Position numbers and translations under genes: made by a program
Notes under the pieces: model-generated
The model's database searches: none
Told to the model about the DNA's origin: nothing
The model's input: the letters and a program-made list of their open reading frames with translations, nothing else
Shown here: positions 1 to 62,446 of the stretch, one piece after another
Numbering within the stretch: the stretch's first letter is position 1
How the letters are laid out: every line of letters begins with the position of its first letter
Assembly: GCF_027484545.1 (NCBI RefSeq)
Contig: NZ_JAIXST010000247.1
Location: 1 to 62,446 of the forward strand
Origin: Runella sp.
Lineage (GTDB): Bacteria; Bacteroidota; Bacteroidia; Cytophagales; Spirosomataceae
Direction of reading: 5' to 3'
DNA length: 62,446 bases

Positions 1-241
1 CGATAGGACGTGATAACAGCTTCCGTCCCGGCGAGGGTCGTCCAACTCAAAGAAAAATTCAGCTACATTCATTTCCCAAAGGTCGGGCTAACTTACCACT
101 TCATGCAATTGCCCTACTTATCTAAAGATAAATTACTATCAAAATCAAAAGTTGTAAAGCACCATTGGGCAGTGCATGATCGGCGGGGAAGTTAAAAATA
201 TTGACAGCAAAAGGTATAATGCAGCTGCTTTCAAACTGTAT

Positions 242-1264
242 TCAGAAACGCGTTTTTGATAGCAAATCAATATTAATCACCGAGGTTGCAGCTTCAATCT
301 TTTTGCGCCACGCTTCTGGTGTAAATTGGCTCTTTTTTAAGTCTTTCAGGAAGGGAAAAATAGAATCAGTAGGCTTCTGTTTTGGCTTTCGGTAGAGGTT
401 CAAGATGTCGCCGGCCCTTTTGATGATCTTCTTACTCCTACTCTTTTGAGTTTTGCCGGCAGTATAATCAAGGCGCTCATTGACGATGTTGCTCCAGCGC
501 AATTGCAGTACGTCTGAAACCCGCATTCCCTGCATATAGAAGGCAAAAAGAAAGAAGTTTCGAGCGTGAAATTTGTTAGTGCCGGGTCGAAGGTCTAAGC
601 GTTCAAGTTGGGAAATCTGTGCTTCTGTAAGTCGTGTCCGTGAGGTCTTGGCTTTTTTGCCTTTGTAGCGCATCCAAGGCGACATTTTTTCAGGCTCAAA
701 CACTCCGGACCTAATAGCATCATTGTAGCAGGCTTTCAGGATTTCCAGGTTATTATGCACGGTATTGGTGACGTTTCCGAGCTTCACCAAGTAGCGTTCA
801 TAGTCCTTTATCCAATCGTAATCTATTTCAGGAAACAGCAGGTCTTTGCCCTTCAAATACACTTCCAACTTATTCAGGATGGCAATAGTGGTACTCTTAG
901 TGCTTGGGTTGGGAATCTTGCTTGCTCTTGTCCTACTGTATTCTAAGAAGCTCTCGCCCACTATCTCTTTTTTAAGTTGCTTTTGAAGCGTAGAGGCCGT
1001 TACTTTTTTGGTACCAAATTGGCCCTTCAAATACGTCGTTTCCCGTTCGAGCAACTTTGCTTTTATAGAGGTGTTTATTTGTGGGCAGTGTGGATGTCTC
1101 TTTCTTACTTCCTTCTTTTCATCGTTCCAATATTTCTTTTCAACGGAAGCTCCTACGGATACCCGAAGCATTTTTTTTGCCTGAGTGATCCGTATTTGAA
1201 TGTTTTGGGTACCGTCTTTTTTAACTCGGTTGTCCAATTCGACGTGAAAAGAAATCTTACTCAT
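242..1264 (-). pseudogene. tyrosine recombinase, C-terminally truncated (integrase relic)
   Basis: The 340-codon frame has the order of a Bacteroidota phage/ICE integrase: an arm-binding N-terminal domain (about 1-90), a SAM-like core-binding domain (about 100-200), and the start of the catalytic domain with the first catalytic Arg in MQGMRVSDVLQLRW and a GKTQKS segment. It stops after NIDLLSKTRF, before the HxxR, GH and nucleophile Tyr motifs that should follow. I found no continuation in the other minus-strand frames of 1-241. As it stands the protein should be unable to cleave DNA. It lies just outside the left att repeat of the neighbouring element, so it is probably left from an earlier integration at the same tRNA-Ser. 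A GATAGCAA motif at 258-265 sits at the break point. Confidence 0.75.
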
Positions 1265-1341
1265 AATTTCTTAAACTTTTACTGAAACTTTTTCTTAAAC
1301 TTTTCATTAGTGAGAGCAAGCCAAAACAAGCCAAAAAACAA

Positions 1342-1376
1342 AATAACCGCTTATACGTTGCGTACAAGCGGTTATT
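1342..1376 (-). terminator. hairpin with T-rich tail on minus strand
   Basis: An 11-bp perfect inverted repeat, AATAACCGCTT (1342-1352) and AAGCGGTTATT (1366-1376), with a 13-nt loop. On the minus strand it is followed by a TTGTTTTTTGG tract, as in a Rho-independent terminator. It lies 5' of the truncated integrase and would insulate it from transcription out of the element. Confidence 0.55.
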
Positions 1377-1490
1377 TGAGTTGTTTTAACAGGGTTAAAT
1401 CTGTTAAATGTGGACGTAACCGTGGTAATTTGACGTAACCGCAACCGTAACCGCGGATTAAGTTTTTGAAGATCAGAGGCTAAATAACAC

Positions 1491-1517
1491 AAAACCACCG
1501 CGTTAGAATCGCGGTGG
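1491..1517 (-). terminator. terminator of the XRE regulator transcript
   Basis: CCACCGCG (1495-1502) and CGCGGTGG (1510-1517) form an 8-bp GC-rich stem with a 7-nt loop. On the minus strand TTTT follows directly. The XRE gene ends about 200 nt before it, with the att repeat between them. Confidence 0.6.
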
Positions 1518-1538
1518 CCTCATTATCAATTGCTTCTG

Positions 1539-1552
1539 GCAGAGAGAGAGGG
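1539..1552. repeat. left attachment site (attL) of the tRNA-Ser element
   Basis: GCAGAGAGAGAGGG here is identical to 8489-8502, the 3' end of the tRNA-Ser gene. The two copies are direct repeats 6950 bp apart, and the integrase and replication genes lie between them, as expected after site-specific integration at a tRNA 3' end. The core is low complexity (AG repeats), so the exact crossover point cannot be fixed. Confidence 0.75.
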
Positions 1553-1724
1553 GTAAGAACTTAAAGGGTAACTTCCTATCAATCAGCGACTTATAAACCA
1601 AAAGACAAAATTTTTGTAGATGCCGTTACTGCGGTTGTTTATGCCAGGAATAAAAACCGCTTGTAGCATCCTGTCTATTAGATACTTAGCGCCGTAAACG
1701 CCAAAGTTTACGATAACGAATTTG

Positions 1725-2438
1725 TTATTTATTGGGTTCGTTACCTTCTATGTCATTTTCTAAACCTGTCGGCCTGTAATACACTAAAAAGCTTACATCC
1801 TCATACGATTCTCCAAACTTAGGGTCTTTAAACATATCCCTATTTCGTCTATACTTTCTTTTCAAGTGTGTTGACACTGTTAATAACTCCTCATCCGGTT
1901 CTTTATCATCTTCTACCAAATCCCAAATACGATTAATAACTATCTCAATAGCTTTTGACCAATATTCCTTCCAAGCGTATTCTTTCAATTTTAACGAATT
2001 GTAAGGAATACCCGACAATAATGGTATTAGCCATTTATTAGACTCAATGACCTGTACATAACTTTCTAATTTATCACTATGACCAACGGCTTCCGAAAGG
2101 GTTTCAAATACTAATTCCCTAAATATTTTTGCCTCGCGTTCGATTGCATCTATTTTAAACTGTTTATCCTTAACCCGGTCTTCCAGTTCTTCTACCCGCT
2201 TTACAAGTTCCGTTACCCGTTCATCATTTTCCACCGCTTCCGGCTCACCTGTCAGCAGTTCTACCACCGACACACCCAACGCCCCCGCTATACTTTCCAG
2301 TTGCTCAATAGTCAATTTCTCCCCTCTATTTTCTAAGCGGTGATAGTTTGACCTTTCCATATTTAAGGCATTGGCAACTTCTGACTGACTTAACTTTTTT
2401 GCCTCTCTGACCTCTTTTATTCTCTGAACTAATGACAT
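1725..2438 (-). CDS. XRE-family transcriptional repressor with coiled coil
   Basis: A 237-residue protein. Residues 1-65 form a classic XRE/Cro-C1 helix-turn-helix (KKLSQSEVANALNMERSNYHRLEN), then an acidic coiled-coil stretch (about 70-115) suited to oligomerisation, then a C-terminal region I do not recognise that may sense a signal or partner. No Ser/Lys peptidase dyad is evident, so it is not a LexA/CI-type self-cleaving repressor. It is transcribed away from the small HTH gene at 2587 and shares with it a 148-bp intergenic region with three direct repeats TTGYTATCRT, the likely operators. Probably the master switch of the element. Confidence 0.85.
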   Translation of the reverse strand: MSLVQRIKEVREAKKLSQSEVANALNMERSNYHRLENRGEKLTIEQLESIAGALGVSVVELLTGEPEAVENDERVTELVKRVEELEDRVKDKQFKIDAIEREAKIFRELVFETLSEAVGHSDKLESYVQVIESNKWLIPLLSGIPYNSLKLKEYAWKEYWSKAIEIVINRIWDLVEDDKEPDEELLTVSTHLKRKYRRNRDMFKDPKFGESYEDVSFLVYYRPTGLENDIEGNEPNK

Positions 2439-2492
2439 TTTATTATAAATGTTGATAAGAATTTACAAAGGTCAATAACTTATTAATAATTG

Positions 2493-2547
2493 TTGCTATC
2501 ATTATTTTATACAATTGTTATCATATAATTTGCTTTTTTGCTATCGT
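2493..2547. promoter_or_regulatory. operator array: three direct repeats TTGYTATCRT
   Basis: TTGCTATCAT (2493-2502), TTGTTATCAT (2515-2524) and TTGCTATCGT (2538-2547) recur with spacings of 22 and 23 bp, about two helical turns, so all three face the same side of the DNA. They lie between the divergent XRE and small HTH genes and overlap the rightward promoter. The natural ligand is the XRE protein or its divergent Cro-like partner. Confidence 0.6.
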
Positions 2548-2561
2548 ATTTTATAACTTTG
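2529..2561 (+). promoter_or_regulatory. Bacteroidota-type promoter for the rightward operon
   Basis: TTTG (2529-2532), a 21-bp gap and TAACTTTG (2554-2561) fit the TTTG/TAnnTTTG consensus. The start codon at 2587 lies 25 nt beyond. The third operator-like repeat falls between the two boxes, which suits repression. Confidence 0.55.
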
Positions 2562-2586
2562 TAGCCTCATACAAATCAATAATACT

Positions 2587-2793
2587 ATGGATACAATCTC
2601 ACTAACGACACTCAAGGCTGCAATTGATTCTTTTGAGGAGAGGAACCTTACAGAATTCAAGCCCAAACGCGCATTTTACGAACGAGTCGGAATCAACCGG
2701 ATCCGGTTTTGGCAACTCGTAGAAGGTAAAAAACGCCCCGACGTTGACGAAGCTCACCGTTTAGCCGAATATTTCGGCAAACCGCTTTTTTAA
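2587..2793 (+). CDS. small helix-turn-helix protein (Cro-like or excisionase-like)
   Basis: A 68-residue protein in which residues 25-66 (RAFYERVGINRIRFWQLVEG then VDEAHRLAEYFGKPLF) resemble a XRE-type HTH with the recognition helix around NRIRFWQL. It is divergent from the XRE repressor and upstream of the integrase, the position taken by Cro-like antirepressors or excisionases in temperate elements. A strong hairpin (2801-2834) separates it from the integrase. A precise family was not recognised. Confidence 0.7.
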   Translation: MDTISLTTLKAAIDSFEERNLTEFKPKRAFYERVGINRIRFWQLVEGKKRPDVDEAHRLAEYFGKPLF

Positions 2794-2800
2794 TATAGTA

Positions 2801-2834
2801 AAGCCCGCTCACTGTTTGCACCAGTGGCGGGCTT
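2801..2834 (+). terminator. strong hairpin between small HTH gene and integrase
   Basis: AAGCCCGC plus CACTG pair with CAGTG plus GCGGGCTT, with a single bulged T at 2809 and a 7-nt loop. There is no long T tract, so it may be an attenuator rather than a full terminator. It covers the GTG at 2824 and argues for the integrase start at 2875. Confidence 0.5.
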
Positions 2835-2874
2835 GTTAGTTTCTCCATGTTCCACTACAAACCATGTTAAAACC

Positions 2875-4161
2875 ATGTCAAAAGTACACAAAAGCCACTT
2901 AACAAACCACGTTCGGATAGCCGAACGCAACAAATCAAAAGCCCAACGGAATACCCTTTATGTTTCGTTTTGGGAACGAAAAAGCGAAGTAAAAGCTAAA
3001 ATAGAAGTAAGTATTGTAATGAAGCTAACTTACAACGGCAAGGTTAAAAACTACGCAACGGGGGTAATTTGCAAACGCGGCAACTTTGATAAAACAACCT
3101 TAAAGGTTACAAACAACCCCGTTGCTACGCTGATGCTCCAAGACCTACGGAACAAAATAAACGCCACCTATGCCGAACTACGGCTAACAGGTCGACCGAT
3201 TAACTTAGAAATTATTTGGCAGGTATCAAACGGGCAAATCCTAAATGCAAATATCCCCAATGTATTCGGATGCCTCACCCTATTTTTAGAGCAAATACAG
3301 GCCCAATATAAAACGGGTGAATTTACGTTTGCGGTCGTGGAGAAAGTAACCACTTGGAACGAACGTATAAAGGCGTATGTGGGTAAACACTACGGCAATA
3401 GCGCACACCTTGACGACATAACCCCGGCCGACGCCAAACGCTTCTTATTGTACCTAAAAACAGAGCACGAGTTTAGCCATAACTACGCGGCCGGAGTCGT
3501 TCAACACTTTAAAAGAGTGTTGAATTATGCCGTTGAAAATGAATGGATAACCCGAAATCCATTGATGAACTACCGGCGCAAGCTCGACAAAATAAAGGGC
3601 GAAATTTTGACCGAATCAGAGATGGACGCAATCCGAAGCTTTGAAATATTCGCCCCAACACTTGACCATATACGGCAAGCGTTTTTGCTGCAATGCTACA
3701 CCGGTTTGAGTTATGCCGAACTTGTCAGAGTCACGACTAACGACATTTTAAGGGACGATGTTACCGGGATGGAATACATCAAAATAGACCGCCAAAAAAC
3801 GGGTGTTCCTTCCATTGTACCGCTGAACGTAGAGGCTCAAAACATCATCGACCGTTTTAAAGACCACCCCCAACGTTTAAAAAAGGGCTTGCTAATGCCG
3901 ATCGTCAGCAATCAGAAATACAACATCTACTTAAAGCAATTGGCCGGGGTTATGGGTACAAAAAAACGCCTAACGTCGCACGTAGCCCGGCGGACGGCTG
4001 CAACCTACTACCTAACCAAAGGCGTGCCGATGGAATCAGTATCAGCTATGTTAGGTCATACAAACACGGTCACTACTCAACGGTCGTATGCCATAACCCG
4101 GTCCGAGCGCGTTATCAAGGATTTTATGAAAAATAACATTGAAGTCAGCAAAGCCCAATGA
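2875..4161 (+). CDS. tyrosine recombinase (integrase), IntDOT-like active site
   Basis: A 428-residue integrase if the ATG at 2875 is used; an upstream GTG (2824) falls inside a hairpin. The N-terminus is an arm-binding domain (about 1-100), then a SAM-like core-binding domain (about 125-230), then the catalytic domain. Visible catalytic residues are Lys308 (RQKTG), His369 and Arg372 (SHVARR), His395 (LGH) and Tyr405 (QRSY). The place of the first Arg is taken by Ser279 (TGLSYAEL). From family knowledge, the CTnDOT integrase of Bacteroides also lacks this Arg, so the protein is probably active. It would integrate and excise the element at tRNA-Ser. Its stop overlaps the next start by 4 nt. 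Confidence 0.9.
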   Translation: MSKVHKSHLTNHVRIAERNKSKAQRNTLYVSFWERKSEVKAKIEVSIVMKLTYNGKVKNYATGVICKRGNFDKTTLKVTNNPVATLMLQDLRNKINATYAELRLTGRPINLEIIWQVSNGQILNANIPNVFGCLTLFLEQIQAQYKTGEFTFAVVEKVTTWNERIKAYVGKHYGNSAHLDDITPADAKRFLLYLKTEHEFSHNYAAGVVQHFKRVLNYAVENEWITRNPLMNYRRKLDKIKGEILTESEMDAIRSFEIFAPTLDHIRQAFLLQCYTGLSYAELVRVTTNDILRDDVTGMEYIKIDRQKTGVPSIVPLNVEAQNIIDRFKDHPQRLKKGLLMPIVSNQKYNIYLKQLAGVMGTKKRLTSHVARRTAATYYLTKGVPMESVSAMLGHTNTVTTQRSYAITRSERVIKDFMKNNIEVSKAQ

Positions 4162-4346
4162 ACGTATGTCTGGAGTTCCCCGAACCGCCCGAAAACTTAG
4201 ACCCCGTCTTTCTTTTCGAGTCCTTACAATTTCATCGTTTGATACTACAGGAAGCCTTTGAGGAAATTTGGGATTTGCAGCAAAAAAACGGACAACTAAA
4301 AGCAAAATGCGAACGGCTTGTAAGTTTGATTTGCTCACACAACTAA
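4158..4346 (+). CDS. small acidic/helical protein of unknown function
   Basis: A 62-residue protein whose ATG overlaps the integrase stop (ATGA), which points to translational coupling. Residues 20-58 are predicted helical and rich in Leu, Glu and Lys (LQQKNGQLKAKCERL), compatible with a short coiled coil. It ends just before a terminator-like hairpin at 4351. It could be a directionality factor or a partner of the integrase, but no family is recognised. Confidence 0.55.
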   Translation: MNVCLEFPEPPENLDPVFLFESLQFHRLILQEAFEEIWDLQQKNGQLKAKCERLVSLICSHN

Positions 4347-4350
4347 TAAC

Positions 4351-4390
4351 AAACGGCCACGGGGGGATACCGTGGCCGTTTAATCATTTT
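4351..4390 (+). terminator. terminator after integrase/62-aa operon
   Basis: AAACGGCCACGG (4351-4362) pairs with CCGTGGCCGTTT (4370-4381) in a 12-bp stem and is followed by AATCATTTTT. It ends the integrase transcript and makes the vapE gene at 4430 a separate unit. Confidence 0.7.
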
Positions 4391-4429
4391 TAAACAAAAC
4401 TAAAAACTTCGTTTTAACTGTACAAAAGT

Positions 4430-5635
4430 ATGCAAAACACTGATAACAAACAAGTTAAAGGCAAAATTAATAAAATTGACGAATTAGAAAACTTCCTTTT
4501 AAGAAAGTACGAAGTTCGTGTAAACATCATCACTAACACCATTGAAAAACGGCAAAAAGGCAGCAAAGAAGCCTTTGAGTCAATCAATGATAGTGATTTA
4601 AAATACGAACTTTTTAAGGCAGGATACACCCGTTTTGATGGCGAGTTAAAAGCCATTTTAGGTTCTTCAATTATTCCCAAATACGACCCGTTCAAAGAAT
4701 ACTTTGAGAGTCTGCCAAATTGGACTAATTCAGAACCGGACTACATCCAAAAACTAACCGATTTTATTAAGACAGATGACCAAAAATGGTTTGAAGTCAT
4801 GTTTAAAAAAATGTTGGTCCGGGTTGTGGCGCAAGCGTTAGGCAGTACCCAATTTAATAAACATTGCTTCACCTTTGTAGGCAAGCAGCATGACGGAAAA
4901 ACGTCTTTTTTTGATTTCTTAGTCCCTCCTAAATTAAAGCCTTACTACAAGAAGGGATACGACTTTCACGGCGGTCGACAAAGCAAATTTTCCTTGGTCC
5001 AAAACTTCCTTATCAACCTTGATGAATTAGCCCAATTTGACAAAAAAGACCTTAACAACGAGTTCAAATCAACTCTTTCGGAAAGTGGCGTTAAATACGC
5101 TCCTTTATTCACAAATACAGAAGTTTTATTTGCCCGTCGAGCTTCCTTTGTAGCAAGTACAAATAATCCCGAATTCTTAACCGATGAAACGGGTTCAGTC
5201 CGTTGGGTAATCTTTACCGTGCTGAATATCAACCATGATAACGGAGGAAAGAACGGTTATTGCCAAATTGATATAAACAAAGTTTGGGCGCAAGCCTACA
5301 GCCTTTTAAAAGACGGCTATAAGTGCGAATTGTCCCACGACGATATAAACCAAACGGAGTTAATAAACCGAACCTATATGCGTATTACTTCCGAAATGAA
5401 ACTGGTTGCAAAGTACTTTAGAAGTGCCGATAAAACCGAACCCGAATCTAAGTTTTATACCTCCGTAGATGTTAAAGAATACCTTAGAGACAAAGGACAT
5501 TCTAATATCCATGAAATACAGGTAGGAAGGGCTTTAAGCAGTCTAAAATGGAAGCAGGAACAAAAGTATTTGAAAGAATATGGCTCCCAAAGAAAGGGTT
5601 ATTATTTAATTGAAAGTGAAAATCTACCTACTTAG
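4430..5635 (+). CDS. VapE/VirE-family replicative ATPase (SF3-like)
   Basis: A 401-residue protein matching the virulence-associated E family of phage satellites and Bacteroidota mobile elements. The Walker A motif is GKQHDGKTS (about 151-159) and a Walker B-like LINLDEL follows near 195-201; an ASTNNPEF segment fits sensor 1. The first 130 residues are not a recognisable primase, so priming may be done by the host. The C-terminal 90 residues look like a winged-helix DNA-binding tail. VapE proteins are linked to replication of satellite genomes, and here the final codons run into a dense array of 8-bp repeats, as in replicons whose initiator binds an adjacent origin. Confidence 0.85.
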   Translation: MQNTDNKQVKGKINKIDELENFLLRKYEVRVNIITNTIEKRQKGSKEAFESINDSDLKYELFKAGYTRFDGELKAILGSSIIPKYDPFKEYFESLPNWTNSEPDYIQKLTDFIKTDDQKWFEVMFKKMLVRVVAQALGSTQFNKHCFTFVGKQHDGKTSFFDFLVPPKLKPYYKKGYDFHGGRQSKFSLVQNFLINLDELAQFDKKDLNNEFKSTLSESGVKYAPLFTNTEVLFARRASFVASTNNPEFLTDETGSVRWVIFTVLNINHDNGGKNGYCQIDINKVWAQAYSLLKDGYKCELSHDDINQTELINRTYMRITSEMKLVAKYFRSADKTEPESKFYTSVDVKEYLRDKGHSNIHEIQVGRALSSLKWKQEQKYLKEYGSQRKGYYLIESENLPT

Positions 5636-5853
5636 TTACTTAGTTGCTTATAAATATCTAATTATCAGCAACTTAAACACCAAAATACTAAGTAAGATAC
5701 TACCTACTTAATCCTACTTAGTCTTACTTAGTTGTTTGGTCTCCGTTTATTAGTCTACTAAGTAAGATGGTTTATTCGGTTTTTCATCCTACTTACTTAG
5801 TCAAAACAACTGATAATCAACAATTTAACCCCTACTAAGTAACTAAGTAGGTA
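5625..5853. repeat. quasi-palindromic TACTTAGT iteron array, candidate replication origin
   Basis: Nine exact copies of TACTTAGT lie within 229 bp: plus orientation at 5629, 5637, 5715, 5725 and 5794, minus orientation at 5687, 5757, 5834 and 5842, with near matches at 5705 and 5790. The ends are a perfect 20-bp inverted repeat (5625-5644 against 5834-5853), each holding a tandem pair. ATTATCAG (5661-5668) and CTGATAAT (5810-5817) are inverted about the same centre (5739), 16 nt inside each end. The rest of the gap to 5993 is AT-rich and has no gene. It directly follows the VapE ATPase, whose stop codon lies within the first repeat. Confidence 0.75.
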
Positions 5854-5993
5854 AAAATCAAAAATTCTCTGCACCTTTTGCACAAAACCTATAAGCCGCA
5901 AAGGTCAAAAATTGTATAAAACCAAGATTGTAAGAGGTTTTACACCCCTACCCTAAAAGCCCGAAAAAGCTCACATTAAAAAGCTCAAATCAA

Positions 5994-6215
5994 ATGACAC
6001 AGACACAACAGGCCAAAGTAAAGTTTTACGTATTACGGCCAACAACCGATAATCCAAAAGCCACAAAACAACTAACGTTTAAAGTTGCCAATTTCGGTAA
6101 AGCCATCGAATGTATAAAAAGAGAGAAAGCTAAAGGCGAAATCATAACAGCCGCTTATTTTGAGGGCAATATCAGAGAGCGCAACATGAGAATCGAAAGT
6201 TATATGTATGATTAA
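5994..6215 (+). CDS. small protein of unknown function
   Basis: A 73-residue basic protein (VKFYVLRPTTDNPKATKQLT, then FGKAIECIKREKAKGEIITA) with a beta-rich start and one amphipathic helix. No domain is recognised. It lies between the TACTTAGT array and the GATAGCAA-bearing region, has no overlap with neighbours, and ends at a near-palindromic AT-rich stretch. Could be a small regulator or replication accessory protein; this is only positional inference. Confidence 0.55.
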   Translation: MTQTQQAKVKFYVLRPTTDNPKATKQLTFKVANFGKAIECIKREKAKGEIITAAYFEGNIRERNMRIESYMYD

Positions 6216-6274
6216 TAAGAGCTTTTTTAATATGAGCTTTTTGGCTTTTAGGGGATAGGTTTAAAAATCCCTGT

Positions 6275-6413
6275 TTGATAGCAAAAAAGAAGCTCGATTT
6301 TTCTGAAGCTGAAAAGCTGCACTATTTTTTGATAGCAAAAATAAATCAAATTGCGCTGAGGCCGTGCCGCTCCGGCGCCCATCATTAACCAAGGCAAACG
6401 AAAATGATAGCAG
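6275..6413. promoter_or_regulatory. three GATAGCAA motifs, second putative operator region
   Basis: TTGATAGCAA (6275-6284), TTGATAGCAA (6329-6338) and ATGATAGCAG (6404-6413, covering a start codon) are reverse complements of the repeats between the XRE and small HTH genes. Spacing here is looser (54 and 75 bp). The same regulator probably acts at both places. Confidence 0.5.
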
Positions 6414-6715
6414 AATCTAAAGATTTTAAAACAATTACCCTTAGAGGGCTTGAAGAAAAAAAGAACCTTGTGGAAATTATGAACAAGGTCATGCAAACCA
6501 AAGGACTAAAGACAGGTCAATCAGTCATTGAATTTATCATTTCTGACTATGGCCAAAAATTGGCCGAACTGGAAACAATAAAGGAGAAGCGAGAGGAAGA
6601 AAGAAAGAAATATTATAAATGGTCAAGCGAAAAAGAAGACACAATAGAAGAACTTTCGCTCATTCTAAGGACTATTAAAGGCGCATTTGCCCTACTACAT
6701 AAAGCAGAAGTGTAG
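6404..6715 (+). CDS. small RHH-like/coiled-coil protein
   Basis: A 103-residue protein. Residues 8-50 (ITLRGLEEKKNLVEIMNKVM, then TGQSVIEFIISDY) look like a ribbon-helix-helix fold, and residues 55-80 are a highly charged helix (ETIKEKREEERKKYYKW). RHH proteins in such elements serve as MobC-like relaxosome proteins, ParG-like partition proteins or repressors. No relaxase is present, so a partition or regulatory role is more likely. A GATAGCAG motif overlaps its start codon, and a good terminator follows at 6734. Confidence 0.6.
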   Translation: MIAESKDFKTITLRGLEEKKNLVEIMNKVMQTKGLKTGQSVIEFIISDYGQKLAELETIKEKREEERKKYYKWSSEKEDTIEELSLILRTIKGAFALLHKAEV

Positions 6716-6733
6716 AAGAACAACCGGCACATA

Positions 6734-6761
6734 ACACATTCATACAGAATGTGTTTTTTTT
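6734..6761 (+). terminator. Rho-independent terminator
   Basis: ACACATTC (6734-6741) pairs with GAATGTGT (6747-6754) across a 5-nt loop and is followed by seven or more T. It ends the 103-aa gene and separates the replication block from the ligase cargo. Confidence 0.75.
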
Positions 6762-7072
6762 ACTGTTAAATTACTGATAGTCAAAGCATTAAAATTACTT
6801 TACAATGCAATTTACAAATGAATTGCTGTTAAAAGTTAGTATTTTTTTTGGTTAATCGCCTGATAATCAATAAGAAGCAAAGTCAATAAAAAATATTTGC
6901 CTTGTTTCTCAGCCGAAGAAGCCCTGAAAGCACTGTAGAAAAGTGCAATTGCACCCCTTTCTTTTTTTGCGACATGTGAATTTTAGATTTCGAGCGGCTG
7001 TCGTTGACTTACTTTCCTTTTTCAAATGAATTCATCATTTCATTTTTGCTCACGAATAAAATAACATCTACA
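6762..7072. other. AT-rich intergenic region upstream of the ATP-grasp gene
   Basis: No gene seen. It contains a GCAATT...AATTGC inverted pair (6807-6826) and a perfect 12-bp palindrome GTGCAATTGCAC (6943-6954), sharing the GCAATT word. These are plausible regulator sites for the ligase operon. I could not assign a clear TAnnTTTG box. Confidence 0.4.
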
Positions 7073-8092
7073 ATGATGAAAGCATTGATTTTAGGAAATT
7101 TAGACAAGTCATTAGAAGTAGCGTTAAAACAGTCAGGCGTAAGCTATGAGGTTTATAAGCCCGACCAGCTAATGATTTATGTTAGTGAATCAACATCGGG
7201 CTACGATCGCTTTTTTGATGCGCGTTCGGAACTTCCCGAACCGGTCAGACTCAAAGCAAAAGACTTTGATTTTGTTATCTCACGAATTGGAAGCGGTGCC
7301 GAAAAAGGAGCAACCATTTTAGAGCATCTAACTGAAAACATGGGTTTGTTTGGTTCTCAAAATGCGGATGGTATCAGGATATGTTCTAATAAATTACGTA
7401 CCCATTTAAAGCTATCACAAAAAGGAATCAGAACACCCCCAACGGTTTGGGGTAATCGTATTGCTCATACTGATTTTGTATTCAAAAAACTGCTTGATAG
7501 TCTGCCGGCCGTTGGTAAAACATCATTAGGCAGTCAGGGCGAAGGAGTGTTTATTTTAGAAAGCCCATTGGCCGCAAATACGACGTTACAGACGCTTTAC
7601 AAGTTTGATGCTGACATTCTGCTACAAAAATTCATCAAAGGTGTAGGCTTTCAGGATGTACGCGCAATTGTGGTAAACGGGAAAGTAGTTTCGGCAATGG
7701 AACGGAGCGCACCAACGGGCGATTTTAGGGCGAATCTTTCGCAGGGCGGAAGCGGTCGTAAAATTGAACTATCAAACGATGACAAGGCAATTGCCGTGGC
7801 CGCTGCTGATGCCGTAGGATTAAGGGGTTTTTGTGGTGTTGACTTGCTGAAAGATAAAGATGGTAAAACCTACGTTGTTGAAACTAACTCTAATCCCGGT
7901 AGTCTGATATGTACAATAACGGGCTTTAACCATTTTATCCCGTTAGTAGAATATTGTAAGTCTAAAGGAAAGAAGCAGGAAACGAAAAATGAAGCGGCAG
8001 CAAATACGCAAAGCAAACAGCCTGTTAATTTCTGTGCAAAAACAATAATTGAGAATTATCGTAAAAATAACCCTCACCTTTTCCCATCTTAA
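7073..8092 (+). CDS. RimK-like ATP-grasp peptide/glutamate ligase
   Basis: A 339-residue ATP-grasp enzyme from the ATG at 7073 (a TTG at 7004 would add an unconvincing extension). RimK-family landmarks are in order: KTSLGSQGEGVF (phosphate-binding loop), DILLQKFIKG, DVRAIVVNGKVVSAMER, GDFRANLSQGG and GVDLLKDKDGK...ETNSNPG (metal-binding Glu/Asn). Such enzymes form amide bonds, for example adding Glu to ribosomal protein S6, or close omega-ester/amide rings in graspetides. The last 45 residues are a polar tail absent from RimK. It is the first gene of the right-end cargo and is separated by 8 nt from a 63-aa protein that is a candidate substrate. Codon use is as AT-rich as the rest of the element. 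Confidence 0.85.
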   Translation: MMKALILGNLDKSLEVALKQSGVSYEVYKPDQLMIYVSESTSGYDRFFDARSELPEPVRLKAKDFDFVISRIGSGAEKGATILEHLTENMGLFGSQNADGIRICSNKLRTHLKLSQKGIRTPPTVWGNRIAHTDFVFKKLLDSLPAVGKTSLGSQGEGVFILESPLAANTTLQTLYKFDADILLQKFIKGVGFQDVRAIVVNGKVVSAMERSAPTGDFRANLSQGGSGRKIELSNDDKAIAVAAADAVGLRGFCGVDLLKDKDGKTYVVETNSNPGSLICTITGFNHFIPLVEYCKSKGKKQETKNEAAANTQSKQPVNFCAKTIIENYRKNNPHLFPS

Positions 8093-8100
8093 ACTAAGCA

Positions 8101-8292
8101 ATGGATAATAGTAAAAATAATCAAAGTGAATCTCCGCCCAATCATCTAACAGTTGATAAAGAGGGTAATTGGTGGCTTCCTGATGGCACAATGTCTATTC
8201 ATTCACCAACTGCCAAAACTGACATATTGGTTACTAATTCCTTGAAAAGCATGCTTTCGGGTAATGCAAAACAAGTTCGTTTTAGGCATTAA
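8101..8292 (+). CDS. 63-aa protein coupled to the ATP-grasp ligase, candidate substrate
   Basis: Starts 8 nt after the ligase stop, so the two are almost certainly co-transcribed. It has a polar N-terminus, a conserved-looking KEGNWWLPDGTMSIH core (about 20-34) and a basic end (KQVRFRH). There is no signal peptide or membrane segment. No family is recognised. Its size and position are those of a peptide substrate of the upstream ligase, but it could equally be an accessory or immunity protein. Confidence 0.6.
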   Translation: MDNSKNNQSESPPNHLTVDKEGNWWLPDGTMSIHSPTAKTDILVTNSLKSMLSGNAKQVRFRH

Positions 8293-8298
8293 TTAGAA

Positions 8299-8391
8299 AT
8301 GAAGAATAAGCCCGAACATATATCCGTAATTATTCAAAGAATATTACAGGGGGCTGTTAAAAAGCCTTTAAAGCCCATAAGCGAAAAGTAA
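8299..8391 (+). CDS. 30-codon ORF after the ligase operon
   Basis: A possible 30-residue product (MKNKPEHISVIIQRILQG then AVKKPLKPISEK) starting 6 nt after the 63-aa gene. The composition (amphipathic helix then Lys/Pro tail) is protein-like and the spacing is operonic, but it is too short to be sure it is translated. Confidence 0.35.
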   Translation: MKNKPEHISVIIQRILQGAVKKPLKPISEK

Positions 8392-8393
8392 CC

Positions 8394-8434
8394 CGTTTAC
8401 GGCATTGGGAAAAAAGTAACGGCAATCGTTTACG
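8394..8434. repeat. CGTTTACG motifs at the right element end
   Basis: CGTTTACG occurs at 8394-8401 and 8427-8434, 55-95 bp from attR. The left end carries CGTAAACG and GTTTACG at 1693-1712, about 140 bp from attL. A motif found at both ends and reading in both orientations suits integrase arm sites or excisionase sites. Confidence 0.45.
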
Positions 8435-8449
8435 TCTTAAAATAAAAAA

Positions 8450-8477
8450 CCCTCAAAACGTTGATTTTGAGGGTTTT
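8450..8477. terminator. bidirectional terminator between element genes and tRNA-Ser
   Basis: CCCTCAAAA (8450-8458) pairs with TTTTGAGGG (8465-8473). T tracts follow on both strands (TTTT on plus, TTTTTTATTTT on minus). It would end the ligase operon and the tRNA-Ser transcript. Confidence 0.8.
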
Positions 8478-8488
8478 ACACAATTTTC

Positions 8489-8502
8489 GCAGAGAGAGAG
8501 GG
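8489..8502. repeat. right attachment site (attR) within tRNA-Ser
   Basis: GCAGAGAGAGAGGG, identical to 1539-1552. It spans the 3' acceptor strand and the start of the T arm of tRNA-Ser, so the element restores a complete tRNA on integration. Confidence 0.75.
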
Positions 8503-8574
8503 ATTCGAACCCCCGGACCTGTAACAGTCAACGGTTTTCAAGACCGCCGCATTCGACCACTCTGCCATCTCTCT
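8490..8574 (-). tRNA. tRNA-Ser(TGA)
   Basis: An 85-nt class II tRNA on the minus strand. The 7-bp acceptor stem is AGAGAGA/TCTCTCT with G discriminator, the anticodon loop is CTTGAAA (anticodon TGA), a long variable arm follows, and the T loop is TTCGAAT. CCA is not encoded. Its 3' end is the integration site of the 6.95-kb element. Confidence 0.95.
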
Positions 8575-8605
8575 AGTTTTCCCGCAACTCATTGTTTTGG
8601 GACTG

Positions 8606-8635
8606 CAAAGGTAGCGGTTTTTAGTTTCCTGTCAA
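8606..8635 (-). promoter_or_regulatory. tRNA-Ser promoter
   Basis: On the minus strand TTG (8633-8635), a 19-bp gap and TACCTTTG (8606-8613) match the Bacteroidota consensus; the tRNA begins 31 nt downstream. Confidence 0.6.
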
Positions 8636-8728
8636 GGGGTAAATGTGAAAATTTTATAAAAAAAACGACAATTTGATTCTCTTAAATACGTTTCGCGGAG
8701 CAAGAATTTGAGTATCAAACACTTAAAA

Positions 8729-9847
8729 CTATTCTAACGCCTGCGCCAAATCGGCAATTAAATCATCGACGTGCTCCAACCCAACTGAAATACGCAGTAA
8801 ATTCTTCGGACTGACCGAATGAACGCCTTCGGCAGTGGCTCGGTGTTCGATCAAACTCTCCACTCCTCCCAAGCTTGTAGCCCGAATAAACACCTTCACT
8901 TTACTTTTTACGACCAACGCCTCCTCAGCCCCGCCTTTCACCTGAATCGACAACATGCCTCCGCCTAATACCATCTGACGTTTGGCCACTTCATACCCGG
9001 CATGACTTTCTAAAAAAGGGTAATGTACCGCTTCCAGTTGAGGGTGGGTACTCAAAAATTCGGCCAGCTTAGTCGCATTTGCCGATTGCTGACGCACGCG
9101 CAAAGCCAACGTTTTGATTCCCCTCACAATCAGCCAACAATCGAACGGCGAAGGCACCGCCCCGCCCAATGCCTGAATTTGTCGCGCTTTTTCAGCTAAG
9201 GGGCCATTTTCTTTGAAAATCAACGCACCGCTCAGTAAATCGCTGTGTCCACCAAAATATTTCGTGGCCGAGTGCATGGAGACATCACACCCCAAATCCA
9301 ACGGGCGCTGCAAAACAGGGGTAGCCCAGGTATTGTCGCAGGCCGAATAAGCACCTTTAGCGCGGGCCAAGTCCGCAACGGCTTTAATATCCGTGATTTT
9401 CAACAACGGATTGGAAGGGGTTTCCATCCACACCAATTTGGTATTGGGTTGAAAGGCTTCTTCTACCGCGGCAAAGTTACTCATATCCACTTTTGTAAAT
9501 TGAAGTCCCCACAAACTCAACACCTCCTGCAACAACGCCGGCGTTCCGTAGTAGGCATCATCGGGCACAATGACGTGGTCACCCGGGAGCAGACACTGAA
9601 ATAAGGTGGTGGTAGCGGCCTGTCCAGAGGCAAACGCCATTCCTACCTGTCCGCCTTCAAGCACGGCATACGCACTTTCCAACGCATTGCGGTTGGGATT
9701 ACTTGCCCGGGTATAAATGTGCCCGTGCGGCATACTGCTGTCGGGTTCGCGCTCAAAGGTCGTAGAAAGATAAATGGGTGGTACTACTGCACTCGCATTA
9801 GCGTCGTGAAATTGAGTGCTTTGAATGGCAAGGGTTTCAAAATTCAT
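8729..9847 (-). CDS. cystathionine gamma-synthase/lyase family PLP enzyme
   Basis: A 372-residue member of the Cys/Met metabolism PLP-dependent family, full length for the group. The PLP Lys lies in SATKYFGGHSD, and upstream are YTRASNPN, ASGQAATTT and the DNTWATP segment whose Asp contacts the pyridine nitrogen. The C-terminal ATSLGGVESLIEHR is typical of gamma-synthases and gamma-lyases. It would act in transsulfuration between cysteine, homocysteine and methionine. Synthase and lyase activities cannot be told apart from sequence alone. It is a single gene convergent with the tRNA-Ser region, ATG start at 9847. Confidence 0.9.
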   Translation of the reverse strand: MNFETLAIQSTQFHDANASAVVPPIYLSTTFEREPDSSMPHGHIYTRASNPNRNALESAYAVLEGGQVGMAFASGQAATTTLFQCLLPGDHVIVPDDAYYGTPALLQEVLSLWGLQFTKVDMSNFAAVEEAFQPNTKLVWMETPSNPLLKITDIKAVADLARAKGAYSACDNTWATPVLQRPLDLGCDVSMHSATKYFGGHSDLLSGALIFKENGPLAEKARQIQALGGAVPSPFDCWLIVRGIKTLALRVRQQSANATKLAEFLSTHPQLEAVHYPFLESHAGYEVAKRQMVLGGGMLSIQVKGGAEEALVVKSKVKVFIRATSLGGVESLIEHRATAEGVHSVSPKNLLRISVGLEHVDDLIADLAQALE

Positions 9848-10012
9848 TGATTATTAGACATTTATACAGTAACTACTCAAACTGTTTGATCGTACTCTAT
9901 TTCCATTTTTAGAGTTCTACTATTCTTAACTCCTTTTTCCGCAAATCCGTTTTCCATTTTCCTGAAAAAAATCGAATTAGAAGGGGCTATCTACAATTTT
10001 ACACCAATTCTT

Positions 10013-10042
10013 TTTGAAACAAAAATTAGTTGTGTAGGTTTG
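10013..10042 (+). promoter_or_regulatory. promoter of the dienoyl-CoA operon
   Basis: TTTG (10013-10016), an 18-bp gap and TAGGTTTG (10035-10042), 34 nt before the start codon at 10077. Confidence 0.55.
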
Positions 10043-10076
10043 CAATATAGTATGCAAGCATAACAAATTTCAAACC

Positions 10077-10883
10077 ATGGCCTTTGAAACTTTTGAACTA
10101 ACCATTGAAAATTACGTTGCGCAGGTAATTTTCAACCGACCTGAACGTGCCAATGCCCTCAACCAAAAAGCGTGGGACGAAATGAAAGCTATTTTTGAGG
10201 AATTGGACGAAAATGACGAAGTAAGAGTCATTGTTCTGAGCGGCAACGGCAAGCATTTTTGCGCGGGTATTGACTTGGAATTGTTGATGAACGTAGCGCA
10301 GTTTGCTCAAAAATGCGAAGGAAGAAAACGGGAGAAACTTCGGAAGAAAGTGTTTGAATTGCAAGCTCCTATCAATGCTATCGAACAATGCAGCAAACCC
10401 GTTATCGCAGCCATCCATGGCGGATGCATTGGCGGCGGCGTGGACATCATCAGTGCCTGCGATATGCGTTACAGTACCGACGATGCCTTTTTTACCATTA
10501 AAGAAATAGACATGGGCATGGTCGCCGATTTGGGCACCTTTCAGCGTCTTCCCAAAATCATTCCTCCCGGAATAGCCCGCGAAATGGCATATACCGGCCG
10601 AAACGTATCGGGGAAGGAAGCAGAACGAATTGGGCTGACCAATCGTAGTTTTCCGGATGCTGAAACCATGCAGGCTGAAGTAGTAAAAATTGCGCAAAAC
10701 ATTGCTGCCAAATCCCCGCTTTCCATTCGGGGCACCAAAGCCATTTTAAATCACAGTCGTGATCATTCCGTAGCTGACGGTCTCGACTACATGGCCACTT
10801 GGAATGCCGCCATGCTCCTCTCCGACGACCTCATGGAAGCCTTCCAAGCCAAAATGCAGAAACGCGATGCCGTATTTTTGTAA
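10077..10883 (+). CDS. crotonase-fold delta3,5-delta2,4-dienoyl-CoA isomerase
   Basis: A 268-residue crotonase. The oxyanion-hole segments are KHFCAGIDLE and HGGCIGGGVDI. FTIKEIDMGMVADLGTFQRL is the signature of the ECH1-type dienoyl-CoA isomerase, with the acidic residues Glu and Asp in place, rather than of a plain enoyl-CoA hydratase. It would shift conjugated double bonds during beta-oxidation of unsaturated fatty acids in the cytoplasm. The next gene, 136 nt downstream, is a 2,4-dienoyl-CoA reductase, which consumes the product, so the two probably act in series. Assignment to isomerase over hydratase is by motif. Confidence 0.85.
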   Translation: MAFETFELTIENYVAQVIFNRPERANALNQKAWDEMKAIFEELDENDEVRVIVLSGNGKHFCAGIDLELLMNVAQFAQKCEGRKREKLRKKVFELQAPINAIEQCSKPVIAAIHGGCIGGGVDIISACDMRYSTDDAFFTIKEIDMGMVADLGTFQRLPKIIPPGIAREMAYTGRNVSGKEAERIGLTNRSFPDAETMQAEVVKIAQNIAAKSPLSIRGTKAILNHSRDHSVADGLDYMATWNAAMLLSDDLMEAFQAKMQKRDAVFL

Positions 10884-11019
10884 AAAGCAGAAGTGAGGAG
10901 TCAGAAATAAGAAGTCAGAATTAAGAAGTCGCAAAACAAAAATTCGTCACCGCAGCAGCGGTCCGCTCGTAAATCGTCATTCACTAATTCACTCAATCAC
11001 AATTCACTCATTGACTACA
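10884..11019. repeat. inverted low-complexity word tract
   Basis: A purine-rich run of AGAAGT/GTCAGAA words (10887-10930) is followed by a pyrimidine-rich run of ATTCACT words (10978-11013), together an imperfect inverted repeat. A similar tract lies at 35695-35760. Confidence 0.5.
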
Positions 11020-11916
11020 ATGGACTATTCTAAACCTATGCTGCGCGAGGATGCACTTGCGGGCAAAACCATCATCGTTACCGGCGGAGGAACCGGACTC
11101 GGCAAATCCATGACGAAGTATTTCCTCGAATTGGGTGCCAACGTCATTATTTGCAGCCGCCGTTTGGCCGTTTTAGAAACTACCGCCAAGGAATTAAGTG
11201 AAGCTACGGGCGGACAGGTATTGCCGGTAGAGTGCGATGTCCGCAAACCCGAACAAATTGAAGCCGTTATTGAAGCGGCGATTGCACGGTTTGGAGCCGT
11301 TCACGGTTTGGTGAATAATTCCGCAGGAAACTTTATCAGCCCTACTGAGCGCCTTTCGTACAAAGCCATTGATACGGTGGTTGACATTGTCTTGCGCGGC
11401 ACCTATTATTTTACGCTCGCCATCGGCAAATACTGGATCGAGAACCAAATCAAAGGCACCATTCTCAACATTTCTACCACGTATGCCTGGACAGGCTCGG
11501 GTTGGGTTGTTCCTTCTGCCATGGCAAAAGCGGGTGCGTTAGCCATGACCAAATCACTGGCTTACGAATGGGGCCGATACGGTATTCGTCTCAACGCCAT
11601 TGCACCGGGTCCATTCCCTACCAAAGGAGCTTGGGATCGGTTGTTTCCAAAGGAACTGGCCGAAAAATTTGCGTTTGAAAACCGCATTCCGCTGCACCGC
11701 ACGGGTGAGCATCAGGAACTTGCCAATTTGGCGGCTTATCTCATGTCCGATTTTTCGGCCTATATGACGGGAGAAGTGATTACGCTCGACGGCGGCGAAG
11801 TATTGAACGGCGGTCAGTTCAATTTTTTAAACGAAGTGACTCCCGAAATGTGGGATGTGTTGGAAGCACAAATCAAAAATGCCAATCGGGCCAGCAAACA
11901 ACAAAATCCTTCCTAA
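11020..11916 (+). CDS. SDR-family 2,4-dienoyl-CoA reductase
   Basis: A 298-residue short-chain dehydrogenase from the ATG at 11020 (a TTG at 11011 is less likely). The Rossmann motif is TGGGTGLGKS, followed by NNSAGNFISPTERLS, a segment very close to mitochondrial-type 2,4-dienoyl-CoA reductases, then IGKYW and an SMAKAG-type stretch around the active site. The C-terminus has the LDGGE motif. It would reduce 2,4-dienoyl-CoA with NADPH in unsaturated fatty-acid beta-oxidation. It follows the dienoyl-CoA isomerase on the same strand. The usual SDR Tyr of YxxxK is not in the normal place (VVPSAMAKAG), as in this reductase subgroup. Confidence 0.87.
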   Translation: MDYSKPMLREDALAGKTIIVTGGGTGLGKSMTKYFLELGANVIICSRRLAVLETTAKELSEATGGQVLPVECDVRKPEQIEAVIEAAIARFGAVHGLVNNSAGNFISPTERLSYKAIDTVVDIVLRGTYYFTLAIGKYWIENQIKGTILNISTTYAWTGSGWVVPSAMAKAGALAMTKSLAYEWGRYGIRLNAIAPGPFPTKGAWDRLFPKELAEKFAFENRIPLHRTGEHQELANLAAYLMSDFSAYMTGEVITLDGGEVLNGGQFNFLNEVTPEMWDVLEAQIKNANRASKQQNPS

Positions 11917-11923
11917 ATTAAAA

Positions 11924-11979
11924 AGGCGACAAAACCGCTCTCCTGCTCTTATGAAACAGAAAATGCGCTTTTGTCGCCT
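11924..11979 (-). terminator. convergent terminator hairpin
   Basis: AGGCGACAAAA (11924-11934) pairs with TTTTGTCGCCT (11969-11979); on the minus strand it is followed by TTTTTAATTT. It serves the DksA-like gene and probably the reductase too. Confidence 0.65.
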
Positions 11980-12030
11980 GATTTAAGGTGTTACCAAACT
12001 ACCCTTTTTATGTAATACCTTAACCCTTAT

Positions 12031-12414
12031 TTAAACTCGACGCAATTTGGCCTCAATCGTCTGCTGTGTATGAGGTACAGCTCGCAAACGTTCTTTGGGA
12101 ATGAGCTTGCCCGTATCAATGCAGACACCGTAGGTGCCGTTTTTGATGCGAATAAGTGCATTTTCGAGTTGAGTGATGAATTTCTGCAAACGAGCAGCCG
12201 ACTGACTCATTTGCTCACGTTCGCTGGTATCTACATCCTCCATGAGTTTAGTAGCAGCACCTGTATTGTCCGTACCGCTGTCATTTTTTCGACTGAGCGT
12301 ATCTTTAATGTACGCCAATTCAGTCCGTGATGTTTCCAGTTTTTGGTTAATGATACCTTCGAACTCCTTTAAATCATCTTCGGAGTACCGTTTTTTGTCT
12401 TCCTGTCCTGTCAT
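12031..12414 (-). CDS. DksA/TraR-family protein lacking zinc-finger cysteines
   Basis: A 127-residue protein with the DksA layout: an N-terminal coiled coil (about 10-85, rich in Glu, Lys, Gln) and a C-terminal globular domain with the family motif NGTYGVCIDTGKLIPKERL. DksA binds in the secondary channel of RNA polymerase and tunes stringent transcription with ppGpp. The four-Cys zinc finger is reduced to a single Cys, as in cysteine-poor DksA variants. A structural metal is therefore unlikely. Monocistronic, ending at the hairpin 11924-11979. Confidence 0.85.
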   Translation of the reverse strand: MTGQEDKKRYSEDDLKEFEGIINQKLETSRTELAYIKDTLSRKNDSGTDNTGAATKLMEDVDTSEREQMSQSAARLQKFITQLENALIRIKNGTYGVCIDTGKLIPKERLRAVPHTQQTIEAKLRRV

Positions 12415-12796
12415 GCTAAATTACCTGTTTGGGATACTACTTATTTGGCGTAAGTTTATTGAAGGCGCAAAAATACGCTTTATTCATTTCTCACAAATGA
12501 TTTCTCTTACCGTTTAATAAAAAGTTGTTTTTTTTTGATTTTTAGAATTTGACCAAAAACCAAGTATTATTTGGACAAATACCCATAGACCTCTATACGA
12601 TTTTATACTTTAAGCAATGTTTGGTAGAACGTTTTATTGTCAAAAATTGTACAAAAGCAAGAAAAAACTATCCTTTTGTATTTTTCGTTATAATCGTAGT
12701 AAGTTTGCTGCCAGAAAATCCACTTGCATTTAATAGTCAGACAACAAGTGATTTCTATCAGCAACCAAATATTCCAAAAAATCAGAATTTAAGAAA
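12415..12796. other. intergenic region with gdhA promoter
   Basis: No gene is supported; an 83-codon frame (12549-12800) has no protein-like features and ends within the dehydrogenase start. The recognisable signal is the promoter at 12675-12707, leaving a leader of about 83 nt. Confidence 0.5.
12675..12707 (+). promoter_or_regulatory. promoter of glutamate dehydrogenase
   Basis: TTTG (12675-12678), a 21-bp gap and TAAGTTTG (12700-12707). Confidence 0.5.
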
Positions 12797-14074
12797 ATGA
12801 TGACTTACATTGAGCCGGCTCCTATCAAAGACAAGGAGAATCCACTGGAGTCTATGATGTCGCGCTTTGACAAAGCAGCCGAATTACTCGGTATCAGCGA
12901 CGAAATGTACCACATTCTTAAAGTGCCCCGCAAGCAGGTAGTGGTTGGCCTCCCGGTCACCATGGACAACGGGCAAATCAAAGTTTTTGAAGGGTACCGC
13001 GTCATTCACTCGACCATACTCGGCCCTGCCAAAGGAGGAATCCGATTTGACATGGCCGTCAATATTGATGAAGTCCGGGCCTTAGCGGCTTGGATGACCT
13101 GGAAATGTGCCGTAGTGGACATTCCCTACGGAGGTGCTAAAGGCGGAGTGGCCTGCAATCCGCGCCAAATGTCGGCGGGAGAAATCGAACGCCTGATGCG
13201 GGCTTACACCACAGCCATGCTTGATGTATTTGGTCCTGACAAAGACATTCCTGCTCCCGACATGGGCACCGGTCCACGCGAAATGGCTTGGCTCATGGAC
13301 GAATATTCCAAAGCCATGGGTATGACAGTACACGGTGTTGTTACGGGAAAACCGCTTGTTTTGGGAGGCTCGTTAGGTCGTACCGAAGCAACGGGACGCG
13401 GCGTAACAGTATCTGCTTTATCAGCCATGGAAAAAATGCGCATTAACCCCTACCGCGCTTCAGCAGCCATTCAGGGCTTTGGAAACGTCGGGATGTACGC
13501 AGCAGCATTGCTTCATGAACGTGGCGTAACGGTACAGGCTATCAGCGATATTTCAGGTGGGTACTACAATGCACGCGGTATCGACATTGAAGATGCCATG
13601 AAATACCGCGCTGATAACGGGGGAATTTTGGATGGCTACCAACATGCCGATAAAATCACCAACGAAGAGCTCCTGTCGTTGCCAGTCGATGTGCTCGTAC
13701 CTGCTGCCAAAGAAGACGTAATCACGCACGATAATGCAGCCGATATTCAAGCCAAAATGATTGTAGAAGGTGCCAACGGACCTACCTCCGCCAGTGCCGA
13801 TGATATCATCAATGAAAAAGGAATCATGGTGGTGCCTGATATTTTGGCCAATGCGGGCGGAGTGACGGTTTCTTATTTTGAGTGGGTACAAAACCGCATC
13901 GGTTACAAATGGAATTTGGAGCGTATCAATCGCCGTTCTGACCGAATTATGAAAGATGCGTTTGAAAATGTCTACGCCACTTCTCAAAAATACAAGGTAA
14001 ATATGCGTTTGGCCGCCTACATCGTGGCCATTGATAAAGTAGCCAGTACTTACAAATTCCGCGGCGGTTATTAA
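12797..14074 (+). CDS. gdhA: glutamate dehydrogenase (Glu/Leu/Phe/Val dehydrogenase family)
   Basis: A 425-residue enzyme, usual length for the hexameric family. The N-terminal domain has PAKGGIRF and IPYGGAKGGV, which contains the catalytic Lys, then the conserved PAPDMGTGPREMAW. The C-terminal Rossmann domain has QGFGNVGMYAA and EGANGPT. It would interconvert 2-oxoglutarate plus ammonium and glutamate. Cofactor choice (NAD or NADP) cannot be fixed from the visible motif. A terminator follows at 14121-14165. Two ATGs in tandem mark the start. Confidence 0.93.
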   Translation: MMTYIEPAPIKDKENPLESMMSRFDKAAELLGISDEMYHILKVPRKQVVVGLPVTMDNGQIKVFEGYRVIHSTILGPAKGGIRFDMAVNIDEVRALAAWMTWKCAVVDIPYGGAKGGVACNPRQMSAGEIERLMRAYTTAMLDVFGPDKDIPAPDMGTGPREMAWLMDEYSKAMGMTVHGVVTGKPLVLGGSLGRTEATGRGVTVSALSAMEKMRINPYRASAAIQGFGNVGMYAAALLHERGVTVQAISDISGGYYNARGIDIEDAMKYRADNGGILDGYQHADKITNEELLSLPVDVLVPAAKEDVITHDNAADIQAKMIVEGANGPTSASADDIINEKGIMVVPDILANAGGVTVSYFEWVQNRIGYKWNLERINRRSDRIMKDAFENVYATSQKYKVNMRLAAYIVAIDKVASTYKFRGGY

Positions 14075-14120
14075 TAAAGTAGGGCGGAATGAGTAGTGAG
14101 TAGTGAGAAGATTACTATTT

Positions 14121-14165
14121 TTGCGGGGTAAAGGGTAATAAACCTTTACCCCGCAATTTTTGATT
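14121..14165 (+). terminator. terminator after gdhA
   Basis: TTGCGGGGTAAAGG (14121-14134) pairs with CCTTTACCCCGCAA (14143-14156), followed by TTTTT. A TAGTGAG tandem (14091-14107) precedes it. Confidence 0.75.
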
Positions 14166-14181
14166 CATACTTTTGGCTCTT

Positions 14182-14841
14182 ATGACTATTCACAAAGAAG
14201 GATTCGATAGCATTGGATTGGCAGCTCTTTTTGTCTTGCTTACTAACGGGCTCATCCGCTATTTTTTCCCTGAAATTTCCTGGCTTACTACCGCTTGGTT
14301 GGTGGCTTCCATTATTTTCTTTTTCATCATTGTTCAGTTTTTCCGTAAACCTACCCGTGTTACTACCGTCAATCCCAAACACGTGATTGCCCCCTGCGAC
14401 GGTAAGGTAGTGGTAATAGAAGAAGTGATTGAGTCTGAGTACTTCAAAGGCCCTCGACGTCAGGTGTCTATCTTTATGTCCCCCTTGAATGTTCACATCA
14501 ACTTTAATCCAATTGCGGGTATCGTAAAATACTTCAAATACCATCCTGGTAAATATTTAGTGGCTTGGCACCCAAAATCAAGCACCGAAAACGAACGTAC
14601 CACCACCGTAATACAAGCCCCAAGCGGCACCGAAGTATTATTTAGACAAATTGCGGGGGCGCTGGCCAAACGGATTGTGTGGTATGTCAAAGAAGGACAA
14701 CAAGTCACTCAAGGCGATGAAATGGGTTTCATCAAGTTTGGCTCACGCGTGGATGTCTATTTGCCCCTCGATGCCGAAATCAACGTAAACTTAGAAGAAA
14801 AAACGCAGGGAGGAATCACAGTATTAGCCCATTTAAAATAA
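14182..14841 (+). CDS. psd: phosphatidylserine decarboxylase (archaeal/short type)
   Basis: A 219-residue protein from the ATG at 14182. Two membrane segments (about 10-55) precede the decarboxylase domain. VIAPCDGKV, SIFMSPLNVHIN and KFGSRVDV are family motifs; the Gly-Ser in FGSR is where the proenzyme cleaves itself to make the pyruvoyl cofactor. It makes phosphatidylethanolamine from phosphatidylserine in the inner membrane. No phosphatidylserine synthase is in the neighbourhood. It follows gdhA after a terminator. Confidence 0.9.
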   Translation: MTIHKEGFDSIGLAALFVLLTNGLIRYFFPEISWLTTAWLVASIIFFFIIVQFFRKPTRVTTVNPKHVIAPCDGKVVVIEEVIESEYFKGPRRQVSIFMSPLNVHINFNPIAGIVKYFKYHPGKYLVAWHPKSSTENERTTTVIQAPSGTEVLFRQIAGALAKRIVWYVKEGQQVTQGDEMGFIKFGSRVDVYLPLDAEINVNLEEKTQGGITVLAHLK

Positions 14842-14843
14842 AT

Positions 14844-14900
14844 GTCGAGGTGAGAATGCAGAATGAAATACTAATTCGACAATCTGCATTCCCACTTCGA
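14844..14900. repeat. imperfect inverted word tract after psd
   Basis: GTCGAGGTGAGAATGCAGA (14844-14862) is an imperfect inverse of TCTGCATTCCCACTTCGAC (14882-14900). It lacks a T tract and belongs with other inverted tracts of the window. Confidence 0.5.
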
Positions 14901-14925
14901 CACTCCCATTCGACCCTCTACATTC

Positions 14926-15738
14926 ATGTTATCTACTACTGAATCAACTTCTCGGTATGACCACCTCGAACAAATGACTGTTCGGGAATTACTGACCAAC
15001 ATCAACAACGAAGACAAAACTGTTCCTTACGCCGTCGAAAAAGCCATTCCTCAAATCGAAGCCTTGGTCGAACAGATTGTGAGTCGAATGAAACAAGGAG
15101 GGCGACTATTTTATATTGGCGCAGGTACAAGTGGGCGGTTGGGGGTTGTGGACGCCTCCGAATGTCCTCCCACTTACGGTGTACCGTTCGATTTAGTCAT
15201 TGGCATCATGGCGGGTGGCGACCAAGCCATTCGTAAAGCCGTTGAAAACGCCGAGGACGACCTACATCAAGCCTGGGTTGACCTTCAAGCCTACGAAATA
15301 GACGAACTTGACTCACTCATTGGTATTGCGGCTTCAGGACGAACTCCTTACGTGATTGGTGGCCTCGAAACTGCCCGAAAAGCAGGCATTCTGACGGGCT
15401 GCATAGTTTGCAACACGGGTTCGGCAGTAGCTGCCGCGGCCGAATATCCCGTAGAGATTGTTGTAGGCCCCGAATTTGTAACTGGTAGCACCCGCATGAA
15501 ATCGGGCACGGCTCAGAAATTGGCACTCAACATGATTTCAACCTCCGTAATGATTCAGTTGGGGCGTGTCAAAGGCAACAAAATGGTAGATATGCAAATG
15601 ACCAACTACAAGCTCGTGCAGCGTGCCATTCGGATGGTGAGAGAAGAACTCCCCCACCTAACCGCCGAAGAAGCCCAAACTTTGCTCGACGTCCACGGCA
15701 GTGTGCGCAACGCCGTAGAAGCAGGAAGAAAAAGCTAA
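14926..15738 (+). CDS. murQ: N-acetylmuramic acid 6-phosphate etherase
   Basis: A 270-residue SIS-domain protein. IGAGTSGRLGVVDASECPPT is the MurQ signature including the catalytic Glu, and VTGSTRMKSGTAQKLALNM is the second conserved block. It cleaves the lactyl ether of MurNAc-6-phosphate to give GlcNAc-6-phosphate and lactate, in recycling of peptidoglycan. The C-terminus is short by about 30 residues compared with typical 300-aa MurQ, ending VEAGRKS. It overlaps the convergent gene at 15735 by 4 nt. Confidence 0.93.
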   Translation: MLSTTESTSRYDHLEQMTVRELLTNINNEDKTVPYAVEKAIPQIEALVEQIVSRMKQGGRLFYIGAGTSGRLGVVDASECPPTYGVPFDLVIGIMAGGDQAIRKAVENAEDDLHQAWVDLQAYEIDELDSLIGIAASGRTPYVIGGLETARKAGILTGCIVCNTGSAVAAAAEYPVEIVVGPEFVTGSTRMKSGTAQKLALNMISTSVMIQLGRVKGNKMVDMQMTNYKLVQRAIRMVREELPHLTAEEAQTLLDVHGSVRNAVEAGRKS

Positions 15739-16574
15739 ACAGTTGACTTTTCTTGTAAGCGTGTTGTGGCTTCAAAAGGTTTAGGTCGAGCGGCATTGGC
15801 CTCAAAGGTGGCTTCGTAATGCTTAAAATTGGTATTCATCCATTTGTCCCAAAGGTTGAAATACAAACCGTAATTTCCTTTTCCCAGTTGATGGTGCATG
15901 TTGTGGTGGGTTGGGGTATTTTGCCAACTCCCAAACCACGTTTTTAGAAAGTTTTTCGGAAAAACCTCGTAACCAGTGTGCCCAAGTACGTTCATGGTTA
16001 CCATAAAAATCAAGAACAAAAAGATGGCAAGGGGAGGCATGGGAATAAGAATCACCATAAAAACCAATACGCCAGCCTCTACCACTGCTTCTAACGGGTG
16101 AAAAGAGAATGCCGCCCAAGGTGTAGGATTGTGCGACAGATGGTGTACTTTGTGAAAATAAGGAAACAACTTGGGATGGTGCATCATACGGTGCGTCCAA
16201 TAAAAGTACGTATCATGCCAAAAAATGGCTAAAACAACGCTTAATACTAAATACCCCCACCCCAACTTCTCGACTTCGGTATAAATCTGCGTGTATCCGT
16301 ACATCCGCAAAAAATATATTCCTATACCTATCACCGAGAATATGACCATTGTGAGCAAAGAATAACCAATTTCGCGAACAATGTCTTTGTCTCTGGGGAA
16401 TTTTTGCTGGATTTTGAAGTAAAACCACTCATTTTTTTTGAGGCGATAAAAAAACCAATAAGCCGTACCTGCCACTAACACGTAGCGAATCAACTGGAAT
16501 AATAACGTAAGTAAAAAACGGCTCAGTACATCTATTTCTTGAAGTGTTTCCATGACTGTTTTGTGCCTCGGCAC
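15735..16574 (-). CDS. sterol desaturase/fatty acid hydroxylase family membrane protein
   Basis: A 279-residue protein with about four hydrophobic segments and the His clusters of a di-iron membrane oxygenase: HDTYFYWTHRMMHH, HKVHHLSHN and THHNMHHQ. The family inserts oxygen into sterols, carotenoids or fatty acids, or cleaves alkyl glycerol ethers. The substrate here is not evident. Its stop overlaps murQ by 4 nt on the opposite strand, and an 11-nt gap separates its start from the gene at 16586-16918, so the three minus-strand genes may form one operon. Confidence 0.88.
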   Translation of the reverse strand: MPRHKTVMETLQEIDVLSRFLLTLLFQLIRYVLVAGTAYWFFYRLKKNEWFYFKIQQKFPRDKDIVREIGYSLLTMVIFSVIGIGIYFLRMYGYTQIYTEVEKLGWGYLVLSVVLAIFWHDTYFYWTHRMMHHPKLFPYFHKVHHLSHNPTPWAAFSFHPLEAVVEAGVLVFMVILIPMPPLAIFLFLIFMVTMNVLGHTGYEVFPKNFLKTWFGSWQNTPTHHNMHHQLGKGNYGLYFNLWDKWMNTNFKHYEATFEANAARPKPFEATTRLQEKSTV

Positions 16575-16585
16575 GGGTTAAAGTT

Positions 16586-16918
16586 TTAACTATTTTTTTT
16601 GAGTAACATTCTACATTCTTCCTGAATTTCAGCATCTTCATAAGCCAATGGGCGAAGCGACAATGCTTTCTCGGCAATCGCCTTGGGTTGTGGGTGTTTT
16701 CGCCAGTGCGCCTCAACGACCGAAAGTACTGCCACATTACACAAAGCTTCGGTATGTTCGGGCGATGTGGCAAGCACTTGCTGGTATAATTTAAGGGCTT
16801 CAGCCCTTTCGTAGCGGTCTTTGTGAGCGCGGGCTCTGCTCAAAAAAGCCTCGCGTTCATCTCCCCATCGTCCCCAAACGGCCAAACCCAGTAAGGCCAC
16901 AAAGAGTAGGTTTTGCAT
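16586..16918 (-). CDS. small TPR-like protein
   Basis: A 110-residue protein with a hydrophobic N-terminus (LLFVALLGLAVWG) that may be a signal or membrane anchor. Residues 30-95 carry a TPR-like helix pair (AEALKLYQQVLATSPEHTEA then AIAEKALSLRPLAYEDAEIQ). A protein-protein role in the periplasm is inferred. It lies 11 nt from the desaturase-like gene and 8 nt from the lipoprotein gene. Confidence 0.6.
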   Translation of the reverse strand: MQNLLFVALLGLAVWGRWGDEREAFLSRARAHKDRYERAEALKLYQQVLATSPEHTEALCNVAVLSVVEAHWRKHPQPKAIAEKALSLRPLAYEDAEIQEECRMLLKKNS

Positions 16919-16926
16919 CTTGAATA

Positions 16927-17742
16927 TTATCTTAATTCAACCGTTTTTGATTGACTACCTACGGTAAGTGTACCTACCATGTCACAACTACCAGTGCCAT
17001 AATCAAGCACGCCCGTCATGCCCTTTGTTCCTATTTTCATGACCCCACTCACCGCTACGTTGGTCGAACACGCCCCTTTTATTATTAAATTGGTGGTAGT
17101 TTCGACGTCATAGTTCAAATCGCTCATAAAATAACTTCCTTTTAATGAGGTGATTACTTCGTCGTCGTTGGTATTGGTGGTCTGAAAATTCTTCCAAGAT
17201 TGCCCCATTTCCATCGTAGTACGGAAACTACTGCCCTGATACGCCGCCGTCAAATCGGTTACTTTTACTTTGTATTCCAACAAATTTACGCCAGTTTTTT
17301 TGAAATCGTTTAACCCTACCGTTCCATTTAAGGCTACGTCTCCTACTGCAAAATTATTCATTCGGATATTGATAGAAGCACCCGATTGTCCAAAAGCCCC
17401 CGTATAACTAACCGTGATGGAGCCTTTGATTGAACCATAAGGACTATTGCAGCCGCTTGAAAAGTCAACAGTAATGGTTTTATTTTTCAAGTCGGGTTGA
17501 ATATTAGCACAAGTGGGGAGTTCTCCCATCTCTGCCGAAACTCGGCCGTTAGCCTTAGATTTGTCCATAATATCGTTGGTCATTTGAATCAACGCCTGAA
17601 TGGCGCTCTGAATACGGGTATTTTGCTGGATTAAGGTTTGGAATTGAGCAAAATCGTCGGGTTCGATTTTTGTCTCTTCTGTCCGATTGCACGAGCTAAG
17701 TAAAGTAGCGGCGAAGATGGCTGCGATTGAGATGTGTTTCAT
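16927..17742 (-). CDS. predicted lipoprotein of unknown function
   Basis: A 271-residue protein with signal peptide and lipobox (TLLSSC, Cys18). The rest is beta-rich with many Thr, Asn and Gly and three later Cys pairs (GCNSP, KGACS, GSCDM). It is probably a surface or periplasmic lipoprotein. No named family is recognised. First gene of the minus-strand group ending at 15735. Confidence 0.75.
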   Translation of the reverse strand: MKHISIAAIFAATLLSSCNRTEETKIEPDDFAQFQTLIQQNTRIQSAIQALIQMTNDIMDKSKANGRVSAEMGELPTCANIQPDLKNKTITVDFSSGCNSPYGSIKGSITVSYTGAFGQSGASINIRMNNFAVGDVALNGTVGLNDFKKTGVNLLEYKVKVTDLTAAYQGSSFRTTMEMGQSWKNFQTTNTNDDEVITSLKGSYFMSDLNYDVETTTNLIIKGACSTNVAVSGVMKIGTKGMTGVLDYGTGSCDMVGTLTVGSQSKTVELR

Positions 17743-17926
17743 TGTTTGAGTTGTGTTATGAATTTGTAAAACATTTGTTTGAATTGATGGGTCAAAATTG
17801 GCGGGTTTCGATTACCTCCAAAAAACAATTCAACCAATGCGCTTTACATTTCAACCAACACCTCTATTTATTGCAAAATCTATTCCCAACATAGTACCTA
17901 TGACAAAAGGGATTTAAGTTGAGCTA

Positions 17927-19036
17927 ATGGCCTCATTCGTTGAAGAAAAGGGGCATTTTGTTGAAAAAAAGGCGAAATTGAAGCGCAAAAAACTAATTTC
18001 GGACATGAACTTGTTTGCAGAACGGTACCGTTGGGTTTGGCACGTCGCTTTCTGGCTTACGTACATTTTGTTGTTGTCCTACACTTTTGGGCAAATTATG
18101 CCCTTTCTCGCGGCCCAAAGTCGGGTATTTACGGGCTTGGTACTGCACGTAAGTTTTGCTTATCTCAATTGGTTTTGGCTGATACCGCGTTTTTTTTTAC
18201 AAAAGCAATACCTTCGTTATTTTGGATTGGCGCTTAGTTTGCTTTTCCTTCTGGGTTTTATCAGGTATTGGTTTGAGTCGGCGGCATTTCCTATTCCTGC
18301 GCCTTTGATTTCATCCGTAACGCCCATTTTACCCCTAAAACTTATCTTTATTTCATTTTCATTTTTAAGCATTTGGGTACTGAGTTCATTGTTTAGATTG
18401 CTCGAAGACCGTATCAAAACCATGCAACGCGAAAATGAACTCAAAAACGCCCAACTCCATTCAGAATTACGTTTTTTGAAGTCACAAATCAACCCTCATT
18501 TTTTGTTTAATACCCTCAACAATGTGTATTCGTTGGCTTATCTCAAATCCGACCAAGCCGCCCCCATGATTTTAAAACTGTCGGGAATGCTACGTTATAT
18601 GCTGTATGATTGCGATGCCCCAAAAGTGCCCTTACAAAAGGAAATCGAATACTTACAAGACTACGTGGAACTCCAAGTGCTCAATCCAGCCGACCGCCCT
18701 AAAGTGCAGTTTGAGATTCAAAATCAGGTGCCTAACCTGATGATTGAACCGATGCTTTTTGTCAATTTTATTGAAAATTCTTTCAAACACGGTAACCTGA
18801 GTCAACCTGCCGCTTTCATTCGGATTCAACTCATCAACCAAGCCCACGAGTTGGCATTTACGGTCGAAAATTCAGTAGGAAACAGTAAAAGTAAAGACAA
18901 AATAGGCGGATTAGGGCTGCAAAACGTACGTCAACGGATGGCACTTTTGTACCCTCAAAAACACGATTTACAAATCACAGAAGCCCCCAACCAATACCAA
19001 GTACATTTGACTTTAAAAATTACTCAACCGCAATAA
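17927..19036 (+). CDS. LytS-type sensor histidine kinase
   Basis: A 369-residue kinase (an ATG at 18005 is the other likely start). Four transmembrane segments occupy about 45-175, followed by the His_kinase H-box KSQINPHFLFNTLNNVYSLA with phospho-acceptor His, then the ATPase domain with FVNFIENSFKHG (N box) and GGLGLQNVRQRM (G box). There is no extracellular sensor domain, so it may sense through the membrane segments. The response regulator follows 9 nt later, so the pair is a two-component system. Confidence 0.92.
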   Translation: MASFVEEKGHFVEKKAKLKRKKLISDMNLFAERYRWVWHVAFWLTYILLLSYTFGQIMPFLAAQSRVFTGLVLHVSFAYLNWFWLIPRFFLQKQYLRYFGLALSLLFLLGFIRYWFESAAFPIPAPLISSVTPILPLKLIFISFSFLSIWVLSSLFRLLEDRIKTMQRENELKNAQLHSELRFLKSQINPHFLFNTLNNVYSLAYLKSDQAAPMILKLSGMLRYMLYDCDAPKVPLQKEIEYLQDYVELQVLNPADRPKVQFEIQNQVPNLMIEPMLFVNFIENSFKHGNLSQPAAFIRIQLINQAHELAFTVENSVGNSKSKDKIGGLGLQNVRQRMALLYPQKHDLQITEAPNQYQVHLTLKITQPQ

Positions 19037-19045
19037 CTCCCCACG

Positions 19046-19762
19046 ATGAACTGTCTGATTGTTGACGATGAATACATGGCTCGGCTTTTATTGGAAGAAT
19101 ACGTCCGAAAAATCCCGTCTTTGCATCTTATTGCTACCTGCGAGAATGCCTTAGAAGCGTTTCATTTGCTCAAAACTGAAGCCGTGGATGTGGTATTTTT
19201 GGATATTCAAATGCCTCATCTCACCGGGCTTGAGTTTGTGCAAACCTTACAATCCAAGCCCGCCATTATTTTTACGACGGCCTATTCAGAACACGCCGTT
19301 GAGGGTTTTCGGCTCGACGCCGTGGATTACCTGCTGAAACCGTTTTCGTTTGAGCGTTTTGTACAGGCCATCGGCAAAGCCACCGATTTTGTTGCTTTTC
19401 ATAAACAATACTCTCCTACCCTTCCTTCTGAAACATCGTTGGCTGTACCTGACCATTTTTTTGTAAAAGCCGATGGGAAACGAATTAAAGTTCGGTTTGA
19501 AGATATCTTGTACATCGAAGGTCTCAAAGAATACGTCAGCATCTACACTGCTGATAATCAGCGTATCATAACGCTTCAGTCCATCAAACACTTGGAGAAG
19601 TTGCTACCCGAAGGTGCTTATTTGAGAATTCATAAATCGTACATTATCAGCTTGGCTCGTATCGACGCCATCGTGGGCAATCAGGTAGAAATCCACAAAA
19701 AACTCTTGCCTATTGGTGCTACTTACAAAGAAGAACTAATGAAACGCTTGCAGTTGGAATGA
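19046..19762 (+). CDS. LytTR response regulator
   Basis: A 238-residue protein. The receiver domain (1-115) has DDEY at the acidic pocket, phospho-acceptor Asp in VVFLDIQMPHLTG, and K in YLLKPFSF. The C-terminal LytTR DNA-binding domain (about 140-238) has FVKADGKRIKVRF and RIHKSYIISLARI. Partner of the preceding kinase. Target promoters are not apparent in the flanks. Confidence 0.93.
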   Translation: MNCLIVDDEYMARLLLEEYVRKIPSLHLIATCENALEAFHLLKTEAVDVVFLDIQMPHLTGLEFVQTLQSKPAIIFTTAYSEHAVEGFRLDAVDYLLKPFSFERFVQAIGKATDFVAFHKQYSPTLPSETSLAVPDHFFVKADGKRIKVRFEDILYIEGLKEYVSIYTADNQRIITLQSIKHLEKLLPEGAYLRIHKSYIISLARIDAIVGNQVEIHKKLLPIGATYKEELMKRLQLE

Positions 19763-19956
19763 GAACAAAGCTCTAAAAATATTGAATATCAGCGAGTAAT
19801 GCCTTTGAAAATACTTCTAAACCTTAACACCTGCTATTATTTTATAAAATACGGCTAAAGAGAGGAATCAATATGGGTATAAATAGCCTTTAGAAGCACG
19901 AAGTCACGGTGAGAATTGTTTGTAAAAATGTTATGTTTGTAAAAAATAGAATAACT

Positions 19957-20193
19957 ATGGAAAATCTATTGGGTCGTATTACGCTAAATCCTGACGTATG
20001 TTTTGGTAAACCAACAATCCGAAATATGCGCTATCCTGTCGAGATGATTTTGGATTTACTATCAGCAGGTATGACTTCGGATGAACTTTTAGACGACTAT
20101 CCAGACTTGGAAATGCTCGACATTCAAGCTTGTTTACTTTTTGCCTCACGGCTTACCAAAATCAATAGCATTAGCCGAGTTATCGCTGCATGA
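19957..20193 (+). CDS. DUF433 antitoxin
   Basis: A 78-residue protein (RITLNPDVCFGKPTIRNMRY, then DLLSAGMTSDELLDDYPDL). DUF433 proteins have a winged helix and are found next to PIN-like DUF5615 proteins as presumptive toxin-antitoxin pairs. The stop overlaps the next ATG by 4 nt, which suits coupled expression. ATG at 19957 is preferred over the upstream TTG at 19909. Confidence 0.85.
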   Translation: MENLLGRITLNPDVCFGKPTIRNMRYPVEMILDLLSAGMTSDELLDDYPDLEMLDIQACLLFASRLTKINSISRVIAA

Positions 20194-20387
20194 ATTCCTT
20201 TGTCATTGATGCTCAACTACCATATCGCCTAAAAAAATGGCTGACCGATAAAGGCTATGACGTAATTCATACGCTTGATTTACCGCTCAAAAATCTAACA
20301 CCTGACATCTTTATTGCCGATTTAGCTATTCAACAAAACCGCATCGTTATCACAAAAGATGACGATTTTTTAAAATTGAATATGTAG
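20190..20387 (+). CDS. DUF5615 PIN-like toxin, short form
   Basis: A 65-residue protein matching the front half of the DUF5615/PIN-like fold: FVIDAQLP (first acidic residue), GYDVIHTLDLPLKNLTPD and VITKDDDFLKL. Family members usually run to about 110-120 residues, with a further strand after the DDDF motif. Here the frame ends at LKLNM, so it is either a minimal form or a truncated, possibly inactive toxin. An in-frame continuation was not found after 20387. Confidence 0.75.
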   Translation: MNSFVIDAQLPYRLKKWLTDKGYDVIHTLDLPLKNLTPDIFIADLAIQQNRIVITKDDDFLKLNM

Positions 20388-20411
20388 TTACAAACAACGA
20401 CTAACGCCGTA

Positions 20412-20585
20412 CTACTTCCTTTTTTTAACAAAATCAAAAGCAGCACCAACAGCAACGCCTATGGCTAATCCCATTGCTATACTTGCAGAAGTGTTTCCCG
20501 AAGAAACACCGTAGGCTGCACCAAATGCAACTCCAAGAGCTGCCCCAATACCGATTCCATTTCCAGACTTTGTATTTTCTGACAT
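20412..20585 (-). CDS. 57-aa glycine-zipper membrane protein
   Basis: The frame from the ATG at 20585 gives 57 residues: a polar start (MSENTKSGNG), two glycine/alanine-rich helices (IGIGAALGVAFGAAYGV, IAMGLAIGVAVGAAFDFV) and a KKRK tail. It is a glycine-zipper hairpin of the kind seen in small membrane peptides, some of them pore-forming toxins. No SD sequence is seen. It is convergent with the short DUF5615 gene. Confidence 0.65.
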   Translation of the reverse strand: MSENTKSGNGIGIGAALGVAFGAAYGVSSGNTSASIAMGLAIGVAVGAAFDFVKKRK

Positions 20586-20717
20586 AATGATTTTTTGTTT
20601 TACTTGTTACTTGCCATTTGTGGATTGTTTGCTAATTGGCTATCACCATAATTATCAATCCCTTAACAAGCAGGCAATTACACTTTCTATTAGTTTTTCA
20701 AAAGTATAGTTAACTCT

Positions 20718-21245
20718 TCAATTTGCCAACAAATCAAAATACATCAGTCGTGTATCGTACTCCACATCGGCTTCAGTGATGAACTTGAAACCATTTTTTA
20801 GGTAGAAATCAAACGCTTCTCGGTACGAATTTACGGTGAGAAATCTTGCTCCACCAACGGGGGCTTTTTTCGCTTTTGCTTTGATGTAATTGAGTAAATA
20901 CGTCCCAATTCCTACGTTTTGACTACGGTTATCTACCCCAATATACCCGATGATTAAAGCCGAAAATGATACATAATCGTTTTCATTGGGAAAGTGAGTG
21001 GTTCTAAATTTCTTCCAACACGGCTCACTTTCTACGTCTTCAAAGGTGATTTTATCATTGGATAAACTAAAAAATGCAACAAACTTTTTGTGGTAAGTAA
21101 CCAAAAATACATTGGAAAGTAGTTCGGTGTGGCGTTTGTAAGCATCCTCGTAAAAATACGCATCCACATCCTCAAGGCCTGTTCTAAAATCTTTCAGTTG
21201 CTTGCGCGAAACTAATTTTCTGATTTTTAAATCTGCTAAATTCAT
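20718..21245 (-). CDS. GNAT-family N-acetyltransferase
   Basis: A 175-residue protein with GNAT motif A around IGVDNRSQNVGIGTYLLNYI (acetyl-CoA pyrophosphate loop) and motif B near FYLKNGFKF. The N-terminal part (LEDVDAYFYEDAYKR) resembles the GNAT toxins of TacT/AtaT type. No small RHH or DUF1778 antitoxin sits next to it, so a toxin role is not supported. Substrate is unknown. Confidence 0.78.
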   Translation of the reverse strand: MNLADLKIRKLVSRKQLKDFRTGLEDVDAYFYEDAYKRHTELLSNVFLVTYHKKFVAFFSLSNDKITFEDVESEPCWKKFRTTHFPNENDYVSFSALIIGYIGVDNRSQNVGIGTYLLNYIKAKAKKAPVGGARFLTVNSYREAFDFYLKNGFKFITEADVEYDTRLMYFDLLAN

Positions 21246-21651
21246 TTAAAAAGTAAGGGATTTACAAAATATATTAGGACAAGTAAAAAGGTTATTGGTG
21301 AAACAACAACGAAAAAAATACTCACTTTTGTCACCCTGAACGCTTTCGGGGTCTAAACCCGCTTATCTTAGAGGCACATTGAGCAACATCGTTGGCACTT
21401 GCCGTGTTACAAAAACGCTGCTTATTTTGAATTGCAGTTTTAAACTACGATTAACTGGGAAAAATTTAAGCAAATACCACGAATTGCAAATGTCGAAACT
21501 GACTATACGTTTGATATTTTGCTGATAACTAACACTTAAAAACTTCGCTTTGTCCAGTCGTATGTGTCTTTAAGCTAAAAAATATCAAACTATTTCAGCA
21601 ACATACGCTTTAAAATTCATCAATAGTCAAACTGCAAGTAGTATTTTGTAT
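21246..21651. other. non-coding stretch with a 12-bp inverted repeat
   Basis: No gene is supported. A perfect inverted repeat GTTTGATATTTT (21509-21520) / AAAATATCAAAC (21579-21590) encloses 58 nt. No promoter box is clear and I see no other signal. Confidence 0.4.
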
Positions 21652-22431
21652 TTACATTTTAAGACCTTGCAATATCGCTTTTTCAACGGGGCTAAGTAGA
21701 ACATTTATTTTATTTAGATTAAAGTCATACTTGGTTAAAAGAGGGGGTTGAGCCATAAATTTTGGTGTGGTTCCATAATGATTTTGTGCAGAGTGAACAA
21801 TGAATGGATGGCACAAATAGACTGTTCCTGCTTTACCTGTTGCAAAAATTTCTTCTTTTGTAGAAATTGTATTTAATTTTTGAGCTAACTCCATAAACGA
21901 AAGGCCTTTTTCTCCTTCTGGTTCTAAAATTTTTGCAACATCAAAATGAGACCCTTTTTTGATAATGGTTGGGGCATCGTTTTCAGATACATCTGAAAAT
22001 AAGAAGAGCATCAATAATCCACGAGCTTTTGAGTTTACATTTATACGCCATTCGAAATAATTATTTGCATTTTCACCTGCAAAACTTGCATCAACATGCC
22101 ACCCTGTATCATTGGCTGATTCTTTGCTCGGGAAACGTATCGGAAACGAACCCAATGTGAGTCTCGGTAACCAGTTATCTTTTCCAACTAATTGGTCAAA
22201 AGCATTGTGAAGAATTAGCGTATTTGCGGCTTTTTTGAATGGTTCAAATCCCAACTCGCCAATTCTAACAACTGGTTGTGTCCAACTATCGGGATTATTG
22301 GGGTCGCATTGAGTGGCTTTCCATAAAATTGCGCGGCATTCGTCTGCAATTTCAGTAGAAAAGGCATTTTCTATTTTGACCAACCCATCATTTATAAAAC
22401 TGTTTATTTGTTCTCTGGTTAATTCTTCCAT
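21652..22431 (-). CDS. phytanoyl-CoA dioxygenase family protein
   Basis: A 259-residue Fe(II)/2-oxoglutarate dioxygenase. The HxD iron ligands are in GWHVDASFAGE, the distal His is in LCHPFIVHSAQNHYGTTP, and the downstream basic residue that would hold 2-oxoglutarate is close to KFMAQPPL. Full length for the family. The substrate cannot be told. Monocistronic; ends 406 bp from the GNAT gene. Confidence 0.83.
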   Translation of the reverse strand: MEELTREQINSFINDGLVKIENAFSTEIADECRAILWKATQCDPNNPDSWTQPVVRIGELGFEPFKKAANTLILHNAFDQLVGKDNWLPRLTLGSFPIRFPSKESANDTGWHVDASFAGENANNYFEWRINVNSKARGLLMLFLFSDVSENDAPTIIKKGSHFDVAKILEPEGEKGLSFMELAQKLNTISTKEEIFATGKAGTVYLCHPFIVHSAQNHYGTTPKFMAQPPLLTKYDFNLNKINVLLSPVEKAILQGLKM

Positions 22432-22783
22432 TATTTTCCAGTGTTACTATTACTTCACTGCTAATTGTCAAATATTCTAAAGTTTGTTGCGGTTTTTGTT
22501 TTGTTGAACAAATTCTTTCAACATACAATTGTACGCCTAATTTTCTCAGTTCAACACTATTGGACGCAGCGATTTTTTAACAACTAAAACAAATTGGCGT
22601 GAGATTTTCAAATTTCTCGCAAACGATTTATTTTTTCAATCCAAGAGTTGGTGACAACAACCCTACTTAAACGATTCAATTATTAATCATTAGGCCAAAA
22701 ACGCGGCCGTTACAGGTCATACTTTCCTTCAGACCCGAAATCTGCTTATTTCATTCAAAAAGTAAGGAATTAAAACAAAAAAA
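22432..22783. other. non-coding stretch upstream of phyH-like gene
   Basis: No gene is seen. It lies between a minus-strand start and a minus-strand terminator and probably carries the phyH-like promoter, which I could not place. Confidence 0.35.
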
Positions 22784-22821
22784 GCGGAGGTGCCAAGTGT
22801 TTTATTTCTTGGCACCTCCGC
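22784..22821 (-). terminator. terminator of the BNR protein gene
   Basis: GCGGAGGTGCCAAG (22784-22797) pairs perfectly with CTTGGCACCTCCGC (22808-22821); on the minus strand TTTTTTTG follows. Confidence 0.85.
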
Positions 22822-22840
22822 CGTTTTGTTAGGTATTTTA

Positions 22841-25800
22841 TCAATTATCGGCTTTCAAGAACTCCTCCAATGAGCGGAGTTTTATTTCTTCCATTTTTAG
22901 TTTTAGCAACTGTGCGTTTAACTTCGTGAGTTGGTTGGTTTTAAAACCTTCTATTTTAGTTTTTGCGTCGTTAAAACGCTCCTCCAACACCTTTACATTG
23001 GCCATTTGCGCATTAGAAGGACGCCCCGCATAACCTGATATTTCGCTAAACAAACTGGCAAGTTTTTCGCGAAATTGCGGTTCGGCAGCTCCCACATAAT
23101 TGTCGCCTTTGGTCACTACGAGGGTTTCTTTGAGTGCGTCAAACTCCTTGAGTGAAGGTTCTACCATTTTCTTCAACTTGGCATTTTTGGCCAAACGGTC
23201 GGCAGCACCGTCGCGCATGGCGTCCAATTGATCTACCATCGAAGCCAACTGCTCGTTCATGGCGTAGAGCTTCATGGTGGTTTCATACTGCGCGGCGCGG
23301 TCAGCATCGGTGTGCATAGAATTCGGGTCGGCCTTTAGTTCGATTTTGTGCTCGTAAGTGCTCGTCCCTTTGGTCATTTTGATGGTATAAACGCCCACGG
23401 GCAAACGAGGCGAAGTAAAGCCCCCAAAAGACAAGGTTTTGGCTTTGGCTACTTTAGGCGGTTTGAGACGATACGCCCAATCCACCACGTTGATACCCTT
23501 CGATTTTCCTGGGGTAAGGTCGGCTACTTTTTTGCCGTCTTTATCAAATACCTCGATGGCCATTTTGCCAAACGTATGGCGGCCTTTGAGGTAATAAATG
23601 ATTTTTGCCACGCGGCTTGGGTTGTCGCCCACGTACTCGCCCGCGTCGCCTCCTTCGGCAAAAGCAGCATCTTCGCGTACCACCGTTGGGTTGGTTTGGA
23701 AGAAATGTACGTCTTTGGTTACCATCTCTTTGGTGATTTGGCGCAACGGGCTGATGTCGTCCAAAATAATGATGCCGCGTCCGTGGGTAGCAAGTACCAA
23801 ATCGTTGGTTTCGGGGTGAATCGCAATGTAATGCACGGCTACGGGCGGTACGTTATTTTTGAACTGCGACCAGTTTTGTCCACCGTCCACGGTGATAAAC
23901 AGCCCCATTTCCGTCCCTAAAAACAACAGGTTGGGATTCACCAAATCTTCTTTGATGTGGCGAACGAAAGTAGGAATATCCTTGGTAACAATGGATTTCC
24001 AGCTTTTTCCTAAATCAGTAGTTTTGTAAGTGTAAGGCGTAAAATCGCCTGATGAATGACCTTCAAAGACCACATAGCAGGTGTTTTTGTCGAAACGGCT
24101 CGGTTCTACTTGGTACGCCCAAGTATTTTTGGGGAGATTAGGCACGTTTGCCGCCACGTTTATCCAAGTTTTGCCGCCGTCAGTGGTCACTTGCACGTTG
24201 CCGTCGTCGGTGCCTACCCACAAGATATTCTCATCGAGGGGCGACTCGGCTACGCTGAATATCGTGCAGTGGTTTTCTGCGCCAGAGTTGTCAGCTGATA
24301 GACCTCCTGAATTTTCTTGCTGCTGTTTGGCAGGGTCGTTGGTGGTCAAATCAGGAGAAATTTTCACCCAAGTTTCGCCCATGTCGTCCGAACGGTGCAA
24401 AAACTGACTACCGATGTAAAGGCGGTCGGGTTTGGCTGGACTGAGGTTCATGGCGGCGTTCCAGTTGAAACGCAATTTGGGTTCGTTGGCTTCGGCCAGT
24501 GGCTTTATGATTTTAGACTGACGGCGTTCGGTATCGTATCGCCAAATGTATTCCGCACCTTGCATTTCCGAATAAACGATATTGGCTTTGGTTGGGTGAC
24601 GATAAACGCGAAAACCATCTCCCTGCCCTACGCTAAACCAATCACGGTTTTCGATACCCCCAGGGCTTTCTGAGGGGCCATACCACGAACCGTTGTCTTG
24701 CAACCCACCGTAGATTTTGTAGGGTTTGGCGTTGTCGAGACTTACTTGATAAAATTGCGAAACAGGCAGGTTTTTCACCATTTCAAATACGCTACCACCG
24801 TCCCAAGAGCGATACACGCCGCCGTCAGTCCCCGTAGTTATTTGATTGGAATTGTTGATGTCAAACCAAAAATCGTGAATATCGGAGTGCATTGCCCCCA
24901 AGGTTCGGAAAGTTTTGCCCCCATCGCGACTGATAGAACCACTCAAACCACCTTTCAACAAGATGTCAGGGTTTTTGGGGTCAATGACGATGCGAGAGAA
25001 ATAAAAAGGCCGAACGGTAAGCTCAAAGTCACCGTTGGAGCGTTTCCAAGTAGCCCCTGCGTCGTCTGAGCGGTACAAGCCTTTGGTGGCATCGGTTTCG
25101 GACTCAATCACCGAATACAAAATATTGGGATTGGAAGGCGCAATCGCCACCGCTATCCGTCCGAGTTTGCCCGAAGGAAAACCGTTGTGGATTTTGTTCC
25201 ATGTTTTACCCGCGTCGGTAGATTTGTACAAGGCCGACTGCATTCCGCCCGAATTAAACGACCAAGCCGTGCGGCGGTGTTCCCAAAAAGCTGCGTACAA
25301 CACATTGGGATTTTTAGGATCCATCACCAATTCAGAACAGCCCGTGTTTTCGTCCACGTACAAGATTTTCTCCCACGTTTTGCCGCCGTCAGTGGTTTTG
25401 TAAACGCCCCGATCGGCACTCGCCGACCACAACGCCCCCTGAACGCCCACATATACAACGTTGGAGTTGGTAGGGTCAATTTCGATGGCACTGATGCGTT
25501 CTGATTTTTCTAACCCCATTTTGGTGAAGTTGTCGCCGCCGTCGGTTGATTTATAAATTCCATCACCAACACTGACGCTGTTGCGGGTCCAGATTTCGCC
25601 CGTTCCTACCCAGATGTTTTTATCGGGATTGGTGGGGTCAAGGGCAATAGCCCCAATACACTGAGGATGTTTATCGAAAATAGGTTGATAAGTAACGCCT
25701 CCGTCTTTTGAACGCCACACGCCCCCACCTGCTGCCCCTACGTACATTACGCGAGCGTCGGTAGGGTGGCCTTCGAGTTCAACAATACGGCCACTCATAA

Positions 25801-25960
25801 GCGCAGGCCCAATTTGACGGGCGCGAAGTGTACCAAAAAGTTCGTCGCCTTTCAAGGGAATTGCCTCTTGTGCCAACGAAGAAAAGTTAATAAAAACCAT
25901 CCCCAAAAAGCCCAAGGATGCTTTTAGCGAAGATTGTAGTAAATGGTTGATTTTGTTCAT
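22841..25960 (-). CDS. secreted sortilin-like BNR/beta-propeller protein
   Basis: A 1039-residue exported protein with signal peptide (ending near SLAQEA). More than ten BNR/Asp-box-type repeats of the form S-x-D-x-G-x-T-W (YKTTDGGKTW, YKSTDAGKTW, YRSDDAGATW) fill about 50-720 and build one or two beta-propellers, as in Vps10/sortilin and secreted glycosidases. A helical C-terminal part (about 880-1030) follows. Without a catalytic motif the activity is unknown; some relatives are annotated as glycosyl hydrolases but binding or scaffolding is as likely. Monocistronic with a strong terminator. Confidence 0.85.
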   Translation of the reverse strand: MNKINHLLQSSLKASLGFLGMVFINFSSLAQEAIPLKGDELFGTLRARQIGPALMSGRIVELEGHPTDARVMYVGAAGGGVWRSKDGGVTYQPIFDKHPQCIGAIALDPTNPDKNIWVGTGEIWTRNSVSVGDGIYKSTDGGDNFTKMGLEKSERISAIEIDPTNSNVVYVGVQGALWSASADRGVYKTTDGGKTWEKILYVDENTGCSELVMDPKNPNVLYAAFWEHRRTAWSFNSGGMQSALYKSTDAGKTWNKIHNGFPSGKLGRIAVAIAPSNPNILYSVIESETDATKGLYRSDDAGATWKRSNGDFELTVRPFYFSRIVIDPKNPDILLKGGLSGSISRDGGKTFRTLGAMHSDIHDFWFDINNSNQITTGTDGGVYRSWDGGSVFEMVKNLPVSQFYQVSLDNAKPYKIYGGLQDNGSWYGPSESPGGIENRDWFSVGQGDGFRVYRHPTKANIVYSEMQGAEYIWRYDTERRQSKIIKPLAEANEPKLRFNWNAAMNLSPAKPDRLYIGSQFLHRSDDMGETWVKISPDLTTNDPAKQQQENSGGLSADNSGAENHCTIFSVAESPLDENILWVGTDDGNVQVTTDGGKTWINVAANVPNLPKNTWAYQVEPSRFDKNTCYVVFEGHSSGDFTPYTYKTTDLGKSWKSIVTKDIPTFVRHIKEDLVNPNLLFLGTEMGLFITVDGGQNWSQFKNNVPPVAVHYIAIHPETNDLVLATHGRGIIILDDISPLRQITKEMVTKDVHFFQTNPTVVREDAAFAEGGDAGEYVGDNPSRVAKIIYYLKGRHTFGKMAIEVFDKDGKKVADLTPGKSKGINVVDWAYRLKPPKVAKAKTLSFGGFTSPRLPVGVYTIKMTKGTSTYEHKIELKADPNSMHTDADRAAQYETTMKLYAMNEQLASMVDQLDAMRDGAADRLAKNAKLKKMVEPSLKEFDALKETLVVTKGDNYVGAAEPQFREKLASLFSEISGYAGRPSNAQMANVKVLEERFNDAKTKIEGFKTNQLTKLNAQLLKLKMEEIKLRSLEEFLKADN

Positions 25961-26101
25961 AAAAGCTGTACGAATTGAATGAATGTCTAATTTAAAAATG
26001 TTTTGATTACTCTCTTAAGTATTAAGTAATTGAGTAATTGAGTATTTAGAAAATGTGTAATTGTTTGTTTATCAACAACTTGACAAACTCAACACTTGGT
26101 A

Positions 26102-26131
26102 CTCTTTACTTAATACTCCTTAAGTAAAGAG
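26102..26131. repeat. inverted repeat CTCTTTACTTAA/TTAAGTAAAGAG
   Basis: A 12-bp perfect inverted repeat upstream of the BNR protein gene and downstream of the terminator at 26151. Neighbouring words (AAGTATTAAGTAATTGAG) make the tract from 26010 low in complexity. Confidence 0.5.
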
Positions 26132-26150
26132 ATACAAAGGCTTAATAATC

Positions 26151-26182
26151 AAAAAGTGTAAGTTTTGGGGCTTACACTTTTT
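26151..26182 (-). terminator. terminator of the LolA-like gene
   Basis: AAAAAGTGTAAG (26151-26162) pairs with CTTACACTTTTT (26171-26182) with an 8-nt loop; the minus strand reads into TTTTT. Confidence 0.75.
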
Positions 26183-26200
26183 GATTATTGACTTTAACGA

Positions 26201-26959
26201 TTACTTCCCGTCAGGAAAAGCAAATTCTTTGGGGTCGAGCGAAACGTTGGTTTCGATTTTTTCCATTGTGATGCTTTGTCCCGTTTGACCATTCATACGG
26301 TAACTGATTGTAAACGGAAATACCAATCCGTTAATATCCTGATAATCACTAAAAAGGCTTTCTTGTGCCATGCCTTTCATGGGGCCTTTCTTCACCATTG
26401 TCCGCGACATAATAGGCACGTAGTTTTGGGCGTCAAAGAAGTAGGTCACCACGTTTTCTTCTTCTTTCCCTTCAACTTTTTGGGGCTTTTTGGTCAATTT
26501 GACTTTGAAACACTCCGTACCTTCAATGGTTTCTTTGCCTTCCAATTCTACTTTGTAACCTTTGGTTTTGTAGTCAATAAAAGGATCTGGAAAATCACCA
26601 ACGGCATCGCGTTTGATGTTTTCGGTATCTTCTCCTTCCATTTTTTCGGCTTTCATGGTCATTTGGTTAGTATTCCAAGCGTTTGTGCCGTCGAAAGCTA
26701 CTTGTACAAATTCTTTACCTTGAAAATTGGCTGACATTTTGATTTTACCATCAGCCGCCTGCATCATGGTGATAGGCAGCTCCATTGCCTGCATTTTCAT
26801 TTTTCCTGCCATTTTAATACTCTTAATGGCCATCCATTTGTCTTTACCACCCGTGTTGGCAAAATACTTGTTTAAAATTTCATCCACCGTTTGGGCTTGC
26901 GCGGCAACTGCCGTTAAAGCAAAAAGGGCTGATAGTGCGAGCGTCTTGATTTTTTTCAT
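26201..26959 (-). CDS. periplasmic LolA/LppX-like protein
   Basis: A 252-residue protein with signal peptide (cleavage after AAQAQ). It then shows the beta-rich, half-barrel layout of outer membrane lipoprotein-sorting proteins: repeated strands, a TVDEILNKYFANTGG start and long Met- and Lys-rich strands. Bacteroidota have many such paralogues, which may carry lipid or lipoprotein, so the specific cargo is unknown. Separate from the BNR gene by a terminator. Confidence 0.75.
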   Translation of the reverse strand: MKKIKTLALSALFALTAVAAQAQTVDEILNKYFANTGGKDKWMAIKSIKMAGKMKMQAMELPITMMQAADGKIKMSANFQGKEFVQVAFDGTNAWNTNQMTMKAEKMEGEDTENIKRDAVGDFPDPFIDYKTKGYKVELEGKETIEGTECFKVKLTKKPQKVEGKEEENVVTYFFDAQNYVPIMSRTMVKKGPMKGMAQESLFSDYQDINGLVFPFTISYRMNGQTGQSITMEKIETNVSLDPKEFAFPDGK

Positions 26960-27100
26960 CGAGTTGTTTGTTAGTTTTTTGCAATAATGAGGAAGGTTTT
27001 ACATTTCACCAACCTCAAAAGTGTTTATCGAGCCAAATTATTTACGGGCGGTCAATGAATTAGCTGAATGGTTGTGGTATAATTTCTATGCCTCTTAACT

Positions 27101-27949
27101 TTACAAAACGGCTTTTACGGTATATCCTTTCTTTTTCAGTAAACTCAGCACCCCTTTTGCGCTTCCTAAATGCCCTGCTCCTACCGCAAAAAAAGTAGGT
27201 TTTCCCTGCATCGCTTTTTCCATGATAGGTACCCAAGCCGCATTACGATTGGAGAGTAAAATATCTTCGTAGCCGTTGAAATCCCACTCACTTTCGTCCA
27301 TTACTTTGAGCAAACCTTCCACGTCCTGAGCTTTGTAGAGCGCTACCATATCTCCGAATTCTTTCGCAGAATCTTCTTTTTTTCTGACCATGCCAACCAA
27401 CATTTCAGCCTGTTTTTCGTAGGGAATTTTGTCAAAAACCCCCATTTGAAACTCTACCGTTTCCAAGCCTAACATTTCTTTTTTTGCATTAGTGGCCATT
27501 TGGGTGAATATCAACTCATACGACTGCGGCTGACACGTCAACAATGTCATGTAAAGCATGGACATGAGGGCAAAGGGTTTCATTCCGCCAATCTGGTCTA
27601 GCCCCATCCCCATTTTCTGTTTGAAATAATCGCTCAGCAGGGTATAATCGTCAGCTTTGAGATAGTCTTTCATCTTTTTCCCGTTGGGCAACATCATTGT
27701 TTGAGTCATTTTCGTCATCATGGAGGGGTCATCCATATCCAATTCAAGATATACCTGCTCCGCTTTTTCAAAAGCGGCTTTGGTCGAGTCCGTCATGAAG
27801 TAATCTTTAGGACAAATCACGTGAATCGTCCCGTAGAGGTAAGAAGGCTTAGTCAACCCATTGCCTGAGATTTCCCAAAGAAGGGATTTTTCCTGCGCGT
27901 TAGCAAAGTGCCCAAAAAGGCAAAGAATAAGAATTTTAAGTGTTTTCAT
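27101..27949 (-). CDS. TraB/GumN family protein (Tiki-like protease fold)
   Basis: A 282-residue protein with signal peptide (FGHFANAQE). TraB/GumN landmarks: SYLYGTIHV (first GxxH), and the later FFAVGAGHLGSAKG with GxxH. These His and the conserved Glu/Arg are taken as metal-binding or catalytic, by analogy with TIKI metalloproteases. Function in bacteria is not settled. It follows the 166-aa gene by 20 nt and is likely co-transcribed with it. Confidence 0.87.
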   Translation of the reverse strand: MKTLKILILCLFGHFANAQEKSLLWEISGNGLTKPSYLYGTIHVICPKDYFMTDSTKAAFEKAEQVYLELDMDDPSMMTKMTQTMMLPNGKKMKDYLKADDYTLLSDYFKQKMGMGLDQIGGMKPFALMSMLYMTLLTCQPQSYELIFTQMATNAKKEMLGLETVEFQMGVFDKIPYEKQAEMLVGMVRKKEDSAKEFGDMVALYKAQDVEGLLKVMDESEWDFNGYEDILLSNRNAAWVPIMEKAMQGKPTFFAVGAGHLGSAKGVLSLLKKKGYTVKAVL

Positions 27950-27969
27950 GGGTTTTTATTTAATCATTT

Positions 27970-28470
27970 TTAAGCAGTTGCCATTAAAAGGAAGCCAAGA
28001 CTGTCAACATCACCACACTCGCTCAGCGCAATGGGGTAAAAGTAATGCCAAATAATGCTTGCCAGCCAAAAAGCATAAGGATTTGTTTTAAAAACTTCTT
28101 TCATACTGAATTCTGCTTGAGCTCGCCCTTTGGCCGTAGTTAACCGAGCCTCCACTAAGATTTGCTTATCAGCATCCAATAACTGAATAGCCGCTAAAGG
28201 ATTGTTTGTGAAGTTGAGATAATACCGTTGTTCTTCTAAGGTAATGACCGAGGAAGAACCGAACCAACTTTTAGACCGCATTTCTCCCATAACTTTTCCA
28301 TCGGGAGCTATCAATTGATACGTTTGTTTCCAGCTGTTCCTGAGTTGAAAACGATAGATTTTGCCTTTCGATTCCCACGTGGTTTGTGACAATTCTCTGC
28401 GAAGCGTCCCGAGTAAATACCCATTATCAACAAGTTCAAATGTGTTTGTACTTTTCTTTTGCCATTCCAT
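27970..28470 (-). CDS. LURP/tubby-like small protein
   Basis: A 166-residue protein rich in short beta strands (MEWQKKSTNTFELVDNGYLL, GEMRSKSWFGSSSVITLEEQ), compatible with a LURP-one/tubby-like barrel. Residues 136-150 (PYAFWLASIIWHYFYPIAL) form one hydrophobic segment. No catalytic motif. First gene of the operon with the TraB/GumN protein. The call is tentative. Confidence 0.55.
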   Translation of the reverse strand: MEWQKKSTNTFELVDNGYLLGTLRRELSQTTWESKGKIYRFQLRNSWKQTYQLIAPDGKVMGEMRSKSWFGSSSVITLEEQRYYLNFTNNPLAAIQLLDADKQILVEARLTTAKGRAQAEFSMKEVFKTNPYAFWLASIIWHYFYPIALSECGDVDSLGFLLMATA

Positions 28471-28527
28471 GATTATTTTGGATTTAGTTTGCCAATAAGT
28501 CGCCCATTAAATTGAAATGTTACAAAC

Positions 28528-29151
28528 TCAATGATTTTTTTCTTCTAATTCTTCCAGACAGGCACTCAACTTCTCTAAATAGTGGCCGTAGAGTTTATTG
28601 ATATACCAATTGACAAACGGAATACATAACAACGCATAGCTTACTGACAGTCCAAAAGTCACCCATAAGATGGTTGGCGAAAGTTTAGTAATTAATTGTT
28701 CCAACCAATACACGTACAATAGCCCCCAAATAACCCCGAAACCAGCAATAGGAGTCAAAATCAAATTCATACGCCGATACCAATGCAGGTATTGACGAAG
28801 CATCTCAACCTGTCGATGAAGCGTACGGTGCAGATCCTCGACGGGCAGTTGACTAAAGTTCCTAAGCACATGGTAGAACCGTGCGAAAGGTTTTAAAAAA
28901 GGGATTAAAAGTAAAGCGAAAGTACTAACCATACTCAATCGAAAATACCAGGGAAAGGGACTGATACCCATTGCCAGAATCCCCAATACCAAAATTCCAA
29001 TTTCTCCGTAAAAACTCCGCAGCATTTTTTCAGTCAAACTACTTGAGCGTTGTTTAATGATTCGGTTCAGCTCTGTTACGGAGACTTCATATTGTAGATT
29101 TTCGGCTTCTGTCACCTGCTTCCATGTATTTTTCAAATCGTCCAATTCCAT
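28528..29151 (-). CDS. membrane protein, putative anti-sigma partner
   Basis: A 207-residue protein with a 45-residue cytoplasmic N-terminus (MELDDLKNTWKQVTEAENLQ) and about four transmembrane segments (around 45-85 and 120-190). It starts 3 nt after the ECF sigma stop, which is the usual place for an anti-sigma factor. No zinc-binding anti-sigma motif is seen, so the role is inferred from context alone. Confidence 0.65.
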   Translation of the reverse strand: MELDDLKNTWKQVTEAENLQYEVSVTELNRIIKQRSSSLTEKMLRSFYGEIGILVLGILAMGISPFPWYFRLSMVSTFALLLIPFLKPFARFYHVLRNFSQLPVEDLHRTLHRQVEMLRQYLHWYRRMNLILTPIAGFGVIWGLLYVYWLEQLITKLSPTILWVTFGLSVSYALLCIPFVNWYINKLYGHYLEKLSACLEELEEKNH

Positions 29152-29154
29152 GGC

Positions 29155-29640
29155 TTAGTCTGTTTTCAGTTTACGCAATTTTTCTTGAATCCGGTGCATT
29201 TTTACCCGTACATTGCCCGGTGTGATTCCCACAATTTCGGCTATTTCATCATAACTCTTTTCGTCCAAATACAACATCACTATCGCTTTTTCAGCATCCG
29301 ACAGTCGGCCGACAGCTTGATAAAGCCACTGCACTTTCTCCTGCCATTCAGCAGAAGAGGAAGTGTCCGGAATCTGGGTAAGTTGTTCCGAAATTTCTAC
29401 ATGCCCTGCTTGCTTACGACTGCGTCGGTAATCAGTAATGGCGGTATTAATCGCTACTTGATATATCCACGTACTCACTTTGGCTTCTTTCCGAAATTTT
29501 GGAAAGGAACGCCATAATTGAAGTACAATTTCCTGATACAAATCGCGGCGAGCTTCGATATCTGTGCAATACATCGTACATACTTTCACCAAAGTACCTT
29601 GGTTAACGCGCAAAATTTCTAAAAATTCGAATTCATTCAT
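29155..29640 (-). CDS. ECF-type RNA polymerase sigma factor
   Basis: A 161-residue sigma70 family protein. Region 2 is visible as RRDLYQEIVLQLWRSFPKFR and STWIYQVAINTAITDYRR; region 4 is SDAEKAIVMLYLDEKSYDEI and ITPGNVRVKMHRIQEKLRKL. No region 3, as usual for ECF factors. It probably directs stress or envelope genes and is held by the membrane protein encoded next. Confidence 0.92.
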   Translation of the reverse strand: MNEFEFLEILRVNQGTLVKVCTMYCTDIEARRDLYQEIVLQLWRSFPKFRKEAKVSTWIYQVAINTAITDYRRSRKQAGHVEISEQLTQIPDTSSSAEWQEKVQWLYQAVGRLSDAEKAIVMLYLDEKSYDEIAEIVGITPGNVRVKMHRIQEKLRKLKTD

Positions 29641-29809
29641 GAATTCATTTTTTATTTAATAATTCGTCAAACGTTGGATTTGTTACAGAAAAACAGAAAA
29701 AATGTCGTCTCAAATGAAAATCGAATTTTCAAAAGGCCTTTGACCTAAAAACGATTGCTTTTTATATTTATGCGGTCAATTTTCTTTAATTCTTAAAACT
29801 TGTATTGTA

Positions 29810-29938
29810 ATGGGAAAAGGAGTCAGAAAGACGAAAAAAGGTAAAATTTGGCGTGGTTCGTATGGGGTATTGCGCCCATCAAAAAAAGCGAAACCCGATA
29901 CCGCAAACACCACCCAAAAACCTGCTGAAACCAAGTAA
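29810..29938 (+). CDS. ribosomal protein bTHX
   Basis: A 42-residue basic peptide starting [19 protein letters not shown], which is the signature of the small ribosomal protein THX, followed by [10 protein letters not shown] and an Ala/Thr/Pro tail. THX sits in the head of the 30S subunit and stabilises 16S rRNA folds in thermophiles and Bacteroidota. It stands alone between the sigma operon and the class V aminotransferase. ATG at 29810. Confidence 0.9.
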
Positions 29939-30036
29939 AAGGTTTTCGTAAAGTACAGGAACACCTGCCACAGAAAAAGGGAGAAATGCAGAATATAAAT
30001 TCCGTGTTTCTCCCTTTGTTTTTTACAGTTTTTCCT

Positions 30037-31341
30037 CTAACTCTTCCGCTTCGAGGCCGATGCAATCTCATCCAACGCATTCACCAATCGGTCGAGGTCT
30101 TTGGGTGAATGATATACGTGAGGCGTTACACGTACGCCTTTGATGTTTTCCCATTCGATACCCGTCGTGTGGATTTTGTATTTGTTGTATAATTGCCCGT
30201 CCAGTTCAGACGTTTTCAAGCCATCTACTGATACCAATGCAATAGCACAGGCGTATTTGGGGTCAGGTGAAGTATGGATTTTTACCCCTGGGATTTGGCG
30301 TGCTTTGTCAGTCCAATACCGCTGAAGGTAATGAGCGCGTGCCTGCTTACGAGCTGCTCCAATTGACAATTGAAAATCAGCAGCCGTTCCAATGGCCATT
30401 TCGGAAGCAAAAGAGCGCGTGCCGAGGCTTTCAAATTTGCGAATATCCGGGCCGTCGGGTTCGTTGTTCGACAGCAAAGCCCATACATTCGAGATTTTAT
30501 CTTTTTTCACGTACATCATCCCACTTCCAAACGGTGCACACAGCCATTTGTGGAGACTCGTCGCGTAATAATCACATCCTAAATCAGGTATTTTAAAATC
30601 CAGTAATCCAAACGTATGCGCTCCGTCGGCAATCACCTGAATACCGCGTTTGTGCGCTTCGTCGGCAATTTTTCGTACGGGTTGAATCTGTCCAATCCAA
30701 TTGATCATGTGCGTAATGTGCACCACTTTTGTGCGTGAGGTAAAGGCGCTTACAAATTGTTGCACAAAATAATCGTCGTTTTCCTGCGGCAATTCCAAAT
30801 TCAGCCACACTAACTTGATGCCTTCCCGTTTTTCGCGCTGTTTCCAGGCATTAATCATGTTAGGATAATCCTGTTTGGTCAAAACCACTTCATCACCGGG
30901 TTTCAAATCCAAGCCAAAAATAACCGTGTTCAATCCTTCGGTGGCGTTGCGATTGATGGCAATCTCTTCTGCCGAGCATCCCGACAAATCGGCCAATTTA
31001 GTGCGTAATGCCTCGCGGCCTTGGTCCAAAATCCGCCACATGTAGTAGCTGGGAGCTTCGTTGCAATATTGGTAAAAACGAATGTGAGCCTCCTGCACCG
31101 AGCGCGGTTGCGGACATACGCCCCCGTTGTTGAGGTTTAAGAGATTAGGCGAAACAGTAAATTCATTCTTTACCCACGACCAAAAATCCTCGTTTTGGGC
31201 AGCGTCTAAAGGAGAAAGGTGTGCCGTTTGGCGGTTGATGGCTTCGAAGTTAGTGGCTTCGGCAGGTGCTAAAAAGGGTGGCAGGGTGAGTGCGCCGGCA
31301 GTAGCGCCTAAAGACCCCAAAAATTGACGACGGTTAAACAT
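30037..31341 (-). CDS. class V aminotransferase (cysteine desulfurase/epimerase-like), Tat-exported
   Basis: A 434-residue PLP enzyme. The N-terminus has twin arginines (NRRQFLGSLG) and a hydrophobic stretch, a Tat signal, unusual for this fold. The PLP Lys is in SLHKWLCAPFGSGM, and EIAINRNATEGLNTVIFG and IADGAHTFGLLDF are the cofactor-contacting segments. It resembles isopenicillin-N epimerase-like and cysteine desulfurase-like enzymes. Substrate unknown. Monocistronic. Confidence 0.85.
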   Translation of the reverse strand: MFNRRQFLGSLGATAGALTLPPFLAPAEATNFEAINRQTAHLSPLDAAQNEDFWSWVKNEFTVSPNLLNLNNGGVCPQPRSVQEAHIRFYQYCNEAPSYYMWRILDQGREALRTKLADLSGCSAEEIAINRNATEGLNTVIFGLDLKPGDEVVLTKQDYPNMINAWKQREKREGIKLVWLNLELPQENDDYFVQQFVSAFTSRTKVVHITHMINWIGQIQPVRKIADEAHKRGIQVIADGAHTFGLLDFKIPDLGCDYYATSLHKWLCAPFGSGMMYVKKDKISNVWALLSNNEPDGPDIRKFESLGTRSFASEMAIGTAADFQLSIGAARKQARAHYLQRYWTDKARQIPGVKIHTSPDPKYACAIALVSVDGLKTSELDGQLYNKYKIHTTGIEWENIKGVRVTPHVYHSPKDLDRLVNALDEIASASKRKS

Positions 31342-31486
31342 AGTTTAGGTACAGTTTGAAAGTGAAGCGGCTGTACAATACTACGAAGACCCGTTCAAAA
31401 AGGCAAACAGAATTAGGACAAACCCGTTAAATAAAAGGGATTCTCCATTTGTGAAAGTCAAAAGTGCCAAATCGGATTTGTTTTTC

Positions 31487-31494
31487 TAACTTTG
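31487..31494 (+). promoter_or_regulatory. -7-like box TAACTTTG
   Basis: TAACTTTG fits TAnnTTTG and lies 58 nt before the lipoprotein start at 31553; no good -33 box at the right distance. Confidence 0.35.
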
Positions 31495-31552
31495 TTGACT
31501 CTTAATATCTTAAAATCAAACAATATTCTCCCATCTCAACAACCACTCAATT

Positions 31553-32005
31553 ATGAAACATTCACGCTTTACCTCCGCTCTTTTATTCATTTTTGTCTCC
31601 GTATTTATCATTTCCTGTAGCAAAGACGAACCAGAACCTTCGATGGGCGACCAAGTAGCTGGTAATTATACCCTTACAAAACTCGCACTTAGTAATGGGC
31701 TTACCGCTGATTTGCCTTTAACGGATCCTGCATCGGGTTCGACGCGTTCGGGTACAGTAGCAGTCACAAAAGTAGCAGATGACAAGATTACTGCTAAAAT
31801 CACGCAAACCATTAAAGACAAAGCTGGTAAAATTACCAGCGGCGTCACCGATTCAGGGGAAGTAACGTTAAAAAAGGCCACGACCGGCGAGATCGAAGCG
31901 TACATTGGAACCTCTAAAATTGGAACTTACAGCAACGCTTTATTGACACTTTATGTGATTGACCCCACTCTGGGAAACGTAACTCTTATCGGTAAGAAAA
32001 ACTAA
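31553..32005 (+). CDS. small predicted lipoprotein
   Basis: A 150-residue protein with signal peptide and a lipobox at FIISC (Cys22), then a single beta-rich domain (NYTLTKLALSNG, VTKVADDKITAKI, GEVTLKKATTGEIEAYIGTS). No named family is recognised. Outer membrane or periplasmic location is inferred. Stands alone between two convergent transcription units. Confidence 0.7.
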   Translation: MKHSRFTSALLFIFVSVFIISCSKDEPEPSMGDQVAGNYTLTKLALSNGLTADLPLTDPASGSTRSGTVAVTKVADDKITAKITQTIKDKAGKITSGVTDSGEVTLKKATTGEIEAYIGTSKIGTYSNALLTLYVIDPTLGNVTLIGKKN

Positions 32006-32063
32006 GTTTTCAATTTTCGTTTTCATAATGTCGGTAAACACTCGCAGTTTACCGACATTTTAT

Positions 32064-32933
32064 TTATACCTCTTCCCTATTCGGTATCGAAATCGCTCCT
32101 CCTTTGCGGGTTACGCAGATAGCTGCGGCTTTGGAAGCGCTGTTGAGACTTTCTTCCAAGGGCAAACCCAAAGCCTGTGAAGCCAAAAAATAACCGATAA
32201 ACGTATCTCCAGCAGCAGTCGTATCTATGGTCTTTACACGTTGCGCCTCTACTTGCGTATGAGTGTTCTGATGAGAATAAACAGCCCCTTTTTCACCCAA
32301 TGTCAACAAAGTAGCTGCATTTGGAAAGCGGGCTGTCATTACCTGAAGAATATCGGCAGGTGAGGTTTGTTGAGTAAGTTCCTGCCCTTCCACTTCGTTA
32401 ATGATGAACACATCTATTTTGTTTAACGGAAACGAAGCAACTTCCGAAGTCATGGGAGCCGGATTGAAAATAATCTTCATTCCTTTGGCAAAAGCCGCTT
32501 CAATGAGTTCAGGAATGCAATTAATTTCATTTTGGAACAACAACCAATCATCCGATCCAAAGTGATTCAGCGTTTGGTCAATCTGCTGAGGAGTGACTGT
32601 CCGATTTGCCCCGCCGTGAATAATGATGGCATTTTGGCCTTCGGGCACTACCTGTATGATGGCATGGCCCGTGGGTCCGTCGATGATTTGTAAAAAATCA
32701 GTGTTTACTCCCCACTTTTCCAATTGTTCCTTAATCCACAGACCGTCTTTCCCGATATTCCCGGCATGATACACTTCTGCCCCTGCTTTAGCCAGAGCCA
32801 CGCTTTGATTACACCCTTTGCCCCCCATAAACACGTCATACGATTGGCTGGCAAGAGTTTCGGAAGGTTTCACAAAATGGTCAACTCCATAGACATAATC
32901 CACGTTGACCGAACCGAAATTAAGGATTTTCAT
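32064..32933 (-). CDS. rbsK: ribokinase
   Basis: A 289-residue PfkB-family kinase. Signature blocks: NFGSVNVDYVYGVDHFV, GGKGCNQSVALAKAG, and TAAGDTFIGYFLA with the catalytic Asp. It phosphorylates ribose to ribose-5-phosphate. It follows a nucleoside hydrolase by 22 nt, which releases ribose from nucleosides, so the two make a nucleoside salvage operon. Confidence 0.9.
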   Translation of the reverse strand: MKILNFGSVNVDYVYGVDHFVKPSETLASQSYDVFMGGKGCNQSVALAKAGAEVYHAGNIGKDGLWIKEQLEKWGVNTDFLQIIDGPTGHAIIQVVPEGQNAIIIHGGANRTVTPQQIDQTLNHFGSDDWLLFQNEINCIPELIEAAFAKGMKIIFNPAPMTSEVASFPLNKIDVFIINEVEGQELTQQTSPADILQVMTARFPNAATLLTLGEKGAVYSHQNTHTQVEAQRVKTIDTTAAGDTFIGYFLASQALGLPLEESLNSASKAAAICVTRKGGAISIPNREEV

Positions 32934-32955
32934 CTTTGAACGAAGCAGAAATTAG

Positions 32956-33882
32956 TTATTCAAATGAATCGTGCAGCATTTTCAGAAACTTTTCCCTCGA
33001 CGCAGCGAAAACTACGTGCATATTTGGTTCTTTATTCAACACATTCAGATGGTCAATCACTGTTTGTCCGCGCGTCAGGCCCTCTCCTAAAATCACTTCC
33101 GCGTACAAATGTTTAATGTCAATAGCCACGGTTCTGTCTAAGGCAACCGCCGTCGCAATTGGGTCCGGAAGGTCAAAGCCTGCTTTTCCCGTCGTATCTT
33201 CAGTAAAGTTGGTTTTTGAACCCTGAATGTCCACTACAAAATGAGCCATTGTTTTTTCGGTCGCGCGCAGGGTTTCAGCAGCTACGGTATCAAAATGAGC
33301 ATATTTCAGCGAAATGTCCCACCCTACCATGGTCATGTTCATTCCCGATTGAAAAACGATCTGTGCCGCCTCAGGGTCTACCCAAATATTGTATTCCGAC
33401 ACGGGTGTAACGTTGCCATACCCCATTCCAACCCCACCCATGATGGTACAGGATTTTACTTTTTGCGCTATTTCCGGTGCTTTCGACAAAGCCAGTGCCA
33501 TATTGGTCAAGGGCCCCAGCGTAATGATTTCCAGTTCGCCTAGAAAAGCGTTGACGGTATCAATGATTGCATCTACGGCATTTCCTTCGTGCGGCAATCT
33601 TCCCTTCAAATCCAGCCCGATGTCGCCCATACCGTCTTGTCCATGTACAAACTCAGCCGTAAACAACGGGCGTAACAACGGCTTGGCGGCCCCCAAATAC
33701 GTTTTTGTGCTGTATTGACACAACTCTGTCATGTACAGTGCATTTTGTAAACCCTGAGCGGCAGGAACATTGCCAGCTACAATCGTAATGGCTTCAATTC
33801 GTACGTCGGGGTATTTCATAGCCATCAACAATGCCACTGCATCGTCGGAGCCGGTATCGGTATCAATCAATAAATGTCGCAT
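32956..33882 (-). CDS. inosine-uridine type nucleoside hydrolase
   Basis: A 308-residue protein with the N-terminal DTDTGSDDAVALLMAM, whose Asp residues bind the catalytic calcium, then ITLGPLTNMALAL and the C-terminal DPIATAVALD. It cleaves the N-glycosidic bond of nucleosides. Base preference is not readable. 15 nt after the ABC transporter stop and 22 nt before the ribokinase start. Confidence 0.92.
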   Translation of the reverse strand: MRHLLIDTDTGSDDAVALLMAMKYPDVRIEAITIVAGNVPAAQGLQNALYMTELCQYSTKTYLGAAKPLLRPLFTAEFVHGQDGMGDIGLDLKGRLPHEGNAVDAIIDTVNAFLGELEIITLGPLTNMALALSKAPEIAQKVKSCTIMGGVGMGYGNVTPVSEYNIWVDPEAAQIVFQSGMNMTMVGWDISLKYAHFDTVAAETLRATEKTMAHFVVDIQGSKTNFTEDTTGKAGFDLPDPIATAVALDRTVAIDIKHLYAEVILGEGLTRGQTVIDHLNVLNKEPNMHVVFAASREKFLKMLHDSFE

Positions 33883-33897
33883 TTCTCAGTCAATTTT

Positions 33898-35655
33898 TCA
33901 GGCATTTGTCATTACTTCACTTTCACCCAATTGCTGACGCCACATGGCATAGTACAGACCTTTCTGAGTCAGTAAATCGTCGTGGTTTCCTGACTCTACT
34001 ATTTTGCCCTTTTCCAACACAAAAATGCGGTCGGCGTGCATGATGGTGCTCAATCGGTGAGCGATCAGCACCGTAATATGCTGTTCACTGGTGGAAATTT
34101 CGCGAATGGTCTTCGTGATTTCTTCTTCGGTCAATGAGTCTAGCGCCGAAGTAGCTTCGTCAAAAATCAACAGATTAGGGTTACGCAACAGCGCACGGGC
34201 AATGGATAAACGTTGTTTTTCGCCGCCCGATACTTTCATACCGCCTTCGCCGATGACCGTATCCAAGCCATTATCAGCCCGGTTGAGCAGTGAATAAGCA
34301 GCCGATTTTTGAAGTACGTCCAAACATTCAGCATCGGTCGCCGTAGGCTTTACAAAAAGCAAATTTTCCCGAATGGAACCCGAAAATAATTGGGCGTCCT
34401 GAGCCACAAAGCCAATTTGTTCCCGCAATTCGTCCTTATCTATTTGTCGACTGTCAATGTTATTGTACAGAATACTTCCTCCTTCGGGGTCATACAATCC
34501 CACCAACAATTTAATAAGCGTCGTTTTTCCACTTCCCGAAGGCCCCGCAAAGGCAATGGTTTCTCCTTTTTTTACTTCAAAATTGACATTACGAAGGGCG
34601 GGACGAGCGGCAGTGAGGTGTTTGAACGAAACGTCATTGAAAGCTACTTTTTCAATTCTGGCCAATGGAGTCGGTTGCGCCGGCTTGGCTTCTTTGGGGC
34701 GGCTCATGATGTCGCGAAAATTATTAAGCGATACTTCAGCTTCTCTATACAACTGAATCACGTTGCCCAATTCCTGCAACGGCCCGAAAATAAAAAACGA
34801 GTACAGCAGCAACGAGAAATATTGACCGATACTCAACACTTCTTTGAAAATCAACCAAAGCATCAAAGCCACGATACAACTGCGCAGAAAGTTAATGGTC
34901 GTTCCCTGTACAAACCCTAAGGTTCTGACAAACTTCACCTTGCGAAGTTCTAAACCTAAGATTTTCTCAGTATTTCCGTTGAGCCGTTTAATTTCCTGAT
35001 CGGTCAAACCAAGGCTTTTTACCAACTCAATATTCCGTAAAGATTCCGTTGTACTACCGGCCAAAGCGGTGGTTTCTGCTACGATTTTGGTCTGTATTTT
35101 TTTGATGCGTTTACTCAGTACCGAACTCAACCACGCAATGACGGGAATCGTTAAAAAGTAAACAGGTGCGATAGGCCAATAGATACTCCAAGCGTAAATA
35201 ATCACGAACGTAATCCCAATCAAGGACTGAAAAACCACGTTGACGACTGACGTAATCATACGCTCGGTATCAGTTTTTACTTTCTGTAACACACCCAACG
35301 TTTGCCCGCTGCGCTGATCTTCAAACACTTGGTAAGGCAGTCCCAATGAATGTTTGATTCCATCCGTGTAAATCTGAGTTCCAACACGTTGCGTAATGAC
35401 ACTGACAAAATAATCCTGAAAGTTTTTGGCAATGCGCGACACCATGGCCGCACCAATGGCCATTCCCACAAACTTGAGAATACCCATTATATATTCACTT
35501 TCCGTAAAACGCTTGAAATCAGTAGCGTAGCGGTCAATAACTAGTCGGTAAATGTAGGGGTCAAGCAGGGAGAAAATCTGGTTGACAGCGGCTAACGAAA
35601 GTGCCACAAGAATGAGTTTCCAATAAGGGCGAAGGTAGCTGTAAAGTATATCCAT
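33898..35655 (-). CDS. ABC transporter, fused membrane and ATPase domains
   Basis: A 585-residue half-transporter. Six transmembrane segments (about 15-300) precede the nucleotide-binding domain with GPSGSGKTTLIKL (Walker A), VSGGEKQRLSIARALL (signature) and LLIFDEATSALD (Walker B). Works as a dimer, usually exporting lipids, peptides or drugs. It leads a run with the nucleoside hydrolase and ribokinase, though a nucleoside role for an exporter would be unusual, so it may only share transcription. Confidence 0.9.
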   Translation of the reverse strand: MDILYSYLRPYWKLILVALSLAAVNQIFSLLDPYIYRLVIDRYATDFKRFTESEYIMGILKFVGMAIGAAMVSRIAKNFQDYFVSVITQRVGTQIYTDGIKHSLGLPYQVFEDQRSGQTLGVLQKVKTDTERMITSVVNVVFQSLIGITFVIIYAWSIYWPIAPVYFLTIPVIAWLSSVLSKRIKKIQTKIVAETTALAGSTTESLRNIELVKSLGLTDQEIKRLNGNTEKILGLELRKVKFVRTLGFVQGTTINFLRSCIVALMLWLIFKEVLSIGQYFSLLLYSFFIFGPLQELGNVIQLYREAEVSLNNFRDIMSRPKEAKPAQPTPLARIEKVAFNDVSFKHLTAARPALRNVNFEVKKGETIAFAGPSGSGKTTLIKLLVGLYDPEGGSILYNNIDSRQIDKDELREQIGFVAQDAQLFSGSIRENLLFVKPTATDAECLDVLQKSAAYSLLNRADNGLDTVIGEGGMKVSGGEKQRLSIARALLRNPNLLIFDEATSALDSLTEEEITKTIREISTSEQHITVLIAHRLSTIMHADRIFVLEKGKIVESGNHDDLLTQKGLYYAMWRQQLGESEVMTNA

Positions 35656-35694
35656 GAAAAAAAAACACCAACTTCTTCATTTATGTTCCTCTAA

Positions 35695-35760
35695 AAAGCA
35701 GAAGTAGGAAATCAGAAGTGAGAAGTCAGGAGACAGAAATTAGGGGTCAGAATGATTGTC
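35695..35760. repeat. AG-rich word tract (AGAAGT/AGTCAG)
   Basis: Tandem-like words AAGCAGAAGT, AGAAGTGAGAAGTC, GGAGACAGAA and GGGTCAGAA, echoing 10887-10930 on the same strand; then TTCGT words (35762-35795). Lies between the ABC gene start and the Nudix gene stop. Confidence 0.5.
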
Positions 35761-35772
35761 ATTCGTACTTCG

Positions 35773-36525
35773 TCATTGAAAATTCGTCCTTCGTACTACC
35801 TTATTCTTAAAACGATACAGATAAGGAGCTTTGTTGGCGGCGCCTGTGTAGAGTTTTTCTACCCTTTCCAAAATATTCATACTCAACATTTTACGCTGAA
35901 AATTATTGCGACGCAGAGGTGTTTCCAAAATAGTTTCGTAAAGACTTTGCAGTTCAATCATCGTAAAGGTATCGGCCAACAAATTGAAGCCTACCAATTT
36001 ATAATCCAACATTAACTGAAGAGTTTCAAGGGCTTTTCGGGTAATTTCGCTATGGTCAAAGGCCAATTTCGGCAACTGTTTCATCTCAAACCATTCGCAG
36101 GACTCCGACAAAAAATCGGGCATTGGGTTCACTTTTGAAAAGTCGACCAAAGCATAATAACCAATGGAAACGTATCGCTGCAACACCCAAGGTTCATTCA
36201 TTGCTTCCGGATGATGAACTTCCATAATTTTTTGAATAAATTCCTTGGTGGAACGGTCGGCTGAACCGAATACCCGAAACTGTTCCAAATAAATATCCTT
36301 CAACCCCGTCCGCTCTTCCAAAATGCGTTGGGCTGCTTCGTCAATTCCTTCATTCTGTTCCACATAGCCCCCCGGCAGCGCCCACACATCTAAATTTTTC
36401 AATTTTAGCAACAATACTTTCAATTGTTGATTATGAAAACCAAAAATCACGCAATCGACTGAAAGTTGAGGGATAAACTGGTCTTTTAATGCTAAAAAAT
36501 CATCAAGTTCATTCATAAGTGGCAT
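35773..36525 (-). CDS. Nudix-fold transcriptional regulator (NrtR/AraR-like)
   Basis: A 250-residue protein. The N-terminal 150 residues are a Nudix domain (ALPGGYVEQNEGIDEAAQRI), but the box reads RILEERTGL instead of REUxEExGU, so two acidic metal ligands are altered and hydrolysis is doubtful. The C-terminal 90 residues (TFTMIELQSLYETI, then RRNNFQRKMLSMNI) are a winged helix. That architecture is used by sugar- and NAD-sensing regulators NrtR and AraR. Upstream in the minus direction of the ABC/nucleoside operon and divergent from the ThuA fusion gene, so either could be its target. Confidence 0.8.
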   Translation of the reverse strand: MPLMNELDDFLALKDQFIPQLSVDCVIFGFHNQQLKVLLLKLKNLDVWALPGGYVEQNEGIDEAAQRILEERTGLKDIYLEQFRVFGSADRSTKEFIQKIMEVHHPEAMNEPWVLQRYVSIGYYALVDFSKVNPMPDFLSESCEWFEMKQLPKLAFDHSEITRKALETLQLMLDYKLVGFNLLADTFTMIELQSLYETILETPLRRNNFQRKMLSMNILERVEKLYTGAANKAPYLYRFKNKVVRRTNFQ

Positions 36526-36679
36526 ACTTTAGAGCAGGTGTTCGGGCAAAAATACAGAAAAATTTGAGGAATAAAATAAAAGTTATTAATATTGTCCCAC
36601 ATTGAGATAATAATAAAACCATCCCAATCTTTTTTTTTAACTTTAGTAAGTTTTCAAACCTATCAATTGAAAAAATTCC

Positions 36680-39600
36680 ATGACAAAAACAAAACGTAAC
36701 TTCCGAAACTCGGCCCGTTGTCTGCTGCTTTGCTGGGGAATAACGGCTTTCAGCGCTGGGCTGATTTTTGGTCAAACTTCCCTTCCGCGTGTGCTTGTCT
36801 TCAGCAAAACGGCGAGTTTTCGACACGCTTCGATTGAAGCGGGAAAAACTACTTTTCAAAAAATGGCCAAAGAAAAAGGCTTTACCGTTGATTTGACCGA
36901 AGATGCGGGCCAATTCAATACCGAAAATCTCAAACGCTACCGTGCGGTTGTGTTTTTGAATACGACAGGTGATGTGCTGAATGCGGCTCAACAAGAGGGT
37001 TTTGAGCACTACATTCAAGCAGGCGGCGGGTATCTGGGTATCCACGCTGCTACTGACACCGAATACGGTTGGGCTTGGTACGGGCGTTTGGCGGGGGCGT
37101 ATTTTTTAGATCACCCTTCGGTTCCCAGCAACGTTCAAAAAGGAAAGTTTATCGTAGCCATGAAAAACCACTGGGCCACCAAAGGGATGCCCGACGAGTT
37201 TGAACGCACCGACGAATTTTACGCTTTCAAAAACATCAGCCCCAGCATCAATGTACTGGTAAAAATTGACGAAAAAACCTATCAGGGCGGCAAAAACGGC
37301 GATAATCACCCCATGAGTTGGTACCAGGAGTTTGATGGCGGAAGAGCGTTTTACACGGCCATGGGCCACACCGACGAAACCTTCTCGGAACCTCTTTTCT
37401 TAAATCATATTTGGGCCGGTTTGAATTACGTTATGGGCGGCGAAAACCCAAAAGCGCTGGACTATAACAAAGCTCGCCCCGAAGAAAACCGCTTTACAAA
37501 AGTGGTTTTGGAAGAAAAACTGGACGAACCCATGGAGCTTTCCGTATTGGGTGACGGACGTATTTTGTTTATCCAACGCAAAGGAGAGATACGGTTGTAT
37601 AACACCAAAACCAAGCAATTGAAAACCATTGCTAAATTAGACGTAAGCACCAAATACACGAGCAAAGAAGGCAAAGTTTCGGAAGGAGAAGATGGAGTGT
37701 TAGGGTTGAGCAAAGACCCTAATTTCGCCCAAAATCATTGGATTTACCTCTACTACTCTCCTGCCGGCGGCGATCCTAAAAACATTCTGACCCGCTACGA
37801 ATTACGCGGCGATGAATTGGTCTTAAGTTCTAAGAAAGTACTTCTCGAAGTAGCTACCCAACGTGAAGAGTGCTGCCACACAGGCGGCTCTATCGCGTGG
37901 GATAAAGTAGGAAATTTGTACCTTTCAACGGGTGACAACACCAATCCGCACGGCTCCAACGGCTACAGCCCAAGCGATGAGCGCCCGGGCCGTGAATCGT
38001 GGGATGCGCAAAAATCATCGGCAAACACCAACGATTTGCGCGGGAAAATCATCCGCATCAAACCGCAACCGGATGGAACCTATACGATTCCTGAAGAAAA
38101 TCTCTTTCAAGCTGCCCCCGATGGGGGAGCTAAAAAAATGTGGACAGACAAGTATTCTGCAATGAATCCCCCCCCTTCGGGGGCAGGGGGGCTTCGTCCC
38201 GAAATTTACACCATGGGCCATCGCAATCCGTTCCGTATTTCCGTCGATCAGAAAACGGGCTTTGTGTATTGGGGCGAAGTAGGTCCCGATGCCAACAAAC
38301 CGGCTGACGACCGCGGTCCGGCCGGACACGATGAAGTAGGCCAGGCTCGCAAAGCAGGAAATTTTGGTTGGCCTCATTTTGTGGGCGATAACAAAGCCTA
38401 CAACAAATTTGATTTTGCCGCCAATAAATCGGGAGAGAAATGGGATGCAGCCAAGCCCATCAATACGTCTCCTAACAATACCGGCTTAAAAGAATTGCCT
38501 CCTGCACAAAAAGCCTTCATTTGGTATCCTTACGGCGAATCGCCCGAGTTTCCAATGGTAGGCAGTGGCGGTCGTAATGCCATGGCTGGTCCAGTATTTT
38601 ACAGTGAAAATTTCAAAAATTCGGCTCATGCTTTCCCCAAGTATTACGAAGGCAAAATCCTGACCTACGACTGGATGCGCGGCTGGATCATGGCCGTAAC
38701 GATGGACAAAGACGGCAACTACGTTTCGATGGACCGCTTCATGCCAAGCTACAAATTCAGCAATCCAATGGATATGGAATTTGACGCCAACGGCGATTTA
38801 TACATGCTTGAATACGGCTCGGGTTGGTTTACCGCCAACGACGATGCGCGTTTGATTCGCATCGAATACAACGGCGGAAACAGAAAGCCTGTCGTGCAGA
38901 TAGCTGCCGATAAAATGGGCGGTTCGATTCCTTTCAAAGTCAATCTTTCTTCCAAAGGAACTACCGATGCTGATGGTGATGCCTTGAAATATTCGTGGAA
39001 AATCACTTCCAAAGACGGTTTTAACAAAGTCCTAACCGAAGCAAATCCTTCCTTAGCCCTTGCCAAAGCGGGCGTGTATAAAGCTACGTTAACCGTGACC
39101 GACGCCAAAGGCGCTACCAATTCTCAATCGTTGGAATTGACGGCCGGGAATGAACCTCCGGTATTGACCTTTGATATACCCAAAAGCAACAAGACGTTCT
39201 TTTTCCCCAACAAATCATTTGATTATGAGGTAAAAGTAAACGACAAAGAAGACGGAAGCTTAGCCAACGGAAAAATCAAACCAGAACAAGTGGCGGTCAG
39301 CATTGACTATTTGGCCGAAGGTTATGACAAAATAGCGATTGCCCAAGGTCACCGCTCGGCGGATGCGAGTGCGGGTTTTGCCACCGGAAAAAAATTGATT
39401 GCCGGCAGCGACTGTCAGGCGTGTCACAGCATTGACAAAAAATCCATCGGGCCTATGTACCGCGCCATTGCTCAAAAATACAAAGGAGATGCCGGTGCGG
39501 TCGAAAAACTCGCCAAAAAAGTCATTTCAGGCGGTAGCGGCGTATGGGGTGAAACTCCCATGGCAGGCCACCCACAACTTTCGGCAGCCGATGCCGGCGA

Positions 39601-40495
39601 TATGGTGAAATACATTTTGAGCCTTTCCAATGAAAAAATCAACGCCAATTCATTGCCGGCAGCAGGTTCGTATACGACCAAAGTACCTGCTGGTGACAAA
39701 GGCTATGGAGTGTATATTCTCCGGGCATCTTACGAAGACCAAGGAAACAACGGCTTGCCATCACTTACTTCGGAGCAAACGTACACGCTTCGCAATGCAA
39801 AAGTAAGTCCGCATGGTTTTGATAAATTTGAGTCAGTAAATAAAATGTCTTTTGGTGGAAATGAACTTGTGATTCCAAGCAAATCAGGCGCTTACATTGG
39901 ACTCAACCAGGCTGATTTGACGGGCATTCAACGAGTTGAATTGACAGTTGCCACTCCCAAAGCTCAATTAAATGCACAGGGAGGAAATATTGAGCTTCGC
40001 TTAGATTCACCTACGGGCAAGGTCATTGGCGAATCAGGATTTATTGAAGCTACTGACCAAGGAGGTTTTGGGGGAAATATGGTAAAAATCAACTTGACTC
40101 CTACCGAAGGTGTACATGACATTTATTTAGTTTTCCAAAATCCTAAAGCGGAAGGTTCGCTAATGGTTGTAATGGGAATTGAATTCAAAACCGGCACCCC
40201 TGCCTCAGGCAACGCCCCCGCAGCAACCACTGCTCCTGCCAATGACCTTAGTACGTATGCTGGTAAATACAAAATGACCGGATTGCCTTTTGACTACATC
40301 GAAGTAAGTGTCAAAGACGGCAAAGTGATTATGAATGCGGCTGGTCAGGGCGGAGAATTAACAGCTACCGGCACCCCTGATAAATTTGATGCCGACGGCA
40401 AAGCCACCATCTATTTCACTCGGGACGAAGCGGCCAAAGTTTCCAAAATCAAATTGGAAGCCATGGGTATGGCTTTTGAAGGCAAAAAGGAGTAA
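36680..40495 (+). CDS. multidomain ThuA/soluble glucose dehydrogenase/PKD/cytochrome c/CBM protein
   Basis: A 1271-residue exported protein (signal peptide ends near LIFGQTS). Domains in order: ThuA (about 35-255, AVVFLNTTGDVL, GGGYLGIHAATDTE); soluble glucose dehydrogenase-like propeller (about 275-710) with TMGHRNPFR; PKD (about 745-835); cytochrome c (about 890-985) with heme motif Cys912-x-x-Cys915-His916 and TPMAGHP for the Met ligand; CBM6-like (about 1000-1165); and a C-terminal 75-residue domain. Likely oxidises a sugar or sugar lactone in the periplasm with electrons passing to heme. The propeller carries an in-frame GC-rich palindromic insert at residues 477-506. The next gene, 111 nt on, is a Tat-exported TIM-barrel isomerase. 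Confidence 0.88.
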   Translation: MTKTKRNFRNSARCLLLCWGITAFSAGLIFGQTSLPRVLVFSKTASFRHASIEAGKTTFQKMAKEKGFTVDLTEDAGQFNTENLKRYRAVVFLNTTGDVLNAAQQEGFEHYIQAGGGYLGIHAATDTEYGWAWYGRLAGAYFLDHPSVPSNVQKGKFIVAMKNHWATKGMPDEFERTDEFYAFKNISPSINVLVKIDEKTYQGGKNGDNHPMSWYQEFDGGRAFYTAMGHTDETFSEPLFLNHIWAGLNYVMGGENPKALDYNKARPEENRFTKVVLEEKLDEPMELSVLGDGRILFIQRKGEIRLYNTKTKQLKTIAKLDVSTKYTSKEGKVSEGEDGVLGLSKDPNFAQNHWIYLYYSPAGGDPKNILTRYELRGDELVLSSKKVLLEVATQREECCHTGGSIAWDKVGNLYLSTGDNTNPHGSNGYSPSDERPGRESWDAQKSSANTNDLRGKIIRIKPQPDGTYTIPEENLFQAAPDGGAKKMWTDKYSAMNPPPSGAGGLRPEIYTMGHRNPFRISVDQKTGFVYWGEVGPDANKPADDRGPAGHDEVGQARKAGNFGWPHFVGDNKAYNKFDFAANKSGEKWDAAKPINTSPNNTGLKELPPAQKAFIWYPYGESPEFPMVGSGGRNAMAGPVFYSENFKNSAHAFPKYYEGKILTYDWMRGWIMAVTMDKDGNYVSMDRFMPSYKFSNPMDMEFDANGDLYMLEYGSGWFTANDDARLIRIEYNGGNRKPVVQIAADKMGGSIPFKVNLSSKGTTDADGDALKYSWKITSKDGFNKVLTEANPSLALAKAGVYKATLTVTDAKGATNSQSLELTAGNEPPVLTFDIPKSNKTFFFPNKSFDYEVKVNDKEDGSLANGKIKPEQVAVSIDYLAEGYDKIAIAQGHRSADASAGFATGKKLIAGSDCQACHSIDKKSIGPMYRAIAQKYKGDAGAVEKLAKKVISGGSGVWGETPMAGHPQLSAADAGDMVKYILSLSNEKINANSLPAAGSYTTKVPAGDKGYGVYILRASYEDQGNNGLPSLTSEQTYTLRNAKVSPHGFDKFESVNKMSFGGNELVIPSKSGAYIGLNQADLTGIQRVELTVATPKAQLNAQGGNIELRLDSPTGKVIGESGFIEATDQGGFGGNMVKINLTPTEGVHDIYLVFQNPKAEGSLMVVMGIEFKTGTPASGNAPAATTAPANDLSTYAGKYKMTGLPFDYIEVSVKDGKVIMNAAGQGGELTATGTPDKFDADGKATIYFTRDEAAKVSKIKLEAMGMAFEGKKE
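38108..38195. repeat. in-frame palindromic insert within the propeller coding sequence
   Basis: CTGCCCCCGATGGGGGAGC (38112-38130) and CCCCCCCTTCGGGGGC (38169-38184) are inverted copies of one GC-rich hairpin with about 38 nt between. They encode APDGGAK and NPPPSGAGGL, which interrupt an otherwise conserved propeller segment (IPEENLF then RPEIYTMGHRNPFR). This reads as an insertion sequence remnant or MITE retained in frame. Confidence 0.6.
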
Positions 40496-40512
40496 AGCGT
40501 AGGTAAAGAGGG

Positions 40513-40579
40513 AACGTCGGCGAGGGCTGGGCGCCCCCGTTCCAAACCTCGCCGACGTTTGATAGTCCTCGCCGACGTT
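40513..40579. repeat. hairpin with one left arm and two right arms
   Basis: AACGTCGGCGAGG (40513-40525) is inverted at CCTCGCCGACGTT, which occurs twice (40547-40559 and 40567-40579). Two mutually exclusive 13-bp hairpins are possible between the ThuA fusion gene and the isomerase gene. T tract is absent; AAAAA follows. Confidence 0.6.
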
Positions 40580-40606
40580 AAAAACCAACTGTAACCATTT
40601 ACAAAA

Positions 40607-41602
40607 ATGACATCTCAAGACAATCACCTTAATCGCCGCCAATTCCTGAATCAATTGGGAATGGTCACTGCGGCAAGTTTGGTAGCAGAATCTGCTTTTG
40701 CTACCGTCAAACCATGGTTTGAAATTTCTTTGGCTGAATTTTCTCTGGCCAGTTCTTTGTTCAGTGGCAAGCTCAAAAACATGGATTTTCCGGCCAAAGC
40801 CAAAAACGATTTCGGCATCAATGCCATAGAATACGTGTCTATGTTTTGGGCCGACAAAGTCAAAGACCAAGCTTATCTTAGCGAACTTAAACAACGTACC
40901 TCAGATTTGGGGGTCACCAACGTGCTCATCATGGTCGACAACGAAGGCGACTTGGGCGCAAGCGACGCAGCTAAACGCCTGAAAGCCGTTGAGAATCATT
41001 ACAAATGGATTGAAGCCGCTAAATTTTTAGGTTGTCATTCCGTCCGGGTCAACATGACCGGCGACGGTACTCCCGATGAATTGATGAAGGCGGGCGTAGA
41101 CGGTTATGGTAAATTGGCGGAATTTGGCCAAAAAACCGGCATAAGCGTCATCATCGAAAACCACATCAACGTTTCGACCAATCCTGATTGGTTGGTGAGT
41201 TTAGTTAAACAGGTAAAAAACCCGTATGCGGGGGTTTTACCCGATTTCGGCAATTTCACCGAGCGCGAAACACCCAAAACTATGACCATGGAAGGTTTCA
41301 GGGACGCCAAAGTTTTGAACGAATTTGACAAATACGAAGGGGTGAAAAAGCTCATGCCTTACGCCAAAGGAGTCAGTGCCAAAACGCATTTGTTTGATGC
41401 CAATGGAAACTGTACCGACGTTGATTTCAACAAAATGATGCCTATCGTAAAAGCAGGGCTTCCCAAAAGTTTCAAAGGATTCATCGGCATTGAGTACGAA
41501 GGAGGATTTATGAAAATGATGGGTGCCAAAGAAAATTACTTAGACGAAGATGCGGGTATAAAGGCCACTAAGGCGCTGTTAGAGAAAGCTTTAGCACTAT
41601 AG
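40607..41602 (+). CDS. Tat-exported sugar phosphate isomerase/epimerase (TIM barrel)
   Basis: A 331-residue protein. NRRQFLNQLG at the N-terminus is a Tat signal. The body has the xylose-isomerase-like TIM barrel pattern: IIENHINV (metal Glu), GVLPDFGNF and FIGIEYEGGF. It probably isomerises or epimerises a sugar in the periplasm. It follows the ThuA fusion gene on the same strand; ThuA proteins are often found with such isomerases, and both are likely exported together. Confidence 0.85.
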   Translation: MTSQDNHLNRRQFLNQLGMVTAASLVAESAFATVKPWFEISLAEFSLASSLFSGKLKNMDFPAKAKNDFGINAIEYVSMFWADKVKDQAYLSELKQRTSDLGVTNVLIMVDNEGDLGASDAAKRLKAVENHYKWIEAAKFLGCHSVRVNMTGDGTPDELMKAGVDGYGKLAEFGQKTGISVIIENHINVSTNPDWLVSLVKQVKNPYAGVLPDFGNFTERETPKTMTMEGFRDAKVLNEFDKYEGVKKLMPYAKGVSAKTHLFDANGNCTDVDFNKMMPIVKAGLPKSFKGFIGIEYEGGFMKMMGAKENYLDEDAGIKATKALLEKALAL

Positions 41603-41635
41603 TTATCTTTTATTCTGCTAATTAGCAAATAATTA

Positions 41636-41658
41636 AGCCCCGTAATGGGGCTTTTTTT
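41636..41658 (+). terminator. terminator of the isomerase operon
   Basis: AGCCCC (41636-41641) pairs with GGGGCT (41647-41652), followed by TTTTTT; it separates from the convergent ATPase gene. Confidence 0.75.
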
Positions 41659-41680
41659 GTTCAATCGTTAAAGAATTGAA

Positions 41681-42829
41681 TTATAAGTGATTCCATCCCA
41701 ATACGGTATATTGGCTGCGGTGTTGGACTTCACTCCCACCATAAATCAATGTTTTTGCGGCAACTGTCTCTTGGGCTATTTCCTGTAAAAACTTTAAACC
41801 TTTAAATTGATCAGATAGAATAGTTTGGGACGATTTTATTTCAAAAATATCAAAAGTCATTGCATCGGGGCGCAGCAAATCAACTTCATTTCCGTTGGAA
41901 TCACGCCAAAAATAAAAGTCCTGATGTTGGTATCGGTGTTCGTTTTGTTTATAAAATTCAGCAATGATTAAATTTTCAAAAAGACTGCCTTTCAAAGGGT
42001 TATGCAATAAATCAGTACTTGTTTTGATACCGAGCAAATGACAAACCAAACCTGTATCATAAAAATACAGTTTAGGGCTTTTGACAATCCTCTTGCTGAA
42101 GTTTTTGAAATAAGGGGGTAGTTGAAAAGTAATATAGCTGCTTTCTAAAACAGACAGCCAAGCTTTAGCCGTAGGCTGCGATATACCACATTCATTGGCC
42201 AACGAACTGATATTTAGCAACTGACCGACTCTACCCGCGCACAATCCTAAAAAAGACCTGAACTGACGCAGTTCTCTGATATGAATTAATTCAACAGCAT
42301 CGCGTTCAATGTAAGTCTGAAGATAGTTGGCATAAAAAACGTTGGAAGGGATTTGGCGGTCATACAAGGCCGGGTAAGCCCCTTTGATAAGTAGATCAGG
42401 ATAATCGTCAGGTAACAGATCCGCATTTCTGAGTTCTGTAAAATCAAAAGGCAAAAGTTTAAACAGGGCTACCCGTCCCGCCAAACTCTGAGTAATGTTC
42501 TGTAACAATTGGAAGTTTTGCGAACCTGATAAGATAAATTGCCCCATTAGGCGACGCTCATCAACAATGGTTTGAATGTATGAAAACAAATGAGGTACTC
42601 GCTGAACCTCGTCAAAAATAACCTTTTCACCATATAATTTCAGAAACCCTTTCGGGTCATTTTGAGCAAAATCACGGTTGTCAATGTCTTCAAGTGACAC
42701 GTATTGATAATCGGGAAATGTATTTTTGAGTAGCGTTGTTTTTCCCGATTGCCTCGGTCCGGTCAGAGCAATTACGGGAAATTTAGAACATAAATCATTA
42801 ATAATACTCACTATCTGCCTTTCTATCAT
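41681..42829 (-). CDS. AAA ATPase with DUF4143 domain
   Basis: A 382-residue protein. Walker A is LTGPRQSGKTTLLK, Walker B is KVIFDEVQRVPHL, and the DUF4143 C-terminus (about 200-370) has GSLFENLIIAEFYKQ and FYFWRDSNGNEVDLL, a region resembling a restriction-endonuclease-like fold (D...E-K with FEIKSSQ). Function of the family is unknown; it is common and patchily distributed in bacteria. Single gene with 22-bp tandem repeats in its promoter region. Confidence 0.85.
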   Translation of the reverse strand: MIERQIVSIINDLCSKFPVIALTGPRQSGKTTLLKNTFPDYQYVSLEDIDNRDFAQNDPKGFLKLYGEKVIFDEVQRVPHLFSYIQTIVDERRLMGQFILSGSQNFQLLQNITQSLAGRVALFKLLPFDFTELRNADLLPDDYPDLLIKGAYPALYDRQIPSNVFYANYLQTYIERDAVELIHIRELRQFRSFLGLCAGRVGQLLNISSLANECGISQPTAKAWLSVLESSYITFQLPPYFKNFSKRIVKSPKLYFYDTGLVCHLLGIKTSTDLLHNPLKGSLFENLIIAEFYKQNEHRYQHQDFYFWRDSNGNEVDLLRPDAMTFDIFEIKSSQTILSDQFKGLKFLQEIAQETVAAKTLIYGGSEVQHRSQYTVLGWNHL

Positions 42830-42864
42830 AACCTGTTCATTTTCAATACAAATATATCGTTAAC

Positions 42865-42924
42865 TTTGAAATTACATAAACTCTATTTTGAAATTACATA
42901 AACTCTATTTTGAAATTACATAAA
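42865..42924. repeat. tandem repeats of a 22-bp unit
   Basis: TTTGAAATTACATAAACTCTAT occurs at 42865-42886 and 42887-42908, and its first 16 bases again at 42909-42924. The units lie between the divergent DUF4143 ATPase and esterase genes; TAACTTTG (42861-42868) overlaps the first unit and fits a -7 box for the esterase. Confidence 0.8.
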
Positions 42925-42975
42925 AATCAATGCTGCTGGCAGTGGAAAAATCCGTCAGCCTAAAACAAACCAAAC

Positions 42976-43920
42976 ATGAAAATCCTCACTTTCCTGCTCA
43001 CCTTCATTTCCCTCATTGCAATGGCGCAACCCAAAGAAATCAATGCGGAACAAACAGCCATTGTTTCTTCCAAACACTGGTTAGATATTGATTACGTAGG
43101 CGATGACATCGTGGGGCATCGATTGGACATTCATTTGCCTGCCGTCGGGAAAGCGCCTTTTCCAATTGTAGTGGCAATTTACGGGAGTGCATGGTTTTCT
43201 AATTCTTCCAAAAGCACGGTATTCAATGAAGGATTAGGTCAAACTCTTCTGAATAATGGTTTTGCCGTGGTAAGCATTAACCACCGTTCAAGCAGCGATG
43301 CCAAATTTCCCGCTCAAATTCAGGATGTGAAAGCCGCCATACGATTTGTACGGGCTAACGCGGCCAAATTTTCAATGGATAACTCATTCATCGGCGTCAC
43401 GGGCTGGTCGTCGGGCGGGCACCTGACGGCATTGACGGGAACGACTAACACCACCCAAACGCACTCCATCCACGGCTTAGAAGTTGATATCGAAGGCAGT
43501 TTGGGCAAATACACCCAAACAAACAGCAAGGTCAACGCCATCGTGGATTGGTTTGGCCCGACGGACTTTCTTATCATGGACGCCTGCGGCAGTTCGTTTG
43601 CGCACAATGATACCAAATCACCCGAATCTTCGTTGGTGGGCGGTGCCATTCAGGAAAACCCCGATAAATGCGCCTTGGCCAATCCCATTTCGTACGTTAA
43701 CGCTCAAAACCCTCCGTTCCTGATTTTTCACGGCGACAAAGACCCACTCGTTCCTCATTGTCAAAGTGAAAAACTCTACGAAGCTTTACAGAAAAGCAAA
43801 GTCAAAAGTGAGTTAATTATTATCCCCGGAGGCGGTCATGGACCGGGTGTGATGATTGAAAAATATTATGAGAAGATGATTGCTTTTTTTAAGGAAGAAA
43901 TGGGAAAGGTGAAAAAATAA
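42976..43920 (+). CDS. secreted alpha/beta-hydrolase (esterase)
   Basis: A 314-residue protein with signal peptide (ending MAQP). The nucleophile elbow is VTGWSSGGHL (GxSxG), the acid is in HGDKDPLVP and the His in GGGHGPGVM. The pattern fits BD-FAE/carboxylesterase-type lipases acting on acyl or feruloyl esters. It stands next to a second esterase of a different subfamily, 196 nt downstream. Confidence 0.88.
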   Translation: MKILTFLLTFISLIAMAQPKEINAEQTAIVSSKHWLDIDYVGDDIVGHRLDIHLPAVGKAPFPIVVAIYGSAWFSNSSKSTVFNEGLGQTLLNNGFAVVSINHRSSSDAKFPAQIQDVKAAIRFVRANAAKFSMDNSFIGVTGWSSGGHLTALTGTTNTTQTHSIHGLEVDIEGSLGKYTQTNSKVNAIVDWFGPTDFLIMDACGSSFAHNDTKSPESSLVGGAIQENPDKCALANPISYVNAQNPPFLIFHGDKDPLVPHCQSEKLYEALQKSKVKSELIIIPGGGHGPGVMIEKYYEKMIAFFKEEMGKVKK

Positions 43921-44116
43921 GACTTATCAACTTCCTTCACTAACAAAGATGAATTATTTCTCATTCAACATTTATCTGTGTGTATATTTAAGCAGATAAG
44001 TCTTTGTATTTAAGTTAAGCCAAATTGAATCATCATTCAGTTAAAATCAGACTTTCAACAGCTCACTTTGCCTCCAGAGAACGAGTAGTTTACCCCCGTT
44101 TTTACATTTCTTATGT

Positions 44117-45634
44117 ATGAAAAAACTTCCTATCCTACTCTCTGCCTTGTTGCTTGTGGCCAGGCTGCAAAGCTTTGCACAGCTTGACATTGTCAAAACC
44201 GAAAACGGCTCGCTTTCGGGCACCAAAAACGGTGATATTCACAGTTATAAGGGCATTCCGTTTGCCGCACCGCCCGTGGGTGATTTGCGCTGGAAAGCAC
44301 CGCAACCCGTTAAAAACTGGACAGGAGTCCGCAAATGCGAGGCTTTTTCGGCCAGTCCTATTCAGTCCAAACCCGTACCTTTTTCCTGCTGGACGGAGGA
44401 GTTCATTGCTCCGCCTGAGCCGCTGAACGAAGACTGTCTGTACCTCAATGTGTGGACGGGCGCGAAAGTACCGTACGAAAATCGTCCCGTTTTTGTCTGG
44501 ATCTATGGCGGTGGATTTTCGTCGGGTTCGGCCGCCTGTGCTATTTACGATGGCGCAGAGATGGCAAAAAAAGGAGTGGTGTTTGTGAGCATTAATTACC
44601 GCGTGGGAGCGCTGGGTTTTATGGCGCATCCCGAATTGAGCAAAGAACAAAACAATGCCTCGGGCAATTATGGGTTGTTAGACCAAATTGCGGCGTTGAA
44701 ATGGATACAGGAAAATATCGGCGCCTTTGGCGGTGACCCCAATAATGTGACCATTGCGGGGCAATCGGCCGGCTCAATGAGTGTCAATTGTTTGGTAGCT
44801 TCGCCGTTGGCCAAACGCCTTTTCCACCGTGCCATTGCCGAAAGCGGCGGGATGCTTTCCAACCGCATTCCAACGACCTTAGCGAGTGCCGAAAAGAACG
44901 GAGAAGCGTTCCAAAAGAAAGCCAATGCAGCCAATTTGGCTGAATTACGCAAGAAAACGCCCGCCGAGATTTTGGCCGCTACGCAGGGAATACGATTTGG
45001 CGTTACGTTGGATGGACACGTTTTACCCACCGACATTTACTCACATTTCAAAGAAGGCAAACACAACGACGTGCCACTCATGGCCGGTTGGGTGTCGGGC
45101 GACGGCGGTATCATGGGCGGGCAGGCATTGACGGCTGAGAAGTTTAAGCAGCAGGCACAGGAAAGATACGGTGCCAACGCCGAGGAGTTTTTAAAACTTT
45201 TTCCCGCCGCTACCGACGAGGAAGCTAAAGCCGCGCAACTGAAAGTAGGTCTGTTGTCGTTTGCAGCGATGTCGGCAAATTTGTGGGCGGGATTCAATAA
45301 AAGCAAATCGTATCTCTACCAATTTACGCACATTCCACCGGATAAGCCCAATTTCCCAAATTACGGTGCTTTTCACACCTCCGAAGTGCCTTATGTGCTG
45401 CATACGCTTCATACGTGGAACCGTCCGTGGCAGGAGACAGACCGTCAGTTGGAGAATACCATGTCCGATTATTGGGTCAATTTTGCCAAATTCGGCAACC
45501 CCAACGCCAAAGGCGCTCCTGAATGGAAAAGTTACGATAAGAAATCGGGGATTGTGATGGAATTTGGTGACAAAGTGCAGGAACGCCCTGCTCTATTTAA
45601 AGCTGAATTTGAATTATTGGAAAAAACTCAATAA
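44117..45634 (+). CDS. type B carboxylesterase
   Basis: A 505-residue protein with signal peptide (RLQSFAQ). It has the classic opening YKGIPFAAPPVGDLRWKAP, the cysteine-containing NEDCLYLNVWTG, the nucleophile elbow IAGQSAGSMS, and the His region FHTSEVPYVLH. It hydrolyses short esters in the periplasm or outside; the substrate is not known. Ends at a bidirectional hairpin (45639-45668). Confidence 0.92.
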   Translation: MKKLPILLSALLLVARLQSFAQLDIVKTENGSLSGTKNGDIHSYKGIPFAAPPVGDLRWKAPQPVKNWTGVRKCEAFSASPIQSKPVPFSCWTEEFIAPPEPLNEDCLYLNVWTGAKVPYENRPVFVWIYGGGFSSGSAACAIYDGAEMAKKGVVFVSINYRVGALGFMAHPELSKEQNNASGNYGLLDQIAALKWIQENIGAFGGDPNNVTIAGQSAGSMSVNCLVASPLAKRLFHRAIAESGGMLSNRIPTTLASAEKNGEAFQKKANAANLAELRKKTPAEILAATQGIRFGVTLDGHVLPTDIYSHFKEGKHNDVPLMAGWVSGDGGIMGGQALTAEKFKQQAQERYGANAEEFLKLFPAATDEEAKAAQLKVGLLSFAAMSANLWAGFNKSKSYLYQFTHIPPDKPNFPNYGAFHTSEVPYVLHTLHTWNRPWQETDRQLENTMSDYWVNFAKFGNPNAKGAPEWKSYDKKSGIVMEFGDKVQERPALFKAEFELLEKTQ

Positions 45635-45638
45635 TAAA

Positions 45639-45668
45639 AAAGTCGGGCCTCAAGTGAAGCCCGACTTT
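45639..45668. terminator. bidirectional terminator hairpin
   Basis: AAAGTCGGGC (45639-45648) pairs with GCCCGACTTT (45659-45668). The minus strand reads into TTTTTTATTATT, serving the outer membrane receptor gene. Confidence 0.75.
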
Positions 45669-45782
45669 CCGACGTTTTCTTAACCTAAACTAAATTCTTT
45701 AAAAGTCTTTATCGGGTTCGTTACCGTGAATACTCTGCTTTTCCCTAAAAGTTACAGAAGGAACGGTAAGAATTATTCGTTT

Positions 45783-48224
45783 TTATTGTCCTGAATTGGC
45801 CCGACTACGTACATCTTCGGTGCTTGTACTGCGCTGACGTGCCGCTTTTACATTCTGATTTCCGAAGCGATACGTAAAAGACAAACGTACTTGACGACTC
45901 TCCCAACGCGACATTACCTTGAAGTTCAAATCTTGGTAGTTAACCGTTCCCGCAAAGCGATTCAGGAAAAAGATGTCCTGAATGTTCAGACGCAACGATG
46001 CTTTCCGATTCCACAATGACTTGGCAAATCCCGCACTGATTTGTCCTTGAGCCTGCGCTTTGAGGATGTTGTATTGCGTGGGTGAATTCCAGAATCCGCT
46101 CAACTCAGCTGTGTATCCTTTGGGCAGGGTGAAATTATTCATCATGAACACCGTTGCCCCAAATTGTCCCAAATCCAAGTCGGCTCCGTAGTAGAAGGAA
46201 CGGAAGCGGTTATAAAACGCGCTGACGTTGTTTTGCATCGTCCACCATTTTTTGACCGTAATCGGAATACTCAACGTCAGGTTATAATTGTCTTGATGGT
46301 CGAGGTTTTCGGTGGTTACGTACGTTTTGTTTTCCTCAGGAATCTGTTTTGGAATCTGGTCAGCAATCACGTCGTTGATGCGGCTGTAGGCCAACGTAGT
46401 TGAAAAAGCACTTTTGAAAACGTGCATAATCTGGAACGAATTGGTAAACTGCGGGCGCAAATTGGGGTTTCCCTGTTGGAACGTATAAGGATCCAAAAAG
46501 AACTGAAATGGATTCAGGTTACTGTAATTCGGACGGTCGATGCGACGACTGAATGACACATTCAACACATTGTTGGTATCCAACGTACGCGACACAAACA
46601 CGCTTGGGAACAAGTTGACGTAGTTGCGGTCAATTACATTGTTTAAGGTTACCGAGTTTCCATTAGAATGCGTATGTTCGGCGCGTACTCCTAATTGCAA
46701 CTGCGTCTTTTTATTCAACGTCGTGCTGTAGTTTACATAAGCTGCGTTGATGTTCTCTTTGTAAATGAAGCGGTTAGAACGTTTTGGATCCAAAATCCAT
46801 TGATTGTCAGTAAACGTTTCAAAACGCATATCGTTATCCGTATTTACCAGACTGCTTTTGGCTCCTACTTCAACTTTGCCTTTTTTGAGGGGGTGAATAT
46901 AGTCAACTTTAGCGCCTGCAATGCTGATATTGGAAGGCATGATGTTGCGAAAAACGTCTTTGCTCGTCATTACATTTTCGGGGCTGTAATAGGTCGTATT
47001 GAGGTCATTCCCGGAGTTTCCGATAAAATAAGAGTAATCAGCATCGGCGCTAAATTCACGACCTTTGCCAAAATCGTGTTTCAGGTTCACATTTCCCGTA
47101 TAATTGTCCAGGCGATTGTGGTTAAACGCATCCGTTGCAAAACGACTGGTCAACGTCTGGTTTTTATCGCGGAAATCAGTGCTGGAAATACCGTTCATTT
47201 TAAATTGGTTCAAAAAGCCCGTTGCCAATACGCCGATGGTTGTTTTTTTGCTGACAAAAAAATCCATACCCGTACGAAAACTCAAGTTTTGAGGATTGCC
47301 AACGCGGGGACTGTTTTGGTCCATATACGTGATTTGATCCTTGTAGGCAATGACACGGTCAATATCCTGCGTGTTCCGAAAACGAGCGTGAAAAACACTC
47401 ACATTTCCAAAGGCATTGAATTTGGCATTGCGGTAATTGAGGCCCAAAGAACCGTTCAGTTTTTCGTAACGTCCGTAGCCAGCGCTCAGCGTATAGTTAC
47501 CGTTGGTACCGAAGTTTTTGTTTTTCTTTAATACAATATTGATCAGTCCTGTGTTACCTGCCGCATCGTATTTGGCGGGAGGATTGGAAATCAGTTCGAT
47601 TTTTTCGACGTTGTCGCTGGGCATCGCTTGCAGCATATTCATCAAATCCTGCATCGAAATCTGCTGCAATTTCCCGTCAATCATAATCATAACTCCCTGA
47701 CGGCCTTTGAATTGAAGACGATCGTTCTGACGGTCAACCGTAACTCCCGGCGCTTTTTCAAGCACTTCCAATGCTGTACCGCCCGCTGAACCAATGTTGT
47801 TTTCAACGTTTACGACCATTCGATCAATCTGTTGTTCTACAAACGGCTTTTTGGTGATGATTTTTACTTCATTAAGCGTTTGGGTCATTTCGGCTACTTT
47901 CAGCGCGGGAAGGGTAACAATCGTTTGGCTCGCACTCACTTCAAACGGAGCCGAAAAGGATTTTTGAAAACCCATCATGGTCGCAGAAACCAGATAGCGA
48001 CCCAAGGCAACATTTTCAAATTCGTAGTTGCCCGTTTCGCTCGAAATCGCCCCTTTGGCTAAGGTAGAATCCTTGGCGTTCAATAATAAAACAGTGGCAA
48101 ATGGGAGGGGTTTGGCGGTGATTTCCTGAACTTCACCCGATACTTTTCCTTTGAGGGATGATTGCGCAAATGCAGAGGAACAGAGCAGCAGCATAGCTAC
48201 CGCATAACTCGTAAAAGTTTTCAT
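45783..48224 (-). CDS. TonB-type outer membrane beta-barrel receptor with regulatory domain
   Basis: An 813-residue protein: signal peptide (SSAFAQ), carboxypeptidase regulatory-like domain (about 25-110), plug (about 120-235; APGVTVDRQNDRLQFKGRQG, IELISNPPAKYDAAGNTGLI), and a large beta-barrel with RNAKFNAFGNVSVFHARF and SRRIDRPNYSNLNPF. The barrel belongs to the outer membrane protein beta-barrel family 3. It lacks a SusD partner, so it probably takes up or signals with a ligand of its own. Long opposite-strand frames inside it are shadows. Confidence 0.9.
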   Translation of the reverse strand: MKTFTSYAVAMLLLCSSAFAQSSLKGKVSGEVQEITAKPLPFATVLLLNAKDSTLAKGAISSETGNYEFENVALGRYLVSATMMGFQKSFSAPFEVSASQTIVTLPALKVAEMTQTLNEVKIITKKPFVEQQIDRMVVNVENNIGSAGGTALEVLEKAPGVTVDRQNDRLQFKGRQGVMIMIDGKLQQISMQDLMNMLQAMPSDNVEKIELISNPPAKYDAAGNTGLINIVLKKNKNFGTNGNYTLSAGYGRYEKLNGSLGLNYRNAKFNAFGNVSVFHARFRNTQDIDRVIAYKDQITYMDQNSPRVGNPQNLSFRTGMDFFVSKKTTIGVLATGFLNQFKMNGISSTDFRDKNQTLTSRFATDAFNHNRLDNYTGNVNLKHDFGKGREFSADADYSYFIGNSGNDLNTTYYSPENVMTSKDVFRNIMPSNISIAGAKVDYIHPLKKGKVEVGAKSSLVNTDNDMRFETFTDNQWILDPKRSNRFIYKENINAAYVNYSTTLNKKTQLQLGVRAEHTHSNGNSVTLNNVIDRNYVNLFPSVFVSRTLDTNNVLNVSFSRRIDRPNYSNLNPFQFFLDPYTFQQGNPNLRPQFTNSFQIMHVFKSAFSTTLAYSRINDVIADQIPKQIPEENKTYVTTENLDHQDNYNLTLSIPITVKKWWTMQNNVSAFYNRFRSFYYGADLDLGQFGATVFMMNNFTLPKGYTAELSGFWNSPTQYNILKAQAQGQISAGFAKSLWNRKASLRLNIQDIFFLNRFAGTVNYQDLNFKVMSRWESRQVRLSFTYRFGNQNVKAARQRSTSTEDVRSRANSGQ

Positions 48225-48360
48225 GGCTGTTAATTAAAATGGCTGTTATTAATTTCCGCTTCAAAACTACGGTACTTTGCTATACAAGCTACCTTTTTTT
48301 ACATAAGCGGTTTAATTTTCTTTACAAACGGTTTTTGCGGGGAGAAGTTGGAAATTTATG

Positions 48361-48425
48361 GTCTACAGTCGATAGTTTATAGTCCATGGTATCAATCTAA
48401 GAACTGTAGACTATCGACTGTAGAC
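48361..48425. repeat. 16-bp inverted repeat word tract
   Basis: GTCTACAGTCGATAGT (48361-48376) and ACTATCGACTGTAGAC (48410-48425) are perfect inverted copies 33 nt apart, in the divergent gap between the receptor and the TRIC gene. Words of the same kind recur at 55025-55052. Confidence 0.65.
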
Positions 48426-48583
48426 TTCCTACTTTGTCTTCATGCTGCTAAATTCACTAATAAGATGCCACTCCAACTGGAAAGGTTGCATGAAGCGTGA
48501 AAAATAATTGATGAAAGGTAAAAATTGGTTTCTCATTCACCTTTCTCTTTACTTTGCACTTCAGTTCGTTTTCAGCCCAAAAT

Positions 48584-49194
48584 ATGTCATTGCCGTATTC
48601 TATTGATATGATTGGTGTTTTGGTATTTGCCATATCGGGGGCCTTGGCGGCTTCCGACAAGAAAATGTACCAAGACCTCTTCGGTGTTTTTTTACGGGTT
48701 TCATTACAGCGATTGGCGGAGGTACACTTCGCGATATGACGCTGGGAGTGTATCCTTTGGCCTGGGTGAAAGACACGAACTACCTGATTTTTATTGCGTT
48801 AGGTGTCATTATCACCGTTTTGTTCAAAAAAGTAATGCTTCGCCTGCACAAAGTCATTTTTCTGTTAGATACAGTTGGTATTGGCGTTTATACGATTCCT
48901 GGGGTACAAAAATCACTGCAATACGGTGTCAATCCTTTCGCCGCCATTATTCTGGGCATGATTTCGGCCGTATTTGGCGGTGTCATTCGCGACACGCTTA
49001 TCAATGAGATTCCGTTGATTTTCCAGAAAGAAATCTACGCTACGGCTTGCATGGCGGGTGCCGTTGTGTTTGTGTTGCTGGATTTTTACGGAATCAAAAC
49101 CGATTGGAACGCCCTCGGATGCGTATTATTGATTATTATTGTCCGCCTGATTGCGGTGAAGTATCGTTTGTCATTGCCTAAAATTGACCTATAA
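48584..49194 (+). pseudogene. TRIC/UPF0126-family channel, broken by a -1 T frameshift
   Basis: The N-terminal 35 residues (MSLPYSIDMIGVLVFAISGA) and a second frame starting around 48736 (TLGVYPLAWVKDTNYLIFIA) together give the seven-helix trimeric intracellular cation channel-like protein. Reading through needs one extra T in the run of seven T at 48687-48693 (giving FTGFITAIGGGTLRDMTL, the expected family segment). It may be a real inactivating slip, a phase-variable tract, or a sequencing error. BASS symporter gene follows. Confidence 0.85.
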
Positions 49195-49204
49195 GCTAAC
49201 CTTT

Positions 49205-50143
49205 ATGAAAGAATCTTTAACTGCCTTAGACTATATCCGTCTCAATTTTTCTGCCGAAAGCTCCGCTACTGTCAATATTGCATTGGCATTAATGATGTTT
49301 GGAGTGGCGCTTGATATTAAGCCTCACCATTTTAATACCCTCCTCCAAAATCCGCGGCAATTGTTAGCCGGTGTATTGAGTCAGGCAGTTGTCATGCCGG
49401 CAGTCACTTTTCTACTCGTGACGGCCTTGGGCAACAACATTACGGTAGGTGTAGCTTTAGGGATGATACTCGTGGCCGCTTGCCCGGGAGGAAATATTTC
49501 CAATTTTATCACTTCGTTGGCCAAAGGAAACGTTGCCCTTGCCGTAAGCCTGACGGCCATCAGCACGATGATAGCAGTGATCATGACGCCCTTTAATTTT
49601 ACTTTTTGGGGCAACTTATACGCTCAAAGTAGTTCATTGGTGCGGCCTTTGTCGTTGGATTGGCGTACACTGCTCAAATCGGTCTCCCTGATTTTAGGAG
49701 CCCCCATGCTGATAGGAATGCTTTGTTCCATTTATTTACCCAAAGTGGCTCAGGTGCTTCTCAAGCCGTTTCGAATTTTGTCTTTGGTATTTTTCATCGC
49801 GCTCGTTGTTATTGCCTTTACCCAAAACTTCGATATTTTCATCAATCACATTGGCTACGTGTTTGTCGTGGTGTTATTACAAAATACGTTGGCTTTATTG
49901 ACCGGCTACGGCATGGGAAGTGTGTTTGGGTTATCTTTGCAAAACCGTCGTACCCTGAGCATTGAAACGGGCATCCATAACTCCGGTTTGGGATTGGCGT
50001 TGTTATTCAATCCGGCCGTTTTTCCGACAGATTTACCTTTGGGTGGCATGGCTATCATTGCCGGTTGGTGGAGTATCTGGCACATTTTATCAGGAACTGC
50101 CATTGCTTTTTATTGGAGCCGCAAAAAGGTTATTGCACCGTAG
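49205..50143 (+). CDS. bile acid:sodium symporter family (BASS) transporter
   Basis: A 312-residue protein from the ATG at 49205, with about ten transmembrane segments. PGGNISNFITSLAKGNVALA and IHNSGLGLALLFN are conserved blocks that line the substrate and sodium sites. In bacteria these carry organic anions such as bile acids, pantothenate-like or keto acids; substrate unknown. It starts 10 nt after the TRIC frame ends and may be co-transcribed. Confidence 0.88.
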   Translation: MKESLTALDYIRLNFSAESSATVNIALALMMFGVALDIKPHHFNTLLQNPRQLLAGVLSQAVVMPAVTFLLVTALGNNITVGVALGMILVAACPGGNISNFITSLAKGNVALAVSLTAISTMIAVIMTPFNFTFWGNLYAQSSSLVRPLSLDWRTLLKSVSLILGAPMLIGMLCSIYLPKVAQVLLKPFRILSLVFFIALVVIAFTQNFDIFINHIGYVFVVVLLQNTLALLTGYGMGSVFGLSLQNRRTLSIETGIHNSGLGLALLFNPAVFPTDLPLGGMAIIAGWWSIWHILSGTAIAFYWSRKKVIAP

Positions 50144-50161
50144 CTATAAATAAAAAGGCTA

Positions 50162-50509
50162 CTAAACATCCTCGTCAACTTCTTTTTTTATTTTTTCGAT
50201 TTGTATCAAAAGGTCAATGGAGACAAATTTTGCAGCATTCCATACCAGTTCTAAATCAACCCTTAGATAATCGTGAATAAGACGATCTCGAAAACCGGCC
50301 ATTTGTTTCCAGGGAATTTCTGGGTACTGCTCTCGAAGGGTGAAAGAAATACGTTTCGTAGCCTCTCCCATTACTTCAAATTGCCTTATAGTCGCATCCT
50401 GCACCATTCGATTTTGTATAAAGTCAATTTGGGAAATATCTTCAACATAGCTGATAATGGTTTTCAGGCAGTCTTCAATATGTTCTATATACGTAAGATC
50501 ACTTTTCAT
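50162..50509 (-). CDS. hepT: HepT-like toxin (DUF86)
   Basis: A 115-residue helical protein with the RNase motif Rx4HxY in RDRLIHDY. HepT family proteins are either RNases or are neutralised when the MntA antitoxin transfers AMP to the Tyr. The antitoxin gene overlaps its start by 11 nt and precedes it, as in known operons. The pair stands alone among core genes. Confidence 0.88.
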   Translation of the reverse strand: MKSDLTYIEHIEDCLKTIISYVEDISQIDFIQNRMVQDATIRQFEVMGEATKRISFTLREQYPEIPWKQMAGFRDRLIHDYLRVDLELVWNAAKFVSIDLLIQIEKIKKEVDEDV

Positions 50510-50795
50510 ATATAAGTCTTAAATCATTGCTGATTGATTTCTGAACGCGTTCATTCGATGTTTTAAGTGCGTTTTCAGTAACTAAATCTATTTTTAACCC
50601 TAATAAATCCTCTAAATCATCCCAAATACGCATAAATTTGAATAAATCTAAGGCTGTTTCAAACCCTACCAAAAGGTCCAAATCACTATCTTTTCGATTA
50701 TCGCCTCGTGAATAAGAGCCAAATATTCCTACTTTGGTAGGGTGATAGGGAATAAGATAATTAACAATTTTTTGGTTTTGTTCGGCAGTCGTCAT
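50499..50795 (-). CDS. mntA: MntA-like nucleotidyltransferase antitoxin
   Basis: A 98-residue minimal nucleotidyltransferase with GSYSRGDNRKDSDLDLLVGF, the GSx10DxD motif that holds the metal ligands. In characterised systems it AMPylates HepT. Overlaps hepT by 11 nt. Confidence 0.88.
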   Translation of the reverse strand: MTTAEQNQKIVNYLIPYHPTKVGIFGSYSRGDNRKDSDLDLLVGFETALDLFKFMRIWDDLEDLLGLKIDLVTENALKTSNERVQKSISNDLRLIYEK

Positions 50796-50851
50796 ATTGT
50801 TGGAAAATTTTTCAAAACAAATTTACTAAACTTTGAACATATTTTAGTGCT

Positions 50852-52075
50852 ATGAAGCAAAAGAGCCTTTTTTACAATCTTCTTCGTTCTTACGTCCGTT
50901 TTTGGCATAATGTTATTTTTTATCGTAAAGTGGAAATCAGGAATTACCCTAAAGACTTACCTTCCAATACTCCCCTTTTAATTGTCACCAACCATCAAAA
51001 TACGCTGATGGATGCGTTGGCGGTGGTGCTCAATGTCGGAGCCCGTCAACCGTATTTTTTGACCCGCGCCGATCTTTTCAAGAAGGATTTTGTACGAAAA
51101 CTGCTCATGTCCTTAAAAATGCTGCCGGTATATCGCCTCCGCGACGGCATGGACGAAATGCAGCAAAACGATGAAATATTTCAAACCTGCGTCAATATTC
51201 TGAGCAATGGCGGCACACTGGCAGCTTTTCCCGAAGGCAATCACGGCGTACAATATCATTTGCGTCCTTTCAAAAAGGGGCTGGCTCGTATTGCTTTTAA
51301 AGCAGAAACGGAGCATAATTGGAACGTTAATCTGCAAATTCTCCCTTGCGGTCTGTACTATACGCACTGTCAAAAAATGGGAGAACGTCTGATACTGAAT
51401 TTTGGAGAACCCTTCAAAGTCAGGGATTTTCGGGCTGAATACGAACAGAATCAACCCCGCACACTGACCCAAATTACCCGTCGAATGTCGGATGATATCA
51501 AATCACTGATGCTGCATTTTGACGACCTTCCTAACCACGATACGCTCAAATGGCTGACCGATTTGGAGCTGCGCAAAGAAGGTGATACCATTACCAACGT
51601 TCGTCGCAAAGCAAATGAATTGGCACAACTGCGCCAACAGGATATAACAGCTTACGACAGGCTGATGGCAGAAACCACCGCCAAACGTGAGGATTTAGCA
51701 CAACAAGGCATTGAAGCTGAGATTTACGGACAACCTCAGCCCTCTGTTTCCTTGTTGATAATAAACACGTTAGCGTTACTTCTGACTTCTCCCATTGCCT
51801 TTTACGGGTGGATTAACAGCGTTATCCCCTACTCCATTCCGTTTATTTTTACCAAAAAACTCAAAGACCAACAGTTTTCCAGTGCCTTTCGTATCGTATT
51901 CTTTGCGCTCATTACCTTCCCTTTTATTTGGCTGATTCAAATCGGTATTGTGTGGGGAATGACAGAAGCCAAAACAGCGGCTTTGTACGCACTTACCCTC
52001 CCTTTCACCGGTCACTTCGCACACCGTTGGGCGCGTTGGTGGAGCACAACTGTTCAGCAATGGAAATTGCGGTAA
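50852..52075 (+). CDS. 1-acyl-glycerol-3-phosphate acyltransferase-like protein
   Basis: A 407-residue protein. The acyltransferase domain (about 30-230) has NHQNTLMDAL and FPEGNHG, the HxxxxD/FPEG motif pair of the PlsC/GPAT superfamily, with five rather than four residues between His and Asp. A C-terminal region (about 290-395) has two or three membrane segments. It would transfer an acyl group to lysophosphatidic acid or a related lipid. A strong terminator follows at 52110. Confidence 0.85.
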   Translation: MKQKSLFYNLLRSYVRFWHNVIFYRKVEIRNYPKDLPSNTPLLIVTNHQNTLMDALAVVLNVGARQPYFLTRADLFKKDFVRKLLMSLKMLPVYRLRDGMDEMQQNDEIFQTCVNILSNGGTLAAFPEGNHGVQYHLRPFKKGLARIAFKAETEHNWNVNLQILPCGLYYTHCQKMGERLILNFGEPFKVRDFRAEYEQNQPRTLTQITRRMSDDIKSLMLHFDDLPNHDTLKWLTDLELRKEGDTITNVRRKANELAQLRQQDITAYDRLMAETTAKREDLAQQGIEAEIYGQPQPSVSLLIINTLALLLTSPIAFYGWINSVIPYSIPFIFTKKLKDQQFSSAFRIVFFALITFPFIWLIQIGIVWGMTEAKTAALYALTLPFTGHFAHRWARWWSTTVQQWKLR

Positions 52076-52109
52076 ACGCAACGGCGATTGAAAACCAACA
52101 ATGCGTACG

Positions 52110-52153
52110 ACAACGGTCGGTATTCGTGGGAATACCGACCGTTGTCGTTTTTT
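52110..52153 (+). terminator. terminator of the acyltransferase gene
   Basis: ACAACGGTCGGTATTC (52110-52125) pairs with GAATACCGACCGTTGT (52130-52145) over a 4-nt loop, followed by CGTTTTTTG. Confidence 0.85.
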
Positions 52154-52412
52154 GACGAGTTGTCAACTACTTAACGAAGTCCGGCTTGAAAATTTCATTG
52201 TGTTAGACAAAAGAAAAGGTGGGGAAAAACACAAACAGAATGGGTAAAAAACGGAACATACAAGGAATGTAGGAGATTTGAGGGTATAGATTTACCAAAA
52301 TTCGACAGGATTCCATCCCCCTTCCTATCCTCTCTTCAAAATATTCAGCTAATTTTAGTGAATCACAAAATAGTATCACTCCACGCTTTCAATCATTTTT
52401 AACAAAACACCT

Positions 52413-54980
52413 ATGAACCCAAATTGGCATTTACTCCCCAACGAAGAAGTTCTAAAACAAAACAACACCACCATTGATGGGCTCAACGCTTCTACTGCCC
52501 AAGACAAACTTGAAAAAGAGGGTCGAAACGAGTTAAAAGCGAAAAACAAACGCTCTCCCGTCGTTTTATTTCTTCAGCAATTCCTGAATGTAATGATTCT
52601 GGTGCTGGTAGGCGCGGCAATCGTTTCGGGGATCGTGGGTGACATTTCCGATACGTATGTCATTTTGGGGATTATTATTCTCAATTCCGTCATTGGCTTT
52701 GTGCAGGAATACCGCGCCGAAAAAGCCATGGAGGCATTGGGCAAACTGGCAGTACCGACGGCTAAAGTCATTCGTGACAAAAAAACGATAGATATTCCTT
52801 CTACTGAGTTGGTGAAGGGTGATATAGTACTGCTCGAAGCGGGCAATACCGTTCCAGCCGATGTGCGTTTGCTGGAAGTTCATTCACTGAAAATTGAAGA
52901 AGCGGGCCTGACGGGGGAATCACTGCCCGTGGATAAAACCGTGGAACAACTAAAGGAAGAAGATTCCTCTTTGGGCGACCGCACCAACATGGCTTTCAGC
53001 GGAACCAACATCACCAACGGGCGGGCTACGGGAGTAGTGGTGGCTACCGGAATGGAAAGTGAATTGGGGAAGATAGCGGGCATGTTGCAGGAAGAAGGCA
53101 GCGAAACGCCCCTCCAAAAACGCATGGCCGAATTTGGCCGACGACTTACGGTTATCATACTCATTCTCTGCGCCTTGCTGTTCTTGGCAGGTTATTTACG
53201 CGGTGAAGAAATCGGTAAAATGCTGCTCACTTCCATTTCGTTGGCCGTAGCAGCCATTCCTGAGGCTTTGCCTGCCGTCATAACTGTTTCGTTGGCGTTG
53301 GGAGCGAGTCGGTTAGCTAAGAAAAACGCACTGGTTAGAAAATTGTATGCCGTGGAAACACTTGGCTCCGTGACCTTTATCTGTACCGACAAAACAGGTA
53401 CTTTGACCAAAAACAAGATGGAAGTAAAAGAGACTTGGTTGCAAAATGAAAACGACCGAACTCCTCTGTTGCGAGCCATGACACTCAATCAGGATGTAAA
53501 ACTGCAAAATAAAAAACTCACGGGCGACCCGACAGAAATCGCCATGCTCGAATACGCCCAAACACAGGATAGCTTTGAGAAACGCTGGGTTGACGATGAT
53601 AAACGTATTCATGAATTACCTTTCGATTCGGAACGAAAGGCAATGACCACGATTCACGAATACGAAGGAAAATACTATGTATTTACCAAAGGTGCCGCCG
53701 AATCCATAGCCCCAATCACTGTCGGCGAAGATGAACCCATTCAAAAAGAGGAAGAGCGAATGGCCGCCGCCGGAATGCGTGTGTTGGCCTATGCTTCCAA
53801 AGTTCTGGATACTTTACCCAATGAAATCAAAATAGAAGAAATTGAAAAAGACCTTACCTTTTTGGGTTTGGTTGGATTGATAGACCCGCCAAGAGAAGAA
53901 GCAAAAAAAGCCATCTCAGAATGTAAATCCGCAGGAATAATTCCCGTCATGATTACCGGCGACCACCCGCTTACTGCTGCCACCATTGCCCGCGAAATCG
54001 GTATTTTGGACAATGACCAACAAAAAGTGGTCACAGGTAAGGAGTTGGAAAAAATGACTGATAAAGAGTTTAAAAAACAGGTGCTGGACATTCGGGTGTA
54101 CGCACGTGTATCGCCCGAACAAAAACTTAACATTGTCAAAGCGCTACAGGACAAGGGACAATTTGTTTCCATGACGGGCGACGGTGTCAATGATGCACCT
54201 TCGCTCAAACGCGCCAACATTGGCATTGCCATGGGAATCACGGGCACGGACGTGACCAAAGAAGCAGCCCACATGATTTTGTTGGACGATAATTTTGCCA
54301 CCATCATCAAAGCCGTTCGGGAAGGGCGTCGTATTTATGATAATATCACGAAGTTCATCAAGTACATTATGACGGGAAATGCGGCCGAAATTTGGAGCAT
54401 TTTTCTGGCACCGCTCATCGGACTGCCTATTCCTCTGCTTCCTGTTCATATTTTATGGATCAATCTGATTACGGATGGTTTGCCGGCGTTGGCACTTGCC
54501 GCTGAGCCTGCCGAGAAAGGCCTCATGACACATCCTCCGCGTGAACCTAAAGAGAGTATTTTTGCCAATGGCTTAGGAATTCATATCATTTGGGTAGGTC
54601 TGCTAACCGGGATATTGACCGTAGGCACTCAATGGTATGAACTAAAGTCAGGGGATAAACACTGGCAAACGATTGTATTTACGGTATTGTGCATGAGTCA
54701 GCTTTGCTATGTACTGGCCATTCGCAGCCATAAAGAATCGTTATTCACGCAGGAATTATTAAGCAATAAAACCTTACTGGGGGCAGTAGCCCTGACGGTA
54801 AGTTTGCAGATGGCCGTGATTTATGTACCTTTTATGAATAAATTTTTTCATACTCAACCTCTTACGTGGCAGGAATTAGCCGTAGCTTTTGGAGTTTCCA
54901 GCCTTACCTTTTGGGCGGTAGAAGTAGAAAAAATAGTAAAGAGAAGAAAAATAAAAAAGACTGGAAGAGTCAAAAAATAA
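52413..54980 (+). CDS. P2-type cation-transporting ATPase (calcium ATPase-like)
   Basis: An 855-residue pump with a cation-ATPase N-terminal domain, TGES in AGLTGESLP (actuator), CTDKTGTLTKN with the phosphorylated Asp, and MTGDGVNDAPSLKRANIGIA at the hinge. PEALPA in TM4 (IPEALPAVI) fits a calcium or related divalent cation pump of the PMR1/SERCA type. About ten transmembrane segments. Its terminator hairpin is 54981-55011. Confidence 0.93.
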   Translation: MNPNWHLLPNEEVLKQNNTTIDGLNASTAQDKLEKEGRNELKAKNKRSPVVLFLQQFLNVMILVLVGAAIVSGIVGDISDTYVILGIIILNSVIGFVQEYRAEKAMEALGKLAVPTAKVIRDKKTIDIPSTELVKGDIVLLEAGNTVPADVRLLEVHSLKIEEAGLTGESLPVDKTVEQLKEEDSSLGDRTNMAFSGTNITNGRATGVVVATGMESELGKIAGMLQEEGSETPLQKRMAEFGRRLTVIILILCALLFLAGYLRGEEIGKMLLTSISLAVAAIPEALPAVITVSLALGASRLAKKNALVRKLYAVETLGSVTFICTDKTGTLTKNKMEVKETWLQNENDRTPLLRAMTLNQDVKLQNKKLTGDPTEIAMLEYAQTQDSFEKRWVDDDKRIHELPFDSERKAMTTIHEYEGKYYVFTKGAAESIAPITVGEDEPIQKEEERMAAAGMRVLAYASKVLDTLPNEIKIEEIEKDLTFLGLVGLIDPPREEAKKAISECKSAGIIPVMITGDHPLTAATIAREIGILDNDQQKVVTGKELEKMTDKEFKKQVLDIRVYARVSPEQKLNIVKALQDKGQFVSMTGDGVNDAPSLKRANIGIAMGITGTDVTKEAAHMILLDDNFATIIKAVREGRRIYDNITKFIKYIMTGNAAEIWSIFLAPLIGLPIPLLPVHILWINLITDGLPALALAAEPAEKGLMTHPPREPKESIFANGLGIHIIWVGLLTGILTVGTQWYELKSGDKHWQTIVFTVLCMSQLCYVLAIRSHKESLFTQELLSNKTLLGAVALTVSLQMAVIYVPFMNKFFHTQPLTWQELAVAFGVSSLTFWAVEVEKIVKRRKIKKTGRVKK

Positions 54981-55011
54981 GACTTGGAATGTTTTAAAAA
55001 CACTCCAAGTC
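54981..55011 (+). terminator. terminator-like hairpin after the ATPase
   Basis: GACTTGGA (54981-54988) pairs with TCCAAGTC (55004-55011). T tract weak. Confidence 0.55.
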
Positions 55012-55053
55012 TCAACCATAACAGTGGACTGTCGACTATTGACCGTGGACCAC

Positions 55054-55842
55054 TTAAAAATCCGTATTAGCCTCTTTAATATCCATTTTTTGAATCCAGA
55101 TGTTACGGTAAAGCACATCGTGGCCTTCGGCTTGGAGTTTGAGGCCACCCGGTGTATCAGTGATTCCTTTTCCACCGTCGTTTCCACCGTCAATTCCTGA
55201 GTTAGGTCCACCCCATACTTGGCTGATTTTTTGGTTCTTGTGTACTTTTTTGCCGTTAAAATACAGCGTTACCATCGGTTTTTCAACGAGTTTTCCGTCC
55301 TTAAAACGAGCCGCACGGAACATAATATCGTAGGAATTCCACTTACCAATCCCATTATACGCATAGTATGGAGAGGGAGATTCGTTGATAACCGCCGCCA
55401 TTCCGTGTGAAGTGGTATCGCCGTCGAGTACCTGAATTTCGTACCGATTTTGGAGATACACACCGCTATTGCCTCCTTTTTTGGAAATGTAGAATTCTAC
55501 ATGTGCCCGAAAATCCTTGAACTTATCGTTCGTTACAATATCGGCAGAGCCATATTTTCCACCTGCGGCGGCAGGGTCATTGGTATTTACTGCCGTTCCT
55601 TTATCGACGGGGTCATTGACAATAAACCACTTAATGGGGAGCGTAGCCGCCAAACGCGGACCATCCCAATACGTCCATTTTTCGTCGAGCATCTTGCGCG
55701 AGCCGTCAAAATAAACTTCAGCTGTTTTTGGCGCTTTTACCCCTACTCCCACTTGGGCTTTGATTCGAGTGGATATTGCGAAAGTAAGAAGTAGACAAAC
55801 TACGAGTATCGGACGGTGTTGAGCAACGAACTTCTTCATCAT
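55054..55842 (-). CDS. secreted DUF1080 (3-keto-disaccharide hydrolase) domain protein
   Basis: A 262-residue protein with signal peptide (ISTRIKAQ). The lectin-like DUF1080 jelly roll (about 45-255) carries AHVEFYISKKGGNSGVYLQN and IQVLDGDTTSHGM, the pattern of family members that hydrolyse 3-keto sugars. DUF1080 genes often go with oxidoreductases and ThuA or TIM-barrel isomerases in Bacteroidota. Here it stands alone. Confidence 0.87.
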   Translation of the reverse strand: MMKKFVAQHRPILVVCLLLTFAISTRIKAQVGVGVKAPKTAEVYFDGSRKMLDEKWTYWDGPRLAATLPIKWFIVNDPVDKGTAVNTNDPAAAGGKYGSADIVTNDKFKDFRAHVEFYISKKGGNSGVYLQNRYEIQVLDGDTTSHGMAAVINESPSPYYAYNGIGKWNSYDIMFRAARFKDGKLVEKPMVTLYFNGKKVHKNQKISQVWGGPNSGIDGGNDGGKGITDTPGGLKLQAEGHDVLYRNIWIQKMDIKEANTDF

Positions 55843-55931
55843 TTAGTCAGTTTTTGGTTTAACAAGTTGTAACCAAAAGCACAAGACCGGCCAAATCTTT
55901 AACGATGGGGAAAGATTTCTTAGGATTCCTC

Positions 55932-56828
55932 TCAGTTCACCACTGCTTCATACACAAAAAGCGTTGAGGCATCATCATCGTCAGGCACAAAATACGCCCG
56001 AAGACCATCAGGAGTGGTTTCTATCCAAAAGGGATTGTTGGTCATGGGGGCACCTGTGGGAGACCAAAGCGACAACGGCACTTGGTGTATGGGGCGATTA
56101 TCCGCTAAGTTCACCACTTCCAATCCTCCCAAACGAAAGGCAACAGCGTCGGGCGAAGTTTTGTAGCTGTGAAGCCCTCCGCACAGCATCTTATGTTGTC
56201 CAATGTAATGACAATCCTGATAATCAATGTAATAGGATGGATTGTTGATACGAATTTGGTCAGGAGAAACCGTCGGATTGGTGACGTTCCCGTTTGCATT
56301 CAATTTCCACCGATAAAAACTGCGCGAACCCCAACTTACTCCATTCAGCGTATTGGCCTCTGTATTGTGCACAATACCTCCAATGTGCTCTTCAAAACGC
56401 ATTACCTCCGTGCCTTTCATCGTTTTGGGGTCTACTTTATAAACAATGGAACGGCTGTTTGGGCGGTATTCCGCTACGGGCACCCAAATAAATTGCCCAT
56501 CAAAATCAATCCCTCCAGGATGATAGATTAAGCCTTCGCCCAAGGAAATTTTAGCGGTGAGTTTACCTGTCGCATCAAACTTAAAAAGATGTCCGATGCC
56601 TTCGCCTCCGTCGTTGTTTTGGCGTTTGCGCGTCACTTCTACCGAACTCATAAAAAAATAGTCTCCGATTTTTACCATGCCTTGCGGATGGAAACTTGGG
56701 AAATGAAGTTTTACCGCCGCTACCTGTTTCCACGGAGTATCGGGGCGCAGCTTAACAATCTTCTCGGCGAGTGGTGTTTGTGCATATAAATGTGCGCAAA
56801 ATAATAGAGAAACGAAAAGGCTTTTCAT
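55932..56828 (-). CDS. secreted beta-propeller-like protein (DUF6454)
   Basis: A 298-residue protein with signal peptide (FCAHLYAQ). It shows repeated strands such as HLFKFDATGKLTAKISLGEG and LIYHPGGIDFDGQFIWVPVA, in line with a beta-propeller of unknown function (DUF6454-like). No catalytic motif is seen. 89 nt from the DUF1080 gene on the same strand. Confidence 0.7.
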   Translation of the reverse strand: MKSLFVSLLFCAHLYAQTPLAEKIVKLRPDTPWKQVAAVKLHFPSFHPQGMVKIGDYFFMSSVEVTRKRQNNDGGEGIGHLFKFDATGKLTAKISLGEGLIYHPGGIDFDGQFIWVPVAEYRPNSRSIVYKVDPKTMKGTEVMRFEEHIGGIVHNTEANTLNGVSWGSRSFYRWKLNANGNVTNPTVSPDQIRINNPSYYIDYQDCHYIGQHKMLCGGLHSYKTSPDAVAFRLGGLEVVNLADNRPIHQVPLSLWSPTGAPMTNNPFWIETTPDGLRAYFVPDDDDASTLFVYEAVVN

Positions 56829-56851
56829 GATTAAATGGGCTTGTATCGGCT

Positions 56852-56986
56852 CTTTATGAAGTTACTTGCACTTTGAAAATTCAACCTCATCCCTAACCCT
56901 TCTCCTTTCTGGAGAAGGGGATTTAAAACCCTCTCCAGAAAGGAGAGGGTAGGGTGAGGTTGAACTTTGCAAGTAAAATCATAAAG
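56852..56986. repeat. 135-bp MITE-like palindromic repeat
   Basis: The left arm (CTTTATGAAGTTACTTGCA, CAACCTCATCCCTAACCC, CTCCTTTCTGGAGA) and the right arm (TCTCCAGAAAGGAGAGGG, AGGTTGAACTTTGCAAGTAA, ATAAAG) are inverted copies with small indels, so the whole unit can fold into one long hairpin. No ORF. Similar accessory palindromes are scattered in genomes of this group. Confidence 0.75.
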
Positions 56987-57032
56987 ATTCCTTGTATCTC
57001 ACTAAAAGCGATTAAAAGGGTAAATCTTTCTT

Positions 57033-57040
57033 TATTTTTG
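57033..57040 (+). promoter_or_regulatory. -7-like box TATTTTTG
   Basis: Fits TAnnTTTG and lies 29 nt before the start at 57070; no clear -33. Confidence 0.35.
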
Positions 57041-57069
57041 GCTCAGAATCCTATTCCTCAAAAAACACA

Positions 57070-57711
57070 ATGCTTAAAGAAACTCTGAAATTAGCACAAA
57101 CACTGTGGGATTATCACCACGTCAATCATACACTCGAAAAATCGGACTGCATTTTAGTATTGGGAAGTCACGATTTACGCGTAGCCGAACGGGGAGCGGA
57201 ATTGTATTTGGAAGGTTGGGCGCCTCTGTTGGTTTTTTCAGGAGGACTCGGACGGCTGACGCAGGAGATTTGGTCGGAGGCGGAAGCTGATAAATTTGCT
57301 TCCATTGCAGTGGCAAAAGGAGTTCCAAAAGACGCTATTCTGATTGAAAACAAATCAACCAATACGGGCGAAAATATCCTTTTCACTCAACAACTGTTCC
57401 GAGAGAAAAACATTGACCCTCAATCCTTTATTGTAGTTCAAAAGCCATACATGGAACGGCGAAGTTATGCCACTTTCAAAAGACATTGGCCCAACAAAAA
57501 ATTGCAGGTTACTTCTCCCCAAATTTCGCTGAACAACTACCCCAACGAGGAAATTTCCTTGGAAGAAGTCATTCATATCATGGTAGGTGACCTTCAGAGA
57601 ATAAAGATATACCCCGAAAAAGGATTCCAAATTTTTCAGGAAATTCCCGATGAGGTTTGGGAGGCTTATGAGAAGTTGGTTGAATTAGGGTATAATTCTC
57701 ATTTGATATAG
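57070..57711 (+). CDS. YdcF-like DUF218 protein
   Basis: A 213-residue protein with the DUF218 (YdcF/SanA-like) motifs ILVLGSHDLRVAERGAELYL, LVFSGGLGR and NTGENILFTQQLF. Relatives bind S-adenosylmethionine or affect envelope integrity; the role here is not known. No signal peptide or transmembrane segment in this member. Monocistronic. Confidence 0.88.
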   Translation: MLKETLKLAQTLWDYHHVNHTLEKSDCILVLGSHDLRVAERGAELYLEGWAPLLVFSGGLGRLTQEIWSEAEADKFASIAVAKGVPKDAILIENKSTNTGENILFTQQLFREKNIDPQSFIVVQKPYMERRSYATFKRHWPNKKLQVTSPQISLNNYPNEEISLEEVIHIMVGDLQRIKIYPEKGFQIFQEIPDEVWEAYEKLVELGYNSHLI

Positions 57712-57759
57712 CGATAAACAAGTTGCAAAAGGCAAGTGGGCAAAATGCAAAAAAAGTGA

Positions 57760-59253
57760 TTATGCTTTGGCTAATTTCTTTTTTAGCAAGGCTCTCTGCT
57801 CCCATTTTGCCCGAATCCGTTCCCACCAAATGATGTAAATATCTTTATCAAAGATACGTGAATCTTTCAGGGCACGATCGGCAAAATAAATACCCACAAA
57901 TATCAACAGGGTATTGGAAAACCAAGCGCCGAAAGGCACCCATACCAGACCATCTTTCGCCCATTTATCGCCTTGCAGCGTGAGTACATACGAAAGGATA
58001 AAAAACAGTACCGACACCAAAACAGGAATCCCAAAGCCGCCTTTTTTGATAATAGCACCGAGCGGAGCCCCCAGCAAAAACATGACAAAGCAAGAAACCG
58101 CCTGGGTGTATTTGTGGTGCATTTCCAAATCATACCGATACCATGCCTTGCCTTTTTCAGCAATGTAGGTTTTGTTGCTTTGTTCGTACGTTTTGATATT
58201 TTGGGCCTGATTTAAGGCAGTGGCTATTACCTGTTCTTTTTCAGAAGGAAGCTTGACAGCCTTCTTTTTGAGCAACGAATCTACCCATTTTCCATACTTT
58301 GGGGCGGTTTTGGGGATGAGGTTTTCGACCCGAAACGCATAACTGAAATACTGCTTTGATTGACTGAAAAGTCCGTCCTTTGTTTTCTTGTATTCCTTTT
58401 TTAAAGAATCAGCCACTTTCCGAAGCTCTCGGGCATTTTTCATGTACTCGTGGTACTGAAATTGATTCTCGTCGGTGCGTTTAAGCCCAAACGACTCTAA
58501 GCTTACCACCATTTTGTAATGGTCGAAATACGAACGGGTAAACTGTCGATTGTCGTTGGAAGCAAAGGAGTTTCCGGTTTGCGCTGTCTCCGAATATTGA
58601 TTTCCCCGAAACAACTCAAAGATCAAGTAGCTATTTTCATTGATAGTGTACATTAATCCGGAATCGGCCAAAATCACTTCCCGATTCCCTGCGTTGTAAT
58701 CATTGGTAGGATGTCGATAAATGACCAGCCCTTTGAGGCTTCTATCGTTGGGCACCGGAAATTTTTTATCAACCTTAATATTATAACCCGGCAAGTCGTT
58801 GTAAAAAATCCCTTCCTTGATATTCAGCGTCGCTTTGGCGGTTTTGATGTCGTAGAGCAGACTATAGCCCTTCAGGTTGGCCCACGGAGCCACTTCATTG
58901 TTGTACCAAAATGAAAAAATGGTTATCATCCCCACCATGACCATCACCGACCGCATGGCACGCCACGTAGAAATTCCCGCACTTTTGATAGCCGTTAATT
59001 CAAAATACTCGCCTAAGTTCCCAAACGTCATCAAGGAAGAAAGCAAGACCGCCAAAGGCAGCGCCACGGGAACCGTGATTAAACTAAAAAAAACTAAGAG
59101 TTTAGCATAATTTAACAAATCAATGTCTTTTCCAACGAGTTCATTGAGGTATTGAGAAATGAGTCGCATTAAAAAAATGAAGACTACAATGCACAACGTC
59201 AACACAAACGGCCCTAAAAATGACCGTAAAACCAATTTATCAATCTTTTTCAT
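57760..59253 (-). CDS. LptF/LptG family permease
   Basis: A 497-residue membrane protein with N-terminal helices (LRSFLGPFVLTLCIVVFIFL) and a C-terminal bundle around FVMFLLGAPLGAIIKKGGFG; a large periplasmic beta-jellyroll domain lies between about 100 and 370. Part of the LptB2FG complex that pulls lipopolysaccharide from the inner membrane. Whether it is F or G cannot be settled here. Its partner is not in the window. Confidence 0.9.
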   Translation of the reverse strand: MKKIDKLVLRSFLGPFVLTLCIVVFIFLMRLISQYLNELVGKDIDLLNYAKLLVFFSLITVPVALPLAVLLSSLMTFGNLGEYFELTAIKSAGISTWRAMRSVMVMVGMITIFSFWYNNEVAPWANLKGYSLLYDIKTAKATLNIKEGIFYNDLPGYNIKVDKKFPVPNDRSLKGLVIYRHPTNDYNAGNREVILADSGLMYTINENSYLIFELFRGNQYSETAQTGNSFASNDNRQFTRSYFDHYKMVVSLESFGLKRTDENQFQYHEYMKNARELRKVADSLKKEYKKTKDGLFSQSKQYFSYAFRVENLIPKTAPKYGKWVDSLLKKKAVKLPSEKEQVIATALNQAQNIKTYEQSNKTYIAEKGKAWYRYDLEMHHKYTQAVSCFVMFLLGAPLGAIIKKGGFGIPVLVSVLFFILSYVLTLQGDKWAKDGLVWVPFGAWFSNTLLIFVGIYFADRALKDSRIFDKDIYIIWWERIRAKWEQRALLKKKLAKA

Positions 59254-59363
59254 ACTTTCATTCCAATGTTATCGCTTATGGGTCAATCATTAGTGGTAAA
59301 ATACACAATTTATCACATGATTAACAATCCATCTCAGCGACGGACTTCAGTTAACAACTTGCA

Positions 59364-59768
59364 TTAACTTCCGACAATTTCTTTGAGGCTATCTATTAAA
59401 CCGTCCCAAAGGTCACTAAGTTCTTCACTATCGGTGTTTACTGAATAATCGGTGATGCGCAGATAGGTGGAGCCTGTGAGGTCACTGACGTCAATTTTAA
59501 ACTCAATGTAATTGTTGTCACGATTGCTTTCGCTGGTATTAATAAACTCAAATTTTACGCTTTTATTGAGTCTCAGCGAGGTTTGTTCGGCAAAATGACT
59601 CTCTTTATCCCATATAAAATCAAAGGTATGGTCGGGTTTAATATTGACTTTATCACAAAACCACTGTGAAAGTCCGGAGGCTGTGCTCACGTACGGGAAC
59701 AACATTTTAGGCGAAGCCCGTAACTCGTATTCGTTTGAGTATTTAAATTTTTGCATAGTTTTTGGCAT
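59364..59768 (-). CDS. START-like/AHSA1-like domain protein
   Basis: A 134-residue protein fitting the SRPBCC/START-like fold of the Bacteroidota START-like domain (KYSNEYELRASPKMLFPYVS, GLSQWFCDKVNI, SDLWDGLIDSLKEIVG). Small-molecule binding; no catalytic motif known. Alone between the LptF/G-like gene and tRNA-Met. Confidence 0.8.
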   Translation of the reverse strand: MPKTMQKFKYSNEYELRASPKMLFPYVSTASGLSQWFCDKVNIKPDHTFDFIWDKESHFAEQTSLRLNKSVKFEFINTSESNRDNNYIEFKIDVSDLTGSTYLRITDYSVNTDSEELSDLWDGLIDSLKEIVGS

Positions 59769-59896
59769 TGTTAAGTGTTAAAGGCTAAAGACTAAGGAGT
59801 TAAAAGTCAGTCAAAAATCGGCTCCTTTTAACGTTTAACTTTTCCATTCCCAACAACGGGGCAAAATAGAAACTTCCTGCAATTATTCAAAATCTG

Positions 59897-59928
59897 TTTG
59901 CGCATTAAAATTTTTTCTACTACTTTTG
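59897..59928 (+). promoter_or_regulatory. tRNA-Met promoter
   Basis: TTTG (59897-59900), a 20-bp gap and TACTTTTG (59921-59928) match the Bacteroidota consensus; the tRNA begins 15 nt after. Confidence 0.65.
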
Positions 59929-59943
59929 CACCACCAAAACGAT

Positions 59944-60017
59944 GGCGGGGTAGCTCAGATGGTTAGAGCGTAGGATTCATAACCCTAAGGTCGGCAGTTC
60001 GATCCTGCTCCCCGCTA
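59944..60017 (+). tRNA. tRNA-Met(CAT)
   Basis: A 74-nt tRNA with acceptor stem GGCGGGG/CCCCGCT (one G-T pair), D arm TAGCTCAGATGGTTAGAGC, anticodon loop TTCATAA (CAT) and T loop TTCGATC. A CAT anticodon could also be the lysidine-modified Ile tRNA; elongator Met is the simpler reading. A P4-type integrase follows its 3' end. Confidence 0.92.
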
Positions 60018-60030
60018 CACTGACTATCAG

Positions 60031-60063
60031 GCCGTTACAGCAAAATCTGTAACGGCTTTTTTT
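60031..60063 (+). terminator. terminator after tRNA-Met
   Basis: GCCGTTACAG (60031-60040) pairs with CTGTAACGGC (60047-60056), followed by seven T. Confidence 0.85.
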
Positions 60064-60068
60064 ATGTT

Positions 60069-60088
60069 GGTACAACATAGGTACAACA
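60069..60088. repeat. direct repeats GGTACAACA
   Basis: GGTACAACA at 60069-60077 and 60080-60088, 11 bp apart, between tRNA-Met and the integrase stop. Possible arm or excisionase sites of the second element. Confidence 0.4.
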
Positions 60089-60241
60089 AATAGCCTTTTG
60101 GGAGCGAAAAGTTACGTTGGTATGCGCCATTCCGGAGCAAACCCCATCATGTCAAAATTTTTATGTGATTTTTTTATTGACAGGTAAAAAACATTTTAGC
60201 CATATAATAAAGACAACACTAATCATCCTGACAACGTCGTT

Positions 60242-61420
60242 TCATCGTGCTTTGTCAATATAATCCGCATATTCCTGCATCATTTTTATACGTTGCGGCA
60301 AAAACTGTGCGCGGTCATAAGCGCGATCAACACCACTTTTCGGGACGTGCGCGAGTTGTCTATCGGCAATATCATGAGGGTAGCCCAATTTTTCTTTTAA
60401 TATCCCTAAGGCCAGGGATCGAAATCCATGACCTGTCATTTTACCATTATAGCCCATCCGCTTGATAGCAATAAGCATCGTGTTTTTGCTCATATACTTT
60501 CTTGGGTTGTAATAGCCGGGAAAGATGAATTCCCGTTTTGAATTCATTTCTTTCAACTCCCGAAAAATCGCCAGCGACTGTTGCGATAACGGGATCATAT
60601 GTGGAAGGTTCATCTTCATCCGTTCAGCAGGGATAACCCACATCGCTTTGTCAAAATCTATCTCTTCCCATCTTGCTTCGACAAGTTCACATGTTCGCAC
60701 AAATGTGAGAAGCAATAATTTTAGAGCCAGAAAGGTCTGACGATTAACATGATTCTCATAACCATTGAGACAGGATAAAAATTGAGGAAACTCATCGACA
60801 GAAATAGATGCGTAATGCCCTCTTTTAAATTTTTTCATCGCAGCCTCTAAGCCATAAGTAGGGTCACTCTCTGCCCTGCCGGTAGCAATGGCATATTTAA
60901 ATACGTGGCTGCATACGGCCTTCATTCTACGAGAAAGATCAGGGGCTGTTTTTTCAATCTTTTGAAGGCAGTTCAGCATCATCAGCGGCTTTATATCTGC
61001 CAGCGGAAAACTGCCCAAAGACGGAAATATATACTTCTCAAAACGGTGTTTAATGATATTGGCATGTTTTGGGTTCCACAAAGGAATCTGCTTCCCATAC
61101 CATTCCATGGCCATTGATTTAAAATCCAGTTTTTGGGTCAAAGCCTGCGTCTGAGCAGCCTGCAAACGTTTCAAGACGGGATCAATACCAACCTTTATTT
61201 CTTTTTTTAACTCATCCTTCGCCTTACGGGCATCCGCTATTGAAACAGCGGGGTATGCACCGATTGAAATTCGTTTTTCCCTTCCATGGATTCGATATTT
61301 CAACCGCCAATATTTGGTCCCGCTCGGGGTGACTTCAAGGTATAACCCTTCCCCGTCTGCCATCTTATAAGGCTTGATTTTAGGTTTCGCTACCTGACAG
61401 GTCATATTTGATAAAGCCAT
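60242..61420 (-). CDS. P4-type tyrosine recombinase (integrase)
   Basis: A 392-residue integrase from the ATG at 61420 (an ATG at 61456 would add 12 residues). N-terminal DUF4102 domain (about 1-90, KMADGEGLYLEVTPSGTKYW), central SAM-like domain, and catalytic core with FVRTCELVEARWEEID (Arg), TGHGFRSLALGIL (HxFR), RQLAH and DRAYDRAQFL (Tyr). P4-type integrases insert in tRNA 3' ends. The gene reads back toward tRNA-Met, so it belongs to an element that starts at 60018 and leaves the window on the right. Confidence 0.92.
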   Translation of the reverse strand: MALSNMTCQVAKPKIKPYKMADGEGLYLEVTPSGTKYWRLKYRIHGREKRISIGAYPAVSIADARKAKDELKKEIKVGIDPVLKRLQAAQTQALTQKLDFKSMAMEWYGKQIPLWNPKHANIIKHRFEKYIFPSLGSFPLADIKPLMMLNCLQKIEKTAPDLSRRMKAVCSHVFKYAIATGRAESDPTYGLEAAMKKFKRGHYASISVDEFPQFLSCLNGYENHVNRQTFLALKLLLLTFVRTCELVEARWEEIDFDKAMWVIPAERMKMNLPHMIPLSQQSLAIFRELKEMNSKREFIFPGYYNPRKYMSKNTMLIAIKRMGYNGKMTGHGFRSLALGILKEKLGYPHDIADRQLAHVPKSGVDRAYDRAQFLPQRIKMMQEYADYIDKAR

Positions 61421-61927
61421 TTTACAACCTCTGATTCGAGTTGCTGAGAATTTCAATAGCCATGGGCAATTTCATGCCCCCAATCATGCCCCCAACTTTG
61501 GTTACTGTGGGTATATGATAGGAATATATTGATAAAGTCGTTATAACATTAACGTGTTGCGAAAATTGAATAATTCGCATTTTGGTAATGATAAATAATG
61601 TCAGTAAAAAAATGATTGGTGCCCGTAGCCGCATAGACATTTTCTCTCCAAGTGCCTGAACTGGCTACGATTGAAACGGATTATTATTCTGAGTGCCCCC
61701 AATGATGCCCCCAAAGACTGATAATGTCCGTGTAACATATATTATCATCCGGCTATTCTTTATGCAACTAATCCTTTCACCTTGATGCATGGTCAAAAAA
61801 GCTGCCGATGCCATGTTTAAGCTATAATCAGGCCGAATTTTAAAAGAATTAAGCATGATATTTCAATACAATAAATAACTGACCAATCTTAAAAAGGACC
61901 TTTTACAGAGGTAAGCTTTAATATTTA

Positions 61928-61961
61928 TTTGTCCAGTTTTTTTAATAATAAACTGGACAAA
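61928..61961. promoter_or_regulatory. palindromic operator before the AbiEi gene
   Basis: TTTGTCCAGTTT (61928-61939) and AAACTGGACAAA (61950-61961) are a perfect 12-bp inverted repeat with 10-bp spacer, just upstream of TATTTTTG (61969-61976). AbiEi proteins autorepress through inverted repeats at their promoter, so this is the likely site. Confidence 0.65.
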
Positions 61962-61968
61962 CTTAGTA

Positions 61969-61976
61969 TATTTTTG
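61969..61976 (+). promoter_or_regulatory. -7 box of the AbiEi promoter
   Basis: TATTTTTG fits TAnnTTTG, 13 nt before the start codon at 61990. The inverted repeat lies directly upstream in the place of the -33 region. Confidence 0.5.
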
Positions 61977-61989
61977 GTAACATTGCCCT

Positions 61990-62446
61990 ATGAAAACATC
62001 TAATTTCATAGCATTTACAATAGAGCGGCTTCCCAAGGGCTATGTTTTTACCTATACCGATTTTATGACTGAGGTAAACCGGAAAGAAGCGGTGATAAAA
62101 GCCCTTAACCGTATGGTGCAAGCAGGCAAAATCGCTAAACTCTCAAAAGGCAAATACTATAAACCCGAAAATACCGTTTTTGGCCCTCTGCTTCCCAACC
62201 AAAATCAGATAGTCAAAGACCTGCTCGAAGAGGATGGAAAGATTACGGGATACCTGACCGGTTACAGCATCTATAATCAATTGGGTTTAACTACCCAAAT
62301 CAGTAACACCATCCAAATCGGTAAAAGAGACATACGCCCGGCCTTTCAAAGGGAACGTTATACGATTTCGTTTATGAAGCAGAAAAATACCATTACCAAA
62401 GATAATATTCCTCTGCTGCAAATTTTGGATGCCATTCGCAATATCA
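61990..62446 (+). CDS. AbiEi-type antitoxin (DUF6088), 5' part, cut by window end
   Basis: The frame from the ATG at 61990 runs to the window end with at least 152 residues and no stop. It opens with a winged-helix domain (GYVFTYTDFMTEVNRKEAVI then KALNRMVQAGKIAKLSKGKY), then a segment with YSIYNQLGLTTQIS. This is the layout of the AbiEi family, the transcriptional antitoxin of type IV systems and abortive infection. The toxin AbiEii, a nucleotidyltransferase, would be expected just beyond the window. Confidence 0.8.
   Translation, partial: MKTSNFIAFTIERLPKGYVFTYTDFMTEVNRKEAVIKALNRMVQAGKIAKLSKGKYYKPENTVFGPLLPNQNQIVKDLLEEDGKITGYLTGYSIYNQLGLTTQISNTIQIGKRDIRPAFQRERYTISFMKQKNTITKDNIPLLQILDAIRNI

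Follow-up and report, generated by a model that had tools for sequence, protein, structure and literature searches.

A candidate PICI-type replication origin 3' of a VapE-type helicase gene in a tRNA-integrated mobile element of Runella sp.

An array of oriented 8-bp repeats (iterons) located directly 3' of a VapE-type helicase gene (rep) in Runella sp. is, on comparative sequence evidence, very probably a replication origin of the kind found in phage-inducible chromosomal islands (PICIs), here serving a small mobile element integrated at a tRNA gene. The PICIs with the matching origin layout are phage satellites of E. coli, which belongs to a bacterial group distant from that of Runella. The array lies in contig NZ_JAIXST010000247.1, of which the whole 62,446-nucleotide stretch was analysed (the window). 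The array is read as an origin because such arrays recur 3' of rep and not in control stretches, because different iterons keep the same layout, because the tested origin of the Escherichia coli element EcCICFT073 has the same layout, because iteron distance tracks the C-terminus of Rep and not its N-terminus or the integrase, because sites like those of integration host factor (IHF) are enriched in the arrays, because the best fold match of Rep is PriRep1 with dsDNA (7pds), and because SaPI Rep uses its C-terminal domain on downstream iterons, as given in the available part of PMC7581432.

The repeat TACTTAGT is present as nine exact copies within positions 5629-5849 (starts at 5629, 5637, 5687(-), 5715, 5725, 5757(-), 5794, 5834(-) and 5842(-)) and has no other copy in the window, in agreement with the nine-copy array described in the initial annotation. 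A chance origin of the nine copies is ruled out by 100 shuffles, in which the mean was 1.25 copies and the highest count 5. In the 7.1-Mb assembly, five occurrences of the 16-bp tandem pair were found, two at the window array and three at that of a second copy, located on another contig; the reversed control does not occur there at all. Positions 5625-5644 (TACCTACTTAGTTACTTAGT) are the exact reverse complement of 5834-5853, which confirms the perfect 20-bp inverted repeat noted earlier at the two ends. The inner pair, ATTATCAG (5661-5668) and CTGATAAT (5810-5817), shares the axis of this inverted repeat at 5739, also as noted earlier, and overlaps the two IHF-consensus-like sites listed in Table 1. 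The stop codon of the VapE gene (TAG, 5633-5635) was likewise found where it had been placed, inside the first 8-mer. The inverted arms of 44 nt (5625-5668 and 5810-5853) are 80% complementary. Copies with one mismatch, such as TACTTAAT at 5705-5712, appear to be members of the array. When TACTTAGT on the plus strand is written as '<' and on the minus strand as '>', the layout is << > <<< | > < >>, that is, two roughly mirrored iteron sets. The AT content is 0.62-0.78 across the whole array (40-bp steps), without a clear peak. An RNA structure was rejected as the identity of the array; in positions 1-10000, only tRNA reaches the gathering score.

Table 1. Features of the element and of its proposed origin (window positions)
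Feature	Position	Strand	Evidence
Att-like direct repeat, left element end, GCAGAGAGAGAGGG	1539..1552	.	Repeat and empty site in G012 (L218)
Xre/HTH repressor-like regulator	1725..2438	-	PF01381 5.8e-10
Small HTH-like protein, xis/AlpA-like by position alone	2587..2793	+	PF01381 0.049, below cut-off; similar ORF in same slot in L074-L077
Tyrosine integrase, start codon uncertain	2824..4161	+	PF00589 1.8e-15
Rep, VapE-type helicase, 401 aa	4430..5635	+	PF05272 3.2e-30; phrog_1313 4.2e-40
Proposed replication origin, oriented iteron array	5625..5853	.	Comparative evidence
Left outer iteron pair (<<), 8 bp apart	5625..5644	+	
Left IHF-consensus-like site TATCAGCAACTTA	5663..5675	+	Consensus match
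Inward iteron (>)	5687..5694	-	
Left inner triplet (<<<), 10-bp spacing, first copy (5705-5712) with one mismatch	5705..5732	+	
Right inner iteron (>)	5757..5764	-	
Right inward iteron (<)	5794..5801	+	
Right IHF-consensus-like site AATCAACAATTTA	5815..5827	+	Consensus match
Right outer iteron pair (>>)	5834..5853	-	
Small ORF 3' of array	5994..6215	+	Similar-looking ORFs in L074 and L075; no family match
Small ORF	6404..6715	+	Similar-looking ORFs in L004 and L075; family matches below cut-off only
RimK-type ATP-grasp cargo gene, start codon uncertain	7004..8092	+	PF08443 5.9e-35
Right att-like repeat, 3' end of tRNA-Ser(tga) (8489-8574)	8489..8502	.	Repeat and empty site

The mobile element that carries the array is 6.95 kb long (about 1539-8502) and is integrated at tRNA-Ser. 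The 14-bp direct repeat at 1539 and 8489 is a copy of the 3' end of the tRNA gene. Of 11 same-genus loci that contain the right flank, one (in genome G012) shows an empty site: its left flank (window 1480-1560) joins the tRNA side (8485 onward) directly. In the other ten loci, similarity begins at 8442-8489 and the left flank has no match. Three relatives have the same type of end, at tRNA-Arg (18 bp) and tRNA-Ser (13 and 14 bp). The gene order is repressor, small HTH-like protein, integrase, a small ORF in some cases, Rep, array and variable genes. The PICI-type features present in the whole element include an integrase, a divergent repressor, xis (by position only), rep, ori and site-specific integration. 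Neither a primase gene or domain nor a packaging gene (terS or capsid) was detected among the ten window proteins scanned against family profiles; therefore, the rep/ori module, and not the whole element, is classed with the PICIs.

The variable genes of the relatives include defence-like cargo. L077 contains a Drt2-like reverse transcriptase and an AAA-type gene with several defence-family matches (6990-8468 and 284-1795), and L075 contains a GmrSD-like gene (951-2741). In the window (7004-8292), the RimK-type ATP-grasp gene is followed by a 63-aa ORF, and an ATP-grasp gene with a short neighbouring ORF is also found in L074 and L075; this pair is possibly peptide-modifying cargo. A second element of the same genome (G000:C241, L074), located at tRNA-Arg, has the same iteron word and a Rep that is 73% identical, and cross-activation or incompatibility between the two elements is possible. 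A further tyrosine-integrase gene is located at window 242-1264, and an integrase-like ORF was recognized by eye at 60242-61456, near tRNA-Met (59944-60018); these two genes perhaps mark neighbouring elements.

Rep homologues were identified in 73 of the 222 genomes of the family and in 64 of 390 genomes sampled from the order, own family included. The most frequent 8-mer was counted in matched 360-bp stretches for the 101 homologues with enough 3' DNA. Directly 3' of rep (-30 to +330 bp of the stop), at least four copies were found at 59/101 homologues, compared with 0/100 in the 5' stretch, 0/101 inside the gene and 4/96 at 400-760 bp 3'. The remaining 42 fall below this strict count. A cut on motif score and Rep length is passed by 74 of the 101; the other 27, with an array score under 9 or a Rep under 380 aa, were dropped before the covariation tests. 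Absence of the array from homologous VapE elements would have spoken against the candidate origin proposed in the initial annotation for the adjoining VapE protein. Instead, the proposal gains support from the comparison, since repeats are present at 59 of 101 homologues by the strict count and at 74 by motif score and Rep length.

The position of the array between rep and the next gene also suits a multi-operator for the downstream genes, bound by the element repressor or by an autoregulating Rep; the window element encodes an HTH repressor-like protein, and similar-looking ORFs are present in L074-L077. This explanation is improbable. The repeats of at least four copies lie 3' and not 5' of rep, and the genes downstream of the array differ, with a CHC2/Toprim primase in L013 and L076 and small ORFs in the window and L075. 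Furthermore, about ten sites in a set layout over some 210 bp would be unusual for an operator.

The same arrangement has been detected in phage, plasmid and viral-contig relatives, for which 69 of 87 loci were used (the rest were duplicates, had too short a 3' stretch or gave no usable match). At least four copies of an 8-mer were found 3' of rep in 37/69, in the gene in 0/69 and further 3' in 1/66. The Bacteroidota phages FPSV-S1, lotta8-1 and phi18:1 (L205, L206 and L207) contain their own repeats 3' of VapE, GGTTACAC, ATTGGAAC and AGTGACCA, respectively, which lie in a gap of about 245-300 bp after the gene; eight copies of GGTTACAC are present in Flavobacterium phage FPSV-S1. No array was found by the 8-mer count in a Cardinium plasmid locus (L208), Bacteroides (L210) and Prevotella (L211), and no iterons were evident by eye after the VapE-like gene of E. 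coli plasmid pSCU-121-2. Two longer homologues, L116 and L117 (731 and 741 aa), have TGGTGAC-type repeats 3' of the gene, so the arrangement extends past the short Reps. A stretch like CCGCTAAAAGAAA is located 3' of the array, right before the next gene, in L013, L016 and L058, for example, and words of 8 and 9 letters from it recur in 13-18 of 74 regions.

The iteron word varies between arrays, and the layout is kept. The words include CTAAGTAA, CCGAGTA, TCGAGTAA, TCAGGTAA, TGTAGTAA, TGTTGTAA, GGTAGTAA and others, most of them with a GTA core; the motif run used 9-mer seeds with a central GT and is therefore biased towards this register. Among the 64 arrays with a score of 15 or more, outward-facing outer pairs were found in 51, with a median span of 210 bp. 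The left half commonly has sites near 0<, 8<, 51-63>, 75<, 86< and 95<. The number of sites per array is 6-14, and the commonest total is 12 (12/51 arrays).

The layout also matches that of an origin that has been tested. According to the available part of PMC6092414, the PICI origin is located immediately 3' of the initiator gene and consists of two iteron sets that flank an AT-rich region. In that source, a test plasmid with rep and ori of EcCICFT073 gave colonies and the rep mutant gave none, and deletion of ori significantly lowered the colony number. EcCICFT073 (E. coli CFT073, L226) was found to contain eleven GGTAGA sites 3' of rep in the order << > <<< >> < >>. Relative to the second left site, these are at 46>, 68<, 79<, 88<, 119>, 130>, 152<, 198> and 207>, and those of the window are at 55>, 68<, 78<, 88<, 125>, 157<, 202> and 210>; three extra window calls (8<, 33< and 258>) have no counterpart in EcCICFT073. 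Against a profile of 61 Bacteroidota arrays, the EcCICFT073 array scores 3.21, a value reached by 3 random placements and 143 strand shuffles out of 20,000 each. Its right-half sites fit the profile less (0.15-0.28 per site) than the left (0.33-0.72).

Six more E. coli loci complete a set of seven. L227 has the same pattern as CFT073, with 11 GGTAGA sites. L229-L232, which are close relatives and were thus counted as one case, have 11 GGTGAA sites in the order << > << >>> < >>, and an exact match to the IHF consensus falls in the gap that separates their left outer pair from the first inward iteron. In L228 (E. coli cq9), the half-origins 3' of a primase-family gene are reversed (>>> >> before << > <<<) and are followed by a partial helicase RepA-like gene. 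The remark in the initial annotation that no named origin was known with this arrangement calls for revision, since the layout match with CFT073 and the further E. coli loci place it in E. coli PICI origins. Since arrays with different words keep one oriented layout, both within the order and in E. coli, it is scarcely conceivable that the repeats are a non-functional relic of tandem duplication, as the direct 8-bp tandems of the outer pairs might suggest.

The motif WATCARNNNNTTR, which we take to be the E. coli IHF consensus, was used to search the arrays for bend sites. With this consensus, 77 sites were found in 51/74 arrays (shuffles gave a mean of 3.4 sites and a maximum of 9), compared with 2/73, 1/74 and 5/70 in matched controls. 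No exact site is present in 23/74 arrays and in three of the seven E. coli loci. In 35 of the 73 arrays with a called left pair, a site lies 10-45 bp from the second left iteron, and 16 of these 35 are exactly 28 bp away on the same strand. The 77 sites extend to the near-palindrome TAA-N4-YTGATWATCAR-N4-TTA; T at -4, found in 72/77, was not imposed by the search. A single match to PF00216 (HU/IHF) was obtained in this genome, and together with the palindromic pattern it suggests that a Bacteroidota IHF/HU homodimer may act on the palindromic site. Iterons combined with host bending sites are also known from centromeres, and a centromere-like partition site was considered for the array. This reading was rejected as very unlikely; the ten proteins scanned include no recognizable partition protein, and the layout matches that of the tested origin.

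Rep fits the class of D5/VapE self-loading helicases by family and fold. Its Walker A motif is GKQHDGKT, from G151. In the predicted structure (AF2, pLDDT 92.4), the C-terminus (about 319-395) is winged-helix-like, with helices at 345-354 and 362-371 and wing strands at 376-381 and 386-395. The best Foldseek match is 7pds, PriRep1 with dsDNA (TM 0.69 on chain F; about 14% identity in the structural alignment), and a profile of 81 Rep relatives also finds 7pds (E 1.9e-26). We take PriRep1 to be probably a SaPI-type Rep.

The repeat word covaries with the C-terminal winged helix of Rep, above all its wing, and not with the integrase. Partial Mantel tests were performed on 74 arrays (1885 close pairs, 2701 pairs in all). 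Among close pairs, iteron distance was correlated with the Rep C-terminus given the helicase (partial r 0.32, p 0.002) and with the wing (0.36, p 0.002); the values for the helicase given the C-terminus and for the N-terminus were 0.08 (p 0.07) and -0.05 (p 0.84), respectively. Over all pairs, the C-terminus gave 0.27 (p 0.002) and the helicase given the C-terminus still gave 0.16 (p 0.004). Between the Reps of the window and L013, 25% of helicase positions and 74% of C-terminal positions differ, and so do their iterons. An integrase is encoded upstream in 41/74 loci, of which 36 were long enough and were used as a control (630 pairs). With Rep helicase divergence removed, the integrase gave a partial r of 0.02-0.03 (p 0.33-0.38) vs 0.34-0.36 (p 0.001) for the Rep C-terminus. 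In this comparison of Rep and integrase, the tracking of the Rep C-terminus by the repeats also speaks against an operator.

Integrase arm sites together with IHF sites make up the known anatomy of phage attP, and an integrase is encoded near the array. Recombination at such a site is nevertheless a very remote prospect here, and the attP reading was rejected on two grounds: the element ends are about 3-4 kb away, at tRNA-Ser, and the repeats do not follow integrase divergence in the control.

In a column scan over residues 15-396, with residue classes chosen by the analyst and 63 to 71 rows with a defined letter at the tested position, the top two columns were Q387 and Y380 for N2, Y380 and Q387 for N3, and S386 and Q387 for N4, all located in the wing. 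Non-wing columns near the top were K40 (0.58) and D204 (0.57) for N2, D204 (0.56) for N3 and N36 (0.44) for N4, and N1 gave no wing signal. In the residue tests, for which the register of 11 arrays was set by hand after the Rep table had been seen, so that this step was not blind, residue 380 is R/K in 34/35 with N3=T, Y/W in 18/22 with N3=G and Y in 7/12 with N3=A. After correction for descent, the independent pairs for N3=T with R/K at 380 were 5 same, 0 opposite and 1 without difference (p 0.0625). The aromatic version of this test gave p 0.5, and N4=G with R/K at 376 gave p 0.25. The covariation points to a C-terminal domain that probably reads the iteron DNA.

If the array is the origin, replication would proceed as follows. 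After excision, the VapE-type Rep would bind the 8-bp iterons via its C-terminal winged helix, with the wing strands reading the variable half of the repeat. Bending would come from a host protein of the IHF/HU type that acts at one site next to each outer iteron pair, on its inner side. With iterons oriented as 2-1-3 in the left half and as a rough mirror image in the right half, Rep would be set in two opposed groups, which would melt the DNA and start replication. These groups are perhaps two hexamers, a loose fit because the site totals vary from 6 to 14. Rep binding, bending at two sites and two opposed helicases would fit both the results and the SaPI precedent in the available part of PMC7581432.

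A more general proposal is put forward tentatively, and its chances are judged to be somewhat below even. Satellite-type elements from E. coli to Bacteroidota may share a blueprint, 2-[bend]-1-3 / 3-1-[bend]-2, for two opposed Rep hexamers, in which the 8-bp word is free and is set by wing residues 380, 386 and 387, so that specificity could be read from Rep; in Bacteroidota, a homodimeric IHF/HU would act on the near-palindrome given above.

The string 'bacteroid' is absent from the text of PMC6092414. A literature search that covered VapE replication origins in Bacteroidetes and satellite primase or replication in Bacteroidota returned nothing, and one on PICIs in Bacteroidetes gave seven papers. 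If the reading is correct, the PICI-type origin is carried to Bacteroidota in site-by-site detail, and tens of natural Rep/iteron pairs become available in which the word changes on a constant scaffold. Origin recognition by a self-loading helicase, and the possible loading of two hexamers by opposed iteron groups, would then be open to direct test. Looking 3' of VapE-type genes would also be a simple way to find such elements.

Several known systems resemble the proposed origin. The iteron plasmid origins of pSC101 and R6K, which contain IHF sites, share with the array the combination of iterons and a bend site, but they differ in having another initiator fold and iterons that are mostly direct repeats. 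The putative origin of SCCmec Cch2 consists of direct repeats located in the intergenic spacer that follows the helicase gene, and the isolated C-terminal domain of Cch2 binds this region, but only three iterons are present, according to the available part of PMC7581432. In Staphylococcus, SaPI Rep is a self-loading helicase whose C-terminal domain is used on iterons directly downstream of its own gene (same part of PMC7581432); the likeness lies in the protein and in the place of its iterons, and the identity to the window Rep is that of the structural alignment. The Gram-negative PICI origins of E. coli have iterons immediately 3' of a primase-family/helicase gene in the same oriented layout, with 286-289 bp to the next gene in L226, L227 and L229-L232. 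They differ in the iteron word and in their longer proteins (582-606 residues vs 401 aa); the L226 protein matches D5_N, DUF5906 and Pox_D5, whereas the window Rep matches the VapE family. Many Bacteroidota arrays differ further from the E. coli PICI origins in having IHF-like, near-palindromic sites at both ends.
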